From a virus: a stretch of DNA of 49,566 bases. This document shows positions 1-49,566 of the stretch, one piece after another (position 1 is the first letter of the stretch; every line of letters starts with the position of its first letter). Position numbers and translations under genes: made by a program. The stretch is from the IMG/VR virus record IMGVR_UViG_3300020156_000209, positions 1 through 49,566 of that record. One strand, given 5' to 3'. The notes beneath the pieces are model-generated. The model was not told where the DNA came from. It ran no database searches and saw only the letters and a list, made by a program, of their open reading frames with translations.

Positions 1-101
1 AGCACCTAAACCAAAGGACCCGACCTGCAGTACCGAACCCGACGTTTTATCTTCCAGAGAGCCGGGCTGCAGGTTCTTTAATGCAGATGTTCCTAAACCG
101 A
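1..101. repeat. Inverted repeat IR-A, left copy
   Basis: These 101 bases are the exact reverse complement of 47212-47312. The match ends inside the crossover dinucleotide of the DNA-invertase site, so the repeat is the shared first part of two alternative fibre cassettes. Confidence 0.95.
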
Positions 102-576
102 GGTTTGCGCGAGCATCTTCGTCCGTCGTTGCGCCGGTCCCACCATCAGCAATTGCCAGCGCGCCATTGGCCCCTTTCTGCAGAAATTTACCAATCGCCG
201 GGATAGTCATGCTCACGCCGTTGATGGTGACTGTGACATTCTGGTTGGCGTTCGTAGTGGCAAACGCCTCCCAGGCCCCGATATTTCCGTCATATTCTTT
301 AATAAGCTGAGAAATACTCTGCGCCAGCCCGTCAACAGAAAGACTATCGGTGACAAGAATGCCGTACTTCTGAGAAGTTACCGGCGGTGATGCAGTAGGT
401 GTAACGGTCAGGGATGTGGCGCTGTTGATTGCCGTTATCTGTACGAGCTGGACCGGGTTGGATGCAATCAACAAAGTCTGGCCAATACGGATTTGGCTGG
501 CTGGCGCAGCGAAGTTCGTCCCTGTGCCGGTGATCGTATTGCCGCTGAATGAAATTGTTCCGGTATTATAAATCAT
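1..576 (-). CDS. Tail fibre, constant N-terminal part (runs off left edge)
   Basis: The start codon at 576 follows a good ribosome site (AGGAAGG). The 192 codons visible stay open to the window edge. The product begins MIYNTGTISFSGNTITGTGT, ends the constant part with the tail-fibre motif GGTGATTDEDARANLGLG, then enters the variable part. A recombination crossover site sits at the NLGLG codons. From this site on, the coding sequence (1-101) is identical to the start of a silent cassette at 47212-47312 on the other strand. It is therefore the expressed anchor half of an invertible fibre gene, and the DNA beyond the left edge supplies its receptor-binding C-terminus. It lies downstream of the tail-tip genes, as lambda stf does. 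The fibre role is inferred from motifs and position; the phage receptor is unknown. Confidence 0.85.
   Translation of the reverse strand, partial: MIYNTGTISFSGNTITGTGTNFAAPASQIRIGQTLLIASNPVQLVQITAINSATSLTVTPTASPPVTSQKYGILVTDSLSVDGLAQSISQLIKEYDGNIGAWEAFATTNANQNVTVTINGVSMTIPAIGKFLQKGANGALAIADGGTGATTDEDARANLGLGTSALKNLQPGSLEDKTSGSVLQVGSFGLGA
88..113. other. Invertase crossover site 1 (gix/cix-like)
   Basis: The core AAACCGAGGTTT is centred on the GA dinucleotide at 100-101. It closely resembles the core of gix and cix sites used by the Mu and P1 invertases. It lies in frame within the expressed fibre gene. Sites 2, 3 and 4 share the half-site GGTTTAGG; the other half differs. Extent (26 bp) is taken from the known family, not measured. 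Confidence 0.75.
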
Positions 577-700
577 GCCTTCCTCACTATTTTGAGATCG
601 ACAAAAGCGATCAATCAATTACAATTGATCGCCACAATCAATCTGACTAAATTTTGAACTCTTATAAAATGGATATTTCCGTATTTACAGGAATATAAGA
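577..700. promoter_or_regulatory. Divergent intergenic region with palindrome
   Basis: This gap separates the minus-strand fibre gene from the plus-strand lipoprotein gene. It holds an inverted repeat with 9-base arms (GCGATCAAT at 607-615 and ATTGATCGC at 624-632). A possible plus-strand promoter is TTGATC (625-630), 17 bases, TAAATT. No T-run follows the palindrome, so an operator is more likely than a terminator. Low certainty on the exact promoter. Confidence 0.4.
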
Positions 701-1063
701 ATGAAAGTTACTTACTTTGCTGCATTAATGTTACTTGCAGGTTGCACAGGACCACGGACAATGAATAATTTCCAGATGGATTACCCGGTTGAAGCGGCGC
801 GCCTGTCACTGGGTGGCGATGTCAGTGCTTCAATAAACTGCAGTACTCGTGAAATAAATATATTATCCGACTCCAGCAATGGCATATTTAGCCGGCATAT
901 TCAGAAACGATTAAGCAACATTTGCTATAAGAAAAATAACAAGATGACTGTGCATTACTATTTTACTTCCGAAAAGGGTGTCCGACAAAATATGCTCGCC
1001 ACTCAGCATCCGCGCATCCCGCCACAATCATATACCCACAAACCGGGCAATGGGGATTCGTAA
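701..1063 (+). CDS. Small lipoprotein with TonB C-terminal-like domain (Cor-position gene)
   Basis: The 120-residue product has a lipoprotein signal (MKVTYFAALMLLAGC, mature Cys15 followed by Thr, so outer-membrane sorting is expected). The rest resembles the TonB C-terminal domain: a YPVEAARLSLGGDV start, then an ILS motif, then IFSRHIQKRL, then a Tyr and a final beta strand, in the same order and spacing as TonB YPARAQALRIEG...ILS...MFEREVKNAM. It is transcribed against the tail operon from its own promoter region. Its last 36 bases overlap the end of the convergent gene at 1028. N15 and phi80 carry the exclusion lipoprotein gene cor near this map position, so superinfection exclusion at a TonB-dependent receptor is a reasonable guess. 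Similarity was judged by eye. Confidence 0.7.
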   Translation: MKVTYFAALMLLAGCTGPRTMNNFQMDYPVEAARLSLGGDVSASINCSTREINILSDSSNGIFSRHIQKRLSNICYKKNNKMTVHYYFTSEKGVRQNMLATQHPRIPPQSYTHKPGNGDS

Positions 1064-1669
1064 TCCTCTACCCTGCATAGTCTCGCTCCAGCTGCGCTGA
1101 TTACTGGAAATATACCGCCCCTGCAGCTGTGAGCCCGTCCACTTCAACGCGATACCTGAATACCCTACCCTCTCGCCATCGTCACTGAGATTCCCCGGAC
1201 AGTTGTTGATGAGAATCCAGGGATTGAACCCAGGCGTAATGGAAAATGTGTTGTTCTGGAGATCGTAATTCGCAGGCACGTCAAAGAAGCCAGTGACCCT
1301 CGGCATTTTGGAGGCAGAGGCAGCGCTCCAGATGAGATTTCCTGAACTGTCGAATACATCAAGATAGCCGCTCTGGAGTCCAATGTTTCGCGCGGTGCGG
1401 ATCATGCTTCCGGCATTGTCCTCCAGTAAATTGGCACCGGGTAAACCGTATTTATTTGTACCCAGTTGCAGCCACCGCAGCCGACCGTCATTCCAGAACT
1501 GCTGCTGGGTGTATCCCAGCGTGCTCCCATCACCAAATGGGCTGTTTACGCGGTAAAATCCTTTATCCGTAACAGCACCGAGTGCGCGCTGATCATAAAA
1601 CAGCGTTGACCTGTTCTGTGAATCAACCAGTAATTTTCCGGCATCGTTGTATACCTCGAATCCGCTCAT
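1028..1669 (-). CDS. Tail-tip accessory protein, unknown function
   Basis: A 213-residue protein starting MSGFEVYNDAGKLLVDSQNR. It is rich in Gly, Asn, Ser and aromatic residues with short beta-strand-like stretches, and has no signal peptide or membrane segment. Its ATG overlaps the stop of the upstream gene (ATGA at 1669-1666), so the two are translationally coupled with J. Genes in this position between J and the side fibre in lambdoid siphophages encode tip or fibre accessory proteins; that role is inferred from position and composition only. Confidence 0.75.
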   Translation of the reverse strand: MSGFEVYNDAGKLLVDSQNRSTLFYDQRALGAVTDKGFYRVNSPFGDGSTLGYTQQQFWNDGRLRWLQLGTNKYGLPGANLLEDNAGSMIRTARNIGLQSGYLDVFDSSGNLIWSAASASKMPRVTGFFDVPANYDLQNNTFSITPGFNPWILINNCPGNLSDDGERVGYSGIALKWTGSQLQGRYISSNQRSWSETMQGRGLRIPIARFVGI

Positions 1670-1968
1670 TGAAAGTTGTATACCTCCACGTTGAGAGTAA
1701 TCGCTACGCTGCCGCCAGTGGGCAGATAATACAAAGTGAAGCCGCCGTTATAAGCGCGGCAAAAATATTCATTAACCGTAACGCCGGTGGAAACGATGGT
1801 GACGAACGACCCGTCCTGCGTCATGCCTGCAAAGGGAACGTTTTTTGAGGCTTCACCGGCAGCAAGAGAAACAGTCGTGCTGCCTATATATCGGATTGCG
1901 TAATCGCTTAAATCAACGGCAACCCGCCCTGCACTATCCCAGCACTGTAAACCCTGTGGCATCACCAT
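1666..1968 (-). CDS. Small tail-tip-associated protein, unknown function
   Basis: A 100-residue beta-rich protein (MVMPQGLQCWDSAG...). Its start overlaps the end of J by seven bases and its stop overlaps the next start, so J, this gene and the 213-residue gene form one coupled unit. No recognised domain. It probably sits at or near the tail tip, an inference from the tight coupling with J. Confidence 0.75.
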   Translation of the reverse strand: MVMPQGLQCWDSAGRVAVDLSDYAIRYIGSTTVSLAAGEASKNVPFAGMTQDGSFVTIVSTGVTVNEYFCRAYNGGFTLYYLPTGGSVAITLNVEVYNFQ

Positions 1969-4900
1969 AACCCCATTCTGACGCGCAGCACGTTATTGCT
2001 GTCATAGATACGAATTAGTGTGCTGGAGATAAGCATCCGTCCGCCGCCAGCCACACCATTTATTTCGAATGTCCCGCCTTTATCCAGCCTCCAGCCCGCC
2101 GATCCCGCAACGTAGTTATTCGATTGAATGAAATTGCCGATTTTGGCGTTGCTGATGGTTCCGTCCTGAATGAAGGTTTCCCGAATAAAGGTCTGTCCGT
2201 TCTGGATCACGAAAGGCAGCGAAACATTACCCCCGGCCTGAGCCATAACCGCAAAACGGTCAGCTACAAAAAGCACCTGCGACTGCATGCCGGAGGGCGT
2301 ATTCTCCACCCCGATCCCCATGCCAGCGGCGTACTGCCGCCCATTGGCATCGACCGCAACCTTAATGTTGTACATCGCTTTGAGATTGCCGTTTACATCA
2401 GCCACGGCCTCTGCCGTCTGGTTAATTGCTGCTGTCTGACCGTTTATCGTCACCGTCAGTGAGTTAATTTTCGTGGCAGATGCCTGCGTGAAGTTAGCCA
2501 GGGTTTCGGTCAGGTCGGTCGCATTGGAAGTGTTGCCACCGGCGCTGGCATCCAGCGTCACCAGCGCACGGGCAACCGCCTGGCTGGTATCCGCTATGGT
2601 GGTGTCGATACGGTCGATACTGGCGCTGTTGCCATTATTGGTGGCAGTCTGGGAACGGCGGGAAGTTACCTGCGCCAGGCTGTTCTGGATCACGGCTATC
2701 GATGAGTTTTTAACTCCGCCAGTCATGCCGTCCATCGAAACGGAAATTTCGTCGATTTTTACGGCAGCCTGTGCCAGCCCGTCAGCGTTCTCCTGAATGG
2801 CCAGCGCCTGTTGCTCCAGTTCGTCGGCGTTCTGTTTGATGTCGTCGGCCATCCCGGCAATTTTTTCATTACTGTCCACGGCGCTTTCTATCAGATCCTT
2901 GAACGTGTCGGACTCTTTGATCTCCTCCAGGATCACGTCAGTAATATCAGAAACATCAATACTGGCCTGACCGCGCACCCAGTCGGTATAACCCGACTCG
3001 TTACCAGTCCTGTCCACCAGCTGCGCGCGGTACCAGAAAATCTGCCCTGCCTTGAGGCCCATCTGCTGATATTTACGGGCAGGATAAGGCACATCTGCCA
3101 GCAATATCGCATCATCTTCGCTACCGGTCAGGCTGTACTGAATTTCAGTTTTCAGCGTGTCGTCCGTGTTCTCCGGGAATCCCCAGTTCAGCTCAATGCC
3201 GAACACCACATTTTCGGACGCGATAAAGCCTACTGGCTTCGGCGGATTCCCCACCTTGCCCGTCAGCATTTTCTCTTCCGAATAGCCCCAGCCGGAGGAA
3301 ATCTCAGCGGCATTAATGGCGCGCACACGCACCAGATAGCGACCGGCATAAATTCCCGGTACGTCGAAGGACGTGGTGGAGCTGCGCGGTACGTTCACCC
3401 AGTTCCCGTCGTTGCGCCGCCACTGCGCCTCATAGGCGATAGCGTTCTGCGCCTGATCCCAGCTCACACGCATGGTTTCCACGCTGATATTCTGCTGAAC
3501 CACCGAGAAAGAGCTAATTACGATATTGGCAGGCGGTGCCTGGTTACCCGGAGGGATAACACTTACCGGACGCTGGTCAATGATGGCACCGGTATCTATA
3601 CGGTCGTATTTATCCGGATCGTGCCATGCGCCGGTAATCGAGAAAGTGCCATCGTTGTTATCGGTGACGCTGACAACACGATACTGCTGAGCGTAGAGTT
3701 CGTCTGACTCCACCACCCAAATAGCTTCAACCTGTGGCGTTTCGCTGTAGGTAGTCGTGACGGTAACTGAGTTCCCGTTTACCGCCTGAATGGTGCGGCT
3801 TTGCGATGCGCCAGAGGGCAAATTTAGAATAAGGCGATCACCAGCAGCAGCATCTGCTTTACGGTCAAGGGTGATTACCCTGCCGTTAACGACGCTGATA
3901 CGCCCGCCCATGACTTTACCGGATAGCATTTCATCAGCCACGGCAATGATGTACCCGGGTTGCGGGATGTTTCCGTCAAGGCCGACATCGAACGAAACGA
4001 CGCGATCCTTATTGTTGGTGAGGATTCCCCATCGGCCTTTCCGGTTCGACTCTGACTGCCTGGTACAGCCGATCGCGGTCATTTCCAGCTGGTTGAAGCC
4101 ATACCGTGCTACCAGCGACTGCTCAAACACGGGTTCCATCGCGTCTGCATAGGCGTTAGCCGGATCCGACCAGGATACCAGCGCCGTGGTGTAGCGCGTC
4201 TTCGTCGTGCTGCTTGAATAGGTGAACCGGCCATCAATCACGTTAGCGCGCGTGTAGCTGTAATCCACATCACGCGGCATGTCCGCCAGCGCAACGATCT
4301 GATCACCGCCCCAGTAGGTCATGCCACGGAAAATGGCCGCAAAGTCACGCAGCACCGTATACGCTTCATTCCTGTCCTGCACATAAACGTTACAGGTATA
4401 ACGTGGCTCGGTGCCGCTGCCGCCTTTCCCGTCCGGTACCGGCTGATCGCAGTATTGCGCTACCTGGTAAAGTGTCCACTTATCGATATTCGCCGCGGTC
4501 AGGCGATCACCCAGCCCGAAGCGGTCAGTCACCACCAGATCGTAAAAAATCCAGGCCGGGTTATCCGTCCAGGCCCATTTAAACGATCCTGTCCATGTGC
4601 CACTGTAACTGCGGGTTTCAGGGTCGTAGGTGTCAGGAACACGAATAACGCGGCCGCGCGGCTCGCAGGCGATCTGCGGGATGGAGCCGTTAAACTGGCT
4701 CGAGTCGAACTCAATGTACAGCAGCGCGGTGTTCGGATAACGCAGCTTCGCATCGATCACCTCGGTGAAGCTCTGCAGCATCATCGTGTCGCCAATCTTC
4801 GCGCTGTTTGCGTCAGCGGTGATTTTACGCAGACGAATTGTCCAGGTGCTGCCCGCCTGCGGTAAATCGATACGGTGGCTGCGTTCATAACCGGATGTGG

Positions 4901-5402
4901 TTTTACCAGTTACGCTGGTATTCAGTACCGTCTGCCAGGTGCCGCCATCCGTTTGCAGATCAATTGCGTAGTTGATGGAGTAGCCAACCAAATCGCCGTC
5001 GTTTTCCTGCTTATACAGCGAGGGCCATTTCAGTCGCAGGCGAACAGCAGAAAGCTGAGTATTGGTAAATGTCCGGGTCCAGGCTGTGGCGCTTGATACT
5101 TCGGTGCCCACGCTGATTTCGTTTTCAGTTCCGGGAATACCCTGAATGTATTTCTGCGCCTGGGTGCCGGGGCGAAACTCCCATGTCACACCGCTGAAGT
5201 TCTGGGAGCCGTCAGCATTCTCGATCGCGGTACCATCAAGGTAGATGTCTTTGCCGGTTAACTGCCCTGAGAACTCCCCCTCTCCGAGAGCGATTAATAT
5301 TTTTGCCTTCGCAACAGACTGGAGATCGTCGGGCTGTTCGGTAGGCGTGCGGGATTTAGAGCCACCGCCTTTGCGGCCCCGTATAGCGGTTGCGTTTACC
5401 AT
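1962..5402 (-). CDS. J: Tail tip attachment protein J
   Basis: An 1146-residue protein of the lambda J family, the central tip protein that contacts the receptor. The N-terminus (LQSVAKAKILIALGEGEFSG) is the conserved J start. The middle has the tip hub core and then fibronectin type III-like modules (about residues 640-830, with VSWDQAQNAIAYEAQWRR). A helical stretch follows, and the C-terminal part contains the DUF1983-type region with the motif DANGRQYAAGMGIGVEN. The same C-terminal motif recurs in a separate protein at 24288-25052. The length fits lambda J (1132). A terminator precedes the gene, so J expression may depend on read-through. Confidence 0.95.
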   Translation of the reverse strand: MVNATAIRGRKGGGSKSRTPTEQPDDLQSVAKAKILIALGEGEFSGQLTGKDIYLDGTAIENADGSQNFSGVTWEFRPGTQAQKYIQGIPGTENEISVGTEVSSATAWTRTFTNTQLSAVRLRLKWPSLYKQENDGDLVGYSINYAIDLQTDGGTWQTVLNTSVTGKTTSGYERSHRIDLPQAGSTWTIRLRKITADANSAKIGDTMMLQSFTEVIDAKLRYPNTALLYIEFDSSQFNGSIPQIACEPRGRVIRVPDTYDPETRSYSGTWTGSFKWAWTDNPAWIFYDLVVTDRFGLGDRLTAANIDKWTLYQVAQYCDQPVPDGKGGSGTEPRYTCNVYVQDRNEAYTVLRDFAAIFRGMTYWGGDQIVALADMPRDVDYSYTRANVIDGRFTYSSSTTKTRYTTALVSWSDPANAYADAMEPVFEQSLVARYGFNQLEMTAIGCTRQSESNRKGRWGILTNNKDRVVSFDVGLDGNIPQPGYIIAVADEMLSGKVMGGRISVVNGRVITLDRKADAAAGDRLILNLPSGASQSRTIQAVNGNSVTVTTTYSETPQVEAIWVVESDELYAQQYRVVSVTDNNDGTFSITGAWHDPDKYDRIDTGAIIDQRPVSVIPPGNQAPPANIVISSFSVVQQNISVETMRVSWDQAQNAIAYEAQWRRNDGNWVNVPRSSTTSFDVPGIYAGRYLVRVRAINAAEISSGWGYSEEKMLTGKVGNPPKPVGFIASENVVFGIELNWGFPENTDDTLKTEIQYSLTGSEDDAILLADVPYPARKYQQMGLKAGQIFWYRAQLVDRTGNESGYTDWVRGQASIDVSDITDVILEEIKESDTFKDLIESAVDSNEKIAGMADDIKQNADELEQQALAIQENADGLAQAAVKIDEISVSMDGMTGGVKNSSIAVIQNSLAQVTSRRSQTATNNGNSASIDRIDTTIADTSQAVARALVTLDASAGGNTSNATDLTETLANFTQASATKINSLTVTINGQTAAINQTAEAVADVNGNLKAMYNIKVAVDANGRQYAAGMGIGVENTPSGMQSQVLFVADRFAVMAQAGGNVSLPFVIQNGQTFIRETFIQDGTISNAKIGNFIQSNNYVAGSAGWRLDKGGTFEINGVAGGGRMLISSTLIRIYDSNNVLRVRMGLW

Positions 5403-5413
5403 ATTTCGCCCAT

Positions 5414-5436
5414 AAAAAAAGCCACCCGAAGGTGGC
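5414..5436 (-). terminator. Intrinsic terminator upstream of J
   Basis: On the minus strand GCCACC-TTCG-GGTGGC is followed by seven T. It stands between genes I and J inside the late operon. Confidence 0.85.
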
Positions 5437-5455
5437 CTGAATGAAAGGTTAATTT

Positions 5456-6046
5456 TTACTGCTGATCTTCGACGTAAATTCCGGCAGAAATAATCGCCCC
5501 GCCGATCCTTCGCCGTCCGTAAAGTAGCGGAACCGGGTATCCCTGCGCGGCTGTGTTCGTTACGCCACCGAATGCATAAGAGGCGCGGTTATCTGCATCC
5601 TGTTTGCTGGCTAGCCCAGCTGGCTGCGGGGAAAGCATCTGGACAACCCCACCCAGCATCATTGCAGCACCAAATTTATACAAAAATGGTGAGGCTGCAG
5701 CCCATGGGGTGAAACTTAGTACAGCGCCAACAGCAACCAACACAGCACCTAAAACTGTTTGTAGCACACCAGCTTTTTTACTGCCTATGACTACAGGGAC
5801 AATTCGTATAACTTCCCCTGTTACCGGAAACCCGAAGTCATCTACACCGATATTCTTTTTATCTTTGAAAACAGCGTATGTTAACCCTCGAGCCTTGCTC
5901 GTATTGAGGAATTTCTCAAAACCATCAATGGTCTTGGTGAGGGCATTAATAGCTTCAGAAGTTGTGCGAATCAAGCGGAGATGAGAGCGCCCATATGTTT
6001 TACCCAATACACCTCCCAGTTCAATCTTGGTCATAATCTCTTGCAT
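5456..6046 (-). CDS. I: Tail assembly protein I
   Basis: A 196-residue protein of the lambda gpI family, a tail-tip assembly factor. The N-terminal half is soluble and beta-grasp-like (IELGGVLGKTYGRSH). A hydrophobic Gly/Ala stretch at about 110-145 (VLGAVLVAVGAVLSF) and the C-terminal YGRRRIGGAIISAGIYVED are typical of the family. An alternative start is Met5 at 6034. It lies just before J, as in lambda, but is separated from K by an inserted lipoprotein gene. Confidence 0.9.
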   Translation of the reverse strand: MQEIMTKIELGGVLGKTYGRSHLRLIRTTSEAINALTKTIDGFEKFLNTSKARGLTYAVFKDKKNIGVDDFGFPVTGEVIRIVPVVIGSKKAGVLQTVLGAVLVAVGAVLSFTPWAAASPFLYKFGAAMMLGGVVQMLSPQPAGLASKQDADNRASYAFGGVTNTAAQGYPVPLLYGRRRIGGAIISAGIYVEDQQ

Positions 6047-6061
6047 TATACCCCCAACATT

Positions 6062-6090
6062 AAAAAACCCCGCTAATGCGAGGCTTTTTT
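6062..6090. terminator. Bidirectional terminator between lipoprotein gene and I
   Basis: A-rich tract, imperfect hairpin (CCCCGC/GCGAGG), then six T. It can end transcription from the lipoprotein gene and would also interrupt the late transcript. Confidence 0.7.
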
Positions 6091-6102
6091 GTAGCTATTC
6101 AA

Positions 6103-6558
6103 CTAATTACAGTTAATCGCTCTACCGCGGAATATCATCCCGCCATATGCTCCGCTCGTGTTTTGTATTCTTAACACCTTATCATTGCGGATAAATGCCC
6201 AGTAAAGTTGATTACCTGTATACCCACCATATGAATTTTTCGCATTTACGAACACACAGGTTGAGTATCCATAAACAAAGTCACGGTTTTCCACCATGAC
6301 TTCTTTACGCGGGTTGGTAAACTTTGAAAACTTTGCAGAGTCAGGATCTTTCAGATTTTCACGTATCGCGTTTTCAACCAACGCTTGATAGTTATTTGGT
6401 TGTTTTCCTACATCAGCCGTTTCCAAATTAATATTATTCACGGCTGAAGCAAATCTAGCATCTTCCTTTTGAGCATCTAGCATTTTCTGATTAGGTGCAC
6501 AAGCAGATAAAAATACTGTTGAAGACAATATTGTGACGAGACTGATTATTTTTAGCAT
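6103..6558 (-). CDS. Inserted lipoprotein (moron) in tail operon
   Basis: A 151-residue lipoprotein: signal MLKIISLVTILSSTVFLSAC with lipobox LSAC and mature Cys20. The mature part has a motif seen in small enterobacterial lipoproteins (LKDPDSAKFSKFTNPRK, then CVFVNAKNSYGGYTGNQLYW) and a C-terminal Cys. It interrupts the usual K-I order, is more AT-rich than its neighbours, has a 50-base leader upstream and is followed directly by its own terminator. This is the layout of a moron expressed from the prophage. Function unknown; surface change or superinfection exclusion is possible. Confidence 0.8.
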   Translation of the reverse strand: MLKIISLVTILSSTVFLSACAPNQKMLDAQKEDARFASAVNNINLETADVGKQPNNYQALVENAIRENLKDPDSAKFSKFTNPRKEVMVENRDFVYGYSTCVFVNAKNSYGGYTGNQLYWAFIRNDKVLRIQNTSGAYGGMIFRGRAINCN

Positions 6559-6611
6559 AAAGGCAACCTTGATGTGAAATTTAATGAAGTCTATCAGATC
6601 ATTACATCACA

Positions 6612-7319
6612 CTAAAACGTCATGAGTCTCACTATCTTCACTGTTCTTTCCTGCCAGTAACCACCATACGGCACACGTTGGCTCAGGTGCCCATAAAGAT
6701 GATGCAGCAGCATGTTACCTTCCAGCAGAATTCCCGCGTGATTCCACTTATCGGACTGGACCTGCATGATCACCATGTCGCCTGGTTGAGACGGACCCTC
6801 GAATTCACGAAAACCGCACTCATACCAGCAGTCCTGATAGAAGTTGTCGGGATATTCTTTTTCCCACCACGGATAATCCACCCGGTAATCGTGCAACTCG
6901 ATCCCATGCGTCTGCCGAAAATAGCTCATCACCAGCCCCCAGCAATCGTACACGCCGAGGACAAACGGCCGCTCGATTAGCGGGATTTCTCCCCGCGGCA
7001 TGATGGTTCGCAGATCACCTTCCGGCCAGCTGACGATGTGCCAGGGTAGGCCGTTAAGGTCACACTGGGCTTTATCCGTTTCGCTCGGCTGTGTGGTTGC
7101 ATCGGGATGACTGTGAACGATGGCTGTCACCGCTCCCCAGTCTTCCGCCGCAGCGTAATCTTCCGGGGAGAGATGAAAGTTTTCAGTCGGCTCGGTAGCA
7201 AGGTTACGGCAGGGAAAATAGCGCTCTACCCTGCTCTTTTGCGCTACTACTCCGCAGCACTCTAGCGGATATTCAGCCTCGGCATGAGCCATAATGGCCT
7301 CAATGGTTTTCTGACGCAT
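6612..7319 (-). CDS. K: Tail tip protein K, JAMM plus NlpC/P60 domains
   Basis: A 235-residue protein of the lambda gpK family. The N-terminal Mov34/JAMM metalloprotease-like domain shows the full motif HSHPDATTQPSETD. The C-terminal NlpC/P60-like domain shows the Cys in YDCWGL and the His in WNHAGIL. The family is required for tail tip assembly and may open peptidoglycan. It begins two bases after the stop of L. Confidence 0.93.
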   Translation of the reverse strand: MRQKTIEAIMAHAEAEYPLECCGVVAQKSRVERYFPCRNLATEPTENFHLSPEDYAAAEDWGAVTAIVHSHPDATTQPSETDKAQCDLNGLPWHIVSWPEGDLRTIMPRGEIPLIERPFVLGVYDCWGLVMSYFRQTHGIELHDYRVDYPWWEKEYPDNFYQDCWYECGFREFEGPSQPGDMVIMQVQSDKWNHAGILLEGNMLLHHLYGHLSQRVPYGGYWQERTVKIVRLMTF

Positions 7320-7320
7320 A

Positions 7321-8076
7321 TCAGCTCCTGATCAAAGACGTGCCCGGGAAGCCACCAAACGAAAGTTCGTTATTTTCACCGAACCGAAGTTTGCAGGCCG
7401 TCAGGGTTCCGTTGCATTCGTCCAGCGATGGATCGCTTACCGGATTGTTGTTTTTGTCGAAATAGCGCGTGCCAGCATAGTCACAGCCATCGCCGGTGCG
7501 GTATTTGTTGCGAATGCACCAGGTGCAAAGAGAATGGAGCTGGCGGGTCGGTATCATCAGCCCCTGCAGATCCATCGGACTGGAGAGCGTGAACTCAACC
7601 ACTTCGGCGGTTTCATTGCTCTTTGCATCGATGTAAAAAACTTTCAGCTTCTCCTGCGTCGGATCGGCTGTGGCATTACCGCCGGTAAAGTTTTTCGCAT
7701 CTAGATATTTACCCAGGGTGTCATGGATCGTCACCTTCGCCTGCAGCATATCGTCATAGGCAAGACAAAGCGCCGTGATGGAACTGTCGAGGTTAGCTAC
7801 CGATAATTTGGGCTGGGCGCTGCTGCCGCTGGTAGAGGATTCGATCCCCTCAATCTGGCACGGCCAGGCTTTATACTCCTCTCCCTGCCACCATATTGAT
7901 TTTGCCGGAAGTTTATTTTCATCCCCACCAGCAGCGGTTATTTCCGCTTCAGTGTGAGCAAGAGTGTAGCTGTGAAAGCGCAGCACCTCGCCTGTACCGA
8001 AGGCGGTACCATCCACCTCGAAAAGCCTGACCTCGTCACCAGGCTCAAGTTTCTGATAATCTGCGTTAAGACTCAT
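7321..8076 (-). CDS. L: Minor tail protein L
   Basis: A 251-residue protein of the lambda gpL family, part of the tip hub. Four Cys in the C-terminal third (CTWCIRN...GDGCDYAG...DECNGTLTAC) fit the iron-sulphur or metal site known in gpL. Its ATG overlaps the stop of M (ATGA). Confidence 0.93.
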   Translation of the reverse strand: MSLNADYQKLEPGDEVRLFEVDGTAFGTGEVLRFHSYTLAHTEAEITAAGGDENKLPAKSIWWQGEEYKAWPCQIEGIESSTSGSSAQPKLSVANLDSSITALCLAYDDMLQAKVTIHDTLGKYLDAKNFTGGNATADPTQEKLKVFYIDAKSNETAEVVEFTLSSPMDLQGLMIPTRQLHSLCTWCIRNKYRTGDGCDYAGTRYFDKNNNPVSDPSLDECNGTLTACKLRFGENNELSFGGFPGTSLIRS

Positions 8077-8411
8077 GGTTTAAATGCCTGTTGGAACGTT
8101 GCGGAAAGAGAGTAATTTTCTCCACCCATTGGAATGGGTTTATACTCGGCGCAGCGATATAACCCAAGCGGTTCAAGCGGTGGTTTCCACTGGAATGATT
8201 TTGTTCCCCCATGCCTGTCCAGGAAGCTCTTTATCGCCTGGATGTATTCCTCCGTGCCTACAAAGTTAAGCTCCCATTGCTGGCTGCGAGGGTTAAGGCC
8301 ATCACCAGAGATCTGCTCATACCCGTCACCGAACTTTGCACTTCTTGTTCGAAATGACACTGTTTGGGACGGACTAACCCTGGGACTCCAGAGGAAGGTT
8401 TCGATGGCCAT
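8073..8411 (-). CDS. M: Minor tail protein M
   Basis: A 112-residue protein of the lambda gpM family (MAIETFLWSPRVSPSQ... with FGDGYEQ and a C-terminal SATFQQAF). I place the start at 8411, because the longer reading frame to 8441 lies inside the tape measure gene. It joins the tape measure end to the tip hub. Confidence 0.9.
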   Translation of the reverse strand: MAIETFLWSPRVSPSQTVSFRTRSAKFGDGYEQISGDGLNPRSQQWELNFVGTEEYIQAIKSFLDRHGGTKSFQWKPPLEPLGLYRCAEYKPIPMGGENYSLSATFQQAFKP

Positions 8412-8413
8412 AT

Positions 8414-11400
8414 TTATCGGGTTCCTTTCATTGCATTCCAAATATCTCCGCCAGGGCGAATATCACGCATGACGTTTTGCTTATATCGCTGATCGACAAA
8501 ACGTCCGACCTCCGCTCCGAATTGCTCCATTCCGGGAGATGCCTGCGTGGATGTGTTGCCGTTGCCTTCGATGGTGATATAAACCCTTGGGGCCGTGTCG
8601 CCCCCAGCCCCACCTCCTGATACCGCACGAACCCCGAGTGATCCGTCCGCAGCACGAGTAAGCGGCAGGATCGCCTCGGGGCCAGCCTCTCCCATTACCC
8701 CAGCCCCTTTCGCGAAGGCAAAGAACGTCGGGTTATCGACTACCTGTCCGCTGTATGCGCTCAGGTCTGAGGAGGAATAAACGCCGCCCTTAGCGTTGAA
8801 CTGGAAGTTGCTGCCATAGTCGGCAATTGCGGTGCCAGAGCTTGCTGCAACACCACTTCCAGCCGCCCCAAAAACACTCGAACCAACGCTCATGATGGAA
8901 CTAAGGATCGTATTTGTAACCAGTGCCTGCGCTGCCATATCGACCAGGTTTTGAATAACCGATTGAGTTAGCGTGGAGAAAAGATTGATCATGCCCTCTT
9001 TGAAGGTTTGTGTACGAGTCAGCAAGCCTGTGAGGACATTTGTGGTTCGCTCCCTGGTGGCCTCAACCATGCCGATCGCCAGATTATTGAAGTCACCCTG
9101 AGAGCGATATAATTCCAGCGCGGTTTGATACTGGGCATCTGCAGAATCTTTACTGCTCTTCTGCATCAGCATTTCGTACTGCTGCTTACTGACGGCCCCA
9201 TTTCGATAGTAGGTTTCAATCAGGCTTTGCTGCTGTACCAGTTGATTCCTTTGCTGGGCCAATGGATCGACATCCCCGCCAAGATCGAGACGCGGTGCCG
9301 AAAGGGAATCAGCCTTCGCCTGCAGAATTTGCCGGGAGGTATCCTGTGACAGCCTAACCCGCGCCGCCATGTACTCCTTTTCAGTAAGCAGGCGGGCATC
9401 AAGTAGCGACTTGAGTTCCTGACTGGCTTCTTTCTCCTGGCTGATTGCCGCACGCGCAGGGGAATATTGTTCGGCCAGTTCAGCGCGTTGCTTCTGGTAG
9501 TTCTCGGCATTCATCAGCAGAGTGCGCTGCAGGTCCTGCTCACTTGCCCCATTTTTGCGAGCCGCAGCGATCAGTTTCTCCTGGCTGGCCCTTTCCTGCA
9601 GGTCGATTCTGCCAAGGCTGGTCGCGTGAGCTTCTTCGATTTCCCTGCGCAGCTGAAGATACTGATTAACCGTTTCCTTCCTGGCTTTCTCGGTATCCTG
9701 GCCTGTCCAAGGCGTTGTAACCCCCTCTCCGGCCTTAGCGGTCTGCTCAGTGATTTTTTTGATGTCATTTGCAAGAGCATTGGCCTGATCCGCAATACCT
9801 GATTGCACGAGAAAGCGGGATTTCCCGACATTTTCCAGATTGTCTCGTGTTTTTTGAATGCCCTGATTAACCGACTCCAAATCAGCTTCAGCTCGCTGAC
9901 GCGCAGCCTGCATGTCCTTCTTGTTACCAAAGACATCACCGATCCAGCCTTGCTTGTTGGACTGGTCAATCTGCTTATTCATGTACTTCAGCTGGTTTTG
10001 AAGCTTTCCCTGTTCTTCCAGTTGGCTCTCGAGTTGATCGCCAAGGTCCAGTTGTTTAACAGCCAGCTGCTTATCAGAAAGCTGCATCAGCGCAGCCGTG
10101 GTTTCAACGACCGCATCCTTGAGGTTAACTGCAGACTGGCGGGCATCTTTCGCCTGCTGATGGAAATACAGAAGCGCGGAGCCTGCCAGCATTGCTGCAC
10201 CGAATGGACCGCCCACCAGCGCCAGCGCACCACGAGCAAGGCCAACTGCCACAGATGCGGCACGGGCAGTAACTGAAACCTGCCTGTTCGCAGCCGCCAG
10301 CTGCATTTTGGCTCGGGTGGCCAGATTTGTTTGCTCGGTTTCTTCCCGGATTAGCCGGTTAAACTCCCCCTGATAATCAACGTTCATGCCGTACTGTCTG
10401 GCGGTCTTCTCCATCTGACGGTAGTAACCAAACTCTGCGTCATTTCGCTTAAGCGTGGCGGCAGTGGCTTCCAGCGTCTTGCGCGCGCCATCAGCCTGAG
10501 CCGCAGCTGCAGCTTTCACGGCTGCCTGATTCTGCTGCCAGGCGCTTACGCTTTCCCTCAGCCCCGCAGTGAGCTTCGTTGAAAGGACGGGGATCAGCGT
10601 ATAAAGCGCCACGCTTGCAACAGCATTAAAGTTATCGGTAAGCAGGTTAATGCCATCGGTTACGGACTGAATGCCGGAACGCAGAGGGCCGGTACCGCTT
10701 TGACCAATCTTAATGATCATGCCTTCGAAAGCGCTGGTCAGCCCCATGATGTCGCCATTCAGGTTATTCACGCGAATAGCGGCCTGCTCATGCGCTGTCT
10801 GGGTGCCTGTAAGGGTCTGGGTCAGGGCGTCAAGTTTGCTGCGGTTGTCCACCAGCACAGAAGCCGCGTTGATATTCTCAACCCCGAAGAGTTTTACAGC
10901 CTGCGCGGTAGAAAGGTTTTTCTTCGACAGATTCTCCAGCGCGCCACTGAGTCCTACAACTGATGGTTTCAGCGTTTTGTCAGTGCCCTTCTCAAGCGCC
11001 AGGATGACGTTTCTCAGTGCGGTACCTGCTTCACCGCCTTTTATTTCACGCTCGGCCAGAACCTGAATCGCTGCGTTCAGCGTTTCAAATCCGACCCCGG
11101 CCTGCGCGGCGGCCACACCGCCATTTTTGATAGCGGCAGCGGTATCAGCAATTTCAGAAGCCCCGAATTTGGCACCGGCAGCCAGAACGTTGATATAACG
11201 ATCGGCCTCCTGAGCCCCTGCACCGAACTGGTTTAGCGAAAGGGCCAGCGTCCGGGTTGCATCCGGCAAAGTGGAGCCTGCAGCCTGAGCAAGCGTAAGC
11301 GCGCTTTTTGTCGCCTCGGTAAGCCCGTCAGCTGTTTGAAGGAGTTCGGGTTTAGCCGAAGCCATCAGCTTAAGTGCTTCTACTGCCTGGGATGCGCTGT

Positions 11401-11755
11401 ACTCTGTGCTGCGCCCCATTTCCTGAGCGGCTTCATCAAGCGTCTTTAACTGAGCGCCCGTTGCCCCAGTGATAGCCGACAGATCCGATAATGCCTGCCC
11501 ATAATCGCGGGTGGTTGTAATGATGGTGCCCAGCGATAAACCGACTCCGGCAAGTCCCGCAAGGCTGCCGCCAATGCCCGAAATGGTTTTCCCCATCCGG
11601 GAATAGGCTTCATCTGTCTTTTTTGCATCTTCCTGCGCATTACGGTTAAAGCGCTTTGAGGAGTTCTCAGCATCGCCGTATGCACCCATCAGCTGAGATT
11701 TAAAATTGGCTGCGTTGAGATGCAGCCCGACGGCAAGGGAAGCAACGTCAGCCAT
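8414..11755 (-). CDS. H: Tape measure protein H
   Basis: A 1113-residue protein whose length sets tail length. The N-terminal half has long helical stretches and a conserved tape measure core (about residues 70-360, with TMGLTSAFEGM-like segments). Hydrophobic Ala/Gly-rich helices follow near 500 and again near 960 (GSSVFGAAGSGVAASSG), with coiled-coil regions between. I choose MADVASLAVG at 11755, since this ATG overlaps the stop of the frameshifted chaperone (TAATG). The large open frames on the opposite strand are shadows. Confidence 0.95.
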   Translation of the reverse strand: MADVASLAVGLHLNAANFKSQLMGAYGDAENSSKRFNRNAQEDAKKTDEAYSRMGKTISGIGGSLAGLAGVGLSLGTIITTTRDYGQALSDLSAITGATGAQLKTLDEAAQEMGRSTEYSASQAVEALKLMASAKPELLQTADGLTEATKSALTLAQAAGSTLPDATRTLALSLNQFGAGAQEADRYINVLAAGAKFGASEIADTAAAIKNGGVAAAQAGVGFETLNAAIQVLAEREIKGGEAGTALRNVILALEKGTDKTLKPSVVGLSGALENLSKKNLSTAQAVKLFGVENINAASVLVDNRSKLDALTQTLTGTQTAHEQAAIRVNNLNGDIMGLTSAFEGMIIKIGQSGTGPLRSGIQSVTDGINLLTDNFNAVASVALYTLIPVLSTKLTAGLRESVSAWQQNQAAVKAAAAAQADGARKTLEATAATLKRNDAEFGYYRQMEKTARQYGMNVDYQGEFNRLIREETEQTNLATRAKMQLAAANRQVSVTARAASVAVGLARGALALVGGPFGAAMLAGSALLYFHQQAKDARQSAVNLKDAVVETTAALMQLSDKQLAVKQLDLGDQLESQLEEQGKLQNQLKYMNKQIDQSNKQGWIGDVFGNKKDMQAARQRAEADLESVNQGIQKTRDNLENVGKSRFLVQSGIADQANALANDIKKITEQTAKAGEGVTTPWTGQDTEKARKETVNQYLQLRREIEEAHATSLGRIDLQERASQEKLIAAARKNGASEQDLQRTLLMNAENYQKQRAELAEQYSPARAAISQEKEASQELKSLLDARLLTEKEYMAARVRLSQDTSRQILQAKADSLSAPRLDLGGDVDPLAQQRNQLVQQQSLIETYYRNGAVSKQQYEMLMQKSSKDSADAQYQTALELYRSQGDFNNLAIGMVEATRERTTNVLTGLLTRTQTFKEGMINLFSTLTQSVIQNLVDMAAQALVTNTILSSIMSVGSSVFGAAGSGVAASSGTAIADYGSNFQFNAKGGVYSSSDLSAYSGQVVDNPTFFAFAKGAGVMGEAGPEAILPLTRAADGSLGVRAVSGGGAGGDTAPRVYITIEGNGNTSTQASPGMEQFGAEVGRFVDQRYKQNVMRDIRPGGDIWNAMKGTR

Positions 11756-12356
11756 TACATTAACGCTCTCATTACTGCCGCACACTGATCGTCAACATTA
11801 CTGACTACAGTGGGAGGCGGGGTTTCAGGAGCCAGAGAATTCTCTTCATCGGGACGGCTAATAGCACCGGTACGCAGGAAATACGCGCGCCAGTGGTAGA
11901 GAGTTTCTACCGGGAGTGCGGCTATCTTTGACGGGTCAGGCTCGCCCCAGCGGTCGGCCAGCCAGAAAATCAGCTCAAGCCAGGGCGAGTTGGTTAGTTT
12001 TTTTCCGCGTCCTCAAGTTTGCCCAGAGCATGCTTTTTGACAGTGGCAATCGCGTCCAGCAGCGCCACGTTGTCATGTGCCTGCAGCAGTTCTGCTGCGG
12101 TGGGTTTGTCTTCAGCTGCTATTGGGCTGCCGTCGGGCTGAACCAGGCAATCGACAATCAGCTGCACGCTGAGCTCAGAGGCTTTCCGGGCATCTTCGGC
12201 GATCTGGCTGTCACGCAGTGCTTCTTCATGATCGATGAGTTCTCCGGCCGTCATGCGGCGCAGATAAACAGTGGTACCAAAAATTTCGGCTGTAACGATA
12301 GCGTTTTTAGGTTTAAGCAGAGCTGATTTCAGTGCAGAGACATCGATGGTAGACAT
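11755..12356 (-). CDS. Tail assembly chaperone GT (-1 frameshift product)
   Basis: The short protein ends GAA AAA AAC TAA. The run A AAA AAC is a classic -1 slippery heptamer. After slipping, translation continues LTNSPWLELIFWLADRWGEP for 80 more codons and stops exactly at the tape measure start (TAATG). The fusion is about 200 residues and matches the gpG-T arrangement of lambda, in which the T part recruits the tape measure. The T region has no start codon of its own. Confidence 0.85.
11994..12356 (-). CDS. G: Tail assembly chaperone G (short form)
   Basis: A 120-residue acidic helical protein (MSTIDVSALKSALLKPK...) of the gpG-type tail chaperone group. It coats the tape measure during assembly and is absent from the virion. 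Most ribosomes should stop at 11994; a minority shift to make the GT fusion. Confidence 0.88.
   Translation of the reverse strand: MSTIDVSALKSALLKPKNAIVTAEIFGTTVYLRRMTAGELIDHEEALRDSQIAEDARKASELSVQLIVDCLVQPDGSPIAAEDKPTAAELLQAHDNVALLDAIATVKKHALGKLEDAEKN
11997..12003 (-). other. Programmed -1 frameshift site
   Basis: The heptamer A AAA AAC is in the correct frame, immediately before the TAA stop. Confidence 0.85.
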
Positions 12357-12377
12357 AGTTCTTCCTGATAATGAAAT

Positions 12378-12401
12378 AAAAAAGGCCGCAAGAATGCGGC
12401 C
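12378..12401 (-). terminator. Intrinsic terminator between tail tube and chaperone genes
   Basis: On the minus strand GGCCGCA-TTCT-TGCGGCC is followed by six T. Confidence 0.8.
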
Positions 12402-12419
12402 CGTCAGTGATGGAGGGGA

Positions 12420-12872
12420 TCAGCTGCCTGCAGCCGTACCCCAGGTAATATTGTTCTGTTTGCCCTGAACGGTAATCTGGATAACCTCAGACGCTGGCGC
12501 GGTGATTTCATTCATCTGCCAGCCAGACAAAGCCAGGATCATGTTTGCCGTTCGTCCGTTTGGCAGCTCAACGTAAAACTGTACGGTTTCACGGTTCTCC
12601 GCTGCGTTGAGGAAATCGGCAAAGTCCTGGTTGGCAGGATCATCGATGAAGCCCAACGATTTTTCCGGGCCTTCCGGCAGATCAGAAATGAACTGCTTGC
12701 TGGTATCAATCAGCGTAGTGCAGTCCACAAAGCTGCCCGTCTGCCCTGTTGCACCCAGCGCCTTACAGTTAATAAGCGGTTTCATTGTTGCTACGTCGCT
12801 GCCCGAAGCACCCCACATAACGACGGTGCCAGCAGGCAGCATCGCGTACTCTGGCGAAGTTTTATCAGCCAT
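12420..12872 (-). CDS. Major tail (tube) protein
   Basis: A 150-residue protein with the compact acidic character of a long-tail tube protein (SFVDCTTLIDTSKQFISDLP, then LNAAENRETVQFYVELPNGR). It directly precedes the G/GT chaperones, the invariant position of the tube gene. A terminator after it could raise its transcript share relative to downstream tail genes. Confidence 0.88.
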   Translation of the reverse strand: MADKTSPEYAMLPAGTVVMWGASGSDVATMKPLINCKALGATGQTGSFVDCTTLIDTSKQFISDLPEGPEKSLGFIDDPANQDFADFLNAAENRETVQFYVELPNGRTANMILALSGWQMNEITAPASEVIQITVQGKQNNITWGTAAGS

Positions 12873-12904
12873 AATTTCTCTCTCTTTGAAGGTGGCAGCG
12901 AGCG

Positions 12905-13309
12905 CTACCGATGGTTTTCAATGCGATCGCGGATCTCTATCGCGAGAATGCGCAGAACTTTCGCTTTCTGATAATCGAGCGCCGGACGAATGAAGGGACT
13001 GGCGACCTGCTTCACGGTCCCCATCTCCTGAGCCAGCGCTTTGATGAAGTGTTTTTTGCTCGGGCCAACGCGAAGATAAACAACCGCATTGCCCCTGGTT
13101 TTGGAAGTAGATGAGCGAATTTTAATGGAGTCGCGCATGTGCTCACCTTTTGCAGTTTCGTCATAACCAGCATGCGCTTTCATGTCCTCCAGCACGGTCT
13201 CTAGAGCAGCTTTCCCGGCATCCCGCAGAATCTGCGTCCCGACCTTTTCGCCCAGCGCCAGGAGCTGGCGCTCCAGCTCCTGCAGCCCTTCAACCTTCAT
13301 GTGGATCAT
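12905..13309 (-). CDS. HK97 gp10-family tail completion protein
   Basis: A 134-residue protein with the family pattern: N-terminal MKVEGLQELERQLLALGEKV, central ...MRDSIKIR, and the AQEMGTVKQVASPFIRPAL segment. It closes the head-proximal tail end. The ATG at 13309 overlaps the previous stop (ATGA); Met4 at 13300 is an alternative start. Confidence 0.88.
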   Translation of the reverse strand: MIHMKVEGLQELERQLLALGEKVGTQILRDAGKAALETVLEDMKAHAGYDETAKGEHMRDSIKIRSSTSKTRGNAVVYLRVGPSKKHFIKALAQEMGTVKQVASPFIRPALDYQKAKVLRILAIEIRDRIENHR

Positions 13310-13704
13310 GATGAGTCCTCATAAAAATAAAGTATAAAGTCGCGGTTAATCCTGTACTGGACCTGATTACTGGTAAGGGTGGTTTTGTCCTGAAGAATAT
13401 TCCCGCGCTGAACGTACTGGATTGGATATCCCTCAAGCTCGCCGTGGACGATGCTTTTCCAGAGAGACCAGATAGCCTTATCCAGCTGAACCAGACTGGT
13501 ATAATCATCCACTTTGTACATGGAGATTTGGAATCGTCCGGCGATCAGCCCCGTTCGCACCATTCCAGTTTCAATTTCAGGATCCGATATTCGCTGAAAA
13601 GTAATACCGCTTTGCTCGCTGTCTGGCAGAAGAAGAGGATAAACAGCCATCCCGGACAGACGCTCAAGCGAGGTTTTAATTGCTTGCTCTATCATGACGA
13701 CCAT
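13306..13704 (-). CDS. Tail terminator/completion protein (DUF3168-like)
   Basis: A 132-residue protein with a conserved SLERLSG...VYPLLLPDSEQSG start and DKAIWSLWKSI core, typical of gpU-like tail terminators. It overlaps the end of the head-closure gene. The start may be the second Met at 13695, which has the better ribosome site. Confidence 0.8.
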   Translation of the reverse strand: MVVMIEQAIKTSLERLSGMAVYPLLLPDSEQSGITFQRISDPEIETGMVRTGLIAGRFQISMYKVDDYTSLVQLDKAIWSLWKSIVHGELEGYPIQYVQRGNILQDKTTLTSNQVQYRINRDFILYFYEDSS

Positions 13705-14020
13705 CTCTTTCAGCTTTTATTTCAACCCGGTCGGACTGGCTGCGGTCAACGGCAACCACGGTGAACAATTCATCTTTCCACCGCAATTTCCAGTCAATAT
13801 CAATATCCTGACGGGGCCGGATAGTAAAAAGCCAGGTTTCAACAACCTGCTTTTGATCCAGCGTGCGTATTTTCCGGTTCGATTTAACCTCTGCTTTAGC
13901 CCAGACAGTGGCAATATCGATAACGCCTCCGGGGATCACCTCACCAAGCTGTCCGCTCAGCGTCTCCTGGCGCTGCAACGTAACCCGCTTATTAAGCTCC
14001 CCGGCCTGTAGCGAAGCCAT
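13676..14020 (-). CDS. Head closure / head-tail adaptor protein
   Basis: A 114-residue SPP1 gp16-type protein (GELNKRVTLQRQ..., then VWAKAEV, then DWKLRWKDELFTVVAVDRS). It forms the ring below the connector where the tail docks. It sits between connector and tail terminator, as expected. Confidence 0.88.
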   Translation of the reverse strand: MASLQAGELNKRVTLQRQETLSGQLGEVIPGGVIDIATVWAKAEVKSNRKIRTLDQKQVVETWLFTIRPRQDIDIDWKLRWKDELFTVVAVDRSQSDRVEIKAERDGRHDRASN

Positions 14021-14031
14021 ACGCTCTCCTT

Positions 14032-14364
14032 TCAGATAATGGTTGGCCGACGAAGATCGTAGATAAGCATCGTGACGGAATACGGAAGTTCACCCTGCTT
14101 AAGTTTGTCCTCCTCCTCTCCGCCCCGATTGCGGTCCAGCCAGCCCAGCAGCATTAGCAGAGCCGTCTGGGTCCGACGCAGAGGTTCGCCTTCAATCAGA
14201 TCTCCGCTGGGGTTGACGATTTGGTCGCGACTTCCCTGAACGTAAGCGAGAATAGCCGCGCTGCCAGCCTGAATTTTCATGGTCAGATCGGCATTGCCGG
14301 CATCTTCATTGGCGTCAATGCGCAGGTGCTCTTTCGCCTGTTCAAGAGTGATAAGTTCAATCAC
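14032..14364 (-). CDS. Head-tail connector, HK97 gp6-like
   Basis: A 110-residue helical protein (MIELITLEQAKEHLRID...ALLMLLGWLDRNR) matching the gp6-like adaptor family that binds under the portal. Its start overlaps the stop of the fibre-like gene (ATGA-type). Confidence 0.9.
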   Translation of the reverse strand: MIELITLEQAKEHLRIDANEDAGNADLTMKIQAGSAAILAYVQGSRDQIVNPSGDLIEGEPLRRTQTALLMLLGWLDRNRGGEEEDKLKQGELPYSVTMLIYDLRRPTII

Positions 14365-15404
14365 GTTTTATCCCTCCCGTCCCGACCGCGCTTGGTCGCG
14401 AGCGTCCAGCTTTTTGAGCCAGTTTCGCCAGGCTTGTCCTGTGTCTGTTCGTCGCAGTGCCAGAGCGAACCGCCCCACGTTACCGTATCGCCAGGCCGGT
14501 ACTCATGGCCAGATTTGAACACGCCCTTATAAATCATGACCGGCACATCAAACGTTTTGGTTTCGCTGCTGCCGCTTGTCCGGTTAACCGTTAAGGTGAA
14601 ACAACGCTGATCGGAGCGTTCAATTTCCACGCCTGCCACACCATCAACTACACATTCCCAGCCGCGCATGCCGTGCGTTTTCTCGTAGGATCGCCAGAGG
14701 CCGCCTTTATGCGTTGCATAAGAGCCGCGCGGGTAACTTTTCCCTTCGTCAATGGATGGGAGGATTTCGAGCGCCAGCGCGTCGCGGCCATCTTCCCCGT
14801 CCCTGCCGGGCTCTGCCGGAGGGATAGCAGCGACAGCCTCGCCTAAGAGCGCTTTTACATCAGGTAAAACCGGCATTGCCGCAGCAACGAGTTCCTCCAG
14901 CATCGGCTTCACATCTTCGGCAGTAACGCTTTTTCCATCCTGCGGAACAGGTATAGAACGGAACGCATCACTCACCGCCTCATCCACCGCCTGCTTCAGC
15001 AACGCCGGATCATAATCTTTACCGTCTTTTGGTGTCGGTATAGCACTGAACGCTTTATCGACCATCTCCTGCAGCATCGGCTGAACGTCGTCTGGCGTCA
15101 GACTTTTGCCGTCCTGTGGAGGCGGGACAGCGGCGGCCGCTTCCCTTACCAAAGAGGAAATGTCTGGCAACTGAGGTAATTCTGGTGTGGGAAGATCCGC
15201 TACAGCTGCTGCCACCATGGCGGAAAAGTCAGGCGATGGACTGTCTTTTATTTCTGCGATGGCTTCGGCAAGCTGGCTCAGCTTGTTTTCAAAGGACTCG
15301 CTTTGCGCCTGAAGGCTTCTGCTGAATCCCTCACGAATTTCAGTGAGCACCTGACCAAATTCCTCACCCAGTACCTTTATCAGGGATAATTCGCGTTCGT
15401 TCAT
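14361..15404 (-). CDS. Repeat-bearing fibre-like protein in head operon, C-terminal carbohydrate-binding-like module
   Basis: A 347-residue protein, not a standard head gene. It has a helical N-terminus (about 1-55, coiled-coil-like), then three ~35-residue repeats with the pattern IPxPxDGKSxTxxDVxPML, then a short collagen-like stretch (GRDGEDGRD). The C-terminal module (about 215-347) ends GHEYRPGDTVTWGGSLWHC...SWTLATKRGRDGRD, similar by eye to small chitin/carbohydrate-binding (CBM5/12-like) modules. It overlaps portal and connector genes by four bases each, so it is expressed with them. A virion surface fibre is a likely role; this is inference. Confidence 0.75.
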   Translation of the reverse strand: MNERELSLIKVLGEEFGQVLTEIREGFSRSLQAQSESFENKLSQLAEAIAEIKDSPSPDFSAMVAAAVADLPTPELPQLPDISSLVREAAAAVPPPQDGKSLTPDDVQPMLQEMVDKAFSAIPTPKDGKDYDPALLKQAVDEAVSDAFRSIPVPQDGKSVTAEDVKPMLEELVAAAMPVLPDVKALLGEAVAAIPPAEPGRDGEDGRDALALEILPSIDEGKSYPRGSYATHKGGLWRSYEKTHGMRGWECVVDGVAGVEIERSDQRCFTLTVNRTSGSSETKTFDVPVMIYKGVFKSGHEYRPGDTVTWGGSLWHCDEQTQDKPGETGSKSWTLATKRGRDGRDKT

Positions 15405-16750
15405 TTGATAAGTAATCCTCTGATCATGGCTTTGGCCGCTGACTGCTCTGCATCAGACAGTGCCTTACCTTCATCACTGGCTGTTGATGGCGGCGATGAC
15501 TGGCTGGCTTTACCAAAGGGATCGTCTGAGGCATCACGGCGCGCCAGTGCGCCCAGACTAAAGTTCTGCTGTTGCAGGTACAGCTCATCGCCGCCAGTGA
15601 CCGGGGGCAGGTTCTCACTGCGTCGCGCCTCATTCGGTGTAAGGATGGTGTTTTTTACACCTTCCCCCAGCGTTTTGATCCGGCGTTCGCTGTCCATACG
15701 CAGAAGCGCGCTCACATCAAACTCGGTGCCGGTACCATCTTCCAGTTCAAACGCTTCATCCAGCAGCAGCTCGATCGACTCAATCAGCGCCTGCAGGCAC
15801 TGCGAGTAATACTGCTGCTCGAGCGCCTCGATGTTGTCATAAGAAGGAAGTTCACCGATCCCGGCTTTGTATGCCGGGACATGAAATGCCGAGCAAACGA
15901 TTTTGGCTGACATCTGGAGTTGCTCGACCATCTTCGCATCATCAGCAGACATAGAGACCGCGTTGTACTTGGCACCATTGCTCAGCAGGCCCGTTTTTCC
16001 CGCATTTTCCCCGCTGTAACCCGTCTCCCAGTCGGTTTTGAGTTTCCGCGCATTCTCCTCGGTGATGTTGCCAGGCACTTCAATAACCCCGCTTGGCTTG
16101 CTGCCGTTGCGGAAAAAGGAAGCTGAGTTTTGCTGAATATGATGGCCCTGCATCGCAGCCAGCCCGGCAGCGTAGATGGGTGAAAGTCCGACGAGCGGAT
16201 GAAACAGACAGTTGAAACGGTCATGAATAACCTCACGCGCCGGAACGGTGACCGATGATTCCACGCCCGACATGTTGTCAGGGTTAATCTGGTAAAAAAC
16301 GGAGCCATCGTCCGCCACCAGTGGCGTCACTTTGCTCCAGTCCAGAATGCGAAGCTCTGTGATTTCGCCGCGGGTATTACGGATCTTCAGGGCAATGGTA
16401 TTGCCGTGGCATAGCTTCGAGTTAAGCCAGCATTCAAAAAACTGAATGCGGTTCTGGAATGCATTGGGGCGCCTGTAAATCGCTGCGACTTTACCGCTGC
16501 TGCTTTCTTTCCATATACCCTTTGAGTCACGGCGCATCATTCGCAGCGGCATCTTGGCAATATCACTGGCAATAAGCGATATGCAGGAGAAAACAGCGTG
16601 GAAGGAAAGCACGGTGTTCTGATTAATTTCGAGGTTACGCTGCCAGGCCCCGGCAAAGGGTTCACGGACAAAACTTAACAGTGAGGTCCAGGCGCCCTGG
16701 CTGGCGGGTTGTTGCAGCGCCTTCTCTTTTTTCCGGAAAGGGTTCCACAT
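15401..16750 (-). CDS. Portal protein, HK97 family
   Basis: A 449-residue phage portal of the HK97 family. The core shows SFHAVFSCISLIASDIAKMPL, YRRPNAFQNRIQFFECWL and VIHDRFNCLFHPLVGLSPIYA, typical of the family, and a Ser/Asp-rich C-terminus. It forms the dodecameric DNA entry ring. Its ATG overlaps the stop of the small gene upstream (TGATG). Confidence 0.95.
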   Translation of the reverse strand: MWNPFRKKEKALQQPASQGAWTSLLSFVREPFAGAWQRNLEINQNTVLSFHAVFSCISLIASDIAKMPLRMMRRDSKGIWKESSSGKVAAIYRRPNAFQNRIQFFECWLNSKLCHGNTIALKIRNTRGEITELRILDWSKVTPLVADDGSVFYQINPDNMSGVESSVTVPAREVIHDRFNCLFHPLVGLSPIYAAGLAAMQGHHIQQNSASFFRNGSKPSGVIEVPGNITEENARKLKTDWETGYSGENAGKTGLLSNGAKYNAVSMSADDAKMVEQLQMSAKIVCSAFHVPAYKAGIGELPSYDNIEALEQQYYSQCLQALIESIELLLDEAFELEDGTGTEFDVSALLRMDSERRIKTLGEGVKNTILTPNEARRSENLPPVTGGDELYLQQQNFSLGALARRDASDDPFGKASQSSPPSTASDEGKALSDAEQSAAKAMIRGLLIK

Positions 16751-16917
16751 CAGCCATTCCCCGCATTATTTTTCTTTTTTCCGCCACCAGCGCGCTTTCC
16801 GCCGGTGTACTCAGCCTTGCCCAGCAACACCAGCACCCTCGCACACTGGTCATCCACGTTTTTTTCATCACAGGGCATGGAGTCATGCGTGCGTTGCAGA
16901 TACCTGATTTTAGCCAT
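16750..16917 (-). CDS. Small conserved head-operon protein (55 aa)
   Basis: A short gene between capsid and portal: it starts MAKIRYLQRTHDSMPCDEKN and ends with a Gly/Lys-rich tail (GGGKKKNN). Its stop overlaps the portal start (TGATG), which argues strongly that it is translated. Similar short basic-tailed proteins occur next to the portal in HK97-like phages; function unknown. Confidence 0.75.
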   Translation of the reverse strand: MAKIRYLQRTHDSMPCDEKNVDDQCARVLVLLGKAEYTGGKRAGGGKKKNNAGNG

Positions 16918-16954
16918 GCAAAATGGCGGGGCTTCCCCCGCCCTCCTGAGTTGA

Positions 16955-18895
16955 TTAGCTGGTCTGGGTGGTGCCGTAGTTAACGCCGGAAATTACCGCA
17001 ACGGCAGCAGTACGGCGGCGCTTCCAGTTGATCCAGCGCTCGGCGCGGATAGCCACGCTGTTGGTCTGGAACATGGAAACCAGCTCGGTACCCGTGCCGT
17101 TTACGCTGTCCCCGGTCGGATCGCTCTGCATTTCGAGTGACGCTTCACGTGACATATCCACTGCAACACCACCGTCATCGGCCAGATAAATATCCGGCGC
17201 GTTCACCAGCACCAACTGGTTACCGACATACTGGGAAACGATAACCGGCAGCCCCTGGAAGGTACCGCCCAGCAGCGTCATTTCGGGGTACTCTTTCTGT
17301 CCCAGCGCGTTTTTACGCATGGACAGTGCCAGTGCGGTGGTGCTGGACATAAGCCAGACCGCACCGTTCGGCTGGAGGTTGGCCGCAACAAATACACCAA
17401 ATGCAGCAGAAGCATCATCATCTGGATTGCCGGTGGATGATACCGCGACAATGCCGTTGGTGATGGACGCTGGCGAGACGTTAGCCACTTCCGCTTTTGA
17501 CGGGCTGATAAAGTCCGTATCGAGACGGGCAATGACTGCTTCGGCCAGGGCATTACGCACCAGCGCATCGGCGGCCGGGTTGGAAAAGCGGATCAACTCG
17601 TCTGTCAGTACCGCGATGGCCGCCACTTTCGCGAAACTGAACGTGATCGACTCAAAATCAAACTTTGTCAGCGGCTTCGCTTTGCCCTGACCGACCCAGT
17701 TCGCTGATCCACCGGAGGTCTGCGCCGGAATACGGATATTGAACGGAACCTGGCGCAGCGCCGGGATATTACCCTGCCCGAAGCGGCCAATGATGGTCTG
17801 CGGTCGCAGGAATTCGACGAAATCCTGCGCATATTCCTGATATTCTACCAGCGCGCCTGCCCATTTCGGGTCAGTGGTGGTACCTGCGCCGACTGCCGCC
17901 TTGAGAACGTGATGCAGTTTCGGATCGTCCGGGTACTGTTTACGGGCGATTTCCAGCGCTTCGGAGCGGCTGCCATTTGCGGCCGCCAGCGATTTTGCAA
18001 AGCGGGCAAATGCGATACCTTTTTCCAGTTTCTGCTCAACGCGGATGATGCCCGGCGCGCTGGTCGCCACCACATTCACATCACCACCAGCGGCTTTGCT
18101 GACTGGTTTGGCTGTCTGGGCCATGCTGGATTCCATGTCGCGCAGTCGTTTCAGGTGCGCATCCACGGATTTAATTTCAGCGGAGGTGTTGTCGTAGCCC
18201 TCTTCTTCTTCACTGTCCAGGGTACGGCCGTCTTCGGCAGCCTTCGCCATAATGTCAGAGAGGGAAGCCGCCAGCGCCGCACGCTTCGCTTCAAAGCTTT
18301 TGATCTGTTCTGCGATATTCATCGGATTATTTCCTTTTTTAGTACTGGTTTTGAGTGCTGTAGCGCCAGCGGATTCAGTTGCTTTAACCACCGGTTTCTC
18401 ATTGCCTGCCGCGGCGAGTAACTGGCGGTCGAAAGATTTAACGGTATTGATCGAGCATTCGGCGTTCGCCGGAATGGTCACTGCCGATACTTCCAGAAGA
18501 TCCCAGGACAAAAAGCGGATGCCGCCCTCATCCAGAAAGGAGTATTCGATCGGGCGAAAGCCGATAGAGAGTCCACGAACCAGCCCGGCTTTAATGGAGG
18601 CCCAGGCTTCATCGAGGCGGGCCACTAACTGGGATGGCATATCAGGGGTTGGCTTCACCAGTTTTGCAGTGATTTCCAGCCCGCCCTTCACCATTTTTGG
18701 GGTGCAGGTGCCGATAGGTTGTGAGCGGTCATGCTGCCAGAGGAACGGGGTGTCGCTGCGAAATTTTGCCCCCTCCGGCTCCATAATGTCCCCGTCACGG
18801 TCAGGCGATGGCGTGGAGGCGATGCCGGTAATAACCCGCTCATCCTCGTTTACTGCCTTCACCGTCATGAGGGTGCATGCGCGATTAAGCGTCAT
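16955..18895 (-). CDS. Prohead protease-major capsid fusion
   Basis: A 646-residue fusion. Residues 1-190 are an HK97-type prohead protease (ITGIASTPSPDRDGDIMEPEGA, the catalytic-region LSIGF, then LLEVSAVTIPANAE). Residues 191-646 are an HK97-fold capsid protein with an N-terminal helical scaffold-like delta domain (about 191-300) followed by the shell part. An ATG at 18322 (MNIAEQIKSFEAKR) preceded by AAGGA could start the 455-residue capsid alone, so the frame may yield both a fusion and free capsid. The scaffold region is expected to be cleaved during maturation. Confidence 0.92.
   Translation of the reverse strand: MTLNRACTLMTVKAVNEDERVITGIASTPSPDRDGDIMEPEGAKFRSDTPFLWQHDRSQPIGTCTPKMVKGGLEITAKLVKPTPDMPSQLVARLDEAWASIKAGLVRGLSIGFRPIEYSFLDEGGIRFLSWDLLEVSAVTIPANAECSINTVKSFDRQLLAAAGNEKPVVKATESAGATALKTSTKKGNNPMNIAEQIKSFEAKRAALAASLSDIMAKAAEDGRTLDSEEEEGYDNTSAEIKSVDAHLKRLRDMESSMAQTAKPVSKAAGGDVNVVATSAPGIIRVEQKLEKGIAFARFAKSLAAANGSRSEALEIARKQYPDDPKLHHVLKAAVGAGTTTDPKWAGALVEYQEYAQDFVEFLRPQTIIGRFGQGNIPALRQVPFNIRIPAQTSGGSANWVGQGKAKPLTKFDFESITFSFAKVAAIAVLTDELIRFSNPAADALVRNALAEAVIARLDTDFISPSKAEVANVSPASITNGIVAVSSTGNPDDDASAAFGVFVAANLQPNGAVWLMSSTTALALSMRKNALGQKEYPEMTLLGGTFQGLPVIVSQYVGNQLVLVNAPDIYLADDGGVAVDMSREASLEMQSDPTGDSVNGTGTELVSMFQTNSVAIRAERWINWKRRRTAAVAVISGVNYGTTQTS
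18320..18340 (-). promoter_or_regulatory. Internal ribosome site and start for capsid alone
   Basis: AAGGAAATAATCCG precedes ATG at 18322, exactly where the protease part ends and the capsid delta domain begins. It would let the cell make an excess of capsid over protease, as lambda C/Nu3 does with its nested gene. Confidence 0.6.
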
Positions 18896-18914
18896 TTAGC
18901 TGCCTCCTGAAACG

Positions 18915-18934
18915 AAAAAACCCGCCGGAGCGGG
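18915..18934 (-). terminator. Intrinsic terminator between large terminase and capsid fusion
   Basis: On the minus strand CCCGC-TCCG-GCGGG is followed by six T, 20 bases before the protease-capsid start. Confidence 0.8.
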
Positions 18935-18953
18935 TCATTAACTGACGTAACTG

Positions 18954-20612
18954 TCATATGAAAAGTACCTGGTAGTCCTGCTTTTTCGCCTCAGGGTTAA
19001 GGGCCATCAGCGAGACAGCGTTAAACAGCGCCATCAACGGGTCAATCTTGCCCTTACCGCTGGCCTGTTTGGTGATGAGAATGGCGTTACCCTTCGGCTC
19101 AACCCTGGCATTACCCACGCACCAGGCCATCAGTGGCTGTCCGGCATGGATCAGCACTCCCTCGGCAAGCTTGCGCTCTGTGGTTTTAATCGCACCGCCG
19201 AGACGCCAGCCCTGACTCACGCCCACCACCGCATCGGCGGGAATGTCCGCCTCAATCAGCGCGTCGAGTATTTGTCCGACCCCTGACGGGTCAATGCCTA
19301 TCTTGTCCAGCAGCTCAGCGACGTGGATCCGGCTGACATAATCCGCCACTTCTTCGGTATCCTGACCGACGCGCTTCACAATGGTAAGGTCGCCGGCTTT
19401 CACGAAATCGTTGAATTTTGACTCTTCACTTTTGCGACGTCTGATCGCTATTTCATGCGCCCAGGCATGACACCAGCACAGCCATTCGCGCGTTTCCGCG
19501 TCACGCCCGATAGCTGAAAAGCCAAGCAGATCATCAAGCCCGCCCCCGTCTATACCGACCGTGATGACCTCGGCGCGACGCAGTAGATCTTCAAAACTCA
19601 CGCGCTGCGCCTGCTGCTCCCAGAAATCAACCCCCGCCCAGCGGTCGGTTCGCAGGTTCAGGCCGATCTCAATGTTAAGGTGCTTCGCCAGAAACTGCTG
19701 CAGCGTACCGTCAGTTTTTGCCTGGTTCTTGCGGAGATTGTCGGCTATCCATTCGGGGCTGACGGACAGGCCGATGTTGGGGTTGGTGATATAGAAATTT
19801 TCAGGTGCAAGATAGGCCTTACTCTCGATCATGCTCTCCGGGTACTCATAAAGAATTCCCAGCGTTTTCGGATCGATGATTTTACCGTCGCGCACATCGC
19901 GCCAGTAATCGAGACGTTCTTTAAACACGCCTGCCGGTGGTTCATCACTCTGCGTGGTGAGGTAGATCACCCACCCTTCATTACGTGATACCTGTCCGCC
20001 AAGTGCTTCCATAAACATGGCTTCAGCGTTAGCGCGCTTACCGAACAACCAGAGTTCGTCCACGAGGATGCGCCCGGACTTTTTACCGGACACAGTGTCG
20101 GTATCCGCGGCCACAACTTTTAATGTGTTGCGCGTTACCCGGTGAGTAATGGTACGGATATGATCCTGTATCTGGAACATATCCGACAGTTCCTCGTCGG
20201 CGCGGATCATGCCGGCTGCAGGCTTGAAGCTGTTATCGGCGACTTCCTTAGTTGGTGCCAGGATCAGGTGCTCCTCGTCCTCGCGCCAGCAAAGGATTAA
20301 CGCGGTCAGCATAATGCCCGCCGCAATGGTCGATTTGGTGTTCTTCTTTGAAATCAGCAGCCCGTACTCCCGGATCAACTGGTTTCCCGTATCAGCCTCA
20401 TAACCGCCGAAGATGGCTTTCACGAAGTCAAACACCCAGGCCTCAGAACACTCACCGAACGTGGGTTTGCCCGGCAGGTCGGAAACACGCAGTTCACGGA
20501 AAATGCCCAGCGCCTGCTCAGCCTGGTCAGGAAAGATTGGCGGCGGAATAATGGACTCTCCGGCAACCAGGAGGGTTTCCCAGTCGGGGCATGCTGTTGT
20601 CCACTGTGCCAT
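18954..20612 (-). CDS. Terminase large subunit
   Basis: A 552-residue HK97/Terminase_1-type packaging motor. The ATPase half shows a Walker A-like SKKNTKST loop, and Walker B RILVDELWLFG. The nuclease half starts VITVGIDGGGLDDLLG with the first metal-binding Asp and ends with a second acidic site near LLDKIGIDPSG. It starts three bases after the small subunit stop. Confidence 0.95.
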   Translation of the reverse strand: MAQWTTACPDWETLLVAGESIIPPPIFPDQAEQALGIFRELRVSDLPGKPTFGECSEAWVFDFVKAIFGGYEADTGNQLIREYGLLISKKNTKSTIAAGIMLTALILCWREDEEHLILAPTKEVADNSFKPAAGMIRADEELSDMFQIQDHIRTITHRVTRNTLKVVAADTDTVSGKKSGRILVDELWLFGKRANAEAMFMEALGGQVSRNEGWVIYLTTQSDEPPAGVFKERLDYWRDVRDGKIIDPKTLGILYEYPESMIESKAYLAPENFYITNPNIGLSVSPEWIADNLRKNQAKTDGTLQQFLAKHLNIEIGLNLRTDRWAGVDFWEQQAQRVSFEDLLRRAEVITVGIDGGGLDDLLGFSAIGRDAETREWLCWCHAWAHEIAIRRRKSEESKFNDFVKAGDLTIVKRVGQDTEEVADYVSRIHVAELLDKIGIDPSGVGQILDALIEADIPADAVVGVSQGWRLGGAIKTTERKLAEGVLIHAGQPLMAWCVGNARVEPKGNAILITKQASGKGKIDPLMALFNAVSLMALNPEAKKQDYQVLFI

Positions 20613-20615
20613 GAT

Positions 20616-21116
20616 TTACCCTCCCTTATTATTCACCACCAGTTTTGGCGGCGCCATGGATCCAAACTTGCTGGCACCTGCGGCAACCTTCGCGGCGGCA
20701 TTTCGCGCCTCTTTTTTCCCTGTTTCCCCCTTTTTAGGGTGAATGTATGGCAGCATGGCCTTCGCGGCATCTTTCCGTACGTCAATTTCTTCCGTGGCGT
20801 CGTTCATAACGGACATGAGAAATTTGAGCGGATCATCAAAAGCACCCGATGTTGGTGGTGATTCCGGTGCCGGGATGCTTTCCGTATTGTTTACTGCTGG
20901 GGTATAAACATTTCTCCGGCATACAGGTTCATCATCTGTCTCAATGACCTCTCTCTTTTTTCTGTCGATAAAGGCGATGACTTCCGGGTCTTTTGCCAGC
21001 TGCGAACCCTTTGAGCGCGCGGATTTCTCTGAATAACCCGCCTGAATTGCCGCACCTTTCTGAGACATACCGGACATCAGCGCCACCGCGAATTTCCGCT
21101 TCTGCGCTGTTAACAT
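20616..21116 (-). CDS. Terminase small subunit
   Basis: A 166-residue DNA-recognition subunit. The N-terminal helix-turn-helix domain is typical (QKRKFAVALMSGMSQKGAAIQAGYS, then AKDPEVIAFIDRK). The C-terminus has a Lys-rich KKGETGKKEARNAAAK segment. First gene of the head operon. Confidence 0.92.
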   Translation of the reverse strand: MLTAQKRKFAVALMSGMSQKGAAIQAGYSEKSARSKGSQLAKDPEVIAFIDRKKREVIETDDEPVCRRNVYTPAVNNTESIPAPESPPTSGAFDDPLKFLMSVMNDATEEIDVRKDAAKAMLPYIHPKKGETGKKEARNAAAKVAAGASKFGSMAPPKLVVNNKGG

Positions 21117-21295
21117 GTTTATACCCTCCAGAGGGGAATTTTTTCTGTGCGTGAGAGGGGGTGCGGTGTCCAGCGCGATCGACGTTTATAACCGGTCATA
21201 CCCCCCCCGGTTGTTGAGAATGGATCTCAATCAAATGATAATGATTTCAAATGCAACTATTTCTCATCTGCATGCGACAGGCTTTGTCATCTGGT
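21117..21295. other. Terminase-proximal gap, candidate packaging (cos) region
   Basis: No gene seen. It holds AACCGG (21190-21195) and CCGGTT (21207-21212) flanking an eight-C run, and a TTGAGA/TCTCAA inverted repeat (21213-21229). Phages of this type have cos just upstream of the small terminase gene, between it and the HNH gene. No cut site can be assigned from sequence alone. Confidence 0.3.
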
Positions 21296-21664
21296 TCAAA
21301 GTGCTATGAAACCATTACCCTGATCGCCTTCCGGCACGGCATGTATCAGCGCTTCTTCATCAGGCTGACTTGCCGCAGCTTCGCGCGCAGACTTCCCGGC
21401 ATGGCACTCTACGCAGAGCGTCCACAGATTACGTTCTGAGTTGTCACCACCGAACTGAAGCGCGATGCGGTGATCCAGCTCACTCTCGTGCAGGTCAACA
21501 GCACGTGAACACATGCAGCATCGTCCGCTATCACGCACCCAGATTCGACGCTTGAGGCCGACACGGGCACTTCCGCTGATGCGTCGTTGCTCACCGTATA
21601 CAGGCTTGATGCGGCAGGTATCGATGACCTTCAGCCTCGGCTTTAACGTGGTCAGCTTAGCCAT
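21296..21664 (-). CDS. HNH endonuclease
   Basis: A 122-residue HNH nuclease with two zinc Cys pairs (CCMC and CVEC) and the HNH residues in ESELDHRIALQFGGDN and NLWTLCVECHAGK. The start at 21664 follows GGAGG at a good distance. In HK97-type phages such a nuclease is encoded beside the terminase and assists cos cleavage and packaging. Confidence 0.9.
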   Translation of the reverse strand: MAKLTTLKPRLKVIDTCRIKPVYGEQRRISGSARVGLKRRIWVRDSGRCCMCSRAVDLHESELDHRIALQFGGDNSERNLWTLCVECHAGKSAREAAASQPDEEALIHAVPEGDQGNGFIAL

Positions 21665-22247
21665 GTAACCTCCATGCACGCCTGCGCTCGTGGCGCGGCT
21701 GGCGGTCAGGGTGCTTCTCTACCGGATCACCATCAGCATGATCCACCAGCGAGAAGCACGGATAAATCACCGGGCCACCGCAGGCATCGCCCACAGCATA
21801 ATCAGCAGGCTTACCCGCGTCCCAGCGCGCGAGGATCTTTGGAATAAGCTTGGGGGGTACGCTGTAGCACACAGCGTGCACCAGGCGCTGCATAGTGATG
21901 TGCTCGGCCCTGTCCCGATCGGCAGTGATAAGCTTCGTTGCTATCTCTAGTTGATACTGCGGCGGCCGGCCGGTACCGAGATAAAAGCTCAGCATGTCGT
22001 CAGGGAAACGGGCCAGCCAATCGAGCACCTTTTCGGTGAAGCCATGCACCAGAAGCGCATCGTCTTCCAGCACCACTACACGGCAAGGTTGTTTTGCTGC
22101 CCACTCAATCGCGCGACGGTGATTCCAGTTCGCACCGTGGTTACCGTCATCAATCAGCAGATGTGCGCCAGTACTCAATGCCAGCGCCTCAGCCTGTTGC
22201 CGCCTGGCATGATGGCCGACCACCACAAACGTTATGTCTTTAGTCAC
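21657..22247 (-). CDS. Glycosyltransferase family 25-like protein
   Basis: A 196-residue protein with a Rossmann-like start (ITFVVVGHHARRQQAEALA), the acidic motif VVLEDDALL and a C-terminal basic tail (KHPDRQPRHERRRAWR). The EDDA motif and overall plan resemble LPS/GT25-type transferases. It overlaps the HNH start by eight bases. With the second transferase upstream it suggests glycosylation of a virion protein or of host surface sugars; the target is unknown. Confidence 0.7.
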   Translation of the reverse strand: MTKDITFVVVGHHARRQQAEALALSTGAHLLIDDGNHGANWNHRRAIEWAAKQPCRVVVLEDDALLVHGFTEKVLDWLARFPDDMLSFYLGTGRPPQYQLEIATKLITADRDRAEHITMQRLVHAVCYSVPPKLIPKILARWDAGKPADYAVGDACGGPVIYPCFSLVDHADGDPVEKHPDRQPRHERRRAWRLHG

Positions 22248-22262
22248 CAGAAAACCTCCATT

Positions 22263-22285
22263 AAAAAAAGCCGCACAATGGCGGC
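22263..22285 (-). terminator. Intrinsic terminator between broken gene and glycosyltransferase
   Basis: On the minus strand GCCGC-CATTGT-GCGGC is followed by seven T. Confidence 0.8.
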
Positions 22286-22308
22286 TTCGTACTATCTAAT
22301 AACGAGGT

Positions 22309-22719
22309 CTATCTGCGTGAACTGATGAAAGTTGGTATGGTGTCACCTAATTCAGAGGCATCTAAAAACTCACCTTCAAGTTCAGGGACTTTAATTATTC
22401 TTCCGCCTGTTTCGGTTTCATAGTGAAACGGGACCGTTACTTCTTTCCCATCGATCACAACTAACATGGTTTCTTGATTTTGTCTCTTGAGGACACGCCG
22501 AATGTAATCTTTAAAAGCACCAAGTCTCGCATCGTCGGATAGTTGAAGTAAGTTCTGACGAACGTGCCAGTCTTTTCCATCAGGTAAAATGAAATCCCAC
22601 TGAATCTCGCCATTGCCTATCAAACGGACAACTTACCTGGAAAAAAGGCTTTCGTCCTCTCCTCCTAATGGAGCCATGGCCAGAACTTCATTTTCATGGG
22701 TGAATTCTTGCGGCTTCAT
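22309..22719 (-). pseudogene. Hypothetical protein gene with in-frame TAA
   Basis: From the ATG at 22719 (with GAGG upstream) the frame reads MKPQEFTHENEVLAMAPLGG... for 28 codons to a TAA at 22635-22633. The same frame then continues VVRLIGNGEIQWDFILPDGK for over 100 codons to 22309. A TTG at 22623 could restart translation, but has no clear ribosome site. The simplest reading is a ~136-residue protein interrupted by a nonsense mutation. Its C-terminal half (VVIDGKEVTVPFHYETETGG) is acidic and soluble. No family recognised. Confidence 0.6.
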
Positions 22720-22820
22720 CACAACCTCGTCTTAATTGTTCGTCACGTTATGAGTGGCAGGCGGTGACGATGCCGCTTTTCGGGAGCTACCCTAGCCACT
22801 TACATTATGCCATGCCCTCG

Positions 22821-24278
22821 CTATTTATGGCGAAACCATGCAACCTCCTTGCCGAAGCCATCCGTCTTAAAGATGGTGTGTACCTTAGGGCCGGTAACGA
22901 TGCGATCACCGAATGACTTTGCAGCCATACCGAAAGCGCACATATCCACCAGCGTGGTGGGTGCTGTCTCCATCTTCCAGAAGCGGTGGCTTTCAATCAG
23001 GTAATACTGCCTGATGATCCGGTGGGCAAACTCCATCACATCTTCACGGCTACCACCCAACAGGCCAGCGTTAAGCAGCGGATCATCCCGGTGCTGTTCG
23101 AGGAAATCGCTATAGGCTTTGCCGTGGTGATTGGTCGTCATCCATTGGTCGGCATACGTCTTATGCTCCGATCCGATGTAAATTTTCCCCGGTTCCATTT
23201 CTGCCCAGGGTTCCCGAAGCATCTCAACGTCAGTACCATCAGTGCACCAGACCCGGCGGTATTCAGGGTGAGCGCGCAAATGCTGGTAGATGTGCAGCCA
23301 GCGCGCGAAGTAGGGACTCATCTGAATAGGTGGAACCTGATTCAGGGTTGCACCTTCCGGTGGCGTGGTCAGCTCGTCTGCCAGCACCACAGCTTTTGCG
23401 CCACGAATAGAGCGGGCCCACACCTGCAATAATGTCGGGTCGGCGACCATTTTAACTTTTCGCTGTGGATCGGTCTCACTTGTCAGCAGCGAGGTTATCA
23501 CCACATCATGCTGCTGCCGGTACGGGGCATAGGCTGTATACCCACTATCCCGGCGAGCGCTGTATATTAAGGCGTTGGCCCTTGCCAGGCTCTCACGTTC
23601 AGGCCGTGGAATTGAACGGGTCACCTCTTCATACTCGTCCATCGAGTGAATCAGCTTTTCTGAGCCAGCCACATCCGCGAACGCCCAGGTCGTTAACCCG
23701 GCATTGTGAATACGCAGGGCCAGATCCGGGTGCTCGTACATACCGCGACCGTAAACCTGATCGAATCCACCTACCTTCTCGATGGCACTGCGATGGTAAT
23801 ACAGCATCACGCCGCGCTGTCCCGTGTAAGCGATGTGCTTATCATCACGGTACAGCACCGCCATATCGTTCAGCTTGCGTGGGCCAGCGAGATCAAGAAA
23901 CTGGTAAGCCAGGTGTGGTTCAGGTGATTCGATGTAAGGCAGATGCCAGTTATCGGCAACAGGCCAGGCATCATCGTCCCACAGGAAAAGATGCTCGCAC
24001 CCGGCATCCATCAGCGCGGTTAAGCTGGCGTTCTTCGAGGCAACAATACCGAAGGATGTTTCATGTCGAAGCAGCTGCACGCACTCAGGCCCTACCGCTG
24101 CTGGTTTCGATCCATCATCAATAACCACCACCAGCGCGCCGGCGGGCAGATGCTTCATGTGCTGCTCAAGTGCTCGTTTCAGAACATCAGCGCGGTTATG
24201 CGTAGTTATGGCAATACCGATCCGTGAAGAAGTCACGCCAGCTGGTAGATAAGGTATGCCGTTGATAAAGACTTCCAT
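22821..24278 (-). CDS. Two-domain glycosyltransferase (GT-A, family 2-like)
   Basis: A 485-residue protein. The first half is a GT-A fold transferase: RIGIAITTHNRADVLKRALE, VVVIDDGS, then the metal-binding motif LFLWDDDAWP, and GGFDQVYGRGMYEHPDLALR as the acceptor region. The second half (about 250-485) contains WCTDGTDVEML and LNAGLLGGSREDVMEF, like a second transferase-related domain. The ribosome site GAGGGG precedes the ATG. Likely partners the GT25-like gene downstream. Its target could be a phage structural protein or host surface; not shown by the sequence. Confidence 0.8.
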   Translation of the reverse strand: MEVFINGIPYLPAGVTSSRIGIAITTHNRADVLKRALEQHMKHLPAGALVVVIDDGSKPAAVGPECVQLLRHETSFGIVASKNASLTALMDAGCEHLFLWDDDAWPVADNWHLPYIESPEPHLAYQFLDLAGPRKLNDMAVLYRDDKHIAYTGQRGVMLYYHRSAIEKVGGFDQVYGRGMYEHPDLALRIHNAGLTTWAFADVAGSEKLIHSMDEYEEVTRSIPRPERESLARANALIYSARRDSGYTAYAPYRQQHDVVITSLLTSETDPQRKVKMVADPTLLQVWARSIRGAKAVVLADELTTPPEGATLNQVPPIQMSPYFARWLHIYQHLRAHPEYRRVWCTDGTDVEMLREPWAEMEPGKIYIGSEHKTYADQWMTTNHHGKAYSDFLEQHRDDPLLNAGLLGGSREDVMEFAHRIIRQYYLIESHRFWKMETAPTTLVDMCAFGMAAKSFGDRIVTGPKVHTIFKTDGFGKEVAWFRHK

Positions 24279-24287
24279 GAAAGCCCC

Positions 24288-25052
24288 TCAGCGACCGCCG
24301 CGATTATTCCAGATCAATCCGCCGGGTTGCAGTGCGTTCCGGATGGCAGCTGTGGCAGCGTCATTGATGGCCGTCTGCAAGGTGACCAGGGTCGAACCGT
24401 TGGCGTCCAGCCAGGTCTGAAACCCCTTAACCAGATCGCGTTCACGCACTGCATCGAGAATCGCTTCAACCATTTCATTTGAAAGACGGGTTTTACTGGA
24501 CCGACTTTTATCATCCTCAACACCGATCCGCATGCCTGCAGCGTATTGCTGGCCGTTAACATCGGTAGTGATCTGAATATTGTTGGCAGAATTGATAGTG
24601 CCAGGCTGAATGAACGATCCGTTGATAAAGCTTTCACCTACCGAAATTTTGATCGCATCGCTGTTGCGGATCTGTTTATCAATCTCCTCAAGAGCGGTCC
24701 GTGCGTCACCTGTAACTAATGCAACCTTCATGGTAGAAGTTACGTGATCGGCTTGCTTCGCTTGCTCATCCTTTGAGGAGGGATTTTCAAAGCTCCCCAA
24801 ACGAAAGCGCACAGATCCGTCAGCATCACGTACGGTAATGGCCTCTCTGGTCATTTCCATGCTGCCTTGTTTGCGGCGCTTATCCTTGACGCGAAGATGT
24901 CCGGGGAAATATTCGGGATAACCGTTTACTTTGGTACGGCGGCCTCTCAGGTCATACTCAGCTGAACCCGCCGGGCTTTTGATGATCATGCCGCCATCGG
25001 TCTGAACGATGCGCATACCGAGCATCGCCTGCTGCAGCGATAAACGTTTCAT
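24288..25052 (-). CDS. Free-standing J C-terminal-like (DUF1983-type) protein
   Basis: A 254-residue protein located before the terminase, far from the tail genes. Residues ~130-190 repeat the C-terminal signature of this phage's own J: ITTDVNGQQYAAGMRIGVED here against VAVDANGRQYAAGMGIGVEN in J, and ESFINGSFIQPGTI here against RETFIQDGTI in J. The N-terminal part (MIIKSPAGSAEYDLRGRR) is beta-rich and different. It may be a virion tip or capsid-attached accessory protein built from the same module. It ends ten bases before the glycosyltransferase, so they are co-transcribed. Confidence 0.75.
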   Translation of the reverse strand: MKRLSLQQAMLGMRIVQTDGGMIIKSPAGSAEYDLRGRRTKVNGYPEYFPGHLRVKDKRRKQGSMEMTREAITVRDADGSVRFRLGSFENPSSKDEQAKQADHVTSTMKVALVTGDARTALEEIDKQIRNSDAIKISVGESFINGSFIQPGTINSANNIQITTDVNGQQYAAGMRIGVEDDKSRSSKTRLSNEMVEAILDAVRERDLVKGFQTWLDANGSTLVTLQTAINDAATAAIRNALQPGGLIWNNRGGR

Positions 25053-25163
25053 GTGGTTTTCCTTTTAGACGTGAGCCTGTCGCACGGCAAAGCCGCCGAA
25101 AGTTAACGGCTTACCCAGGCTCACTGCTGAAAGACTTTCTTTGGTGCGCGTGCGATGCGCAAT

Positions 25164-25191
25164 AAAAAAGCCACCAGCGGGTGCCAGTGGC
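25164..25191 (-). terminator. Intrinsic terminator
   Basis: Imperfect hairpin on the minus strand (GCCACTGG/CTGGTGGC) followed by six T, in the late operon ahead of the J-like gene. Confidence 0.7.
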
Positions 25192-25279
25192 TTGCTTATC
25201 CCTATTAGGGGATAATTAGGTGATTATCCGATGTAGAGTATATTGCCATTACGGTGGGACTGCCCATGGTGATGTCCAT

Positions 25280-25300
25280 AAAAAACCGCCCGTAGGCGGT
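25280..25300 (-). terminator. Intrinsic terminator
   Basis: Minus strand ACCGCC-TACG-GGCGGT with T-run, behind the antisense ClpP-like gene. Confidence 0.8.
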
Positions 25301-25390
25301 TAGATCATGATGAAAATATTTCATGTTGAATTAGGAATTTTCGTACCCACATATGATTTGCCCAATCCGGGATAACCTCTGGAAAATCCT

Positions 25391-25942
25391 ATGATTCATA
25401 CTGTCCATTTTTTATGCCCTGTCAATCCGAGTACAGTTAGCATCCTTCAAAGTCACATGCTGTCCGCTATCTCACAAGGTGCGACCCAAATCAATTTACA
25501 CATTTCCAGTTCTGGTGGGGATGTGACCTCTGGGTTTACAGCCTACAACTTTATAAAAACCCTACCCATTCCGGTACATTGCTTCAACATCAGTAATATT
25601 GATTCGATTGCTAACGCGATATTCTTGGCGGGAACACATCGCTTTGCAAATCATGGGGCTCGATTCTTATTACATCCATTCCAGTGGAATTTTGGAGGAA
25701 TGCAAAGCGTTGACCATGAGCGTATGCGCGAGTGGGTATCTAGTTTAGACCACGATCTCGATCGCCTCGTTTCCCTTTTCAACGAAGAAACTGCTACCTC
25801 CAGTGAACTGACTGATTGGAGAGAATTGATCAGAACGTCCACTATTCTCAATCCTGAAAGAGCTTCCGCCCTCGGACTTATCGAAGGAATTCAAGAGGCT
25901 AGCATCGCTGAACCCAATGCTACCTGGTGGATTAATTGTTGA
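25391..25942 (+). CDS. ClpP-like serine protease (moron, antisense to late operon)
   Basis: A 183-residue protein of the ClpP/SppA superfamily. Visible landmarks are the oxyanion-region motif ISSSGGDVTSG (about 38-48), the nucleophile segment NIDSIANAIFLAG with Ser72 in the ClpP Ser position, and RFLLHPF with His95 in the ClpP His position. The third catalytic residue (Asp in ClpP before the SxxEAxxxGLID motif) is not obvious; here the segment is STILNPERASALGLIEG. No ATPase partner is nearby. It is a single plus-strand gene inside the minus-strand late operon, bracketed by terminators: a moron layout. A role in host or phage protein turnover is conjecture. Confidence 0.8.
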   Translation: MIHTVHFLCPVNPSTVSILQSHMLSAISQGATQINLHISSSGGDVTSGFTAYNFIKTLPIPVHCFNISNIDSIANAIFLAGTHRFANHGARFLLHPFQWNFGGMQSVDHERMREWVSSLDHDLDRLVSLFNEETATSSELTDWRELIRTSTILNPERASALGLIEGIQEASIAEPNATWWINC

Positions 25943-25961
25943 CATAAAGTAACCTTTTATT

Positions 25962-25991
25962 GCCCGACTATTTTTAAGATTATAGTCGGGC
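25962..25991. terminator. Bidirectional terminator between ClpP-like gene and lysis genes
   Basis: Arms GCCCGACTAT and ATAGTCGGGC with a short AT loop, placed exactly between convergent genes. Confidence 0.75.
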
Positions 25992-26019
25992 TTAATCATT
26001 GCGATTGTCAAATCAATGT

Positions 26020-26241
26020 TCACTTAAGGAGCAATTTCTTGCAGTTCGCCTGCCACGCTTTGTTGTGCGCCAGGATGTCTTTCTTCGTCTGCCGGTCCAG
26101 CGCATCGATATCGTGATCAGTCAGGTAGACTGGCTTTACCCAGTCACAGGCGGTATCAACCACCACCGGGACGCTTCCACGTGTCACGCAGCTCGCGATC
26201 AACATCGTCATCAGGCATGTGGTTAACAGTCTGCTGTACAT
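26020..26241 (-). CDS. Outer-membrane spanin (Rz1-like lipoprotein)
   Basis: A 73-residue lipoprotein: MYSRLLTTCLMTMLIASC with lipobox IASC. The mature part is short with two more Cys. It starts out of frame within the last part of the inner spanin gene, the standard nested spanin layout. It joins the inner spanin across the periplasm to fuse the membranes at the end of lysis. Confidence 0.85.
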   Translation of the reverse strand: MYSRLLTTCLMTMLIASCVTRGSVPVVVDTACDWVKPVYLTDHDIDALDRQTKKDILAHNKAWQANCKKLLLK

Positions 26242-26431
26242 TGCTTGCCTCTTTCGTTGCTTCTACCCGGCGTTCCGCTACTGCTTCAGTGGCAACGGCA
26301 TTTTCTTCTGCACGCTGGTGGTCTGCTTTGGCTTCGGCCTTGCTGCTACCGCGAATATGCCCCAGGCCAAAAGCACCGGCGATGGAGGTAATCACTAAGG
26401 CAGCCAGTCCGAGAATCATCTCCAGCGTCAT
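26156..26431 (-). CDS. Inner-membrane spanin (Rz-like)
   Basis: A 91-residue protein with an N-terminal membrane segment (MILGLAALVITSIAGAFGLG) and a charged helical periplasmic part (KAEAKADHQRAEENAVATEA). Its ATG overlaps the endolysin stop (ATGA) and its 3' end overlaps the lipoprotein spanin by 86 bases. Confidence 0.85.
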   Translation of the reverse strand: MTLEMILGLAALVITSIAGAFGLGHIRGSSKAEAKADHQRAEENAVATEAVAERRVEATKEASNVQQTVNHMPDDDVDRELRDTWKRPGGG

Positions 26432-26970
26432 AAGGCCACCCGCTCTTTTACCCAGCCATAAACAAACGTCTCATTAGCGCTGCGCTGTTCTGCCAGCTCC
26501 AGATAACGCTGTCCCTGGCTACAGTTGAGCGCGCGAAGCATAACCAGCTCCCCTTCTTTACCCCGGCGCGAAAGGTAGCTTCTGAGCGCGCTAATTGTTC
26601 GGGGGCCTATAAAACCGTCAGCGGTAAGATCCGGGTAAAGAGTGCCCTGAATGTTGAAGACGTTCAGCCAGCGCTGAAACCATTTGGTCTGAACTGACGG
26701 CCCCATATTTACGCCGGTATCGCAAAGTTCAGCAGCAATAGCTGGTGATACCTCTGAAACCTGGTCAAACCGTGGCCCCGTCCAGTAGTCAGCAGTGAGG
26801 ATTTCCAGAGCCTTCTGCCGGGTCAGATTTTTCATGTCACCGGTATACCCGTGAGCCCGCGCAACCGCCTGTGTGATACCCCAGTTGGTTGGGCCGCCTT
26901 TATCGTCAGGGTGATTAACGTAACCGCCCTCTTTTCCGAGAATGGCGTCAAAAATTTCGTCTTTGGTCAT
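26428..26970 (-). CDS. Endolysin, GH108 family muramidase
   Basis: A 180-residue glycoside hydrolase 108 lysozyme. The signature KEGGYVNHPDDKGGPTNWGI carries the catalytic Glu14. The C-terminal GFIGPRTISALRSYL is the family's peptidoglycan-binding region. There is no signal peptide, so it needs the holin for release. Confidence 0.93.
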   Translation of the reverse strand: MTKDEIFDAILGKEGGYVNHPDDKGGPTNWGITQAVARAHGYTGDMKNLTRQKALEILTADYWTGPRFDQVSEVSPAIAAELCDTGVNMGPSVQTKWFQRWLNVFNIQGTLYPDLTADGFIGPRTISALRSYLSRRGKEGELVMLRALNCSQGQRYLELAEQRSANETFVYGWVKERVAL

Positions 26971-27251
26971 TATTGCCTCAGATGATCAACCAGGCGCGCA
27001 ACGTTGCCTCTGACGGCCACCAGCACGGAGAGAAAAATGACGTTAGCCCCAATAGTGGGCCACGATGAATGAGGATAAATGCCGCACAGATATGCCAGTG
27101 GCACAGCGCTGTACGTGACCGTAATCAGCCAGGCTAAACGCGAAACCCACGGGCGATGCCGCGAATCACCGCGACGATAAAACATCAGGGTAATGACTAC
27201 CCCGGCGCAGATCAGCGCGTTTAAAGTTGCTGTTGGGTCATTTAGTACCAC
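26970..27251 (-). CDS. Holin (phage holin family 3-like)
   Basis: A 93-residue protein with three predicted membrane segments (about 10-25, 38-60 and 65-83) and a basic end. It is directly upstream of and overlapping the endolysin (TAATG-type junction). It fits the small class I holin group. Confidence 0.8.
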   Translation of the reverse strand: MVLNDPTATLNALICAGVVITLMFYRRGDSRHRPWVSRLAWLITVTYSAVPLAYLCGIYPHSSWPTIGANVIFLSVLVAVRGNVARLVDHLRQ

Positions 27252-27624
27252 CTGAACCTCCCCGGCGCGTTATAAGCGCCACCAGCGAGCCGACATCCTG
27301 GTTATTCAGGAACGTCAGGATTTTGACGGCTAATGCAGAAACAATAACGGCACCAATGGCGTCCAGTGGTTTATCGCTGTAACCGGTCCAGTTAGCCAGC
27401 TTCGATCCAACCAGACCGGAGCAGAGAATACCGGCGATATAGGACACAACGAAATACGCCATTCGGCGTGCTGCGCCCAGGTCTGCCGCAGTTGCGATAT
27501 AGAATACAGCCCCTGCAAATGCGCCAAAAACCACACCGTAATCTGTCCCGGTCAGTAATCCATAGACGCTGGCACCCGTCAGCGCGCCACCAGCTAACCC
27601 TGTGCCGGAAATCGGATCGGACAT
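27238..27624 (-). CDS. Second holin-like or antiholin membrane protein
   Basis: A 128-residue Gly/Ala-rich protein with three to four membrane segments (GLAGGALTGASVYGLLTG, VFGAFAGAVFYIATAA, VVSYIAGILCSGLVGSKLA, then IGAVIVSALAVKIL). It overlaps the next holin gene by 14 bases. Paired holin genes of this kind are common in enterobacterial prophages; which acts as holin and which as antiholin is not visible. Confidence 0.8.
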   Translation of the reverse strand: MSDPISGTGLAGGALTGASVYGLLTGTDYGVVFGAFAGAVFYIATAADLGAARRMAYFVVSYIAGILCSGLVGSKLANWTGYSDKPLDAIGAVIVSALAVKILTFLNNQDVGSLVALITRRGGSGGTK

Positions 27625-27719
27625 TGGTCCCCCTCGTCATTGCTGTGGATCCTCTCAGATGAGGGGAAATAAAAATGGCCACCAAATGGCAGCCTTAAGT
27701 GATTGAAATTTCTAAGCGA

Positions 27720-28283
27720 TTACTGATGAAATCTCACTGCAAGGAAATAAAGCCCCAGCAATGTTGTGATTATGATGTTCATCAAAATGAATGAATATAC
27801 ACCCACAAATATTGTTTTAAGCCAAAGAATTACGCCAGAGGTAACGAACGACACCACCCATATTTGAAACGATTTACCTATCAAAATTGAAATCATTCCA
27901 ATACAGAACAACATAAAACTAACGAGAGCAAGATAGCCAAAAAGATAACAAACAAAGCGCCTGCGAGTTAGGACGACTTTTAATTTTTGGCCACGAAACT
28001 TTTCAACCAAAGTAGGCGGATCACCTGCCATGACTTGATCAATAGAAGGACTATTGAATGTTGAAACAGCTGCAAGAGCCGCAATGTAAAATCCTATAAG
28101 AACTTGCAGCAACCCATTGACCTGAAGCAAAAGCCCATTCGTTGAAACTAAAGAAATCTGATCAGAATGATAGTGATACAACAACGTTACTATCGCAGCC
28201 ACTATGAGAGGCAATTGAAAATCATACCTTCTTTTTTCCTCATGCTTTATGCGGAGATAGTTCAGTGGCGAGAAAAGTTTCAT
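27720..28283 (-). CDS. Multi-pass membrane protein of AT-rich gene pair
   Basis: A 187-residue integral membrane protein with about four membrane segments: PLIVAAIVTLLYHYH (25-40), LQVLIGFYIAALAAVS (58-76), FVCYLFGYLALVSFMLFCIG (110-135) and a long hydrophobic C-terminal stretch (140-183). A cytoplasmic-looking basic loop (RGQKLKVVLTRRR) separates them. Ribosome site AGGAG. It follows the 306-residue gene by 12 bases. The pair (soluble plus four-pass membrane protein) has the plan of lambda RexA/RexB but I see no sequence match to RexB. It is clearly more AT-rich than the rest of the phage. Confidence 0.75.
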   Translation of the reverse strand: MKLFSPLNYLRIKHEEKRRYDFQLPLIVAAIVTLLYHYHSDQISLVSTNGLLLQVNGLLQVLIGFYIAALAAVSTFNSPSIDQVMAGDPPTLVEKFRGQKLKVVLTRRRFVCYLFGYLALVSFMLFCIGMISILIGKSFQIWVVSFVTSGVILWLKTIFVGVYSFILMNIIITTLLGLYFLAVRFHQ

Positions 28284-28295
28284 TTGAAACTCCTG

Positions 28296-29216
28296 TTAAA
28301 GCAACCCAATCATTTTTGCTTCAAGCTGTTGATGAACAACACTCTCACACTGATTAATTAGGGTGCCTAAGATAACCTTTTCACTTTTAGTGAATAACTT
28401 AGTAGCTGCATCCTCGTTGCGATCCAGATCTAAACTGGCCTGCTTCCCATCCTTAGAGTAGCTGATTGATACTTTCGAATACCCTGACTGCTGCCCTTTC
28501 TTTCGCAGGATTTCAAACAGCCTTTCTTTGTCTTTTAGCGGTGGTTGCTTAATGATTTTGTATCTTACCGACCTTTCAGCAAGCTCAGTATACGCAGTTT
28601 GATCCAGCCCGCCTTTTCTTCTCGTGCTTACGAGTTTTACGTTATGAAGCTTCGCTCCCTTCAGAGCATCCATAAGGGTTTGAGAACCATGAGAAAAAAT
28701 TTCCAGTTTTGGTCGATGCTGACACATAGCTCTTGTTGCTGGGTTTTGAAATTCACATCCAGTAAATGCATCTCGAAGCACGGCGTTTAAAAACGGCTCA
28801 AGAATTGATTTGCTAATACCCGGCACCGATTCGACAAGGGTTTTGTAGTGGTCGGCCGTATGCTGGACAATATCCGTTGATATTACGATGTGACAAGAAA
28901 CTGCAATGCCTTCCCCAGCAAGTTTAGGCTCAACTCTTAAATTTCCAGTGGTTAGCTCGCCAAAGACTGGATCTGAACCATTTTTATCGCTGAGCTGTAT
29001 GAGCAACGTAGCCTGGGCTGCTCCAGGGGTAAATTTCATCTCAGAGATTCTGAGAGCCCTACTTCTTTTGTTGTACAGCTTCACAGCATTGCCAGCATTC
29101 ACTAAGAGTTTCAATTTAGTGAGAATCTCGTCAATTGAAATGTTAGGCGCTGCGGGATGCGTTGGCGTGAAAGCAAAGTCAAAAAATGAAACCCAACGTT
29201 CATTATTAGAAAGCAC
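28296..29216 (-). CDS. Soluble protein of AT-rich gene pair (Rex-like architecture)
   Basis: A 306-residue soluble protein, GTG start at 29216. The N-terminal half is mixed alpha/beta (FTPGAAQATLLIQLSDKNG, LRVEPKLAGEGIAVSCHIVI), and the C-terminal half is Lys-rich and may bind nucleic acid (STRRKGGLDQT, KIIKQPPLKDKERLFEILRK). No domain recognised with confidence. It is the first gene after the presumed late promoter and its terminator, and it precedes a membrane gene with which it forms an operon. The AT-rich content and position between Q and lysis suggest a recently gained accessory module, possibly exclusion or abortive infection. That role is inference from layout. Confidence 0.75.
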   Translation of the reverse strand: MLSNNERWVSFFDFAFTPTHPAAPNISIDEILTKLKLLVNAGNAVKLYNKRSRALRISEMKFTPGAAQATLLIQLSDKNGSDPVFGELTTGNLRVEPKLAGEGIAVSCHIVISTDIVQHTADHYKTLVESVPGISKSILEPFLNAVLRDAFTGCEFQNPATRAMCQHRPKLEIFSHGSQTLMDALKGAKLHNVKLVSTRRKGGLDQTAYTELAERSVRYKIIKQPPLKDKERLFEILRKKGQQSGYSKVSISYSKDGKQASLDLDRNEDAATKLFTKSEKVILGTLINQCESVVHQQLEAKMIGLL

Positions 29217-29288
29217 AATGTCACCACTTCGATTTTTTTAATGCATACACCATAACTTAGCATTACAAAAAATAAAGTGATCAAAAAT

Positions 29289-29315
29289 AAAAAACCCACT
29301 ATGTGCGGGTTTTTT
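29289..29315. terminator. Terminator just after the late promoter (tR'-like, bidirectional)
   Basis: A-run, ACCCAC/GCGGGT hairpin and T-run readable on both strands. On the minus strand it lies about 35 bases beyond the proposed -10 box. Confidence 0.8.
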
Positions 29316-29348
29316 AACGCTGGATATACAACGCCCATCGTTGGAAAA

Positions 29349-29377
29349 ACTCTAACCAACTTTTCCGAATATTGCAA
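29349..29377 (-). promoter_or_regulatory. Candidate late promoter pR'
   Basis: Minus strand TTGCAA (29377-29372), 17-base spacer, TAGAGT (29354-29349). It lies just downstream of Q and upstream of the terminator, the arrangement of lambda pR'. Confidence 0.5.
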
Positions 29378-29409
29378 GCATTATGTCGCTAAAATACAAA
29401 ATAATGCTT

Positions 29410-30168
29410 CTATCTTGTGACTTCGCGCAAAAGCTTCTCCGCATAAGCCTCTTCCTGCCAGCACTTCGTTACCAGCTTATCGATGACTTCAGAATAACCG
29501 CTGTACCACTGATGCTTTGTCAGATCCGGCACCAGTCGTTCCACAACCGCACGAGCCAGGCTGGTGGGAACACGACTGAATCGGTGACCATTACAGCGAC
29601 CGCAGATCTTCTGCACTGGCACGCCATGAAGTCTGGTACGCTTCTCATCGAGCACGGTGCCTTTACCTTTACAGCCCCGGCAGGCAGTGCTGACCTCTCC
29701 TTTCCCGTTGCAGTGTTCACACAGCTCCTCTACCACTTCTTGTTTTACCCTCGCTTCAACGCCTCTCACACCGGGATGCTTCACGACGTCCTGAAGTGAG
29801 CGACGAACACCCTCCCCGCTACAGTGTTCACACACAGCTTTGCTGGCGGCAGATCGGGAATAATCAGCGTACGCGAACCGGACCAGACAGCCGACGATTT
29901 CATGCCGTGCTTTATCGCTAAGCTTATTCAGCACAGGATTTCTCAGCGCCAGCGCGTAATTAAACAGGCCTTCTATAGCAGGCTGTGGATCCTGGATCCC
30001 CATTTTGGCTAAGAAGAGATTAAATCCGAGTGAAGCCTGAGCCTGAACAAAGCCCTGGGCGGCCATCACGTCGGTGATCGTCAGCGCGTCGCCGCCGGTG
30101 GCTGGCGTCTCGTCGTTCAGCTTCGGTGATTTCGGGGAATAAAATTTAGGTAATGATTCGAGGTTCAT
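29410..30168 (-). CDS. Q: Late antiterminator Q (phi80 type, zinc-finger)
   Basis: A 252-residue antitermination protein. The central part carries DnaJ-like zinc motifs: CEHCSGEG, CEHCNGKG, CRGCKGKG and CGRCNGH. The rest is helical (SARAVVERLVPDLTKHQWYSG near the end). I choose the ATG at 30168, which follows GGAG, over a GTG at 30180. Zinc-finger Q proteins of this type load RNA polymerase at the late promoter so it passes downstream terminators. Eight candidate terminators follow in the late region. Confidence 0.88.
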   Translation of the reverse strand: MNLESLPKFYSPKSPKLNDETPATGGDALTITDVMAAQGFVQAQASLGFNLFLAKMGIQDPQPAIEGLFNYALALRNPVLNKLSDKARHEIVGCLVRFAYADYSRSAASKAVCEHCSGEGVRRSLQDVVKHPGVRGVEARVKQEVVEELCEHCNGKGEVSTACRGCKGKGTVLDEKRTRLHGVPVQKICGRCNGHRFSRVPTSLARAVVERLVPDLTKHQWYSGYSEVIDKLVTKCWQEEAYAEKLLREVTR

Positions 30169-30185
30169 CGCGGTCTCCACTCCGT

Positions 30186-31175
30186 TTACGCCAGTACGCC
30201 GATCGCCAGCGCGCGGTCTAATGTCTTCAGCAGCAGCTCAGGCTGCGTGCCATATTTTTCTTCAAACGCCTTCATGTCAGCGTGCAACTCGTCGTGATGC
30301 GCTCTGCACAGCGGTATCACGAACAGGTCATGCGCTTTGGTGCCCATTCCACCCTGACCGTAGCCGATGACGTGATGCGGATCGTCAGCAGGATTGCTAC
30401 AGCAGGCGCACGGCTGCGCCTTTACCCATCTGGTGTATTTCTCGTTCTCCCAGCGCTTACGCTTCGGGCGTCGCATAAAGGATTCCGGCGATTCCGGATC
30501 GATGCGCAGCGCCAGCACCTGCTTCGCCTTTTCTTCAATGATGCTGGTGGCCGCTGGCGCCGGTACCAGCTCGCTTTCGCGATACACCGACGGAATGGTT
30601 GCCACCGGCAGGCGCAATGCATGACGCGCCAGATCTTCGGGAATGACGTCAGCCAGGTCGTTACGCACCAGCCACCAGCACAGTTCCGGGATCGTCAGCT
30701 GGTGAGTATCATCAAAGCCCAGCGCCATTCGCACGAACTCAATGATCCACTGCGCCAGGTTCGTCCGGGCGATGCCCGCCAGGCGCTCGGTAGACTGGCC
30801 GCGCAGTGTGTTATCGCAGTGCCAGCAGACGCGGATCACGCCAGGCGCATGATGAAATGCCGTCACGTTTTCCATGTGATAAGTGCCGTGCGGATACTGA
30901 CATTGATCGCCACGCATCAGCCAGTTTTCCAGGCCTGACATGCCTCCGGCGCGCGCGATCACCTTCGCGTTTTCAAACACCGGTACCAGCATCGGATCTT
31001 CTGCCAGCGGCTGCGCGGCCGGCGGGATTTGCCCGGACGGTAACCCGGCCAGACGTTCCGGTTCGTTCTCCAGCAACATGCGCCCGCGGCTGAAGTGCGC
31101 CAGCAACTCTGCTCCGGGACGGAACATCACCACACCCAGCTCTCGGACAACGACCGGTTTGAGCAGTGCCCTCAT
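30186..31175 (-). CDS. DUF968 protein with HNH-like zinc motif
   Basis: A 329-residue protein of the nin region. The C-terminal quarter contains CACCSNPADDPHHVIGYGQ and CRAHHDELHADMKAFEEKYG, an HNH-like fold with paired Cys and His. The rest is typical of DUF968. The start at 31175 overlaps the Roi-like stop (ATGA). Confidence 0.85.
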   Translation of the reverse strand: MRALLKPVVVRELGVVMFRPGAELLAHFSRGRMLLENEPERLAGLPSGQIPPAAQPLAEDPMLVPVFENAKVIARAGGMSGLENWLMRGDQCQYPHGTYHMENVTAFHHAPGVIRVCWHCDNTLRGQSTERLAGIARTNLAQWIIEFVRMALGFDDTHQLTIPELCWWLVRNDLADVIPEDLARHALRLPVATIPSVYRESELVPAPAATSIIEEKAKQVLALRIDPESPESFMRRPKRKRWENEKYTRWVKAQPCACCSNPADDPHHVIGYGQGGMGTKAHDLFVIPLCRAHHDELHADMKAFEEKYGTQPELLLKTLDRALAIGVLA

Positions 31176-31861
31176 GCCGCTTTCCCTTTCGCCAGATGTT
31201 CCGCCCAAAGGCCACCAATCCATTTGATGCCTTTTGCCGTGAAGCGCGCCTGGCTGAATGCATGGTTCGTGGTTGCTGATGTACCAGTCTTGACTTCGAA
31301 CCGACCGAGATCGATATGCTGATGATGAGGTGTCAGCGTGCCCGCCAGCCGGTACATGATGTTGTTATCGATGAGGAACAGGCGGAACTCTGGCTCTTTG
31401 GCACCGAGCAATTTCGCCATCTGACGGAACGACATGGATCCGCTGGCAGTACAGTAGCGATCTACAAACTCCACCTTCGGCGCTGCGGCGGCCAGCTCTG
31501 CCGTCAGCTTCTGCTTTTGCTCTGCCAGATCCGCAGCGAGGCGAAGCGCATCAGGCAGAGATTGTGGCACAGGAATTTGCTGCGTCTGTTCGAGCTCCTG
31601 CCAGCGGTCAACCAGCCGGGCGGTAAATTCTGGCGACAGCTGCGCCACAACGACATAACTGTCACGCTTGTTCACCAGGTAAACGGATACCGTCTGATTG
31701 AGGTGATTTTTAACATCCGCCAGTGGCGGAAGTTGAATAATGCTTCGCTCAGCCAGGCGTTCGATTGATCGCTTAACATCGTCGTGCCGAGATTCCACCA
31801 GATCGGCAATTTCGCGGCTGGACATCGTCAGCGCGTTGGTTACGTTGATTAACTCGTTCAT
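31172..31861 (-). CDS. Roi/Ant-like phage regulator (Rha plus KilA-C domains)
   Basis: A 229-residue protein. The N-terminal Rha-type domain (SSREIADLVESRHDDVKRSI, VYLVNKRDSYVVVAQLSPEFTARLV) is followed by a coiled-coil linker and a KilA-C antirepressor domain (SFRQMAKLLGAKEPEF, TAKGIKWIGG). Related HK022 Roi is needed for lytic growth and others act as antirepressors. The start at 31861 follows GGAG; a GTG at 31873 is possible. Confidence 0.85.
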   Translation of the reverse strand: MNELINVTNALTMSSREIADLVESRHDDVKRSIERLAERSIIQLPPLADVKNHLNQTVSVYLVNKRDSYVVVAQLSPEFTARLVDRWQELEQTQQIPVPQSLPDALRLAADLAEQKQKLTAELAAAAPKVEFVDRYCTASGSMSFRQMAKLLGAKEPEFRLFLIDNNIMYRLAGTLTPHHQHIDLGRFEVKTGTSATTNHAFSQARFTAKGIKWIGGLWAEHLAKGKAA

Positions 31862-31873
31862 GCTCTTCTCCAC

Positions 31874-32266
31874 TTATTCGGCGACTGCACTCGCCACGGT
31901 TTCAAATTTGCGGATCGTGATTTCTACCCTTCCCTTCTTTATCACTGGCCCCCACTCCACCAGCATACGTTTTACCTGGCTGTCGTCCTCCCAGACACCA
32001 GCGTGCGTCAGCGCGTCGAACAGCGCTTTGTTGTAGTTGTCGATGTCCCGGCGGCGAGCGTCCGGCGGGTACAGCATGATTTCAACCGCAGCGGCTTCCG
32101 CTGACGGCTTCGGTAAGCGGCGCAACTGCTCAATGATCGCCGCACAGGCATCGCTCTGATATTTGCGCCCGGCGGCGCTGATGAGATGGCGCCCTGCCAG
32201 CGGCCCCTTATTCGGGGCGCGCCAGTAGGTGTTTACGCTTGGAGGAAATGGCAGCGTCAGTTTCAT
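31874..32266 (-). CDS. rusA: Holliday junction resolvase RusA
   Basis: A 130-residue resolvase. It begins MKLTLPFPPSVNTYWRAPNK and carries the catalytic acidic motif DARRRDIDNYNKALFDAL with the Asp residues that bind metal, then DDSQVKRM. The start is set at 32266 behind GGGGGAA. Confidence 0.93.
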   Translation of the reverse strand: MKLTLPFPPSVNTYWRAPNKGPLAGRHLISAAGRKYQSDACAAIIEQLRRLPKPSAEAAAVEIMLYPPDARRRDIDNYNKALFDALTHAGVWEDDSQVKRMLVEWGPVIKKGRVEITIRKFETVASAVAE

Positions 32267-32291
32267 TGTTTCATTCCCCCTTGCCAAAAAA

Positions 32292-32330
32292 ACTAAAAAA
32301 GACTAATTTAACTAAATAGACTAAATTTGA
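32292..32330. repeat. Four tandem ACTAA repeats
   Basis: ACTAA recurs at 32292, 32302, 32311 and 32320, each in a 9-10 base AT-rich unit, between the divergent rusA and plus-strand genes. Looks like binding sites for a regulator of the plus-strand gene. Confidence 0.5.
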
Positions 32331-32346
32331 GTGGAATTTTACTAAT

Positions 32347-32823
32347 ATGAAGATTGATGAAATGATCGCCCAAGCCCGCGGATTTCTTGAGGCTGCAGCC
32401 TTCCAGGTATCTGCTGGTAATGAATTGCCTGAAGCGCATCGAAACATTGTTAAGGCCTTGGTTTCACTAGAGGAGATGGAACGCATGCTTAAATCTGAAA
32501 ATCCAGCTGTTAATGACGAGTTGCAGGAAGTCTCGAAAGTTTCACGTCGTCTTAAGCTCTGGGCAAAACGTCCGGCCCAGATGAATACCCGGATCCTTAA
32601 AGCATTTTTATCGCTGTCGTCTGATGAGCAGCAACCTGTCACAGAAGCCCAGTTAAAAGCTGAAGTAGGCGAAGAAAACTTCGACATCAACTTCGTCCAG
32701 ATGAAGAACATCGCAGAAAAAAACCATGGCAAGGTTTTCGAAGTGACAGGCGATAAAGTAACGATATGGCCACCTGTCGCTGCCGCGGTAGACGAATTCA
32801 GGCGCACCATTTTTTCAAAATAG
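32347..32823 (+). CDS. Hypothetical protein, plus-strand insertion in early operon
   Basis: A 158-residue soluble helical protein (MKIDEMIAQARGFLEAAAFQ, SLEEMERMLKSEN, KVSRRLKLWAKRPAQMN). The C-terminal half has a winged-helix feel (LSSDEQQPVTEAQLKAEVGE...FEVTGDKVTIWPP) but no firm family. It is transcribed against the surrounding early genes, preceded by an AT-rich repeat region and followed at once by a hairpin. It is a likely moron with its own control. Confidence 0.65.
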   Translation: MKIDEMIAQARGFLEAAAFQVSAGNELPEAHRNIVKALVSLEEMERMLKSENPAVNDELQEVSKVSRRLKLWAKRPAQMNTRILKAFLSLSSDEQQPVTEAQLKAEVGEENFDINFVQMKNIAEKNHGKVFEVTGDKVTIWPPVAAAVDEFRRTIFSK

Positions 32824-32845
32824 GCTTCATCTTTTTTGAAGCCTA
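32821..32845. terminator. Hairpin after plus-strand gene
   Basis: Perfect arms TAGGCTTCA and TGAAGCCTA around a T-rich loop, starting in the stop codon. No strong T-run follows on the plus strand. Confidence 0.5.
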
Positions 32846-32887
32846 ACAGTAAACCGATCCCCGCTAAGGATGCATCAAACGCGCGCC

Positions 32888-33208
32888 TCACTGAGCACCT
32901 CCCTGATCAAGAATAAAGGTTCGTGCTTGCTCCATAGCGTGCTCATCCCCATTCACCAGCGAGCGCAGCAGTGATATAGCCTCATCCTCTGCGCTCTGGC
33001 TGTTAATTGAGATGCCCCGGCTTACGCCCGGCACCAGGGTGATCGCACCTTTGCGCTGAAGCGCACGTAGCAGTTCGGTCGCCGCGTTCGGAGACGCCGC
33101 GCCCATCAGGTCGGCAACTTCTTTTTGCGTTGGTGGGATACCGTGCTCTTTCTGGAAAGCCACGATCAGGGATAAAACTTCTTGTTGGCGGGCGGTCAGA
33201 TTTTTCAC
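32888..33208 (-). CDS. LexA-type DNA-binding domain without protease
   Basis: A 106-residue protein. Residues 1-68 closely follow the LexA winged-helix domain: KNLTARQQEVLSLIVAFQKE here and KALTARQQEVFDLI in LexA, ASPNAATELLRAL here and RSPNAAEEHLKAL in LexA, and GVSRGISI for GASRGIRL. Ser, Asn and Ala of the LexA recognition helix are kept; one of the two Glu is changed to Thr. The rest is a short helical tail (NSQSAEDEAISLLRSL), not the peptidase. GTG start overlaps the methylase stop (GTGA). It may bind LexA-like boxes but cannot self-cleave. Confidence 0.85.
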   Translation of the reverse strand: MKNLTARQQEVLSLIVAFQKEHGIPPTQKEVADLMGAASPNAATELLRALQRKGAITLVPGVSRGISINSQSAEDEAISLLRSLVNGDEHAMEQARTFILDQGGAQ

Positions 33209-34428
33209 GCTGCATCCTCCTTCAGGGAGGCTTTGCTGCTGAAATCCTTCAGCGTGACCCGAATAGTGCGAATGTTGCAGCGCGCCGCGGGATCCATTTC
33301 TTTGATGACATCCATAAATGTCGGGATCGCCATGCCATATTCTTTCATCGCTTCCATACCTGCGATATTCAGCCGTTCCTGCATATCGACTTTTCCCTGG
33401 TCATTCTCTGGGTAATTTATATCCAGCCATTCGCTGACAGCCAGCTGCAAACTTTTCTCAGCGATCAGAACTTCCGCCACAGCAATGTCACCTGCGCTTA
33501 CCATGACAACGGTCGGCTCGGAAACATTGTCGGGAGCCCATACGTGAGCAAATTTTGACTCTTTGAAGGTGTACTCTTCCTTGTCGCCGAACACCGCCCG
33601 GACACAGGCCCATGCTTTGATACCGCTCTTCGCAAGAATATCTGCCTGACTCAGCGGCAGGATTTCTTCAGAACTGGTTACCGGTGCTGGCAGCGCAACT
33701 TCATCGGCCATATCCAGCGCTGATACGCTTTCGGCAGCCTCATCGCCTGCGACAGGAATCACTTCCGGAATATTTTGTTGCTGCATCTGGGGTAACAGGC
33801 GCAGCGCTTCGCGGCGGATCTGCGCGATAAATGCATCGCCGCGTGCTTCCAGATCCTTACGCTCTATATAGCTGATCGCCGGGCCGCGCCAGGTTTTGTC
33901 GAATACAGCAATCGCGCCTGCGAAGAACGCTCCTGACGGAACCTGTTTCACATCTTTCGGAATGAACCACTTCGGCAGATCAAAACCAATTCGCCCGCGG
34001 ATAAACGATATGTGATCGGCATCCTCCGGCCACCACACTTCGCTGGTGGCTGCCTTGATGAGAAATACATACCGCCCGCCTTTATCGCGCATCGTGCTGG
34101 CGTGTTGCATGATGTATCGCATCCCGGTGATGTATTCACCGTCATGCTGAGATGCACGGCTGTACGGCGGGTTGCCATAGGCCGCGCCATGGAGTTCTTC
34201 GAGCCGGGCGGACCAGTCCTGCGCCAGAGCATTGTCTTCGGCAGTATAGAAATCAGGGCACTTTGAGTTTTCACCGTCGGTAAACAGATCAAGTACCAGC
34301 GGCCCAAACATGGCGTTGATGCCCCAGAAGATATTTTCAGGTGTGCGCCATTGATCGCCGACTTCTTTCAGTTCGTGAACAGGCTTACTGCGTAATTCTA
34401 TGAGTGCCTGGCAATATTTATTATGCAT
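33205..34428 (-). CDS. Phage N6-adenine DNA methyltransferase (Dam-like) with C-terminal extension
   Basis: A 407-residue protein. Residues ~20-190 are a phage Dam-type methylase: DQWRTPENIFWGINAMFGPLV and the catalytic-type motif GNPPYSRASQ. The remaining ~200 residues (from about 210) are an extension with no clear domain. It might protect DNA from restriction or mark phage DNA. It is coupled to neighbours at both ends (TAATG with the PerC-like gene, GTGA with the LexA-like gene). Confidence 0.85.
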   Translation of the reverse strand: MHNKYCQALIELRSKPVHELKEVGDQWRTPENIFWGINAMFGPLVLDLFTDGENSKCPDFYTAEDNALAQDWSARLEELHGAAYGNPPYSRASQHDGEYITGMRYIMQHASTMRDKGGRYVFLIKAATSEVWWPEDADHISFIRGRIGFDLPKWFIPKDVKQVPSGAFFAGAIAVFDKTWRGPAISYIERKDLEARGDAFIAQIRREALRLLPQMQQQNIPEVIPVAGDEAAESVSALDMADEVALPAPVTSSEEILPLSQADILAKSGIKAWACVRAVFGDKEEYTFKESKFAHVWAPDNVSEPTVVMVSAGDIAVAEVLIAEKSLQLAVSEWLDINYPENDQGKVDMQERLNIAGMEAMKEYGMAIPTFMDVIKEMDPAARCNIRTIRVTLKDFSSKASLKEDAA

Positions 34429-34847
34429 TATCTGCTCCCCACATAAGGACCTGCTACCTGTCCGCTATCAGGCTTTCCCCGCGTCATTCCAGTCAGGCAG
34501 CGCGCCCGGCGTTTGCGGTACTTTTCACGATCTGCATTTACGGTCGCTGCGTCATACGCCTGCAACCAGACAGTTGCTGCCCGACGCCACTGGCGCTTTT
34601 TCTCCAGCTCAACAGCACTCTTTTCGAGTGCTGCCAGCGCGCTATCACTGCTCACTCCCTGCTGATCGACCAGATAGCGGAAGCCATCGGCGCTCTCGAT
34701 GCGCTGAATTTTCCCGGTATGCCAAAGATTATCGACCGCGCCGAACGCGGTGCTTTTGTTGATATGGGGCAGCGCAGCAGCGACTTCTGAAGGCAACACA
34801 CCCGGTTTGCTTTTGATGTACTCAAGAACCTGTGAAATATTGCTCAT
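34428..34847 (-). CDS. PerC-like transcriptional regulator
   Basis: A 139-residue protein. The N-terminal winged helix (ISQVLEYIKSKPGVLPSEVA, KSTAFGAVDNLWHTGKIQRI) and the C-terminal AATVWLQAYDAATVNADREKYRKRRARCL segment fit the PerC family of phage and pathogenicity regulators. Overlaps the replication gene stop (ATGA). Confidence 0.82.
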   Translation of the reverse strand: MSNISQVLEYIKSKPGVLPSEVAAALPHINKSTAFGAVDNLWHTGKIQRIESADGFRYLVDQQGVSSDSALAALEKSAVELEKKRQWRRAATVWLQAYDAATVNADREKYRKRRARCLTGMTRGKPDSGQVAGPYVGSR

Positions 34848-35719
34848 CCACGAAACCCCTCTGGAATCTTGTTATCGCAGGCGGTGATCGCATTAACATC
34901 CCGCTCCTGGTTTTTATTCCACGTTTCCCGCGCCGGCCGGCCCTTCGCTTCCCAGCGCGTTGCGCTCTGCAGATAGCCTTCGAACTTCTTCGGACCAAAA
35001 AGCGTTTCAGGACGCATGTACTGGTACTGCTCGTCGTTCTCACGCCAGTGTTCGTGTTTCAGGTCAATCACCAGCTTCAGATCCGCAACGCTGTAACCTT
35101 CACGCAGTCTCGCCCGGATGTTCTCCAGCGAGGTTTTGGATTTCTGGTAACGCGATCCGCTGATCAGGTTCAGATGAGAAAGCACTTCGATCGCAAAATC
35201 AGTCAGCACAACTTCCGGGTCGGGTTGCGCAGCAACCGGACAAGAGGGTTTTGAATTTACTTGTGGATCTGTAGTTGATTTTACTGACGGATCCCCACCA
35301 GATTCTGACGGGTCAAAACTGCCGCCATCGCTGTTTTTTGATGCCTCAAATTTTGAGGGGTCAGATTTTGATGCGTCAGAATTTGACGGGTCAGAATTTG
35401 ACGGGTCAGAATCTGACAGGTGAGAGAATGCAGCAGCCTGAAGCTTTGCCACGTTCAGCTGATAGACGTTCGAGGCGTTGCGGTTTCCCTGACGGCGCTG
35501 TTTACGCGAAAGCCAGTTGTCTTTTTCCAGCTGCGCAATCGCAGTACGCACGGTGCTTTCGCCCGCGCCTATCTGACGGGCAATGGTGCCGATGGAAGGC
35601 CAGCTGATGCCCTCGTCATTGCTGAAGTCTGCCAGCCGGGCCATGATAGCCACGCTGGAGAGCTTCATGCCTGAAGCGGCGCATGCGTCCCAGACGTAGC
35701 CGGTTAATTTAGTGCTCAT
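34844..35719 (-). CDS. Replication initiator with internal origin (lambda O-like)
   Basis: A 291-residue protein. The N-terminal winged-helix domain (WPSIGTIARQIGAGESTVRTAIAQL) binds DNA. A low-complexity Ser/Asp/Pro stretch (SNSDPSNSDASKSDPSK) is encoded by tandem iterons. The C-terminal domain (about 180-270: HLNLISGSRYQKSKTSL...YMRPETLFGPKKFEGYL) is the conserved phage replication C-terminus. An initiator gene holding its own origin is the lambda O plan. No phage helicase loader or DnaB follows, so host functions must be recruited. Start overlaps DUF4222 stop (ATGA). Confidence 0.85.
   Translation of the reverse strand: MSTKLTGYVWDACAASGMKLSSVAIMARLADFSNDEGISWPSIGTIARQIGAGESTVRTAIAQLEKDNWLSRKQRRQGNRNASNVYQLNVAKLQAAAFSHLSDSDPSNSDPSNSDASKSDPSKFEASKNSDGGSFDPSESGGDPSVKSTTDPQVNSKPSCPVAAQPDPEVVLTDFAIEVLSHLNLISGSRYQKSKTSLENIRARLREGYSVADLKLVIDLKHEHWRENDEQYQYMRPETLFGPKKFEGYLQSATRWEAKGRPARETWNKNQERDVNAITACDNKIPEGFRG
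35346..35420. repeat. Replication origin iterons, five tandem 15-bp repeats
   Basis: Five head-to-tail units at 35346, 35361, 35376, 35391 and 35406, of form TCAGAATTTGACGGG (the two at 35376 and 35391 identical). Each contains a small inverted repeat (TCA...TGA), as lambda O iterons do. Confidence 0.8.
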
Positions 35720-36059
35720 CCTTCCACCCTTCTGAATTTCTCCCGAAACCGCTCAACAGGCTGCATGAACTCGTGCGGGTAACCGCTGCGCATGAAGATG
35801 ACCTGCCGCTTTTCCCGGTCATAACCAATGACGTGTACTTCAATCCCCCGGTGATCCCGGTACCGCCGGTCAAGTTCTTCCACTCATCACGCCCTTTCTC
35901 GTTCATTGCGGAAAATGCGCCTACCAGTTCATCAGTTGGCTGGTAGTTGTGGCTGCCGTCGGCTGCACGTAATATTTCGTCATAGCCGAACGGGGCATTA
36001 CCCACCAGCGGACGGCAACGAAATTGCTTAGCTGGCCTGAATCGGTTTAAACTGTTCAT
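35709..36059 (-). CDS. Hypothetical early protein, C-terminus doubtful
   Basis: The frame starts MNSLNRFRPAKQFRCRPLVG and its first ~60 residues look like a real soluble protein. The remainder (from TGGTGITGG) reads through the DUF4222 gene in another frame and is Ser-rich low quality. Either a long overlap is used, or the gene lost its original stop. Function unknown. Confidence 0.4.
   Translation of the reverse strand: MNSLNRFRPAKQFRCRPLVGNAPFGYDEILRAADGSHNYQPTDELVGAFSAMNEKGRDEWKNLTGGTGITGGLKYTSLVMTGKSGRSSSCAAVTRTSSCSLLSGFGRNSEGWKDEH
35716..35883 (-). CDS. DUF4222 small phage protein
   Basis: A 55-residue protein from GTG at 35883: VEELDRRYRDHRGIEVHVIG, then VIFMRSGYPHEFMQPVERF and REKFRRVEG. 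This matches the DUF4222 family of early lambdoid genes. Its TGA overlaps the replication gene ATG by the usual four bases, which supports this frame over the longer one. Function unknown. Confidence 0.8.
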   Translation of the reverse strand: MEELDRRYRDHRGIEVHVIGYDREKRQVIFMRSGYPHEFMQPVERFREKFRRVEG

Positions 36060-36120
36060 GCGTTAGTTTCTCCACGAAGCATAAAACGCCACGACGCCCG
36101 GAGCTGCACACTCGCGGGCG

Positions 36121-36588
36121 TCACTTATTTTTACGAGCAAACAGCGCGACAATTGCGCGGATCTCTTCTTCACGCGCAGCCAGATGGCGGCGGTGGTGGG
36201 ACAGGATTTCTTCTGCTTCATGCTTTTCAATCACTCCATCTTCGAGCGCTTGCTCAATAATTTGATCAACCTGTCCGCGCGCGGCGGCGGTACGCATTGC
36301 CCGACTAAACAGGTCAACACGATCCAGATCCGCCAGGTTCGGCACATCCACCAGCAGGGCACCGCGGCGCTTAGCAAAGTAATCAGCCACCAGGGAGGTA
36401 TTTGAAATGTCTTCCATCGCTTCCAGCTCGGTTACTTCAAAGAAACGACAGCCATTCTTTTCGTATAGGTTGTTATTGAACTGAGTGATCGTCATGCCCA
36501 GCGCACCAGCCATTGCTTCACGGCCACCCGGCAACGCTTTGCACATCGCCCTTACCACGTCTTTCAAACTTTGTTTTTGCTCTACCAT
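36121..36588 (-). CDS. CII-family phage regulator (CP76/YmfL-like)
   Basis: A 155-residue regulator. The N-terminal helix-turn-helix region (SLKDVVRAMCKALPGGREAM, MTITQFNNNLYEKNG) and the central FEVTELEAMEDIS fit the CII/CP76 family. The C-terminus is a charged helix. First regular gene of the early right operon after Cro and a doubtful frame. It probably activates lysogeny promoters; this is inferred from family. Confidence 0.85.
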   Translation of the reverse strand: MVEQKQSLKDVVRAMCKALPGGREAMAGALGMTITQFNNNLYEKNGCRFFEVTELEAMEDISNTSLVADYFAKRRGALLVDVPNLADLDRVDLFSRAMRTAAARGQVDQIIEQALEDGVIEKHEAEEILSHHRRHLAAREEEIRAIVALFARKNK

Positions 36589-36617
36589 GATGCTAACCCT
36601 TCAATTAAAATTATTTT

Positions 36618-37106
36618 TTAAGTCATAAAGCGGCGAAAAAAATGAATAACCCTCTTTCTAAGTTGGCCCTTGATTACTGGTACAAGGTTTTGATCGTTGC
36701 TGGAGCTTTCGTTTTTTTGGTTAATGGGACTGGTCTTCTTTCTGCCTACCCTGCGGTTCCGACTGCTCTCGTTTCTTTGGGCGTTTTTTTCTGGGGCATT
36801 GGTGAGTGGATTAACCATCCCTACCAAGAAATGCTCAGCTACGATGCTTATGGGCGTGTTGAAGCCACAATTTCTGGATATCCCCGGAGCCCGAAGCCCA
36901 TTGGAATCCTTTTCGATGTTTTCGCCTTCCTTCTCATGGCCTATGGAATCTGGAAATTTTTCTGAAAGTGTCCAGCCGTTGAGGATTACCACCCGGTTTT
37001 TTTCATCCAGATGAACTGAATCGGGAAAAAGCTTTTCAAGCTTTCTAATTTCCTTCAGGTTCAGTTTTTTTTTCAAATCTGCCTGTTTAGAGCTTTGTCC
37101 TACCAT
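36618..37106 (-). CDS. Hypothetical protein downstream of Cro, N-terminus plausible
   Basis: The frame from 37106 has an AAAGGA ribosome site eight bases upstream and begins MVGQSSKQADLKKKLNLKEI, then SVHLDEKNRVVILNGWTLSE. This first ~50-residue part does not overlap another gene and looks coding. The rest is antisense to the plus-strand membrane gene and resembles noise. One of the two overlapping frames probably ends earlier in related phages. Confidence 0.4.
   Translation of the reverse strand: MVGQSSKQADLKKKLNLKEIRKLEKLFPDSVHLDEKNRVVILNGWTLSEKFPDSIGHEKEGENIEKDSNGLRAPGISRNCGFNTPISIVAEHFLVGMVNPLTNAPEKNAQRNESSRNRRVGRKKTSPINQKNESSSNDQNLVPVIKGQLRKRVIHFFRRFMT
36642..36965 (+). CDS. Small membrane protein, antisense to early right operon
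   Basis: A 107-residue protein with three membrane segments (VLIVAGAFVFLVNGTGLLSA, ALVSLGVFFWGIGEWI, IGILFDVFAFLLMAYGIW) and coherent codon use. Ribosome site is weak. Being on the prophage strand within the immunity-early region, it could be a lysogenic membrane exclusion factor. That is inference; no family recognised. Confidence 0.6.
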   Translation: MNNPLSKLALDYWYKVLIVAGAFVFLVNGTGLLSAYPAVPTALVSLGVFFWGIGEWINHPYQEMLSYDAYGRVEATISGYPRSPKPIGILFDVFAFLLMAYGIWKFF

Positions 37107-37128
37107 GTTCTTTTTCCTTTGGTAGTTA

Positions 37129-37386
37129 TCAGGTTGCTGCTTTAGAACTAAGATTGGTTTTGTCCAAGACGTCATCAGCGACTTGATAACGACTCGGGTA
37201 CAAAATATGTAATTCGCTGATTTCGCCATTGAAGAATCTGGCAAGGCGTTCAGCTAATTCAACGGACGGAACTTGTTCGCATCTTTCAATGCGGCTCAAC
37301 GTAGCGGGATCGACCTGGACGCCTGTTGCTACATGCGACAAAGTCAATCCATGCGACTTACGCAACTTTCGTAATGGTGATTGCAT
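37129..37386 (-). CDS. cro: Cro-like repressor
   Basis: An 85-residue XRE-type helix-turn-helix protein (MQSPLRKLRKSHGLTLSHVA, VDPATLSRIERCEQVPSVEL), divergent from cI and first gene behind pR. It should bind the same 15-bp operators and favour lytic growth. Confidence 0.85.
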   Translation of the reverse strand: MQSPLRKLRKSHGLTLSHVATGVQVDPATLSRIERCEQVPSVELAERLARFFNGEISELHILYPSRYQVADDVLDKTNLSSKAAT

Positions 37387-37400
37387 AAATTCTCCTTCAT

Positions 37401-37463
37401 TTGCGTAATACGCATGTTATTTCATGTAGGCGAATTGCGCAAGTTGCTTTGCATGAGACGCAA
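37401..37463. promoter_or_regulatory. oR: three CI/Cro operators
   Basis: Three 15-bp sites: TTGCGTAATACGCAT (37401-37415), AGGCGAATTGCGCAA (37428-37442) and TTGCATGAGACGCAA (37449-37463). All fit the pattern TTGCG-N5-CGCAA, and two further copies lie at pL. Confidence 0.8.
37414..37442 (-). promoter_or_regulatory. pR promoter for cro and early right operon
   Basis: Minus strand TTGCGC (37442-37437), 17 bases, TAACAT (37419-37414). The middle operator covers the -35 box and the cro-proximal one overlaps the -10 box. Confidence 0.6.
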
Positions 37464-37477
37464 AAACAACATGTAAT
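37449..37477 (+). promoter_or_regulatory. pRM promoter, probably giving leaderless cI mRNA
   Basis: TTGCAT (37449-37454), 17 bases, TGTAAT (37472-37477). The cI ATG starts seven bases after the -10 box, so transcription should begin at or next to the start codon, as for lambda cI. Confidence 0.6.
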
Positions 37478-37483
37478 AGGCGC

Positions 37484-38179
37484 ATGAACATAGGATCTCG
37501 CATACGATATCTTCGCCTGACGAAGAACATGAAAATCGCAGAACTCGCTGAGGCTGTGGGGATTGATGCTGCAAATATTTCACGCCTCGAGACTGGTAAG
37601 CAAAAGCAGTTTTCAGAACAAACACTTAACAAACTTGCTCACGCTTTAGGCGTTAAAGTCCCTGACCTATTTACCTCTTCGGAAAATGAGTCTACTGTAT
37701 ATATAAACAGTAAAATTGATTCATCAGCCCGAAAGGACAATGATGTGTATAGAGTCGAGGTACTTGATGTGAGCGCAAGCGCCGGGGCAGGACATATTCA
37801 AGGTAGTGACGTTATCGATGTTATACATGCCATCGAATACAGCAACGACCAGGCAGTGATTATGTTTGGAGGCAGGACGTCAACCGGCGTTAAGGTTATC
37901 AACGTTCGCGGTGATAGCATGGCTTCTACAATCGAACCTGGCGATCTCATCTTTGTCGATGTAAACGTTAATGAATTTGATGGCGATGGAATTTATGTGT
38001 TTGGATTTGACGGAAAAGTTTACGTTAAACGCCTACAGATGATTCCCGACCAGCTACTCGTTATTTCTGACAATCCCAAGTACAGGGAGTGGAACATTAC
38101 CAAAGAAAACGAACATCGTTTTCATATCTTTGGCAAGGTTCTGATAAGCCAATCCCAAGCATTCAAACGTCACGGGTAA
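37484..38179 (+). CDS. cI: CI-type prophage repressor with S24 protease domain
   Basis: A 231-residue repressor. Residues 5-62 form an XRE helix-turn-helix (MKIAELAEAVGIDAANISRL). The C-terminal LexA-like peptidase has the cleavage site Ala100-Gly101 (SASAGAG), nucleophile Ser145 (RGDSM) and general base Lys182 (VKRL). It should self-cleave on RecA during SOS, giving induction. A LexA box lies inside its own coding DNA. Confidence 0.93.
   Translation: MNIGSRIRYLRLTKNMKIAELAEAVGIDAANISRLETGKQKQFSEQTLNKLAHALGVKVPDLFTSSENESTVYINSKIDSSARKDNDVYRVEVLDVSASAGAGHIQGSDVIDVIHAIEYSNDQAVIMFGGRTSTGVKVINVRGDSMASTIEPGDLIFVDVNVNEFDGDGIYVFGFDGKVYVKRLQMIPDQLLVISDNPKYREWNITKENEHRFHIFGKVLISQSQAFKRHG
37693..37712. 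promoter_or_regulatory. LexA box inside cI
   Basis: TACTGTATATATAAACAGTA is a near-perfect SOS box (CTG-N10-CAG with AT-rich centre). It lies about 210 bases into the cI coding region, between the two domains. Confidence 0.7.
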
Positions 38180-38197
38180 TCAACATTTAAGAAAAAT

Positions 38198-38222
38198 GGC
38201 CTCCTCTGGAGGTCTTTTTTTT
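38198..38222 (+). terminator. Terminator after cI
   Basis: GGCCTCC-TCT-GGAGGTC followed by eight T, 18 bases beyond the cI stop. Confidence 0.85.
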
Positions 38223-38227
38223 GTCTT

Positions 38228-38269
38228 TTGATTGCGTTTAACGCATTTTTATACTTGCGTTACTCGCAA
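38228..38269 (+). promoter_or_regulatory. pL promoter with oL operators
   Basis: TTGATT (38228-38233), 16 bases, TATACT (38250-38255). Operator TTGCGTTTAACGCAT (38232-38246) fills the spacer and TTGCGTTACTCGCAA (38255-38269) covers the start region. It should drive the plus-strand early left operon and be shut off by CI. Confidence 0.75.
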
Positions 38270-38443
38270 TTTGTGATTATCTTGAGTCCATCGGCATATG
38301 GCACATGTGCCGCAGCGGTCCGGGGATTCCTTTCACAGTATCCCGATCTACCGGGTAGCCGGAATGTGCAAGCCAATGCCACGAACAGCGATTCACCATC
38401 GCGGCGCCACGGTGTGACACCCGGGAAGAGACCGGGGCACAAC

Positions 38444-38659
38444 ATGAAAGCGCACTCCCTAACTTATCGGTTATGGGTGACAGGTATGAACTTGCTGGAG
38501 TGCGCTTCCAGTTGTGATGTGCTCAAGCGAGCTGCAGCGCCGGCCGACGCAAAGACCCGAAAATCGGCTGAGTCACAGGTACTGGTGACCAATACCAAAA
38601 CAGAGCGGCGGGAAGTAAGCGGGTGTAGCGCCCCGGTGTCACAACCAAAATTCCAATAA
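38444..38659 (+). CDS. Possible small leader protein, low confidence
   Basis: A 71-residue frame (MKAHSLTYRLWVTGMNLLEC...). No clear ribosome site, unusual composition. The MKAHSLT start recalls short phage proteins encoded in early leaders (Icd-like) but similarity is not firm. Confidence 0.3.
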   Translation: MKAHSLTYRLWVTGMNLLECASSCDVLKRAAAPADAKTRKSAESQVLVTNTKTERREVSGCSAPVSQPKFQ

Positions 38660-38726
38660 AACGAACGTGTGAAGTCTGTTGGCGGCGTCTGATCTTATTT
38701 TCCCGTGAGGATGCCGCACTTTTTTA

Positions 38727-38832
38727 CGCAACACACAAGAGCATCACTGGGCGACGGGCTCATAACCCAATCCACCCGGGTACATAAGGCGATTGCAGTC
38801 GAGATATTGTGCAGGTGCTCTTCTGTGTTGTG
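38727..38832 (+). ncRNA. Candidate structured leader RNA with initiator-tRNA-like anticodon arm
   Basis: Arms CAACACACAAGAGCA (38729-38743) and TGCTCTTCTGTGTTG (38816-38830) pair over 15 bases with one mismatch, extended by two more pairs. The 72-base loop contains CGGGCTCATAACCC at 38755-38768, identical to the anticodon stem-loop of initiator tRNA-Met as I know it. No acceptor stem or CCA is present, so this is not a tRNA. It lies just before the first gene of the operon. Confidence 0.5.
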
Positions 38833-38883
38833 TGGAGAAACTAACCCGGCGGTGTCAGCCGCCTTCTTCTGAGGGTAAAACCG

Positions 38884-39255
38884 ATGAGTAATGAACGTTT
38901 GACCAAAGTGCCTGATTTCCTGGGTGAGCTTGATGGTGGCGTGTTCGAAAACAAGATCGCTGTAGCGCTCAGCGAAGTGGCGTTCGGCGTGCTGAACAAC
39001 GGTCAGAAAGGCAAGGTAACAGTGACCTTTGAGCTTGATCGCATGAGCAACTCTGTTGAGGAGAAGCGCGTCAACATCAAGCATAAGCTGGCTTATGTAC
39101 GACCTACCCCACGCGGTAAATCCTCCGAGGAGGACACTACCGAAACGCCGATGTATGTGAACCGCGGCGGCAAGCTTTCTATTTTGCAGGAAGATCAGGG
39201 GCAGCTCTTTACCCTGGCCGGTGATCCTGACGCGAAGCTCCGCGCTCAACAGTAA
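38884..39255 (+). CDS. Hypothetical early protein upstream of DUF2303 gene
   Basis: A 123-residue soluble protein (MSNERLTKVPDFLGELDGGV, KGKVTVTFELDRMSN, then ETPMYVNRGGKLSILQEDQG). It precedes the YfdQ-like gene by 32 bases, a common pairing in enterobacterial prophages. Beta-rich with a charged middle. Function unknown. A GAGGG ribosome site is present. Confidence 0.8.
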   Translation: MSNERLTKVPDFLGELDGGVFENKIAVALSEVAFGVLNNGQKGKVTVTFELDRMSNSVEEKRVNIKHKLAYVRPTPRGKSSEEDTTETPMYVNRGGKLSILQEDQGQLFTLAGDPDAKLRAQQ

Positions 39256-39287
39256 GCCCTACCGTTAACCCCATTTAAGGAAATCAC

Positions 39288-40112
39288 ATGTCCTACTCTT
39301 TAGACTCAGGCGCTATCGAAAAAGTGCAAGCCCTTGTCCTGTCACAGTTCCTGGAAGAAAGACTGTCTTCAGTGGACTGTCCGGCAGCTGTGATCCCGGC
39401 TGGCGCAAGTATTGAAAGCCTGGAGCGTCTGTCGTTAGAGCGCTTCCGTTTTCGCGGGAAGATGCAGACAGCCAGTATCGAAGATTTTTCCCGCTATTCC
39501 ACCGGCTACGCCGAAGAAGGTACGCGATGCTTCATCAATGCAGATGAGATGCGCGCAGTTTCCGTCTTCAACTTGGGCACTCTGGTGAATCCCGGTCATG
39601 CCGACAATACCGCCCTGCTCGCTCTGAAAAAGACCGCACCGTACTCTTCACTGCTTTCCATTAACGGCGAACGCCATACTCAAAAAGAGCTGGCGGAATG
39701 GCTGGAAGACTGGGCGGAAAACCTGCTCGGCTTTGATGCTGAAGGTGCTGTGCTCGATGCCAAGCGATCAGCTGCTGCAATCCGCAAGATCTCCATCGAA
39801 TCGATCCAAAAAGCAGACTTCGAAGATCAGGACTTCAGCGGTAAGCGCTCATTGATGGAATCAGTTGAAGCCAGAACGCAGGACATTATGCCGGTTGCTT
39901 TCGAATTTAAGTGTGTGCCGTTTGAAGGCCTGAATGAGCGTCCGTTTAAGTTGCGTCTGAGCATCATTGGCGGCGATCGCCCGACGCTGGTGCTGCGCAT
40001 CGTCCAGCTGGAAGCCCAGCAGGAAGATATGGCTGTTGAATTCCGCGATCTGCTGGTGGAAAAGTTCAAAGACAGCCAGGTAGAAACTTTTATCGGCGCG
40101 TTCACCGCTTAG
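39288..40112 (+). CDS. DUF2303 family protein (YfdQ-like)
   Basis: A 274-residue protein typical of DUF2303 ([52 protein letters not shown]). It resembles YfdQ of the E. coli cryptic prophage CPS-53 and stands beside a YfdR-like gene in the same order. The biochemical role is unknown. Confidence 0.88.
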
Positions 40113-40123
40113 TCTGCTGCTGC

Positions 40124-40146
40124 AAATGCCCCCTCAGGGGGCATTT
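40124..40146 (+). terminator. Strong hairpin after DUF2303 gene
   Basis: AAATGCCCCC-T-CAGGGGGCATTT type hairpin, only a short T-run. Partial terminator or RNA stabiliser. Confidence 0.6.
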
Positions 40147-40243
40147 ATGGAAGCGGATCCTCATTAATTATCGCCTCCGGGCGAGGGATTCCTGTAACCA
40201 AAATTCGACGCGGTGCAGCGCGAAATAACACGGAGAACTAACG

Positions 40244-40774
40244 ATGTCCTTTATTCAAACCCTGAGCGGTAAGCATTTTGATTACCTGAACGCGCAAACA
40301 GACGATGTTGATATTGAGGACATCGCTACTGCCCTGTCCAATATTTGCCGTTTTGCCGGTCACCTGCCGGAGTTTTACAGCGTGGCGCAGCACTCCGTTC
40401 TGTGCAGCCTGATCGTCCCGGCGGAATACGCCTTTGAAGCGTTGCTGCACGATGCAGCTGAAGCTTATTGTCTGGACATGCCCGCGCCTTTAAAAGCGCT
40501 GCTGCCGGAGTATCGCCGCATCGAAACACAAGTGGATGACCTGATCCGCAGTAAGTTCGGTCTCCCGCTTAACCAATCTACCGCCGTTAAATATGCAGAT
40601 CTGGTCATGCTGGCAACCGAGCGCCGGGATCTGGAAATCGACAACGGTAAGCACTGGCCGATTCTCGAAGGCATACCTGCATCCGACCTCATCCAGATCA
40701 ATCCACTGCGCCCGGGTCAGGCCTATGGCCTGTTCTTGAACCGCTTCAATGAACTGAGCGAGGCGCGCCAATGA
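40244..40774 (+). CDS. HD-domain protein, YfdR-like
   Basis: A 176-residue HD-superfamily hydrolase (5'-nucleotidase-like). Metal residues are in VAQHSVLCSLI, ALLHDAAEAYCLDM and KYADLVMLATERRDL. The same family includes E. coli YfdR, reported to bind DnaA and dampen host replication initiation. It could act on nucleotides or on host replication. Ribosome site GGAGA. Confidence 0.88.
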   Translation: MSFIQTLSGKHFDYLNAQTDDVDIEDIATALSNICRFAGHLPEFYSVAQHSVLCSLIVPAEYAFEALLHDAAEAYCLDMPAPLKALLPEYRRIETQVDDLIRSKFGLPLNQSTAVKYADLVMLATERRDLEIDNGKHWPILEGIPASDLIQINPLRPGQAYGLFLNRFNELSEARQ

Positions 40775-41283
40775 AAGAGCAACTGGCAAAAATGACCATT
40801 ATTGAGCTGGTCAGAACGGCACACAGCTACTCTACCAGCATCAAGCAGACTGGCGTTTATTCTGAGCTGGTACGGGAAATGGCCTCTCGGTTGGAGGCGC
40901 TAAATTTGGCGCATATTGGCTCAATGGCTGCGCTGGAAGCCGCAGAGAAGCGTAACGCAGAGTTGGAGCGCGAAAAGGATTATATCCGCAAGCGCTATCA
41001 GGAACTGGATCTGCTAATCGGGAAAAACATTCTTGTCATGCAAGCCGCCATTATCGACTGGCAGGGTACCGGCGACGCTAAAAATGGGTTGGCGTGGATT
41101 TATAACACGTTGTTTGGCCCCGGCGAATTACCAGATGAAGCGGAAAAAGACGCGCAAGCCTACTTTGACCGCAAATATGCTCCGATTGATGAAGAACTCA
41201 TGAAGCTTCATCAGTGGTTTTGGGAGCAACGCGAGGCTGAGCGCGCCGCTGTCAAATTGCAGATCGAGGGGGAGATTCTATGA
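40771..41283 (+). CDS. Coiled-coil hypothetical early protein
   Basis: A 170-residue helical protein, probable coiled coil at about 45-80 (LEAAEKRNAELEREKDYIRK), C-terminus rich in Glu and Trp. Overlaps both neighbours by four bases. Similar Ea-type early genes are common between recombination genes and int. Function unknown. Confidence 0.8.
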   Translation: MKEQLAKMTIIELVRTAHSYSTSIKQTGVYSELVREMASRLEALNLAHIGSMAALEAAEKRNAELEREKDYIRKRYQELDLLIGKNILVMQAAIIDWQGTGDAKNGLAWIYNTLFGPGELPDEAEKDAQAYFDRKYAPIDEELMKLHQWFWEQREAERAAVKLQIEGEIL

Positions 41284-42362
41284 GCACCAACATGACACAC
41301 TACTTCGAGTTTCCGGCTTCGAGGGGATTACAGGGCGGCACGCTCACTCTGTTGATGTCCGTCCCTGGCCGCACTCTGGCGCGCGTACTGGCTTCCGATA
41401 ACGTGGGCAGCACCCTTGAGCGCTCCCAGCGTGAGATCAACCCAGCCCGCGTGCGGAAGTTTTACGAATACCTGGTGAACGCTCATGAGAATAAAGAGCC
41501 GTACATCATTCCGCCGCTGGTAGGTAACTGCAACTCAGAGATCGAGTTCGAAGAGTTCGGTAATACTAACGTCGGCGTGGTGCGCTTCCCAATGGACGCG
41601 GAGATCAAGCTGTTTGATGGCCAGCACCGCGCTGCAGGTATTGCCGAGTTTTGCCGTAAAGTTGGCGAGCCGATTAGCGTTCCCCTGATGCTGACGCATC
41701 AGTTGCCACTAAAAACGCGCCAGCAGTTTTTTTCCGACATCAACAACAACGTGTCGAAGCCGTCGGCGGCCATCAATATGGCGTATGACGGACGCAACGA
41801 AACAGCTCAAAGCATGGTGTCGTTCCTGACCTCTCACTCCGTTTTTTCTGAGATCGTCGACTTCGAGCACAATATTGTGCCGGGCAAAAGCGACCTCTGG
41901 GTCAGCTTCAAAGCCCTTAGCGATGCGACTGCCAAATTTATTAACGCTGGCAAAGAGCCGCCGCGTCAGGAAGACGTGCATGATATCTGGCAGAGCTGGA
42001 TTGGCCTGACCGGCATTGACTGGGTGCGCAATGGTACCAATCAGGCGGAATATAAGCGGGAGTACATCCAGTTCCACGCAGTGATGATTAACGCATTCGG
42101 CTATGCCATTCAGTCCCTGCTTGGCCAGTACCATCCTCGCGGAATCGTGCTGATGCTGGAAGAGCTGGCGATGAACTCTACCGCGGCGGAACTGGAAGAT
42201 TTCTTCTTCATCTCGAACTGGGGAGGTATCTGCGCTAATACCGAAAAAGAGCGGCCGACTGTCATTGCAAGCGTGGCCGCACAAAAAGCTGCAGCTGCAC
42301 GCCTGGCTGCTGTCATCGCCAGTAAGTCTTTTAAGGCAGCTGATACCAGAGGTGCAGCGTGA
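41280..42362 (+). CDS. DndB-like DGQHR-domain protein
   Basis: A 360-residue protein with the signature KLFDGQHRAAGIAEFC and the following FSDINNNVSKPSAA, both marks of the DGQHR/DndB family. DndB itself regulates DNA phosphorothioation operons, but no dnd genes are present here. Ala-rich C-terminus. It is coupled by overlaps to the coiled-coil gene before and a methyltransferase after. A role in DNA modification sensing or counter-defence is inference. Confidence 0.82.
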   Translation: MSTNMTHYFEFPASRGLQGGTLTLLMSVPGRTLARVLASDNVGSTLERSQREINPARVRKFYEYLVNAHENKEPYIIPPLVGNCNSEIEFEEFGNTNVGVVRFPMDAEIKLFDGQHRAAGIAEFCRKVGEPISVPLMLTHQLPLKTRQQFFSDINNNVSKPSAAINMAYDGRNETAQSMVSFLTSHSVFSEIVDFEHNIVPGKSDLWVSFKALSDATAKFINAGKEPPRQEDVHDIWQSWIGLTGIDWVRNGTNQAEYKREYIQFHAVMINAFGYAIQSLLGQYHPRGIVLMLEELAMNSTAAELEDFFFISNWGGICANTEKERPTVIASVAAQKAAAARLAAVIASKSFKAADTRGAA

Positions 42363-42844
42363 CAGATAACGCAACCATCCTCGACATGTGCTGTGGCAGC
42401 CGCATGTTCTGGTTCGATAAAGAAGATCCCCGCGCCGTGTTCAGCGATATCCGCGCCGAAGAGCATACCCTTAGTGATGGCCGCCACCTGGTGATCAGCC
42501 CGGACGTGATCGCCGACTTTCGCGCGCTGCCGTTTACAGATGAGGTTTTCCCGGTTGTGCTGTTCGACCCGCCCCATTTGGAGCGAGCCGGCGAGAATAG
42601 CTGGATGCGGAAAAAGTATGGCGCACTGGATAAGACCACCTGGCGCGACGACCTGCGCGCTGGTTTCGCAGAGGCTTTCCGCGTGCTGCGGCCACTCGGC
42701 GTACTCGTCTTTAAATGGAACGAAACGCAGATCCCGGTAAGCCAGGTAATAGCGCTGACAGACGTTAAACCGGTTATTTGGCAGCGCACCGGCAAGGGCG
42801 ACAAAACGCACTGGATTATTTTTGTGAAAAGGGGTGCGGCATGA
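42359..42844 (+). CDS. SAM-dependent methyltransferase
   Basis: A 161-residue class I methyltransferase, GTG start overlapping the previous stop (GTGA). Motif I is ILDMCCGSRMFWFD; the catalytic-type motif is VVLFDPPHLE; then FRVLRPLGVLVFKWNE. The DPPH motif resembles amino-group DNA methylases, so DNA or RNA could be the substrate. Confidence 0.82.
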   Translation: MTDNATILDMCCGSRMFWFDKEDPRAVFSDIRAEEHTLSDGRHLVISPDVIADFRALPFTDEVFPVVLFDPPHLERAGENSWMRKKYGALDKTTWRDDLRAGFAEAFRVLRPLGVLVFKWNETQIPVSQVIALTDVKPVIWQRTGKGDKTHWIIFVKRGAA

Positions 42845-42984
42845 CAAGCATGTGCATGGGCGGTACACCCTTAAAGCTGTTTTTAGCGAATACAGCTTAT
42901 TCACTGTTAATGACGGGAGCGGTTAAGAAGTCAAAGTACGTTTCGGCAATCTGGCAGCTGTTAATTCCTGCCACCAGCCAATAA
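42841..42984 (+). CDS. Small hypothetical protein (47 aa)
   Basis: Starts at the ATGA overlap with the methyltransferase stop: MTSMCMGGTPLKLFLANTAY. Weakly hydrophobic in the middle. The tight coupling supports translation; function unknown. Confidence 0.55.
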   Translation: MTSMCMGGTPLKLFLANTAYSLLMTGAVKKSKYVSAIWQLLIPATSQ

Positions 42985-43027
42985 TGTTAAACGCCCGGGT
43001 GCAGCCGGGCTAAGTGGAGAGATAGCC

Positions 43028-43234
43028 ATGTCCAAACTAATGAAGGCGAGCCTCTGGGGTAAACGAGAATTCGAAGCTGGATCCGTACCTGACAATCGCA
43101 CAATTAAACGCTGGGTTGAAAATGGTGTTTTACTTGGGCGGGTTGTAGATGGTGGGGTTTGGGTATGCTCTTCTGAAAAATGGGGCGTCGACTCGTTTAT
43201 CAATCAGGAAGTACGCCGTTTAATTGAGGACTGA
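43028..43234 (+). CDS. xis: Excisionase (Xis)
   Basis: A 68-residue winged-helix protein (LMKASLWGKREFEAGSVPDN, TIKRWVENGVLLGRVVDGGV). Size, motif and position directly before the integrase identify a recombination directionality factor. Confidence 0.88.
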   Translation: MSKLMKASLWGKREFEAGSVPDNRTIKRWVENGVLLGRVVDGGVWVCSSEKWGVDSFINQEVRRLIED

Positions 43235-43236
43235 TC

Positions 43237-44415
43237 ATGGCGGCAAGGCCAAGAAAAAGAGAATACCGGCATCTACCAGATTTTCTTTTTTTCGATAAAG
43301 ATCGGGGCGTATATAAATTCACCCTCGTCACCGGCAAAAAGAAAACTCTCGGCAAGGATCGGGTAATGGCGATCGCTATTGCCCGTGAATATAACGCCAG
43401 GATGCGGCCAGAAAGCATCCCTACCATCGATGGACTCATCAGAGAATCAGGTGGTATCAATGGTGAAGCGTTGCCATTTTCAGATCATGTCGAGCATATT
43501 TTGGAGAGGGCGATAAAAGACGAACGGCCATCTGACAGCACGCTGGAAGATTGGAGAAACGATGCATTACGCGTTAAGCAATTTTTCGTCAATATTCCGG
43601 CCTGTGATATTGAGCTTGAGCATGTGAATGCGTTTATTAACGAGTTCCATGCTGATGCGTCGGCGAACGTCCAGAACAGAAAGGTGAGCTTCCTTAAAAA
43701 GTTATTCTCATATGCTGTCGATGAATCGCTGATGATGGATAACCCGGCGACCCGCAAAAAGATGCGTCGGGTGGATGAGAAGGCGCGTCAGCGTTTATCA
43801 CTGGATAGCTTTAAGGCCATTCACAGGGCTGCTGATCTCTGGTTAAAAACGGCCATGGATCTGGCTATGCAAACGACACACGCGCGACTTGAGGTTTCTC
43901 GGATCCGCTATTCCATAAAGGAACCAAAAAATGGTGTGTGCGGATGCGTCTGGCTCGATACGCCAGAAAATGGGCTGTATGGCACACTTTATATTCACCG
44001 TCAAAAAGTACAGAAGAAAGAAGCCTCACATGTGGCTATCCCGATCGGTGAAGAACTGAAAAGGATCATTGATAATAGCCGCGATAATATCGCCAGTCCG
44101 TTCGTCGTTCACCGGATCCCGGAAAGGAATGTGAAGCCAAGCAAAGAGGTAACTCACCCAACCCAAGTGGCCCCGGACTATTTAAGTCGGGCATTTTCAG
44201 CTGTTCGGGACGATCTCCATCTTTACGATCACCTGGCAGTGAAAGAGAGGCCTACCTTCCACGAGATACGAGCTTTGGCAGCTTTTCTTTTCGATAAAAG
44301 CGGCATCGATCCACAGGGGCGCATGGCTCATAGTGATGCAAAATCCACGAAGATCTATACCCAAAACCATATTGACTGGGTAGTGGTGCCTCACGGCGAA
44401 ATTAAGACTGGCTGA
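43237..44415 (+). CDS. int: Tyrosine integrase
   Basis: A 392-residue phage integrase. The N-terminal arm-binding domain (REYRHLPDFLFFDKDRGVYK) is followed by a core-binding domain and a catalytic domain with Arg in THARLEVSRI, HxxR in PTFHEIRALAAFLF, His in MAHSDAKSTK and the nucleophile Tyr in KIYTQNH. It ends about 140 bases before the att core. Confidence 0.95.
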   Translation: MAARPRKREYRHLPDFLFFDKDRGVYKFTLVTGKKKTLGKDRVMAIAIAREYNARMRPESIPTIDGLIRESGGINGEALPFSDHVEHILERAIKDERPSDSTLEDWRNDALRVKQFFVNIPACDIELEHVNAFINEFHADASANVQNRKVSFLKKLFSYAVDESLMMDNPATRKKMRRVDEKARQRLSLDSFKAIHRAADLWLKTAMDLAMQTTHARLEVSRIRYSIKEPKNGVCGCVWLDTPENGLYGTLYIHRQKVQKKEASHVAIPIGEELKRIIDNSRDNIASPFVVHRIPERNVKPSKEVTHPTQVAPDYLSRAFSAVRDDLHLYDHLAVKERPTFHEIRALAAFLFDKSGIDPQGRMAHSDAKSTKIYTQNHIDWVVVPHGEIKTG

Positions 44416-44484
44416 CCTCAAAACCATGGGGATAAACAAGCCCTAACTTATTGATGTATAACGTGCCGATTTTGCATTTTTTGC

Positions 44485-44502
44485 ACTGTTTGTTTATACA
44501 GT
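44485..44502. promoter_or_regulatory. LexA-like box between int and attP
   Basis: ACTGTTTGTTTATACAGT (CTG-N10-CAG). Lies in the arm region of attP. No gene obviously starts here, so the role is unclear and chance is possible. Confidence 0.4.
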
Positions 44503-44555
44503 CAAACCATCATCAACACCAGACATGGCGCGGCTTACAGCGTATTGAAAGCGGT

Positions 44556-44603
44556 GTCATGGGGTGTCGGGGGTCGGAGGTTCAAATCCTCTCGTGCCGA
44601 CCA
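44556..44603 (+). other. attP core: 3' part of tRNA-Pro (GGG)
   Basis: These 48 bases match, from my knowledge of the gene, the 3' part of enterobacterial proL including the anticodon region (CATGGGGTG), T arm (GGAGGTTCAAATCCTCT) and GTGCCGACCA end. The 5' half of a tRNA is absent (no CGGCAC strand to pair with GTGCCG). So it is an integration core that would rebuild the tRNA on insertion. Phage genes flank it on both sides. Confidence 0.85.
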
Positions 44604-44614
44604 AGAAACCTCAG

Positions 44615-44644
44615 AAAAACCAGCCTCTTAAGGCTGGTTTTTTT
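44615..44644. terminator. Terminator behind the tRNA 3' part
   Basis: CCAGCCT-CTTA-AGGCTGG with A-run before and seven T after. After integration it would end tRNA transcription before the antisense umuC. Confidence 0.85.
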
Positions 44645-44709
44645 ATGCCTGAAATTTGCCAGGGGAATTACTGGGGAATAATGGGGGAAAAACCCCCGAC
44701 GATTTACAG

Positions 44710-45978
44710 TTAGTGCGCCCTGACGATCGGCAAATCTGACCACCTCGTCGTATAGCATGGAGACAGCATTTCTCTCTTCATCTGCCATGCTGGCTGGACG
44801 CCCTGTCCGGCAAAATAGAGCGTGCCCCTGCCCTGTTTGTTGAGCCGGTCCATCAGCGTCATCAGCGCGTCGCTGTCGGCCCGCGGCGAGTTGTCATCAA
44901 ACAGATTGAGCTGCGCCACGCCCTGGCTGAAAAAATCGCCCAGCATGATCCCCGCTTTCTGGTACCGGTGGCCATCGCGCCATATGGCATCCAAACAGCG
45001 CGTGGCCGCCGCGATAATGTCACGGGTGTCCTGTGTCGGTGTCAGCAGTTTCGTGCCAACGTTGTTGCCGTAGTAAGGCTCGTTCAGCGCAAAGGGCGAT
45101 GTTTTCACGAATGCGGAAATATACCGGCAGTACTGGCGTTCACTGCGCAGCTTTTCCGCTGCCCGGGCCGCATAAGAACAAATTGCCTGGCGCATTTCTT
45201 CGTACCCGGTGATCCGTTCGCCAAACGATCGGGAGCAGACAATTTCCTGCTTCGCCGGTGCAAATTCTTCCAGTTCCAGACAAGACTCGCCGCGGAGCTC
45301 GCGCACCGTTCGTTCGAGCACGACGTTGAAGTGTTTCCTGATGAACCGAATATCCGTGTCCGCCAGCTGGAGCGCTTTGCTGATCCCCATTGCCTCGAGC
45401 TTTTTGGCTATCCGCCTGCCGACGCCCCACACTTCCTCGACCGGCATCAGCGCCATTAAACGGCGCTGGCGCTCAACGTTCGATAAATCGACCACGCCCC
45501 CGGTCTGGGGATACTCTTTCGCGGCCCGGTTAGCCAGCTTGGCCAGCGTCTTCGTCTGGGCGATCCCGACGCCGCAGCGCAGGCGTGTGTTGCGCCAGAC
45601 GGTATCTCGGATCTCACGTCCAAAATCGCCCAGGTCACGACAATTGCGCACGCCGGTCAGATCACAAAAGGCCTCATCGATTGAGTAAACCTCCACGCGC
45701 GGGCATATTTCTTCGAGAGTGGTCATCACGCGCTGCGACATATCGCCATAGAGCTCGTAATTACTCGAGAACGCGAGCAACGGCTGCGGGAAAGGCGTCT
45801 CGCGCAGCTGGAACCACGGCGTGCCCATTTTTATGCCGAGCTTTTTAGCTTCGGCGGATCGGGCAATGACACAGCCGTCATTGTTGCTCAGTACCACGAT
45901 CGGCCGCCCGGCCAGATCGGGGCGAAATGCAGTTTCGCAACTCGCATAAAACGAGTTCATATCAACGAGGGCGAACAT
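44710..45978 (-). CDS. umuC: DNA polymerase V catalytic subunit UmuC
   Basis: A 422-residue Y-family polymerase, the same length as E. coli UmuC. The start MFALVDMNSFYASCETAFRP and catalytic SIDEAFCDLTG motif are intact. It overlaps umuD by 17 bases and shares its LexA-controlled promoter. A phage-borne pol V raises mutagenic repair in the lysogen during SOS. Confidence 0.95.
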   Translation of the reverse strand: MFALVDMNSFYASCETAFRPDLAGRPIVVLSNNDGCVIARSAEAKKLGIKMGTPWFQLRETPFPQPLLAFSSNYELYGDMSQRVMTTLEEICPRVEVYSIDEAFCDLTGVRNCRDLGDFGREIRDTVWRNTRLRCGVGIAQTKTLAKLANRAAKEYPQTGGVVDLSNVERQRRLMALMPVEEVWGVGRRIAKKLEAMGISKALQLADTDIRFIRKHFNVVLERTVRELRGESCLELEEFAPAKQEIVCSRSFGERITGYEEMRQAICSYAARAAEKLRSERQYCRYISAFVKTSPFALNEPYYGNNVGTKLLTPTQDTRDIIAAATRCLDAIWRDGHRYQKAGIMLGDFFSQGVAQLNLFDDNSPRADSDALMTLMDRLNKQGRGTLYFAGQGVQPAWQMKREMLSPCYTTRWSDLPIVRAH

Positions 45979-46399
45979 TGCGGTGCATCGTGTTGATGAC
46001 AGAAATGACAACGCCGGCGATGTCTAACCCGTCGGCGTCATAAATTGGGATCGGAGGGTATGCTGGATTCTCAGCCAGCAGTTGAGGCACCGGGTGCGTC
46101 ACCAGTCTTTTGACGGTGAATTCACCTCCAAGATTGGCAACGACAATATCGTTATGCTGGGGAGTAAGGCTGAAGTCCACGAGAAGGAATGAGCCGTCGA
46201 GAATACCGGCGCCGATCATGGAATCACCTGACACGCGCAGGGTATATGTCGAAGACGGATGGGGAATAAGATGCGACACCAGATCGATGCCGCTCTCGAT
46301 ATAATCAGCGGCAGGGCTGGGGAAGCCTGCAGAAACGAGATCCCCGTAAATGGGGATCTGTACCGGAACGTCCGGAAAAATAAGGCGTTGTAGTTGCAT
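45962..46399 (-). CDS. umuD: Pol V accessory protein UmuD
   Basis: A 145-residue S24 protein. Self-cleavage site Ala24-Gly25 (LVSAGFPSP), Ser60 (SGDSM) and Lys97 (FTVKRL) fall at the E. coli UmuD positions. Confidence 0.95.
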   Translation of the reverse strand: MQLQRLIFPDVPVQIPIYGDLVSAGFPSPAADYIESGIDLVSHLIPHPSSTYTLRVSGDSMIGAGILDGSFLLVDFSLTPQHNDIVVANLGGEFTVKRLVTHPVPQLLAENPAYPPIPIYDADGLDIAGVVISVINTMHRNVRPR

Positions 46400-46420
46400 A
46401 TTATTACCTCCCTTGTAACT

Positions 46421-46440
46421 TACTGTGTATATATACAGTA
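46421..46440. promoter_or_regulatory. LexA box of umuDC
   Basis: TACTGTGTATATATACAGTA, near-perfect SOS box 22 bases before the umuD start. Confidence 0.9.
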
Positions 46441-46576
46441 GTTTTATTCAGGAAGGTGCGCAAGAGTATGCCGTAGCATTCTCTGCTCAAGGCTTCACCG
46501 CTTCGTTTGTAAGTTTCTCTCTCCCATGAAATTATGTCTTTTGTAAATTTTCCTTTTAGTATTCAAGTGCACATAA

Positions 46577-47134
46577 TTACACCTGTTTAGAGGCAGGGAA
46601 TTTCTTATACAGAGTACACACGGCAACATCATAGATAATCGCGACCTGCTTTCTGTTCACGCCGTTTTCTATAAGCCTACCCACCTGCGCCCATTGATCT
46701 GCTGATAATTTCGGGCGGCGTCCCCCTATTCGCCCTTTTGCGCGAGCCGCTGCCAGCCCAGCACGGGTTCGCTCAACGATAAGTTCCCTTTCCATTTCTG
46801 CCAGGGCAGACATGATGTGAAATATAAATCGTCCCATCGGGCTGGACGTGTCTATGCTGTCGGTGAGGCTACGGAAATGAACCCCTCTTTGTCGGAGTTC
46901 GTCCACCAACAAAACCAGATTTCGCATGCTGCGTCCCAGGCGATCCAATTTCCAGACCACCAGTGTATCGCCCTCTTGTAATGCCCGAAGCAACCTTTTA
47001 AGCGCTGGCCGATTAGCAACGGTACCGCTCATTTTGTCTTCGAATATCTGCTCACATCCTGCGCGTTCGAGCGCCTGCCGCTGGAGATCGGTGTTTTGGT
47101 CATTTGTTGATACCCTGACGTAGCCAATTTGCAT
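46577..47134 (-). CDS. DNA invertase, Gin/Cin type serine recombinase
   Basis: A 185-residue small serine recombinase very close to Mu Gin: MQIGYVRVSTNDQNTDLQRQ with catalytic Ser9, VVWKLDRLGRSM, SLTDSIDTSSPMGRF, GRIGGRRPKL and a C-terminal helix-turn-helix (NRKQVAIIYDVAVCTLYKKF). It adjoins the fibre cassettes, transcribed away from them. Family members need the host Fis protein and an enhancer, often inside the 5' end of the invertase gene; I cannot confirm one here. Confidence 0.95.
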   Translation of the reverse strand: MQIGYVRVSTNDQNTDLQRQALERAGCEQIFEDKMSGTVANRPALKRLLRALQEGDTLVVWKLDRLGRSMRNLVLLVDELRQRGVHFRSLTDSIDTSSPMGRFIFHIMSALAEMERELIVERTRAGLAAARAKGRIGGRRPKLSADQWAQVGRLIENGVNRKQVAIIYDVAVCTLYKKFPASKQV

Positions 47135-47199
47135 GAATATTAATCACCTTCTTTATTGTAAAAATCAGGTGACGTTATCGGAATGAGGCTAATAAAACA

Positions 47200-47225
47200 T
47201 TATATAAAACGTCGGTTTAGGAACA
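47200..47225. other. Invertase crossover site 2
   Basis: Core TCGGTTTAGG with the TC dinucleotide at 47212-47213, inverted relative to site 1. It begins cassette 1. Confidence 0.7.
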
Positions 47226-47312
47226 TCTGCATTAAAGAACCTGCAGCCCGGCTCTCTGGAAGATAAAACGTCGGGTTCGGTACTGCAGGTCGGGTCCTTT
47301 GGTTTAGGTGCT
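47212..47312. repeat. Inverted repeat IR-A, right copy
   Basis: Exact reverse complement of window bases 1-101. Confidence 0.95.
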
Positions 47313-48026
47313 GAAGCACCAGCCATTATCGCGAATGATGCTAATCAGGTTACTGCTTATAACGGCTTTGTGTCTGCCGCAGGCGCTAATAGCACGAACT
47401 GGGTTAACGCTTATGGGCCAATGCTTGTCATGAGGCGAATTACAGCCGTAGCGCAGATGCAGGTAACATCAACCGGCGGTCTGGCGTCACGCTACGGAAC
47501 AGCAACGGACATGACGCTGAATAACAACGGTACCTGGTGTGTCCACTGGCATGACAGAAACACTACCATTGATTCGAATGGTTTTATTAAGCGAGCCTCT
47601 CCGATAGTGAAGCTTTTCAACGACGGTAGCAGTGAAGTGAATGATGAATCAGAAGGTTGCTCTGTTTCGCGTGTTGACGTTGGGCAGTATTTGATTAAGG
47701 GCTGTATGGGATTAAATGCTGATGTAGGCTGGGGCGGCATCGATGGCGGATTTGAAATACCGTCGGACCGCAACAAACAGCCGCTGATCTGGCTTGATTA
47801 TGAAGTAAATGCTGACGGTTCAGTCTTGGTTAAAACCTATCACCGAACGTATCCAACAGCTCCAGCATTTGCCAGAAACGAACTGGAAGGTTTCAGTGAC
47901 GGTGATCCGGTTGATATACCTCGTGACCAATTTGTGTCCGTTCGTGTCCAAATGCCTGATGATTCCTTATACAACCAAAAAATACGTGCTGCAGAGATAT
48001 ATCTGCATGTTGACGTTGGCGAATAA
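47214..48026 (+). CDS. Silent tail-fibre cassette 1 (C-terminal part)
   Basis: An open frame of 270 codons with no start of its own and a stop codon just upstream of the crossover site. It begins GLGTSALKNLQPGSLEDKTS, as the expressed fibre does. It continues with a beta-rich fibre body and a C-terminal domain (DVGQYLIKGCMGLN, DIPRDQFVSVRVQMPDDS, HVDVGE end) typical of phage side-fibre tips. Its last 99 bases, including the following crossover core, recur inverted at the right window edge. Inversion would fuse it to the N-terminus at 576. Confidence 0.85.
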   Translation, partial: GLGTSALKNLQPGSLEDKTSGSVLQVGSFGLGAEAPAIIANDANQVTAYNGFVSAAGANSTNWVNAYGPMLVMRRITAVAQMQVTSTGGLASRYGTATDMTLNNNGTWCVHWHDRNTTIDSNGFIKRASPIVKLFNDGSSEVNDESEGCSVSRVDVGQYLIKGCMGLNADVGWGGIDGGFEIPSDRNKQPLIWLDYEVNADGSVLVKTYHRTYPTAPAFARNELEGFSDGDPVDIPRDQFVSVRVQMPDDSLYNQKIRAAEIYLHVDVGE

Positions 48027-48039
48027 AGGTCGGTTTAGG
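47941..48039. repeat. Inverted repeat IR-B, left copy
   Basis: Exact reverse complement of 49468-49566 (99 bases). Codes the C-terminal end VRVQMPDDSLYNQKIRAAEI plus crossover site. Confidence 0.95.
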
Positions 48040-48043
48040 AAGT
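48018..48043. other. Invertase crossover site 3
   Basis: Core GGTCGGTTTAGG with TC at 48030-48031. Ends cassette 1 and begins cassette 2. Confidence 0.7.
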
Positions 48044-48676
48044 GCGGCCATTGAGAACGTTGGGACCTCAGGAGATGCTGTAGCAAAACTCAATGCAGCT
48101 AATACCTGGTCCTCTCCTCAGACGATTTCCAGCGTGTGTTATGTCTATGCCGGTAGTGGAGCGTACGCGCATTTCTGGGCACGTGATCAGGACTTAAATT
48201 CATCTCGAGGACTCCTTTTTTTCGCACCTTCTGATACCGGCCGGGCCAATCTCAGAGCGGATAAAAATAATGAGTCGGGTTACACCTTCACTTTTGACTA
48301 TGGGGGCACTTTCCAGGCGAAAACTGTGTCTCAAACATCTGATGCTGATAAAAAAGATAAAATTACCCCCATCGAAAACGCCCTTGAAAAAATAGATCAA
48401 CTTGATGGTGTCACTTTCTTGTGGGCTGAAAACGGCATGCCTTCCGCTGGTGTGATTGCTCAACAGCTTCTGAACGTATTACCGGAATGTGTTGGTTCTG
48501 TTTTTGATGATCAGGGTGATTTTGATGATGAAGGGCAGTTGGTCCGGGAACCCGATTTGACCAGACGGAGCTACTCTGTTGAATATAGCGGGCCTGTTGC
48601 TCTGTGCATCCAGGCCATAAAGGAGCTCAAAAAGAAGGTCTTGGAGTTGGAACAGAAAGTATCACCAACTGAATAA
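48032..48676 (+). CDS. Silent tail-fibre cassette 2 with S74 chaperone domain
   Basis: A 214-codon frame from the crossover site: GLGSAAIENVGTSGDAVAKL, then a short fibre body, then an endosialidase-type (Peptidase_S74) intramolecular chaperone (ADKKDKITPIENALEKIDQL, GVTFLWAENGMPSAGVIAQQ, YSGPVALCIQAIKELKKKV). Fibres with this domain trimerise, then cut it off. So the alternative fibre would mature in a different way from cassettes 1 and 3. Confidence 0.85.
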   Translation, partial: GLGSAAIENVGTSGDAVAKLNAANTWSSPQTISSVCYVYAGSGAYAHFWARDQDLNSSRGLLFFAPSDTGRANLRADKNNESGYTFTFDYGGTFQAKTVSQTSDADKKDKITPIENALEKIDQLDGVTFLWAENGMPSAGVIAQQLLNVLPECVGSVFDDQGDFDDEGQLVREPDLTRRSYSVEYSGPVALCIQAIKELKKKVLELEQKVSPTE

Positions 48677-48677
48677 G

Positions 48678-49475
48678 TTAGTCTGTTGCTTGTGAGTATT
48701 TGTGAGCCAGATTCCATATACTGTTATCAGGCATGTCGAGGCGAACATCAATCCAGCTGTTTGCTGGAACATCAATCGGCTCACCTTTCATTTTAACCAT
48801 TTCACCCTCATCGCCCAGCATGTATTTACGCTTAAAAAGGCGGATTTCCAGCGCTCCGCTTTCTGCTTTCTCAGCCTCAACAATACCCAGTTCGCCCATG
48901 CCGCCCGGGTCCATCGGCGGCAGAATCTGCCAGCCTTCGGATGCCAGACCAGCCGAACCTGTCAGCTCATAAACACCAACATCGAGACGGCTAATGCTGA
49001 CGCCCTCAGCTTCTGCATTGGCCGTGCCGCTGCCACACCACGTAAAGCCTTGTTCAGCAACATCCGCGCGCTGGCATTTTTCTGCACTGGCGATAATACG
49101 GGCAACCGGGGATGCTGCCTTAAGCGTGCCATCACTGGATTTCGTGGTGTTTGAAGTGCCGTAAAGATTATTGGATTTAAGGGTTATTCCTGATGCTGCT
49201 GTTCCCAGTCCGCCCCAGCATGTAACATTCCCTGTGGCATGATCGACCTGTATAAACGCATGAGTATCACTGGCGTTAGCATAAATACCGCATCTGTATC
49301 GCATAATGCCCCCCGTCTGCTCTGCATTAAATCGATATACCCCACAGCCTGTTTGCGACATAAACCCAAATATTGTCGCATCATTATTTCGCGATGAATC
49401 CAGAATCCCCGGTCCCCACACCATTACGTTTCCTGTCGTGTTGCCCACATCCTTCATGGCCGCACTGCCTAAACC
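48678..49475 (-). CDS. Silent tail-fibre cassette 3 (minus strand)
   Basis: A 265-codon frame from crossover site 4 (GLGSAAMKDVGNTTGNVMVW) to 48678. It has an Ala/Gly-rich body and the same kind of tip domain as cassette 1 (SRLDVGVYELTGSAGLASEG, DVPANSWIDVRLDMPDNSIW). It ends tail-to-tail with cassette 2, one base apart. An internal ATG exists at 49457 but no ribosome site, so it likely needs fusion to the N-terminus. Confidence 0.85.
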   Translation of the reverse strand, partial: GLGSAAMKDVGNTTGNVMVWGPGILDSSRNNDATIFGFMSQTGCGVYRFNAEQTGGIMRYRCGIYANASDTHAFIQVDHATGNVTCWGGLGTAASGITLKSNNLYGTSNTTKSSDGTLKAASPVARIIASAEKCQRADVAEQGFTWCGSGTANAEAEGVSISRLDVGVYELTGSAGLASEGWQILPPMDPGGMGELGIVEAEKAESGALEIRLFKRKYMLGDEGEMVKMKGEPIDVPANSWIDVRLDMPDNSIWNLAHKYSQATD

Positions 49476-49489
49476 GACCTTTATTCGCC
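49464..49489. other. Invertase crossover site 4
   Basis: Core CCTAAACCGACC with GA at 49476-49477, same orientation as site 1. Separates cassette 3 from cassette 4. Confidence 0.7.
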
Positions 49490-49566
49490 AACGTCAACAT
49501 GCAGATATATCTCTGCAGCACGTATTTTTTGGTTGTATAAGGAATCATCAGGCATTTGGACACGAA
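49468..49566. repeat. Inverted repeat IR-B, right copy at window edge
   Basis: Exact reverse complement of 47941-48039; runs to the last base of the window. Confidence 0.95.
49481..49566 (-). CDS. Tail-fibre cassette 4, C-terminal end only
   Basis: The last 27 codons and stop of a minus-strand fibre cassette (RVQMPDDSLYNQKIRAAEIY then HVDVGE). The rest lies beyond the right edge. By gene order it is likely the cassette now joined to the N-terminus at the left edge. Confidence 0.75.
   Translation of the reverse strand, partial: RVQMPDDSLYNQKIRAAEIYLHVDVGE

Follow-up and report, generated by a model that had tools for sequence, protein, structure and literature searches.

A very probable three-cassette tail-fiber shufflon in a lambdoid siphophage, split over both ends of a virus record

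The lambdoid siphophage analyzed here very probably carries a three-cassette tail-fiber shufflon. The window, by which we mean the whole stretch of DNA under study, is the entire IMG/VR record IMGVR_UViG_3300020156_000209 (49,566 bp, class 'linear'), and the invertible locus is split over its two ends: the invertase gene (minus strand) is followed by cassette 1 (plus), cassette 2 (plus), and cassette 3 (minus), and the fiber N terminus lies at the opposite end of the record on the minus strand (Table 1). In the mechanism that we propose, the side tail fiber's N-terminal half ends at a crossover site, and the invertase would flip DNA that lies between two 26-bp sites of opposite orientation, each with a TC overlap, fusing the N terminus in frame to one of cassettes 1, 2, and 3. 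Three sites allow four isomers. Cassette 1 would move as a single block and cassettes 2 and 3 as a tail-to-tail double block, and because of this topology unbiased flipping should lead to usage of cassette 1 at 50%, cassette 2 at 25%, and cassette 3 at 25%. Particles would then be released with different host-binding fiber tips, and one viral population probably displays three host-recognition proteins. An earlier sequence-only reading had proposed a multi-cassette invertible tail-fiber locus in a lambdoid siphophage, a proposal borne out by the anatomy of the locus, by 66 relatives, by inversion isomers among prophages that are nearly identical, and by experiments published for a system with the same layout.

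The gene content is that of a full temperate lambdoid siphophage, with a central tail fiber J, tape measure, terminase, and head protein, together with an O-type replication protein, CII, a CI-type repressor, Q, an integrase, and UmuDC. Both ends of the record (1 to 101 and 49468 to 49566) lie inside cassette 1, and the 'linear' record is therefore probably a complete genome that closes to a circle through this cassette. The closed genome would measure about 49.4 kb with one cassette 1 and about 50.2 kb with two. Several other genes were seen along the way. Glucosyltransferase/glycosyltransferase genes at 21657 to 25052 on the minus strand (phrog_854 and phrog_1579) likely form an O-antigen modification (gtr) module; a protein similar to head maturation/ClpP-type proteases is encoded at 25391 to 25942 on the opposite (plus) strand, outside the head operon; and a protein encoded at 33205 to 34428 (minus) matches phage phosphoadenosine-phosphosulfate-reductase and DNA methyltransferase families. 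The UmuC-like and UmuD-like genes (44710 to 46399, minus) have the integrase on one side and the invertase on the other.

Table 1. Features of the invertible tail-fiber locus, in coordinates of the window
Feature	Position	Strand	Basis or remark
Serine DNA invertase, Gin/Cin type, 185 aa, Ser9	46577..47134	-	Pfam, phrog, and PDB matches
Putative recombinational (Fis) enhancer, first ~30 invertase codons	47045..47134	-	Synonymous conservation; position as in P7 cin
Crossover site, end of fiber N terminus	88..113 (TC at 101)	-	Left arm CGCGCAAACC; score 30.8; relatives with same arm type
Crossover site adjoining invertase	47200..47225 (TC at 47212)	+	Left arm ATATAAAACG; score 30.9
Internal crossover site, cassette 1/cassette 2	48018..48043 (TC at 48030)	+	Left arm CGAATAAAGG; score 35.5
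Crossover site, cassette 3 head, here fused to cassette 1 end	49464..49489 (TC at 49477)	-	Left arm as at the end of cassette 1; score 31.0
Constant N-terminal part, side tail fiber, HK97 stf type	107..576	-	phrog_1591; identity to HK97 stf and mEpX1
Cassette 1, fiber C terminus, Phage_tail_C_2; stop, then crossover site	47214..48026	+	PF25670 3.7e-61; PDB 7z47
Cassette 2, fiber C terminus, Peptidase_S74 (endosialidase-type chaperone)	48032..48676	+	PF13884 3e-13
Cassette 3, fiber C terminus, Phage_tail_C_2	48678..49475	-	PF25670 1.5e-31
Contig-end echo, first 101 nt of cassette 1, fused to N terminus (isomer with N terminus on cassette 1)	1..101	-	Exact inverted copy of 47212-47312
Contig-end echo, last 99 nt of cassette 1 plus its site (counted earlier as a fourth cassette)	49468..49566	-	Exact inverted copy of 47941-48039

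The recombinase adjoining the cassettes is Gin-like, as the earlier reading had it. It contains a Resolvase domain (PF00239, 1.2e-51) and an HTH_7 domain (PF02796, 1.2e-13), matches the phrog_125 DNA invertase at 7e-91, and aligns end to end over residues 1 to 183 with its best PDB match, DNA-invertase 3uj3 (E value of 5.5e-88). Its catalytic serine is S9 within VRVSTNDQ, and the protein is full length with both domains, as in the Gin/Cin/Hin (Din) group; it is presumably active in this phage. The start of the gene appears to be constrained beyond its protein sequence. Across 54 relatives, synonymous-codon identity over codons 1 to 30 is 0.72 to 0.80 against an expected 0.35 to 0.42, with later blocks at 0.40 to 0.64, and the annotated enhancer of P7 cin occupies the same place (gene nucleotides 19 to 86; 78% identical). 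This 5' conservation fits a putative enhancer positioned as in P7 cin. The invertase would presumably depend on Fis; a strict Fis consensus scan of the window invertase gene returned 0 matches.

Four site sequences with a common TC-GGTTTAGG core occur in the record, where about 0.1 would be expected by chance, in agreement with the number of crossover sites reported earlier. We built a position matrix from 80 sites of all the fetched loci, including those of the window itself; at a threshold of 12 it detects these four in the window and no others (scores of 30.8 to 35.5), against 0.1 per shuffled window. Each is a 26-bp imperfect dyad with a central TC between its half sites, giving a 2-bp GA/TC overlap, and the invertase-side site is identical at 18 of 26 positions to the gix sequence. 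Another occurrence of GGTTTAGG, at 47301 (and at 12), was considered as a fifth site and rejected, being without the TC core and scoring under the matrix threshold.

The fiber N terminus is 70% identical to HK97 stf and 74% identical to mEpX1, and the product formed by joining it to cassette 1 matches the phrog_1591 tail fiber family over residues 1 to 421 (E value of 1.9e-161). An expressed N terminus had been placed at 1 to 576; it does meet a site, running from 576 to 107, but positions 1 to 101 are an inverted copy of the start of cassette 1. Cassette 1 also matches PDB entry 7z47, 'Putative tail fiber,' at 1.2e-66. Since cassettes 1 and 3 encode Phage_tail_C_2 and cassette 2 encodes Peptidase_S74, the three tips are truly different. 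As had been noticed from the sequence, the frames open at the sites with GLG(T/S)(S/A) and match the codons of the N terminus: NLGLGTSA in the N terminus, NVGLGTSA in cassette 1, and KVGLGSAA in both cassettes 2 and 3. With these codons in register on both sides of the sites, the frame is open from any join. The locus therefore combines one constant N terminus with three distinct C termini, each opening in frame at a site, as in the shufflons of FRphi and enteropathogenic E. coli (EPEC). A tail-to-tail order had been claimed for the cassettes generally; it holds for cassettes 2 and 3 but not for cassette 1, which is head to tail with cassette 2.

How the record came to end inside cassette 1 bears directly on the number of cassettes. 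Each of the two end copies starts exactly where the neighbors of cassette 1 diverge and is about one k-mer long, which points to a break at cassette 1 in a de Bruijn (short-read) assembly; against this reading, the overlaps measure 99 and 101 nt and so do not share a single k. In the record, either end of cassette 1 is joined to two different partners: the N terminus and the invertase side at one, cassettes 2 and 3 at the other. The likeliest cause of these ends would be a mixture of inversion isomers. Both a mixture and a duplicated cassette 1 fit the four cassette 1 joints, which by themselves do not discriminate, and a genome in which cassette 1 is present twice, as identical but oppositely oriented copies (invertase, cassette 1, cassettes 2 and 3, cassette 1 copy, N terminus), its contig cut inside the second copy, would explain all four joints without calling for unseen ones. 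Loci with four sites are also known among the relatives (L145, L134, and L212). We nevertheless regard two copies as unlikely. We found no distinct relative locus in which a whole cassette is duplicated: the longest repeat of at least 95% identity inside a locus is 84 nt and lies beside a site. For this reason the isomer mixture is favored; its equilibrium model, moreover, predicts as the most frequent joints the same four that the record contains.

The sequence-only reading had counted at least four cassettes, whereas only three are distinct: its fourth is the last ~90 nt of cassette 1, reversed past the site at 49477, and was rejected as a distinct cassette on account of this identity. A system like Min of p15B with four or more different cassettes, as that reading envisaged, could appeal to the occurrence of GGTTTAGG in four site sequences of the record, but with the supposed fourth cassette copying the end of cassette 1 exactly, and with three physical sites behind the four sequences rather than the six of Min, we give it almost no credence. 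There is a more general warning here, as short-read virus contigs that end in such loci can pass for 'linear' and appear to contain extra cassettes that do not exist.

Relatives of the locus were collected by searches with the invertase, the N terminus, and cassette 1, together with E. coli complete genomes. Among 66 nonredundant intervals from N terminus to invertase, 37 have two sites, 23 have three, 3 have four, and 3 have fewer. Three or four sites are thus present in 26 of 66 loci, or ~40% of the family in a sample biased by its queries, and three-way tail-fiber switching appears to be common in lambdoid siphophages of enterobacteria. In every three-site relative one left arm is of the N type (mostly CGCACAAACC), another is of the invertase type (mostly CTATAAAACG), and the third is internal (mostly TGAATAAAGG); the single block corresponding to cassette 1 lies on the invertase side in 13 and on the fiber side in 10. 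The four-site loci contain four cassettes, for which the model gives 12 isomers.

Inversion between oppositely oriented sites is seen in relatives as pairs of isomers whose breakpoints fall within the sites, and in the phage of the window it is indicated indirectly by the contig ends. E. coli strains CX15 and CX04 differ from CX21, CX05, and CX07 by a 2,325-bp inversion (99.87% identity) in an otherwise near-identical locus, and the ends of the inversion have 27 bp in common with the flanks, at the sites; the invertase of this prophage is only 61% identical to that of the window. Segments 400 nt or longer and at least 95% identical are inverted between the members of 21 locus pairs, some of which are the same contig fetched twice. 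One pair (L041 and L165) has an inverted segment 99.7% identical, together with an invertase that is ~90% identical. Because of the inverted segments in the CX strains and in these pairs, the arrangement is, on comparative evidence, an active switch in the family. For the window itself, a decayed locus left as a fixed relic, its invertase inactive or not acting on the sites present, would have parallels in relatives that have lost sites (L052, L187, and L188). Such decay is very improbable here, given a complete invertase that retains Ser9 and its two domains, conservation of its 5' synonymous sites across relatives, cassette frames that are all open and in register, and a cassette 1 joined to two partners per end.

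Comparisons between loci also revealed cassettes more alike than their surroundings. In L019 and L145, two cassettes are 98.3 to 99.2% identical between site boundaries, against 93.6% in the N-terminus flank and 83.5% in the invertase gene region. Between L155 and L219 the entire 2.3-kb segment is inverted; its identity is 99.8%, against 95.5% in the left flank, and the invertases of these two loci differ (61% versus 90% identical to that of the window). In these comparisons and in that of L025 with L145, cassettes are 98 to 99.8% identical and flanks clearly less so, and it is at the crossover sites that identity falls. One tentative idea, which we think somewhat more apt to be wrong than right, is that the crossover sites double as ports through which whole fiber-tip cassettes pass between phages. 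If so, a shared pool of tips, exchanged by the invertase or by homologous recombination, would explain the existence of two-, three-, and four-cassette loci.

The closest published counterpart is FRphi, an Enterobacter siphophage with a three-isoform tail-fiber shufflon and gin, whose isoforms occur at about 50/25/25% (PMC13418256, doi 10.1038/s41564-026-02355-x, 2026). Deletion of gin abolishes this variation, TFP-C2 is the sole isoform that infects the tested host, with FhuA as its receptor, and the authors also report loci with up to six paralogs (PMC13418256). Like the phage of the window, FRphi is a temperate siphophage with one N terminus, three C termini, and an adjacent gin-type recombinase (the fibers being compared by description), and its published ratio is the equilibrium expected for the three-site topology found here. 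The site topology by itself yields the ratio seen in FRphi, and this offers a parameter-free test of unbiased inversion. The phage of the window would presumably switch receptors. FRphi differs in lying by fliCP-tldR, whereas the neighbors here are UmuDC and the integrase, and in having been tested experimentally, through the gin deletion and the FhuA receptor of one isoform. When loci of the FRphi type were sought in four Enterobacter genomes, the N terminus was present and no close invertase was found in the stretch fetched. The shufflon of the P2-like prophage of EPEC E2348/69, in which three inverted repeats allow inversions of two lengths and four variants with three alternative C termini coexist (PMC4272514), resembles the locus of the window in its three sites, four variants, and three C termini of one protein, but the EPEC prophage is a P2-like myophage and not a lambdoid siphophage.

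Among two-cassette loci, the 'Fin' locus of phage LLS (PQ299149.1) has an invertase 92% identical to that of the window, an N terminus of the same family, site arms CGCGCAAACC and CTATAAAACG, and the same gene order beside J-type tail genes, but it carries no more than two cassettes, with IR-L and IR-R marked in the annotation. A literature search on mEpX1 and LLS Fin found no experimental paper. Gin of Mu and Cin of P1 and P7 share the serine invertase family, sites resembling gix, and conservation at the enhancer position, but they are two-way switches of myophages with other fiber genes. The sequence-only reading had likened the locus to Min of p15B; Min is likewise a multi-site serine-invertase tail-fiber system, but the FRphi gin shufflon, the EPEC prophage shufflon, and two-cassette loci such as that of LLS are closer. 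Min, carried by a P1-like plasmid, has six crossover sites and forms up to 240 isomers, against three sites and four isomers here. Pilus shufflons of the R64 type also switch among multiple C-terminal cassettes, through the tyrosine recombinase Rci, and encode a pilus tip; the adjacent recombinase of the window is a serine invertase, and the product is a tail fiber. The locus of the window belongs to an already known kind of system, a very similar three-tip switch having been published in 2026, and to this our analysis adds the derivation of 50:25:25 from topology, the share of ~40% of three- or four-site loci in the query-biased sample, and cassettes that are far more alike than their flanks between phages, with the drop at the sites.
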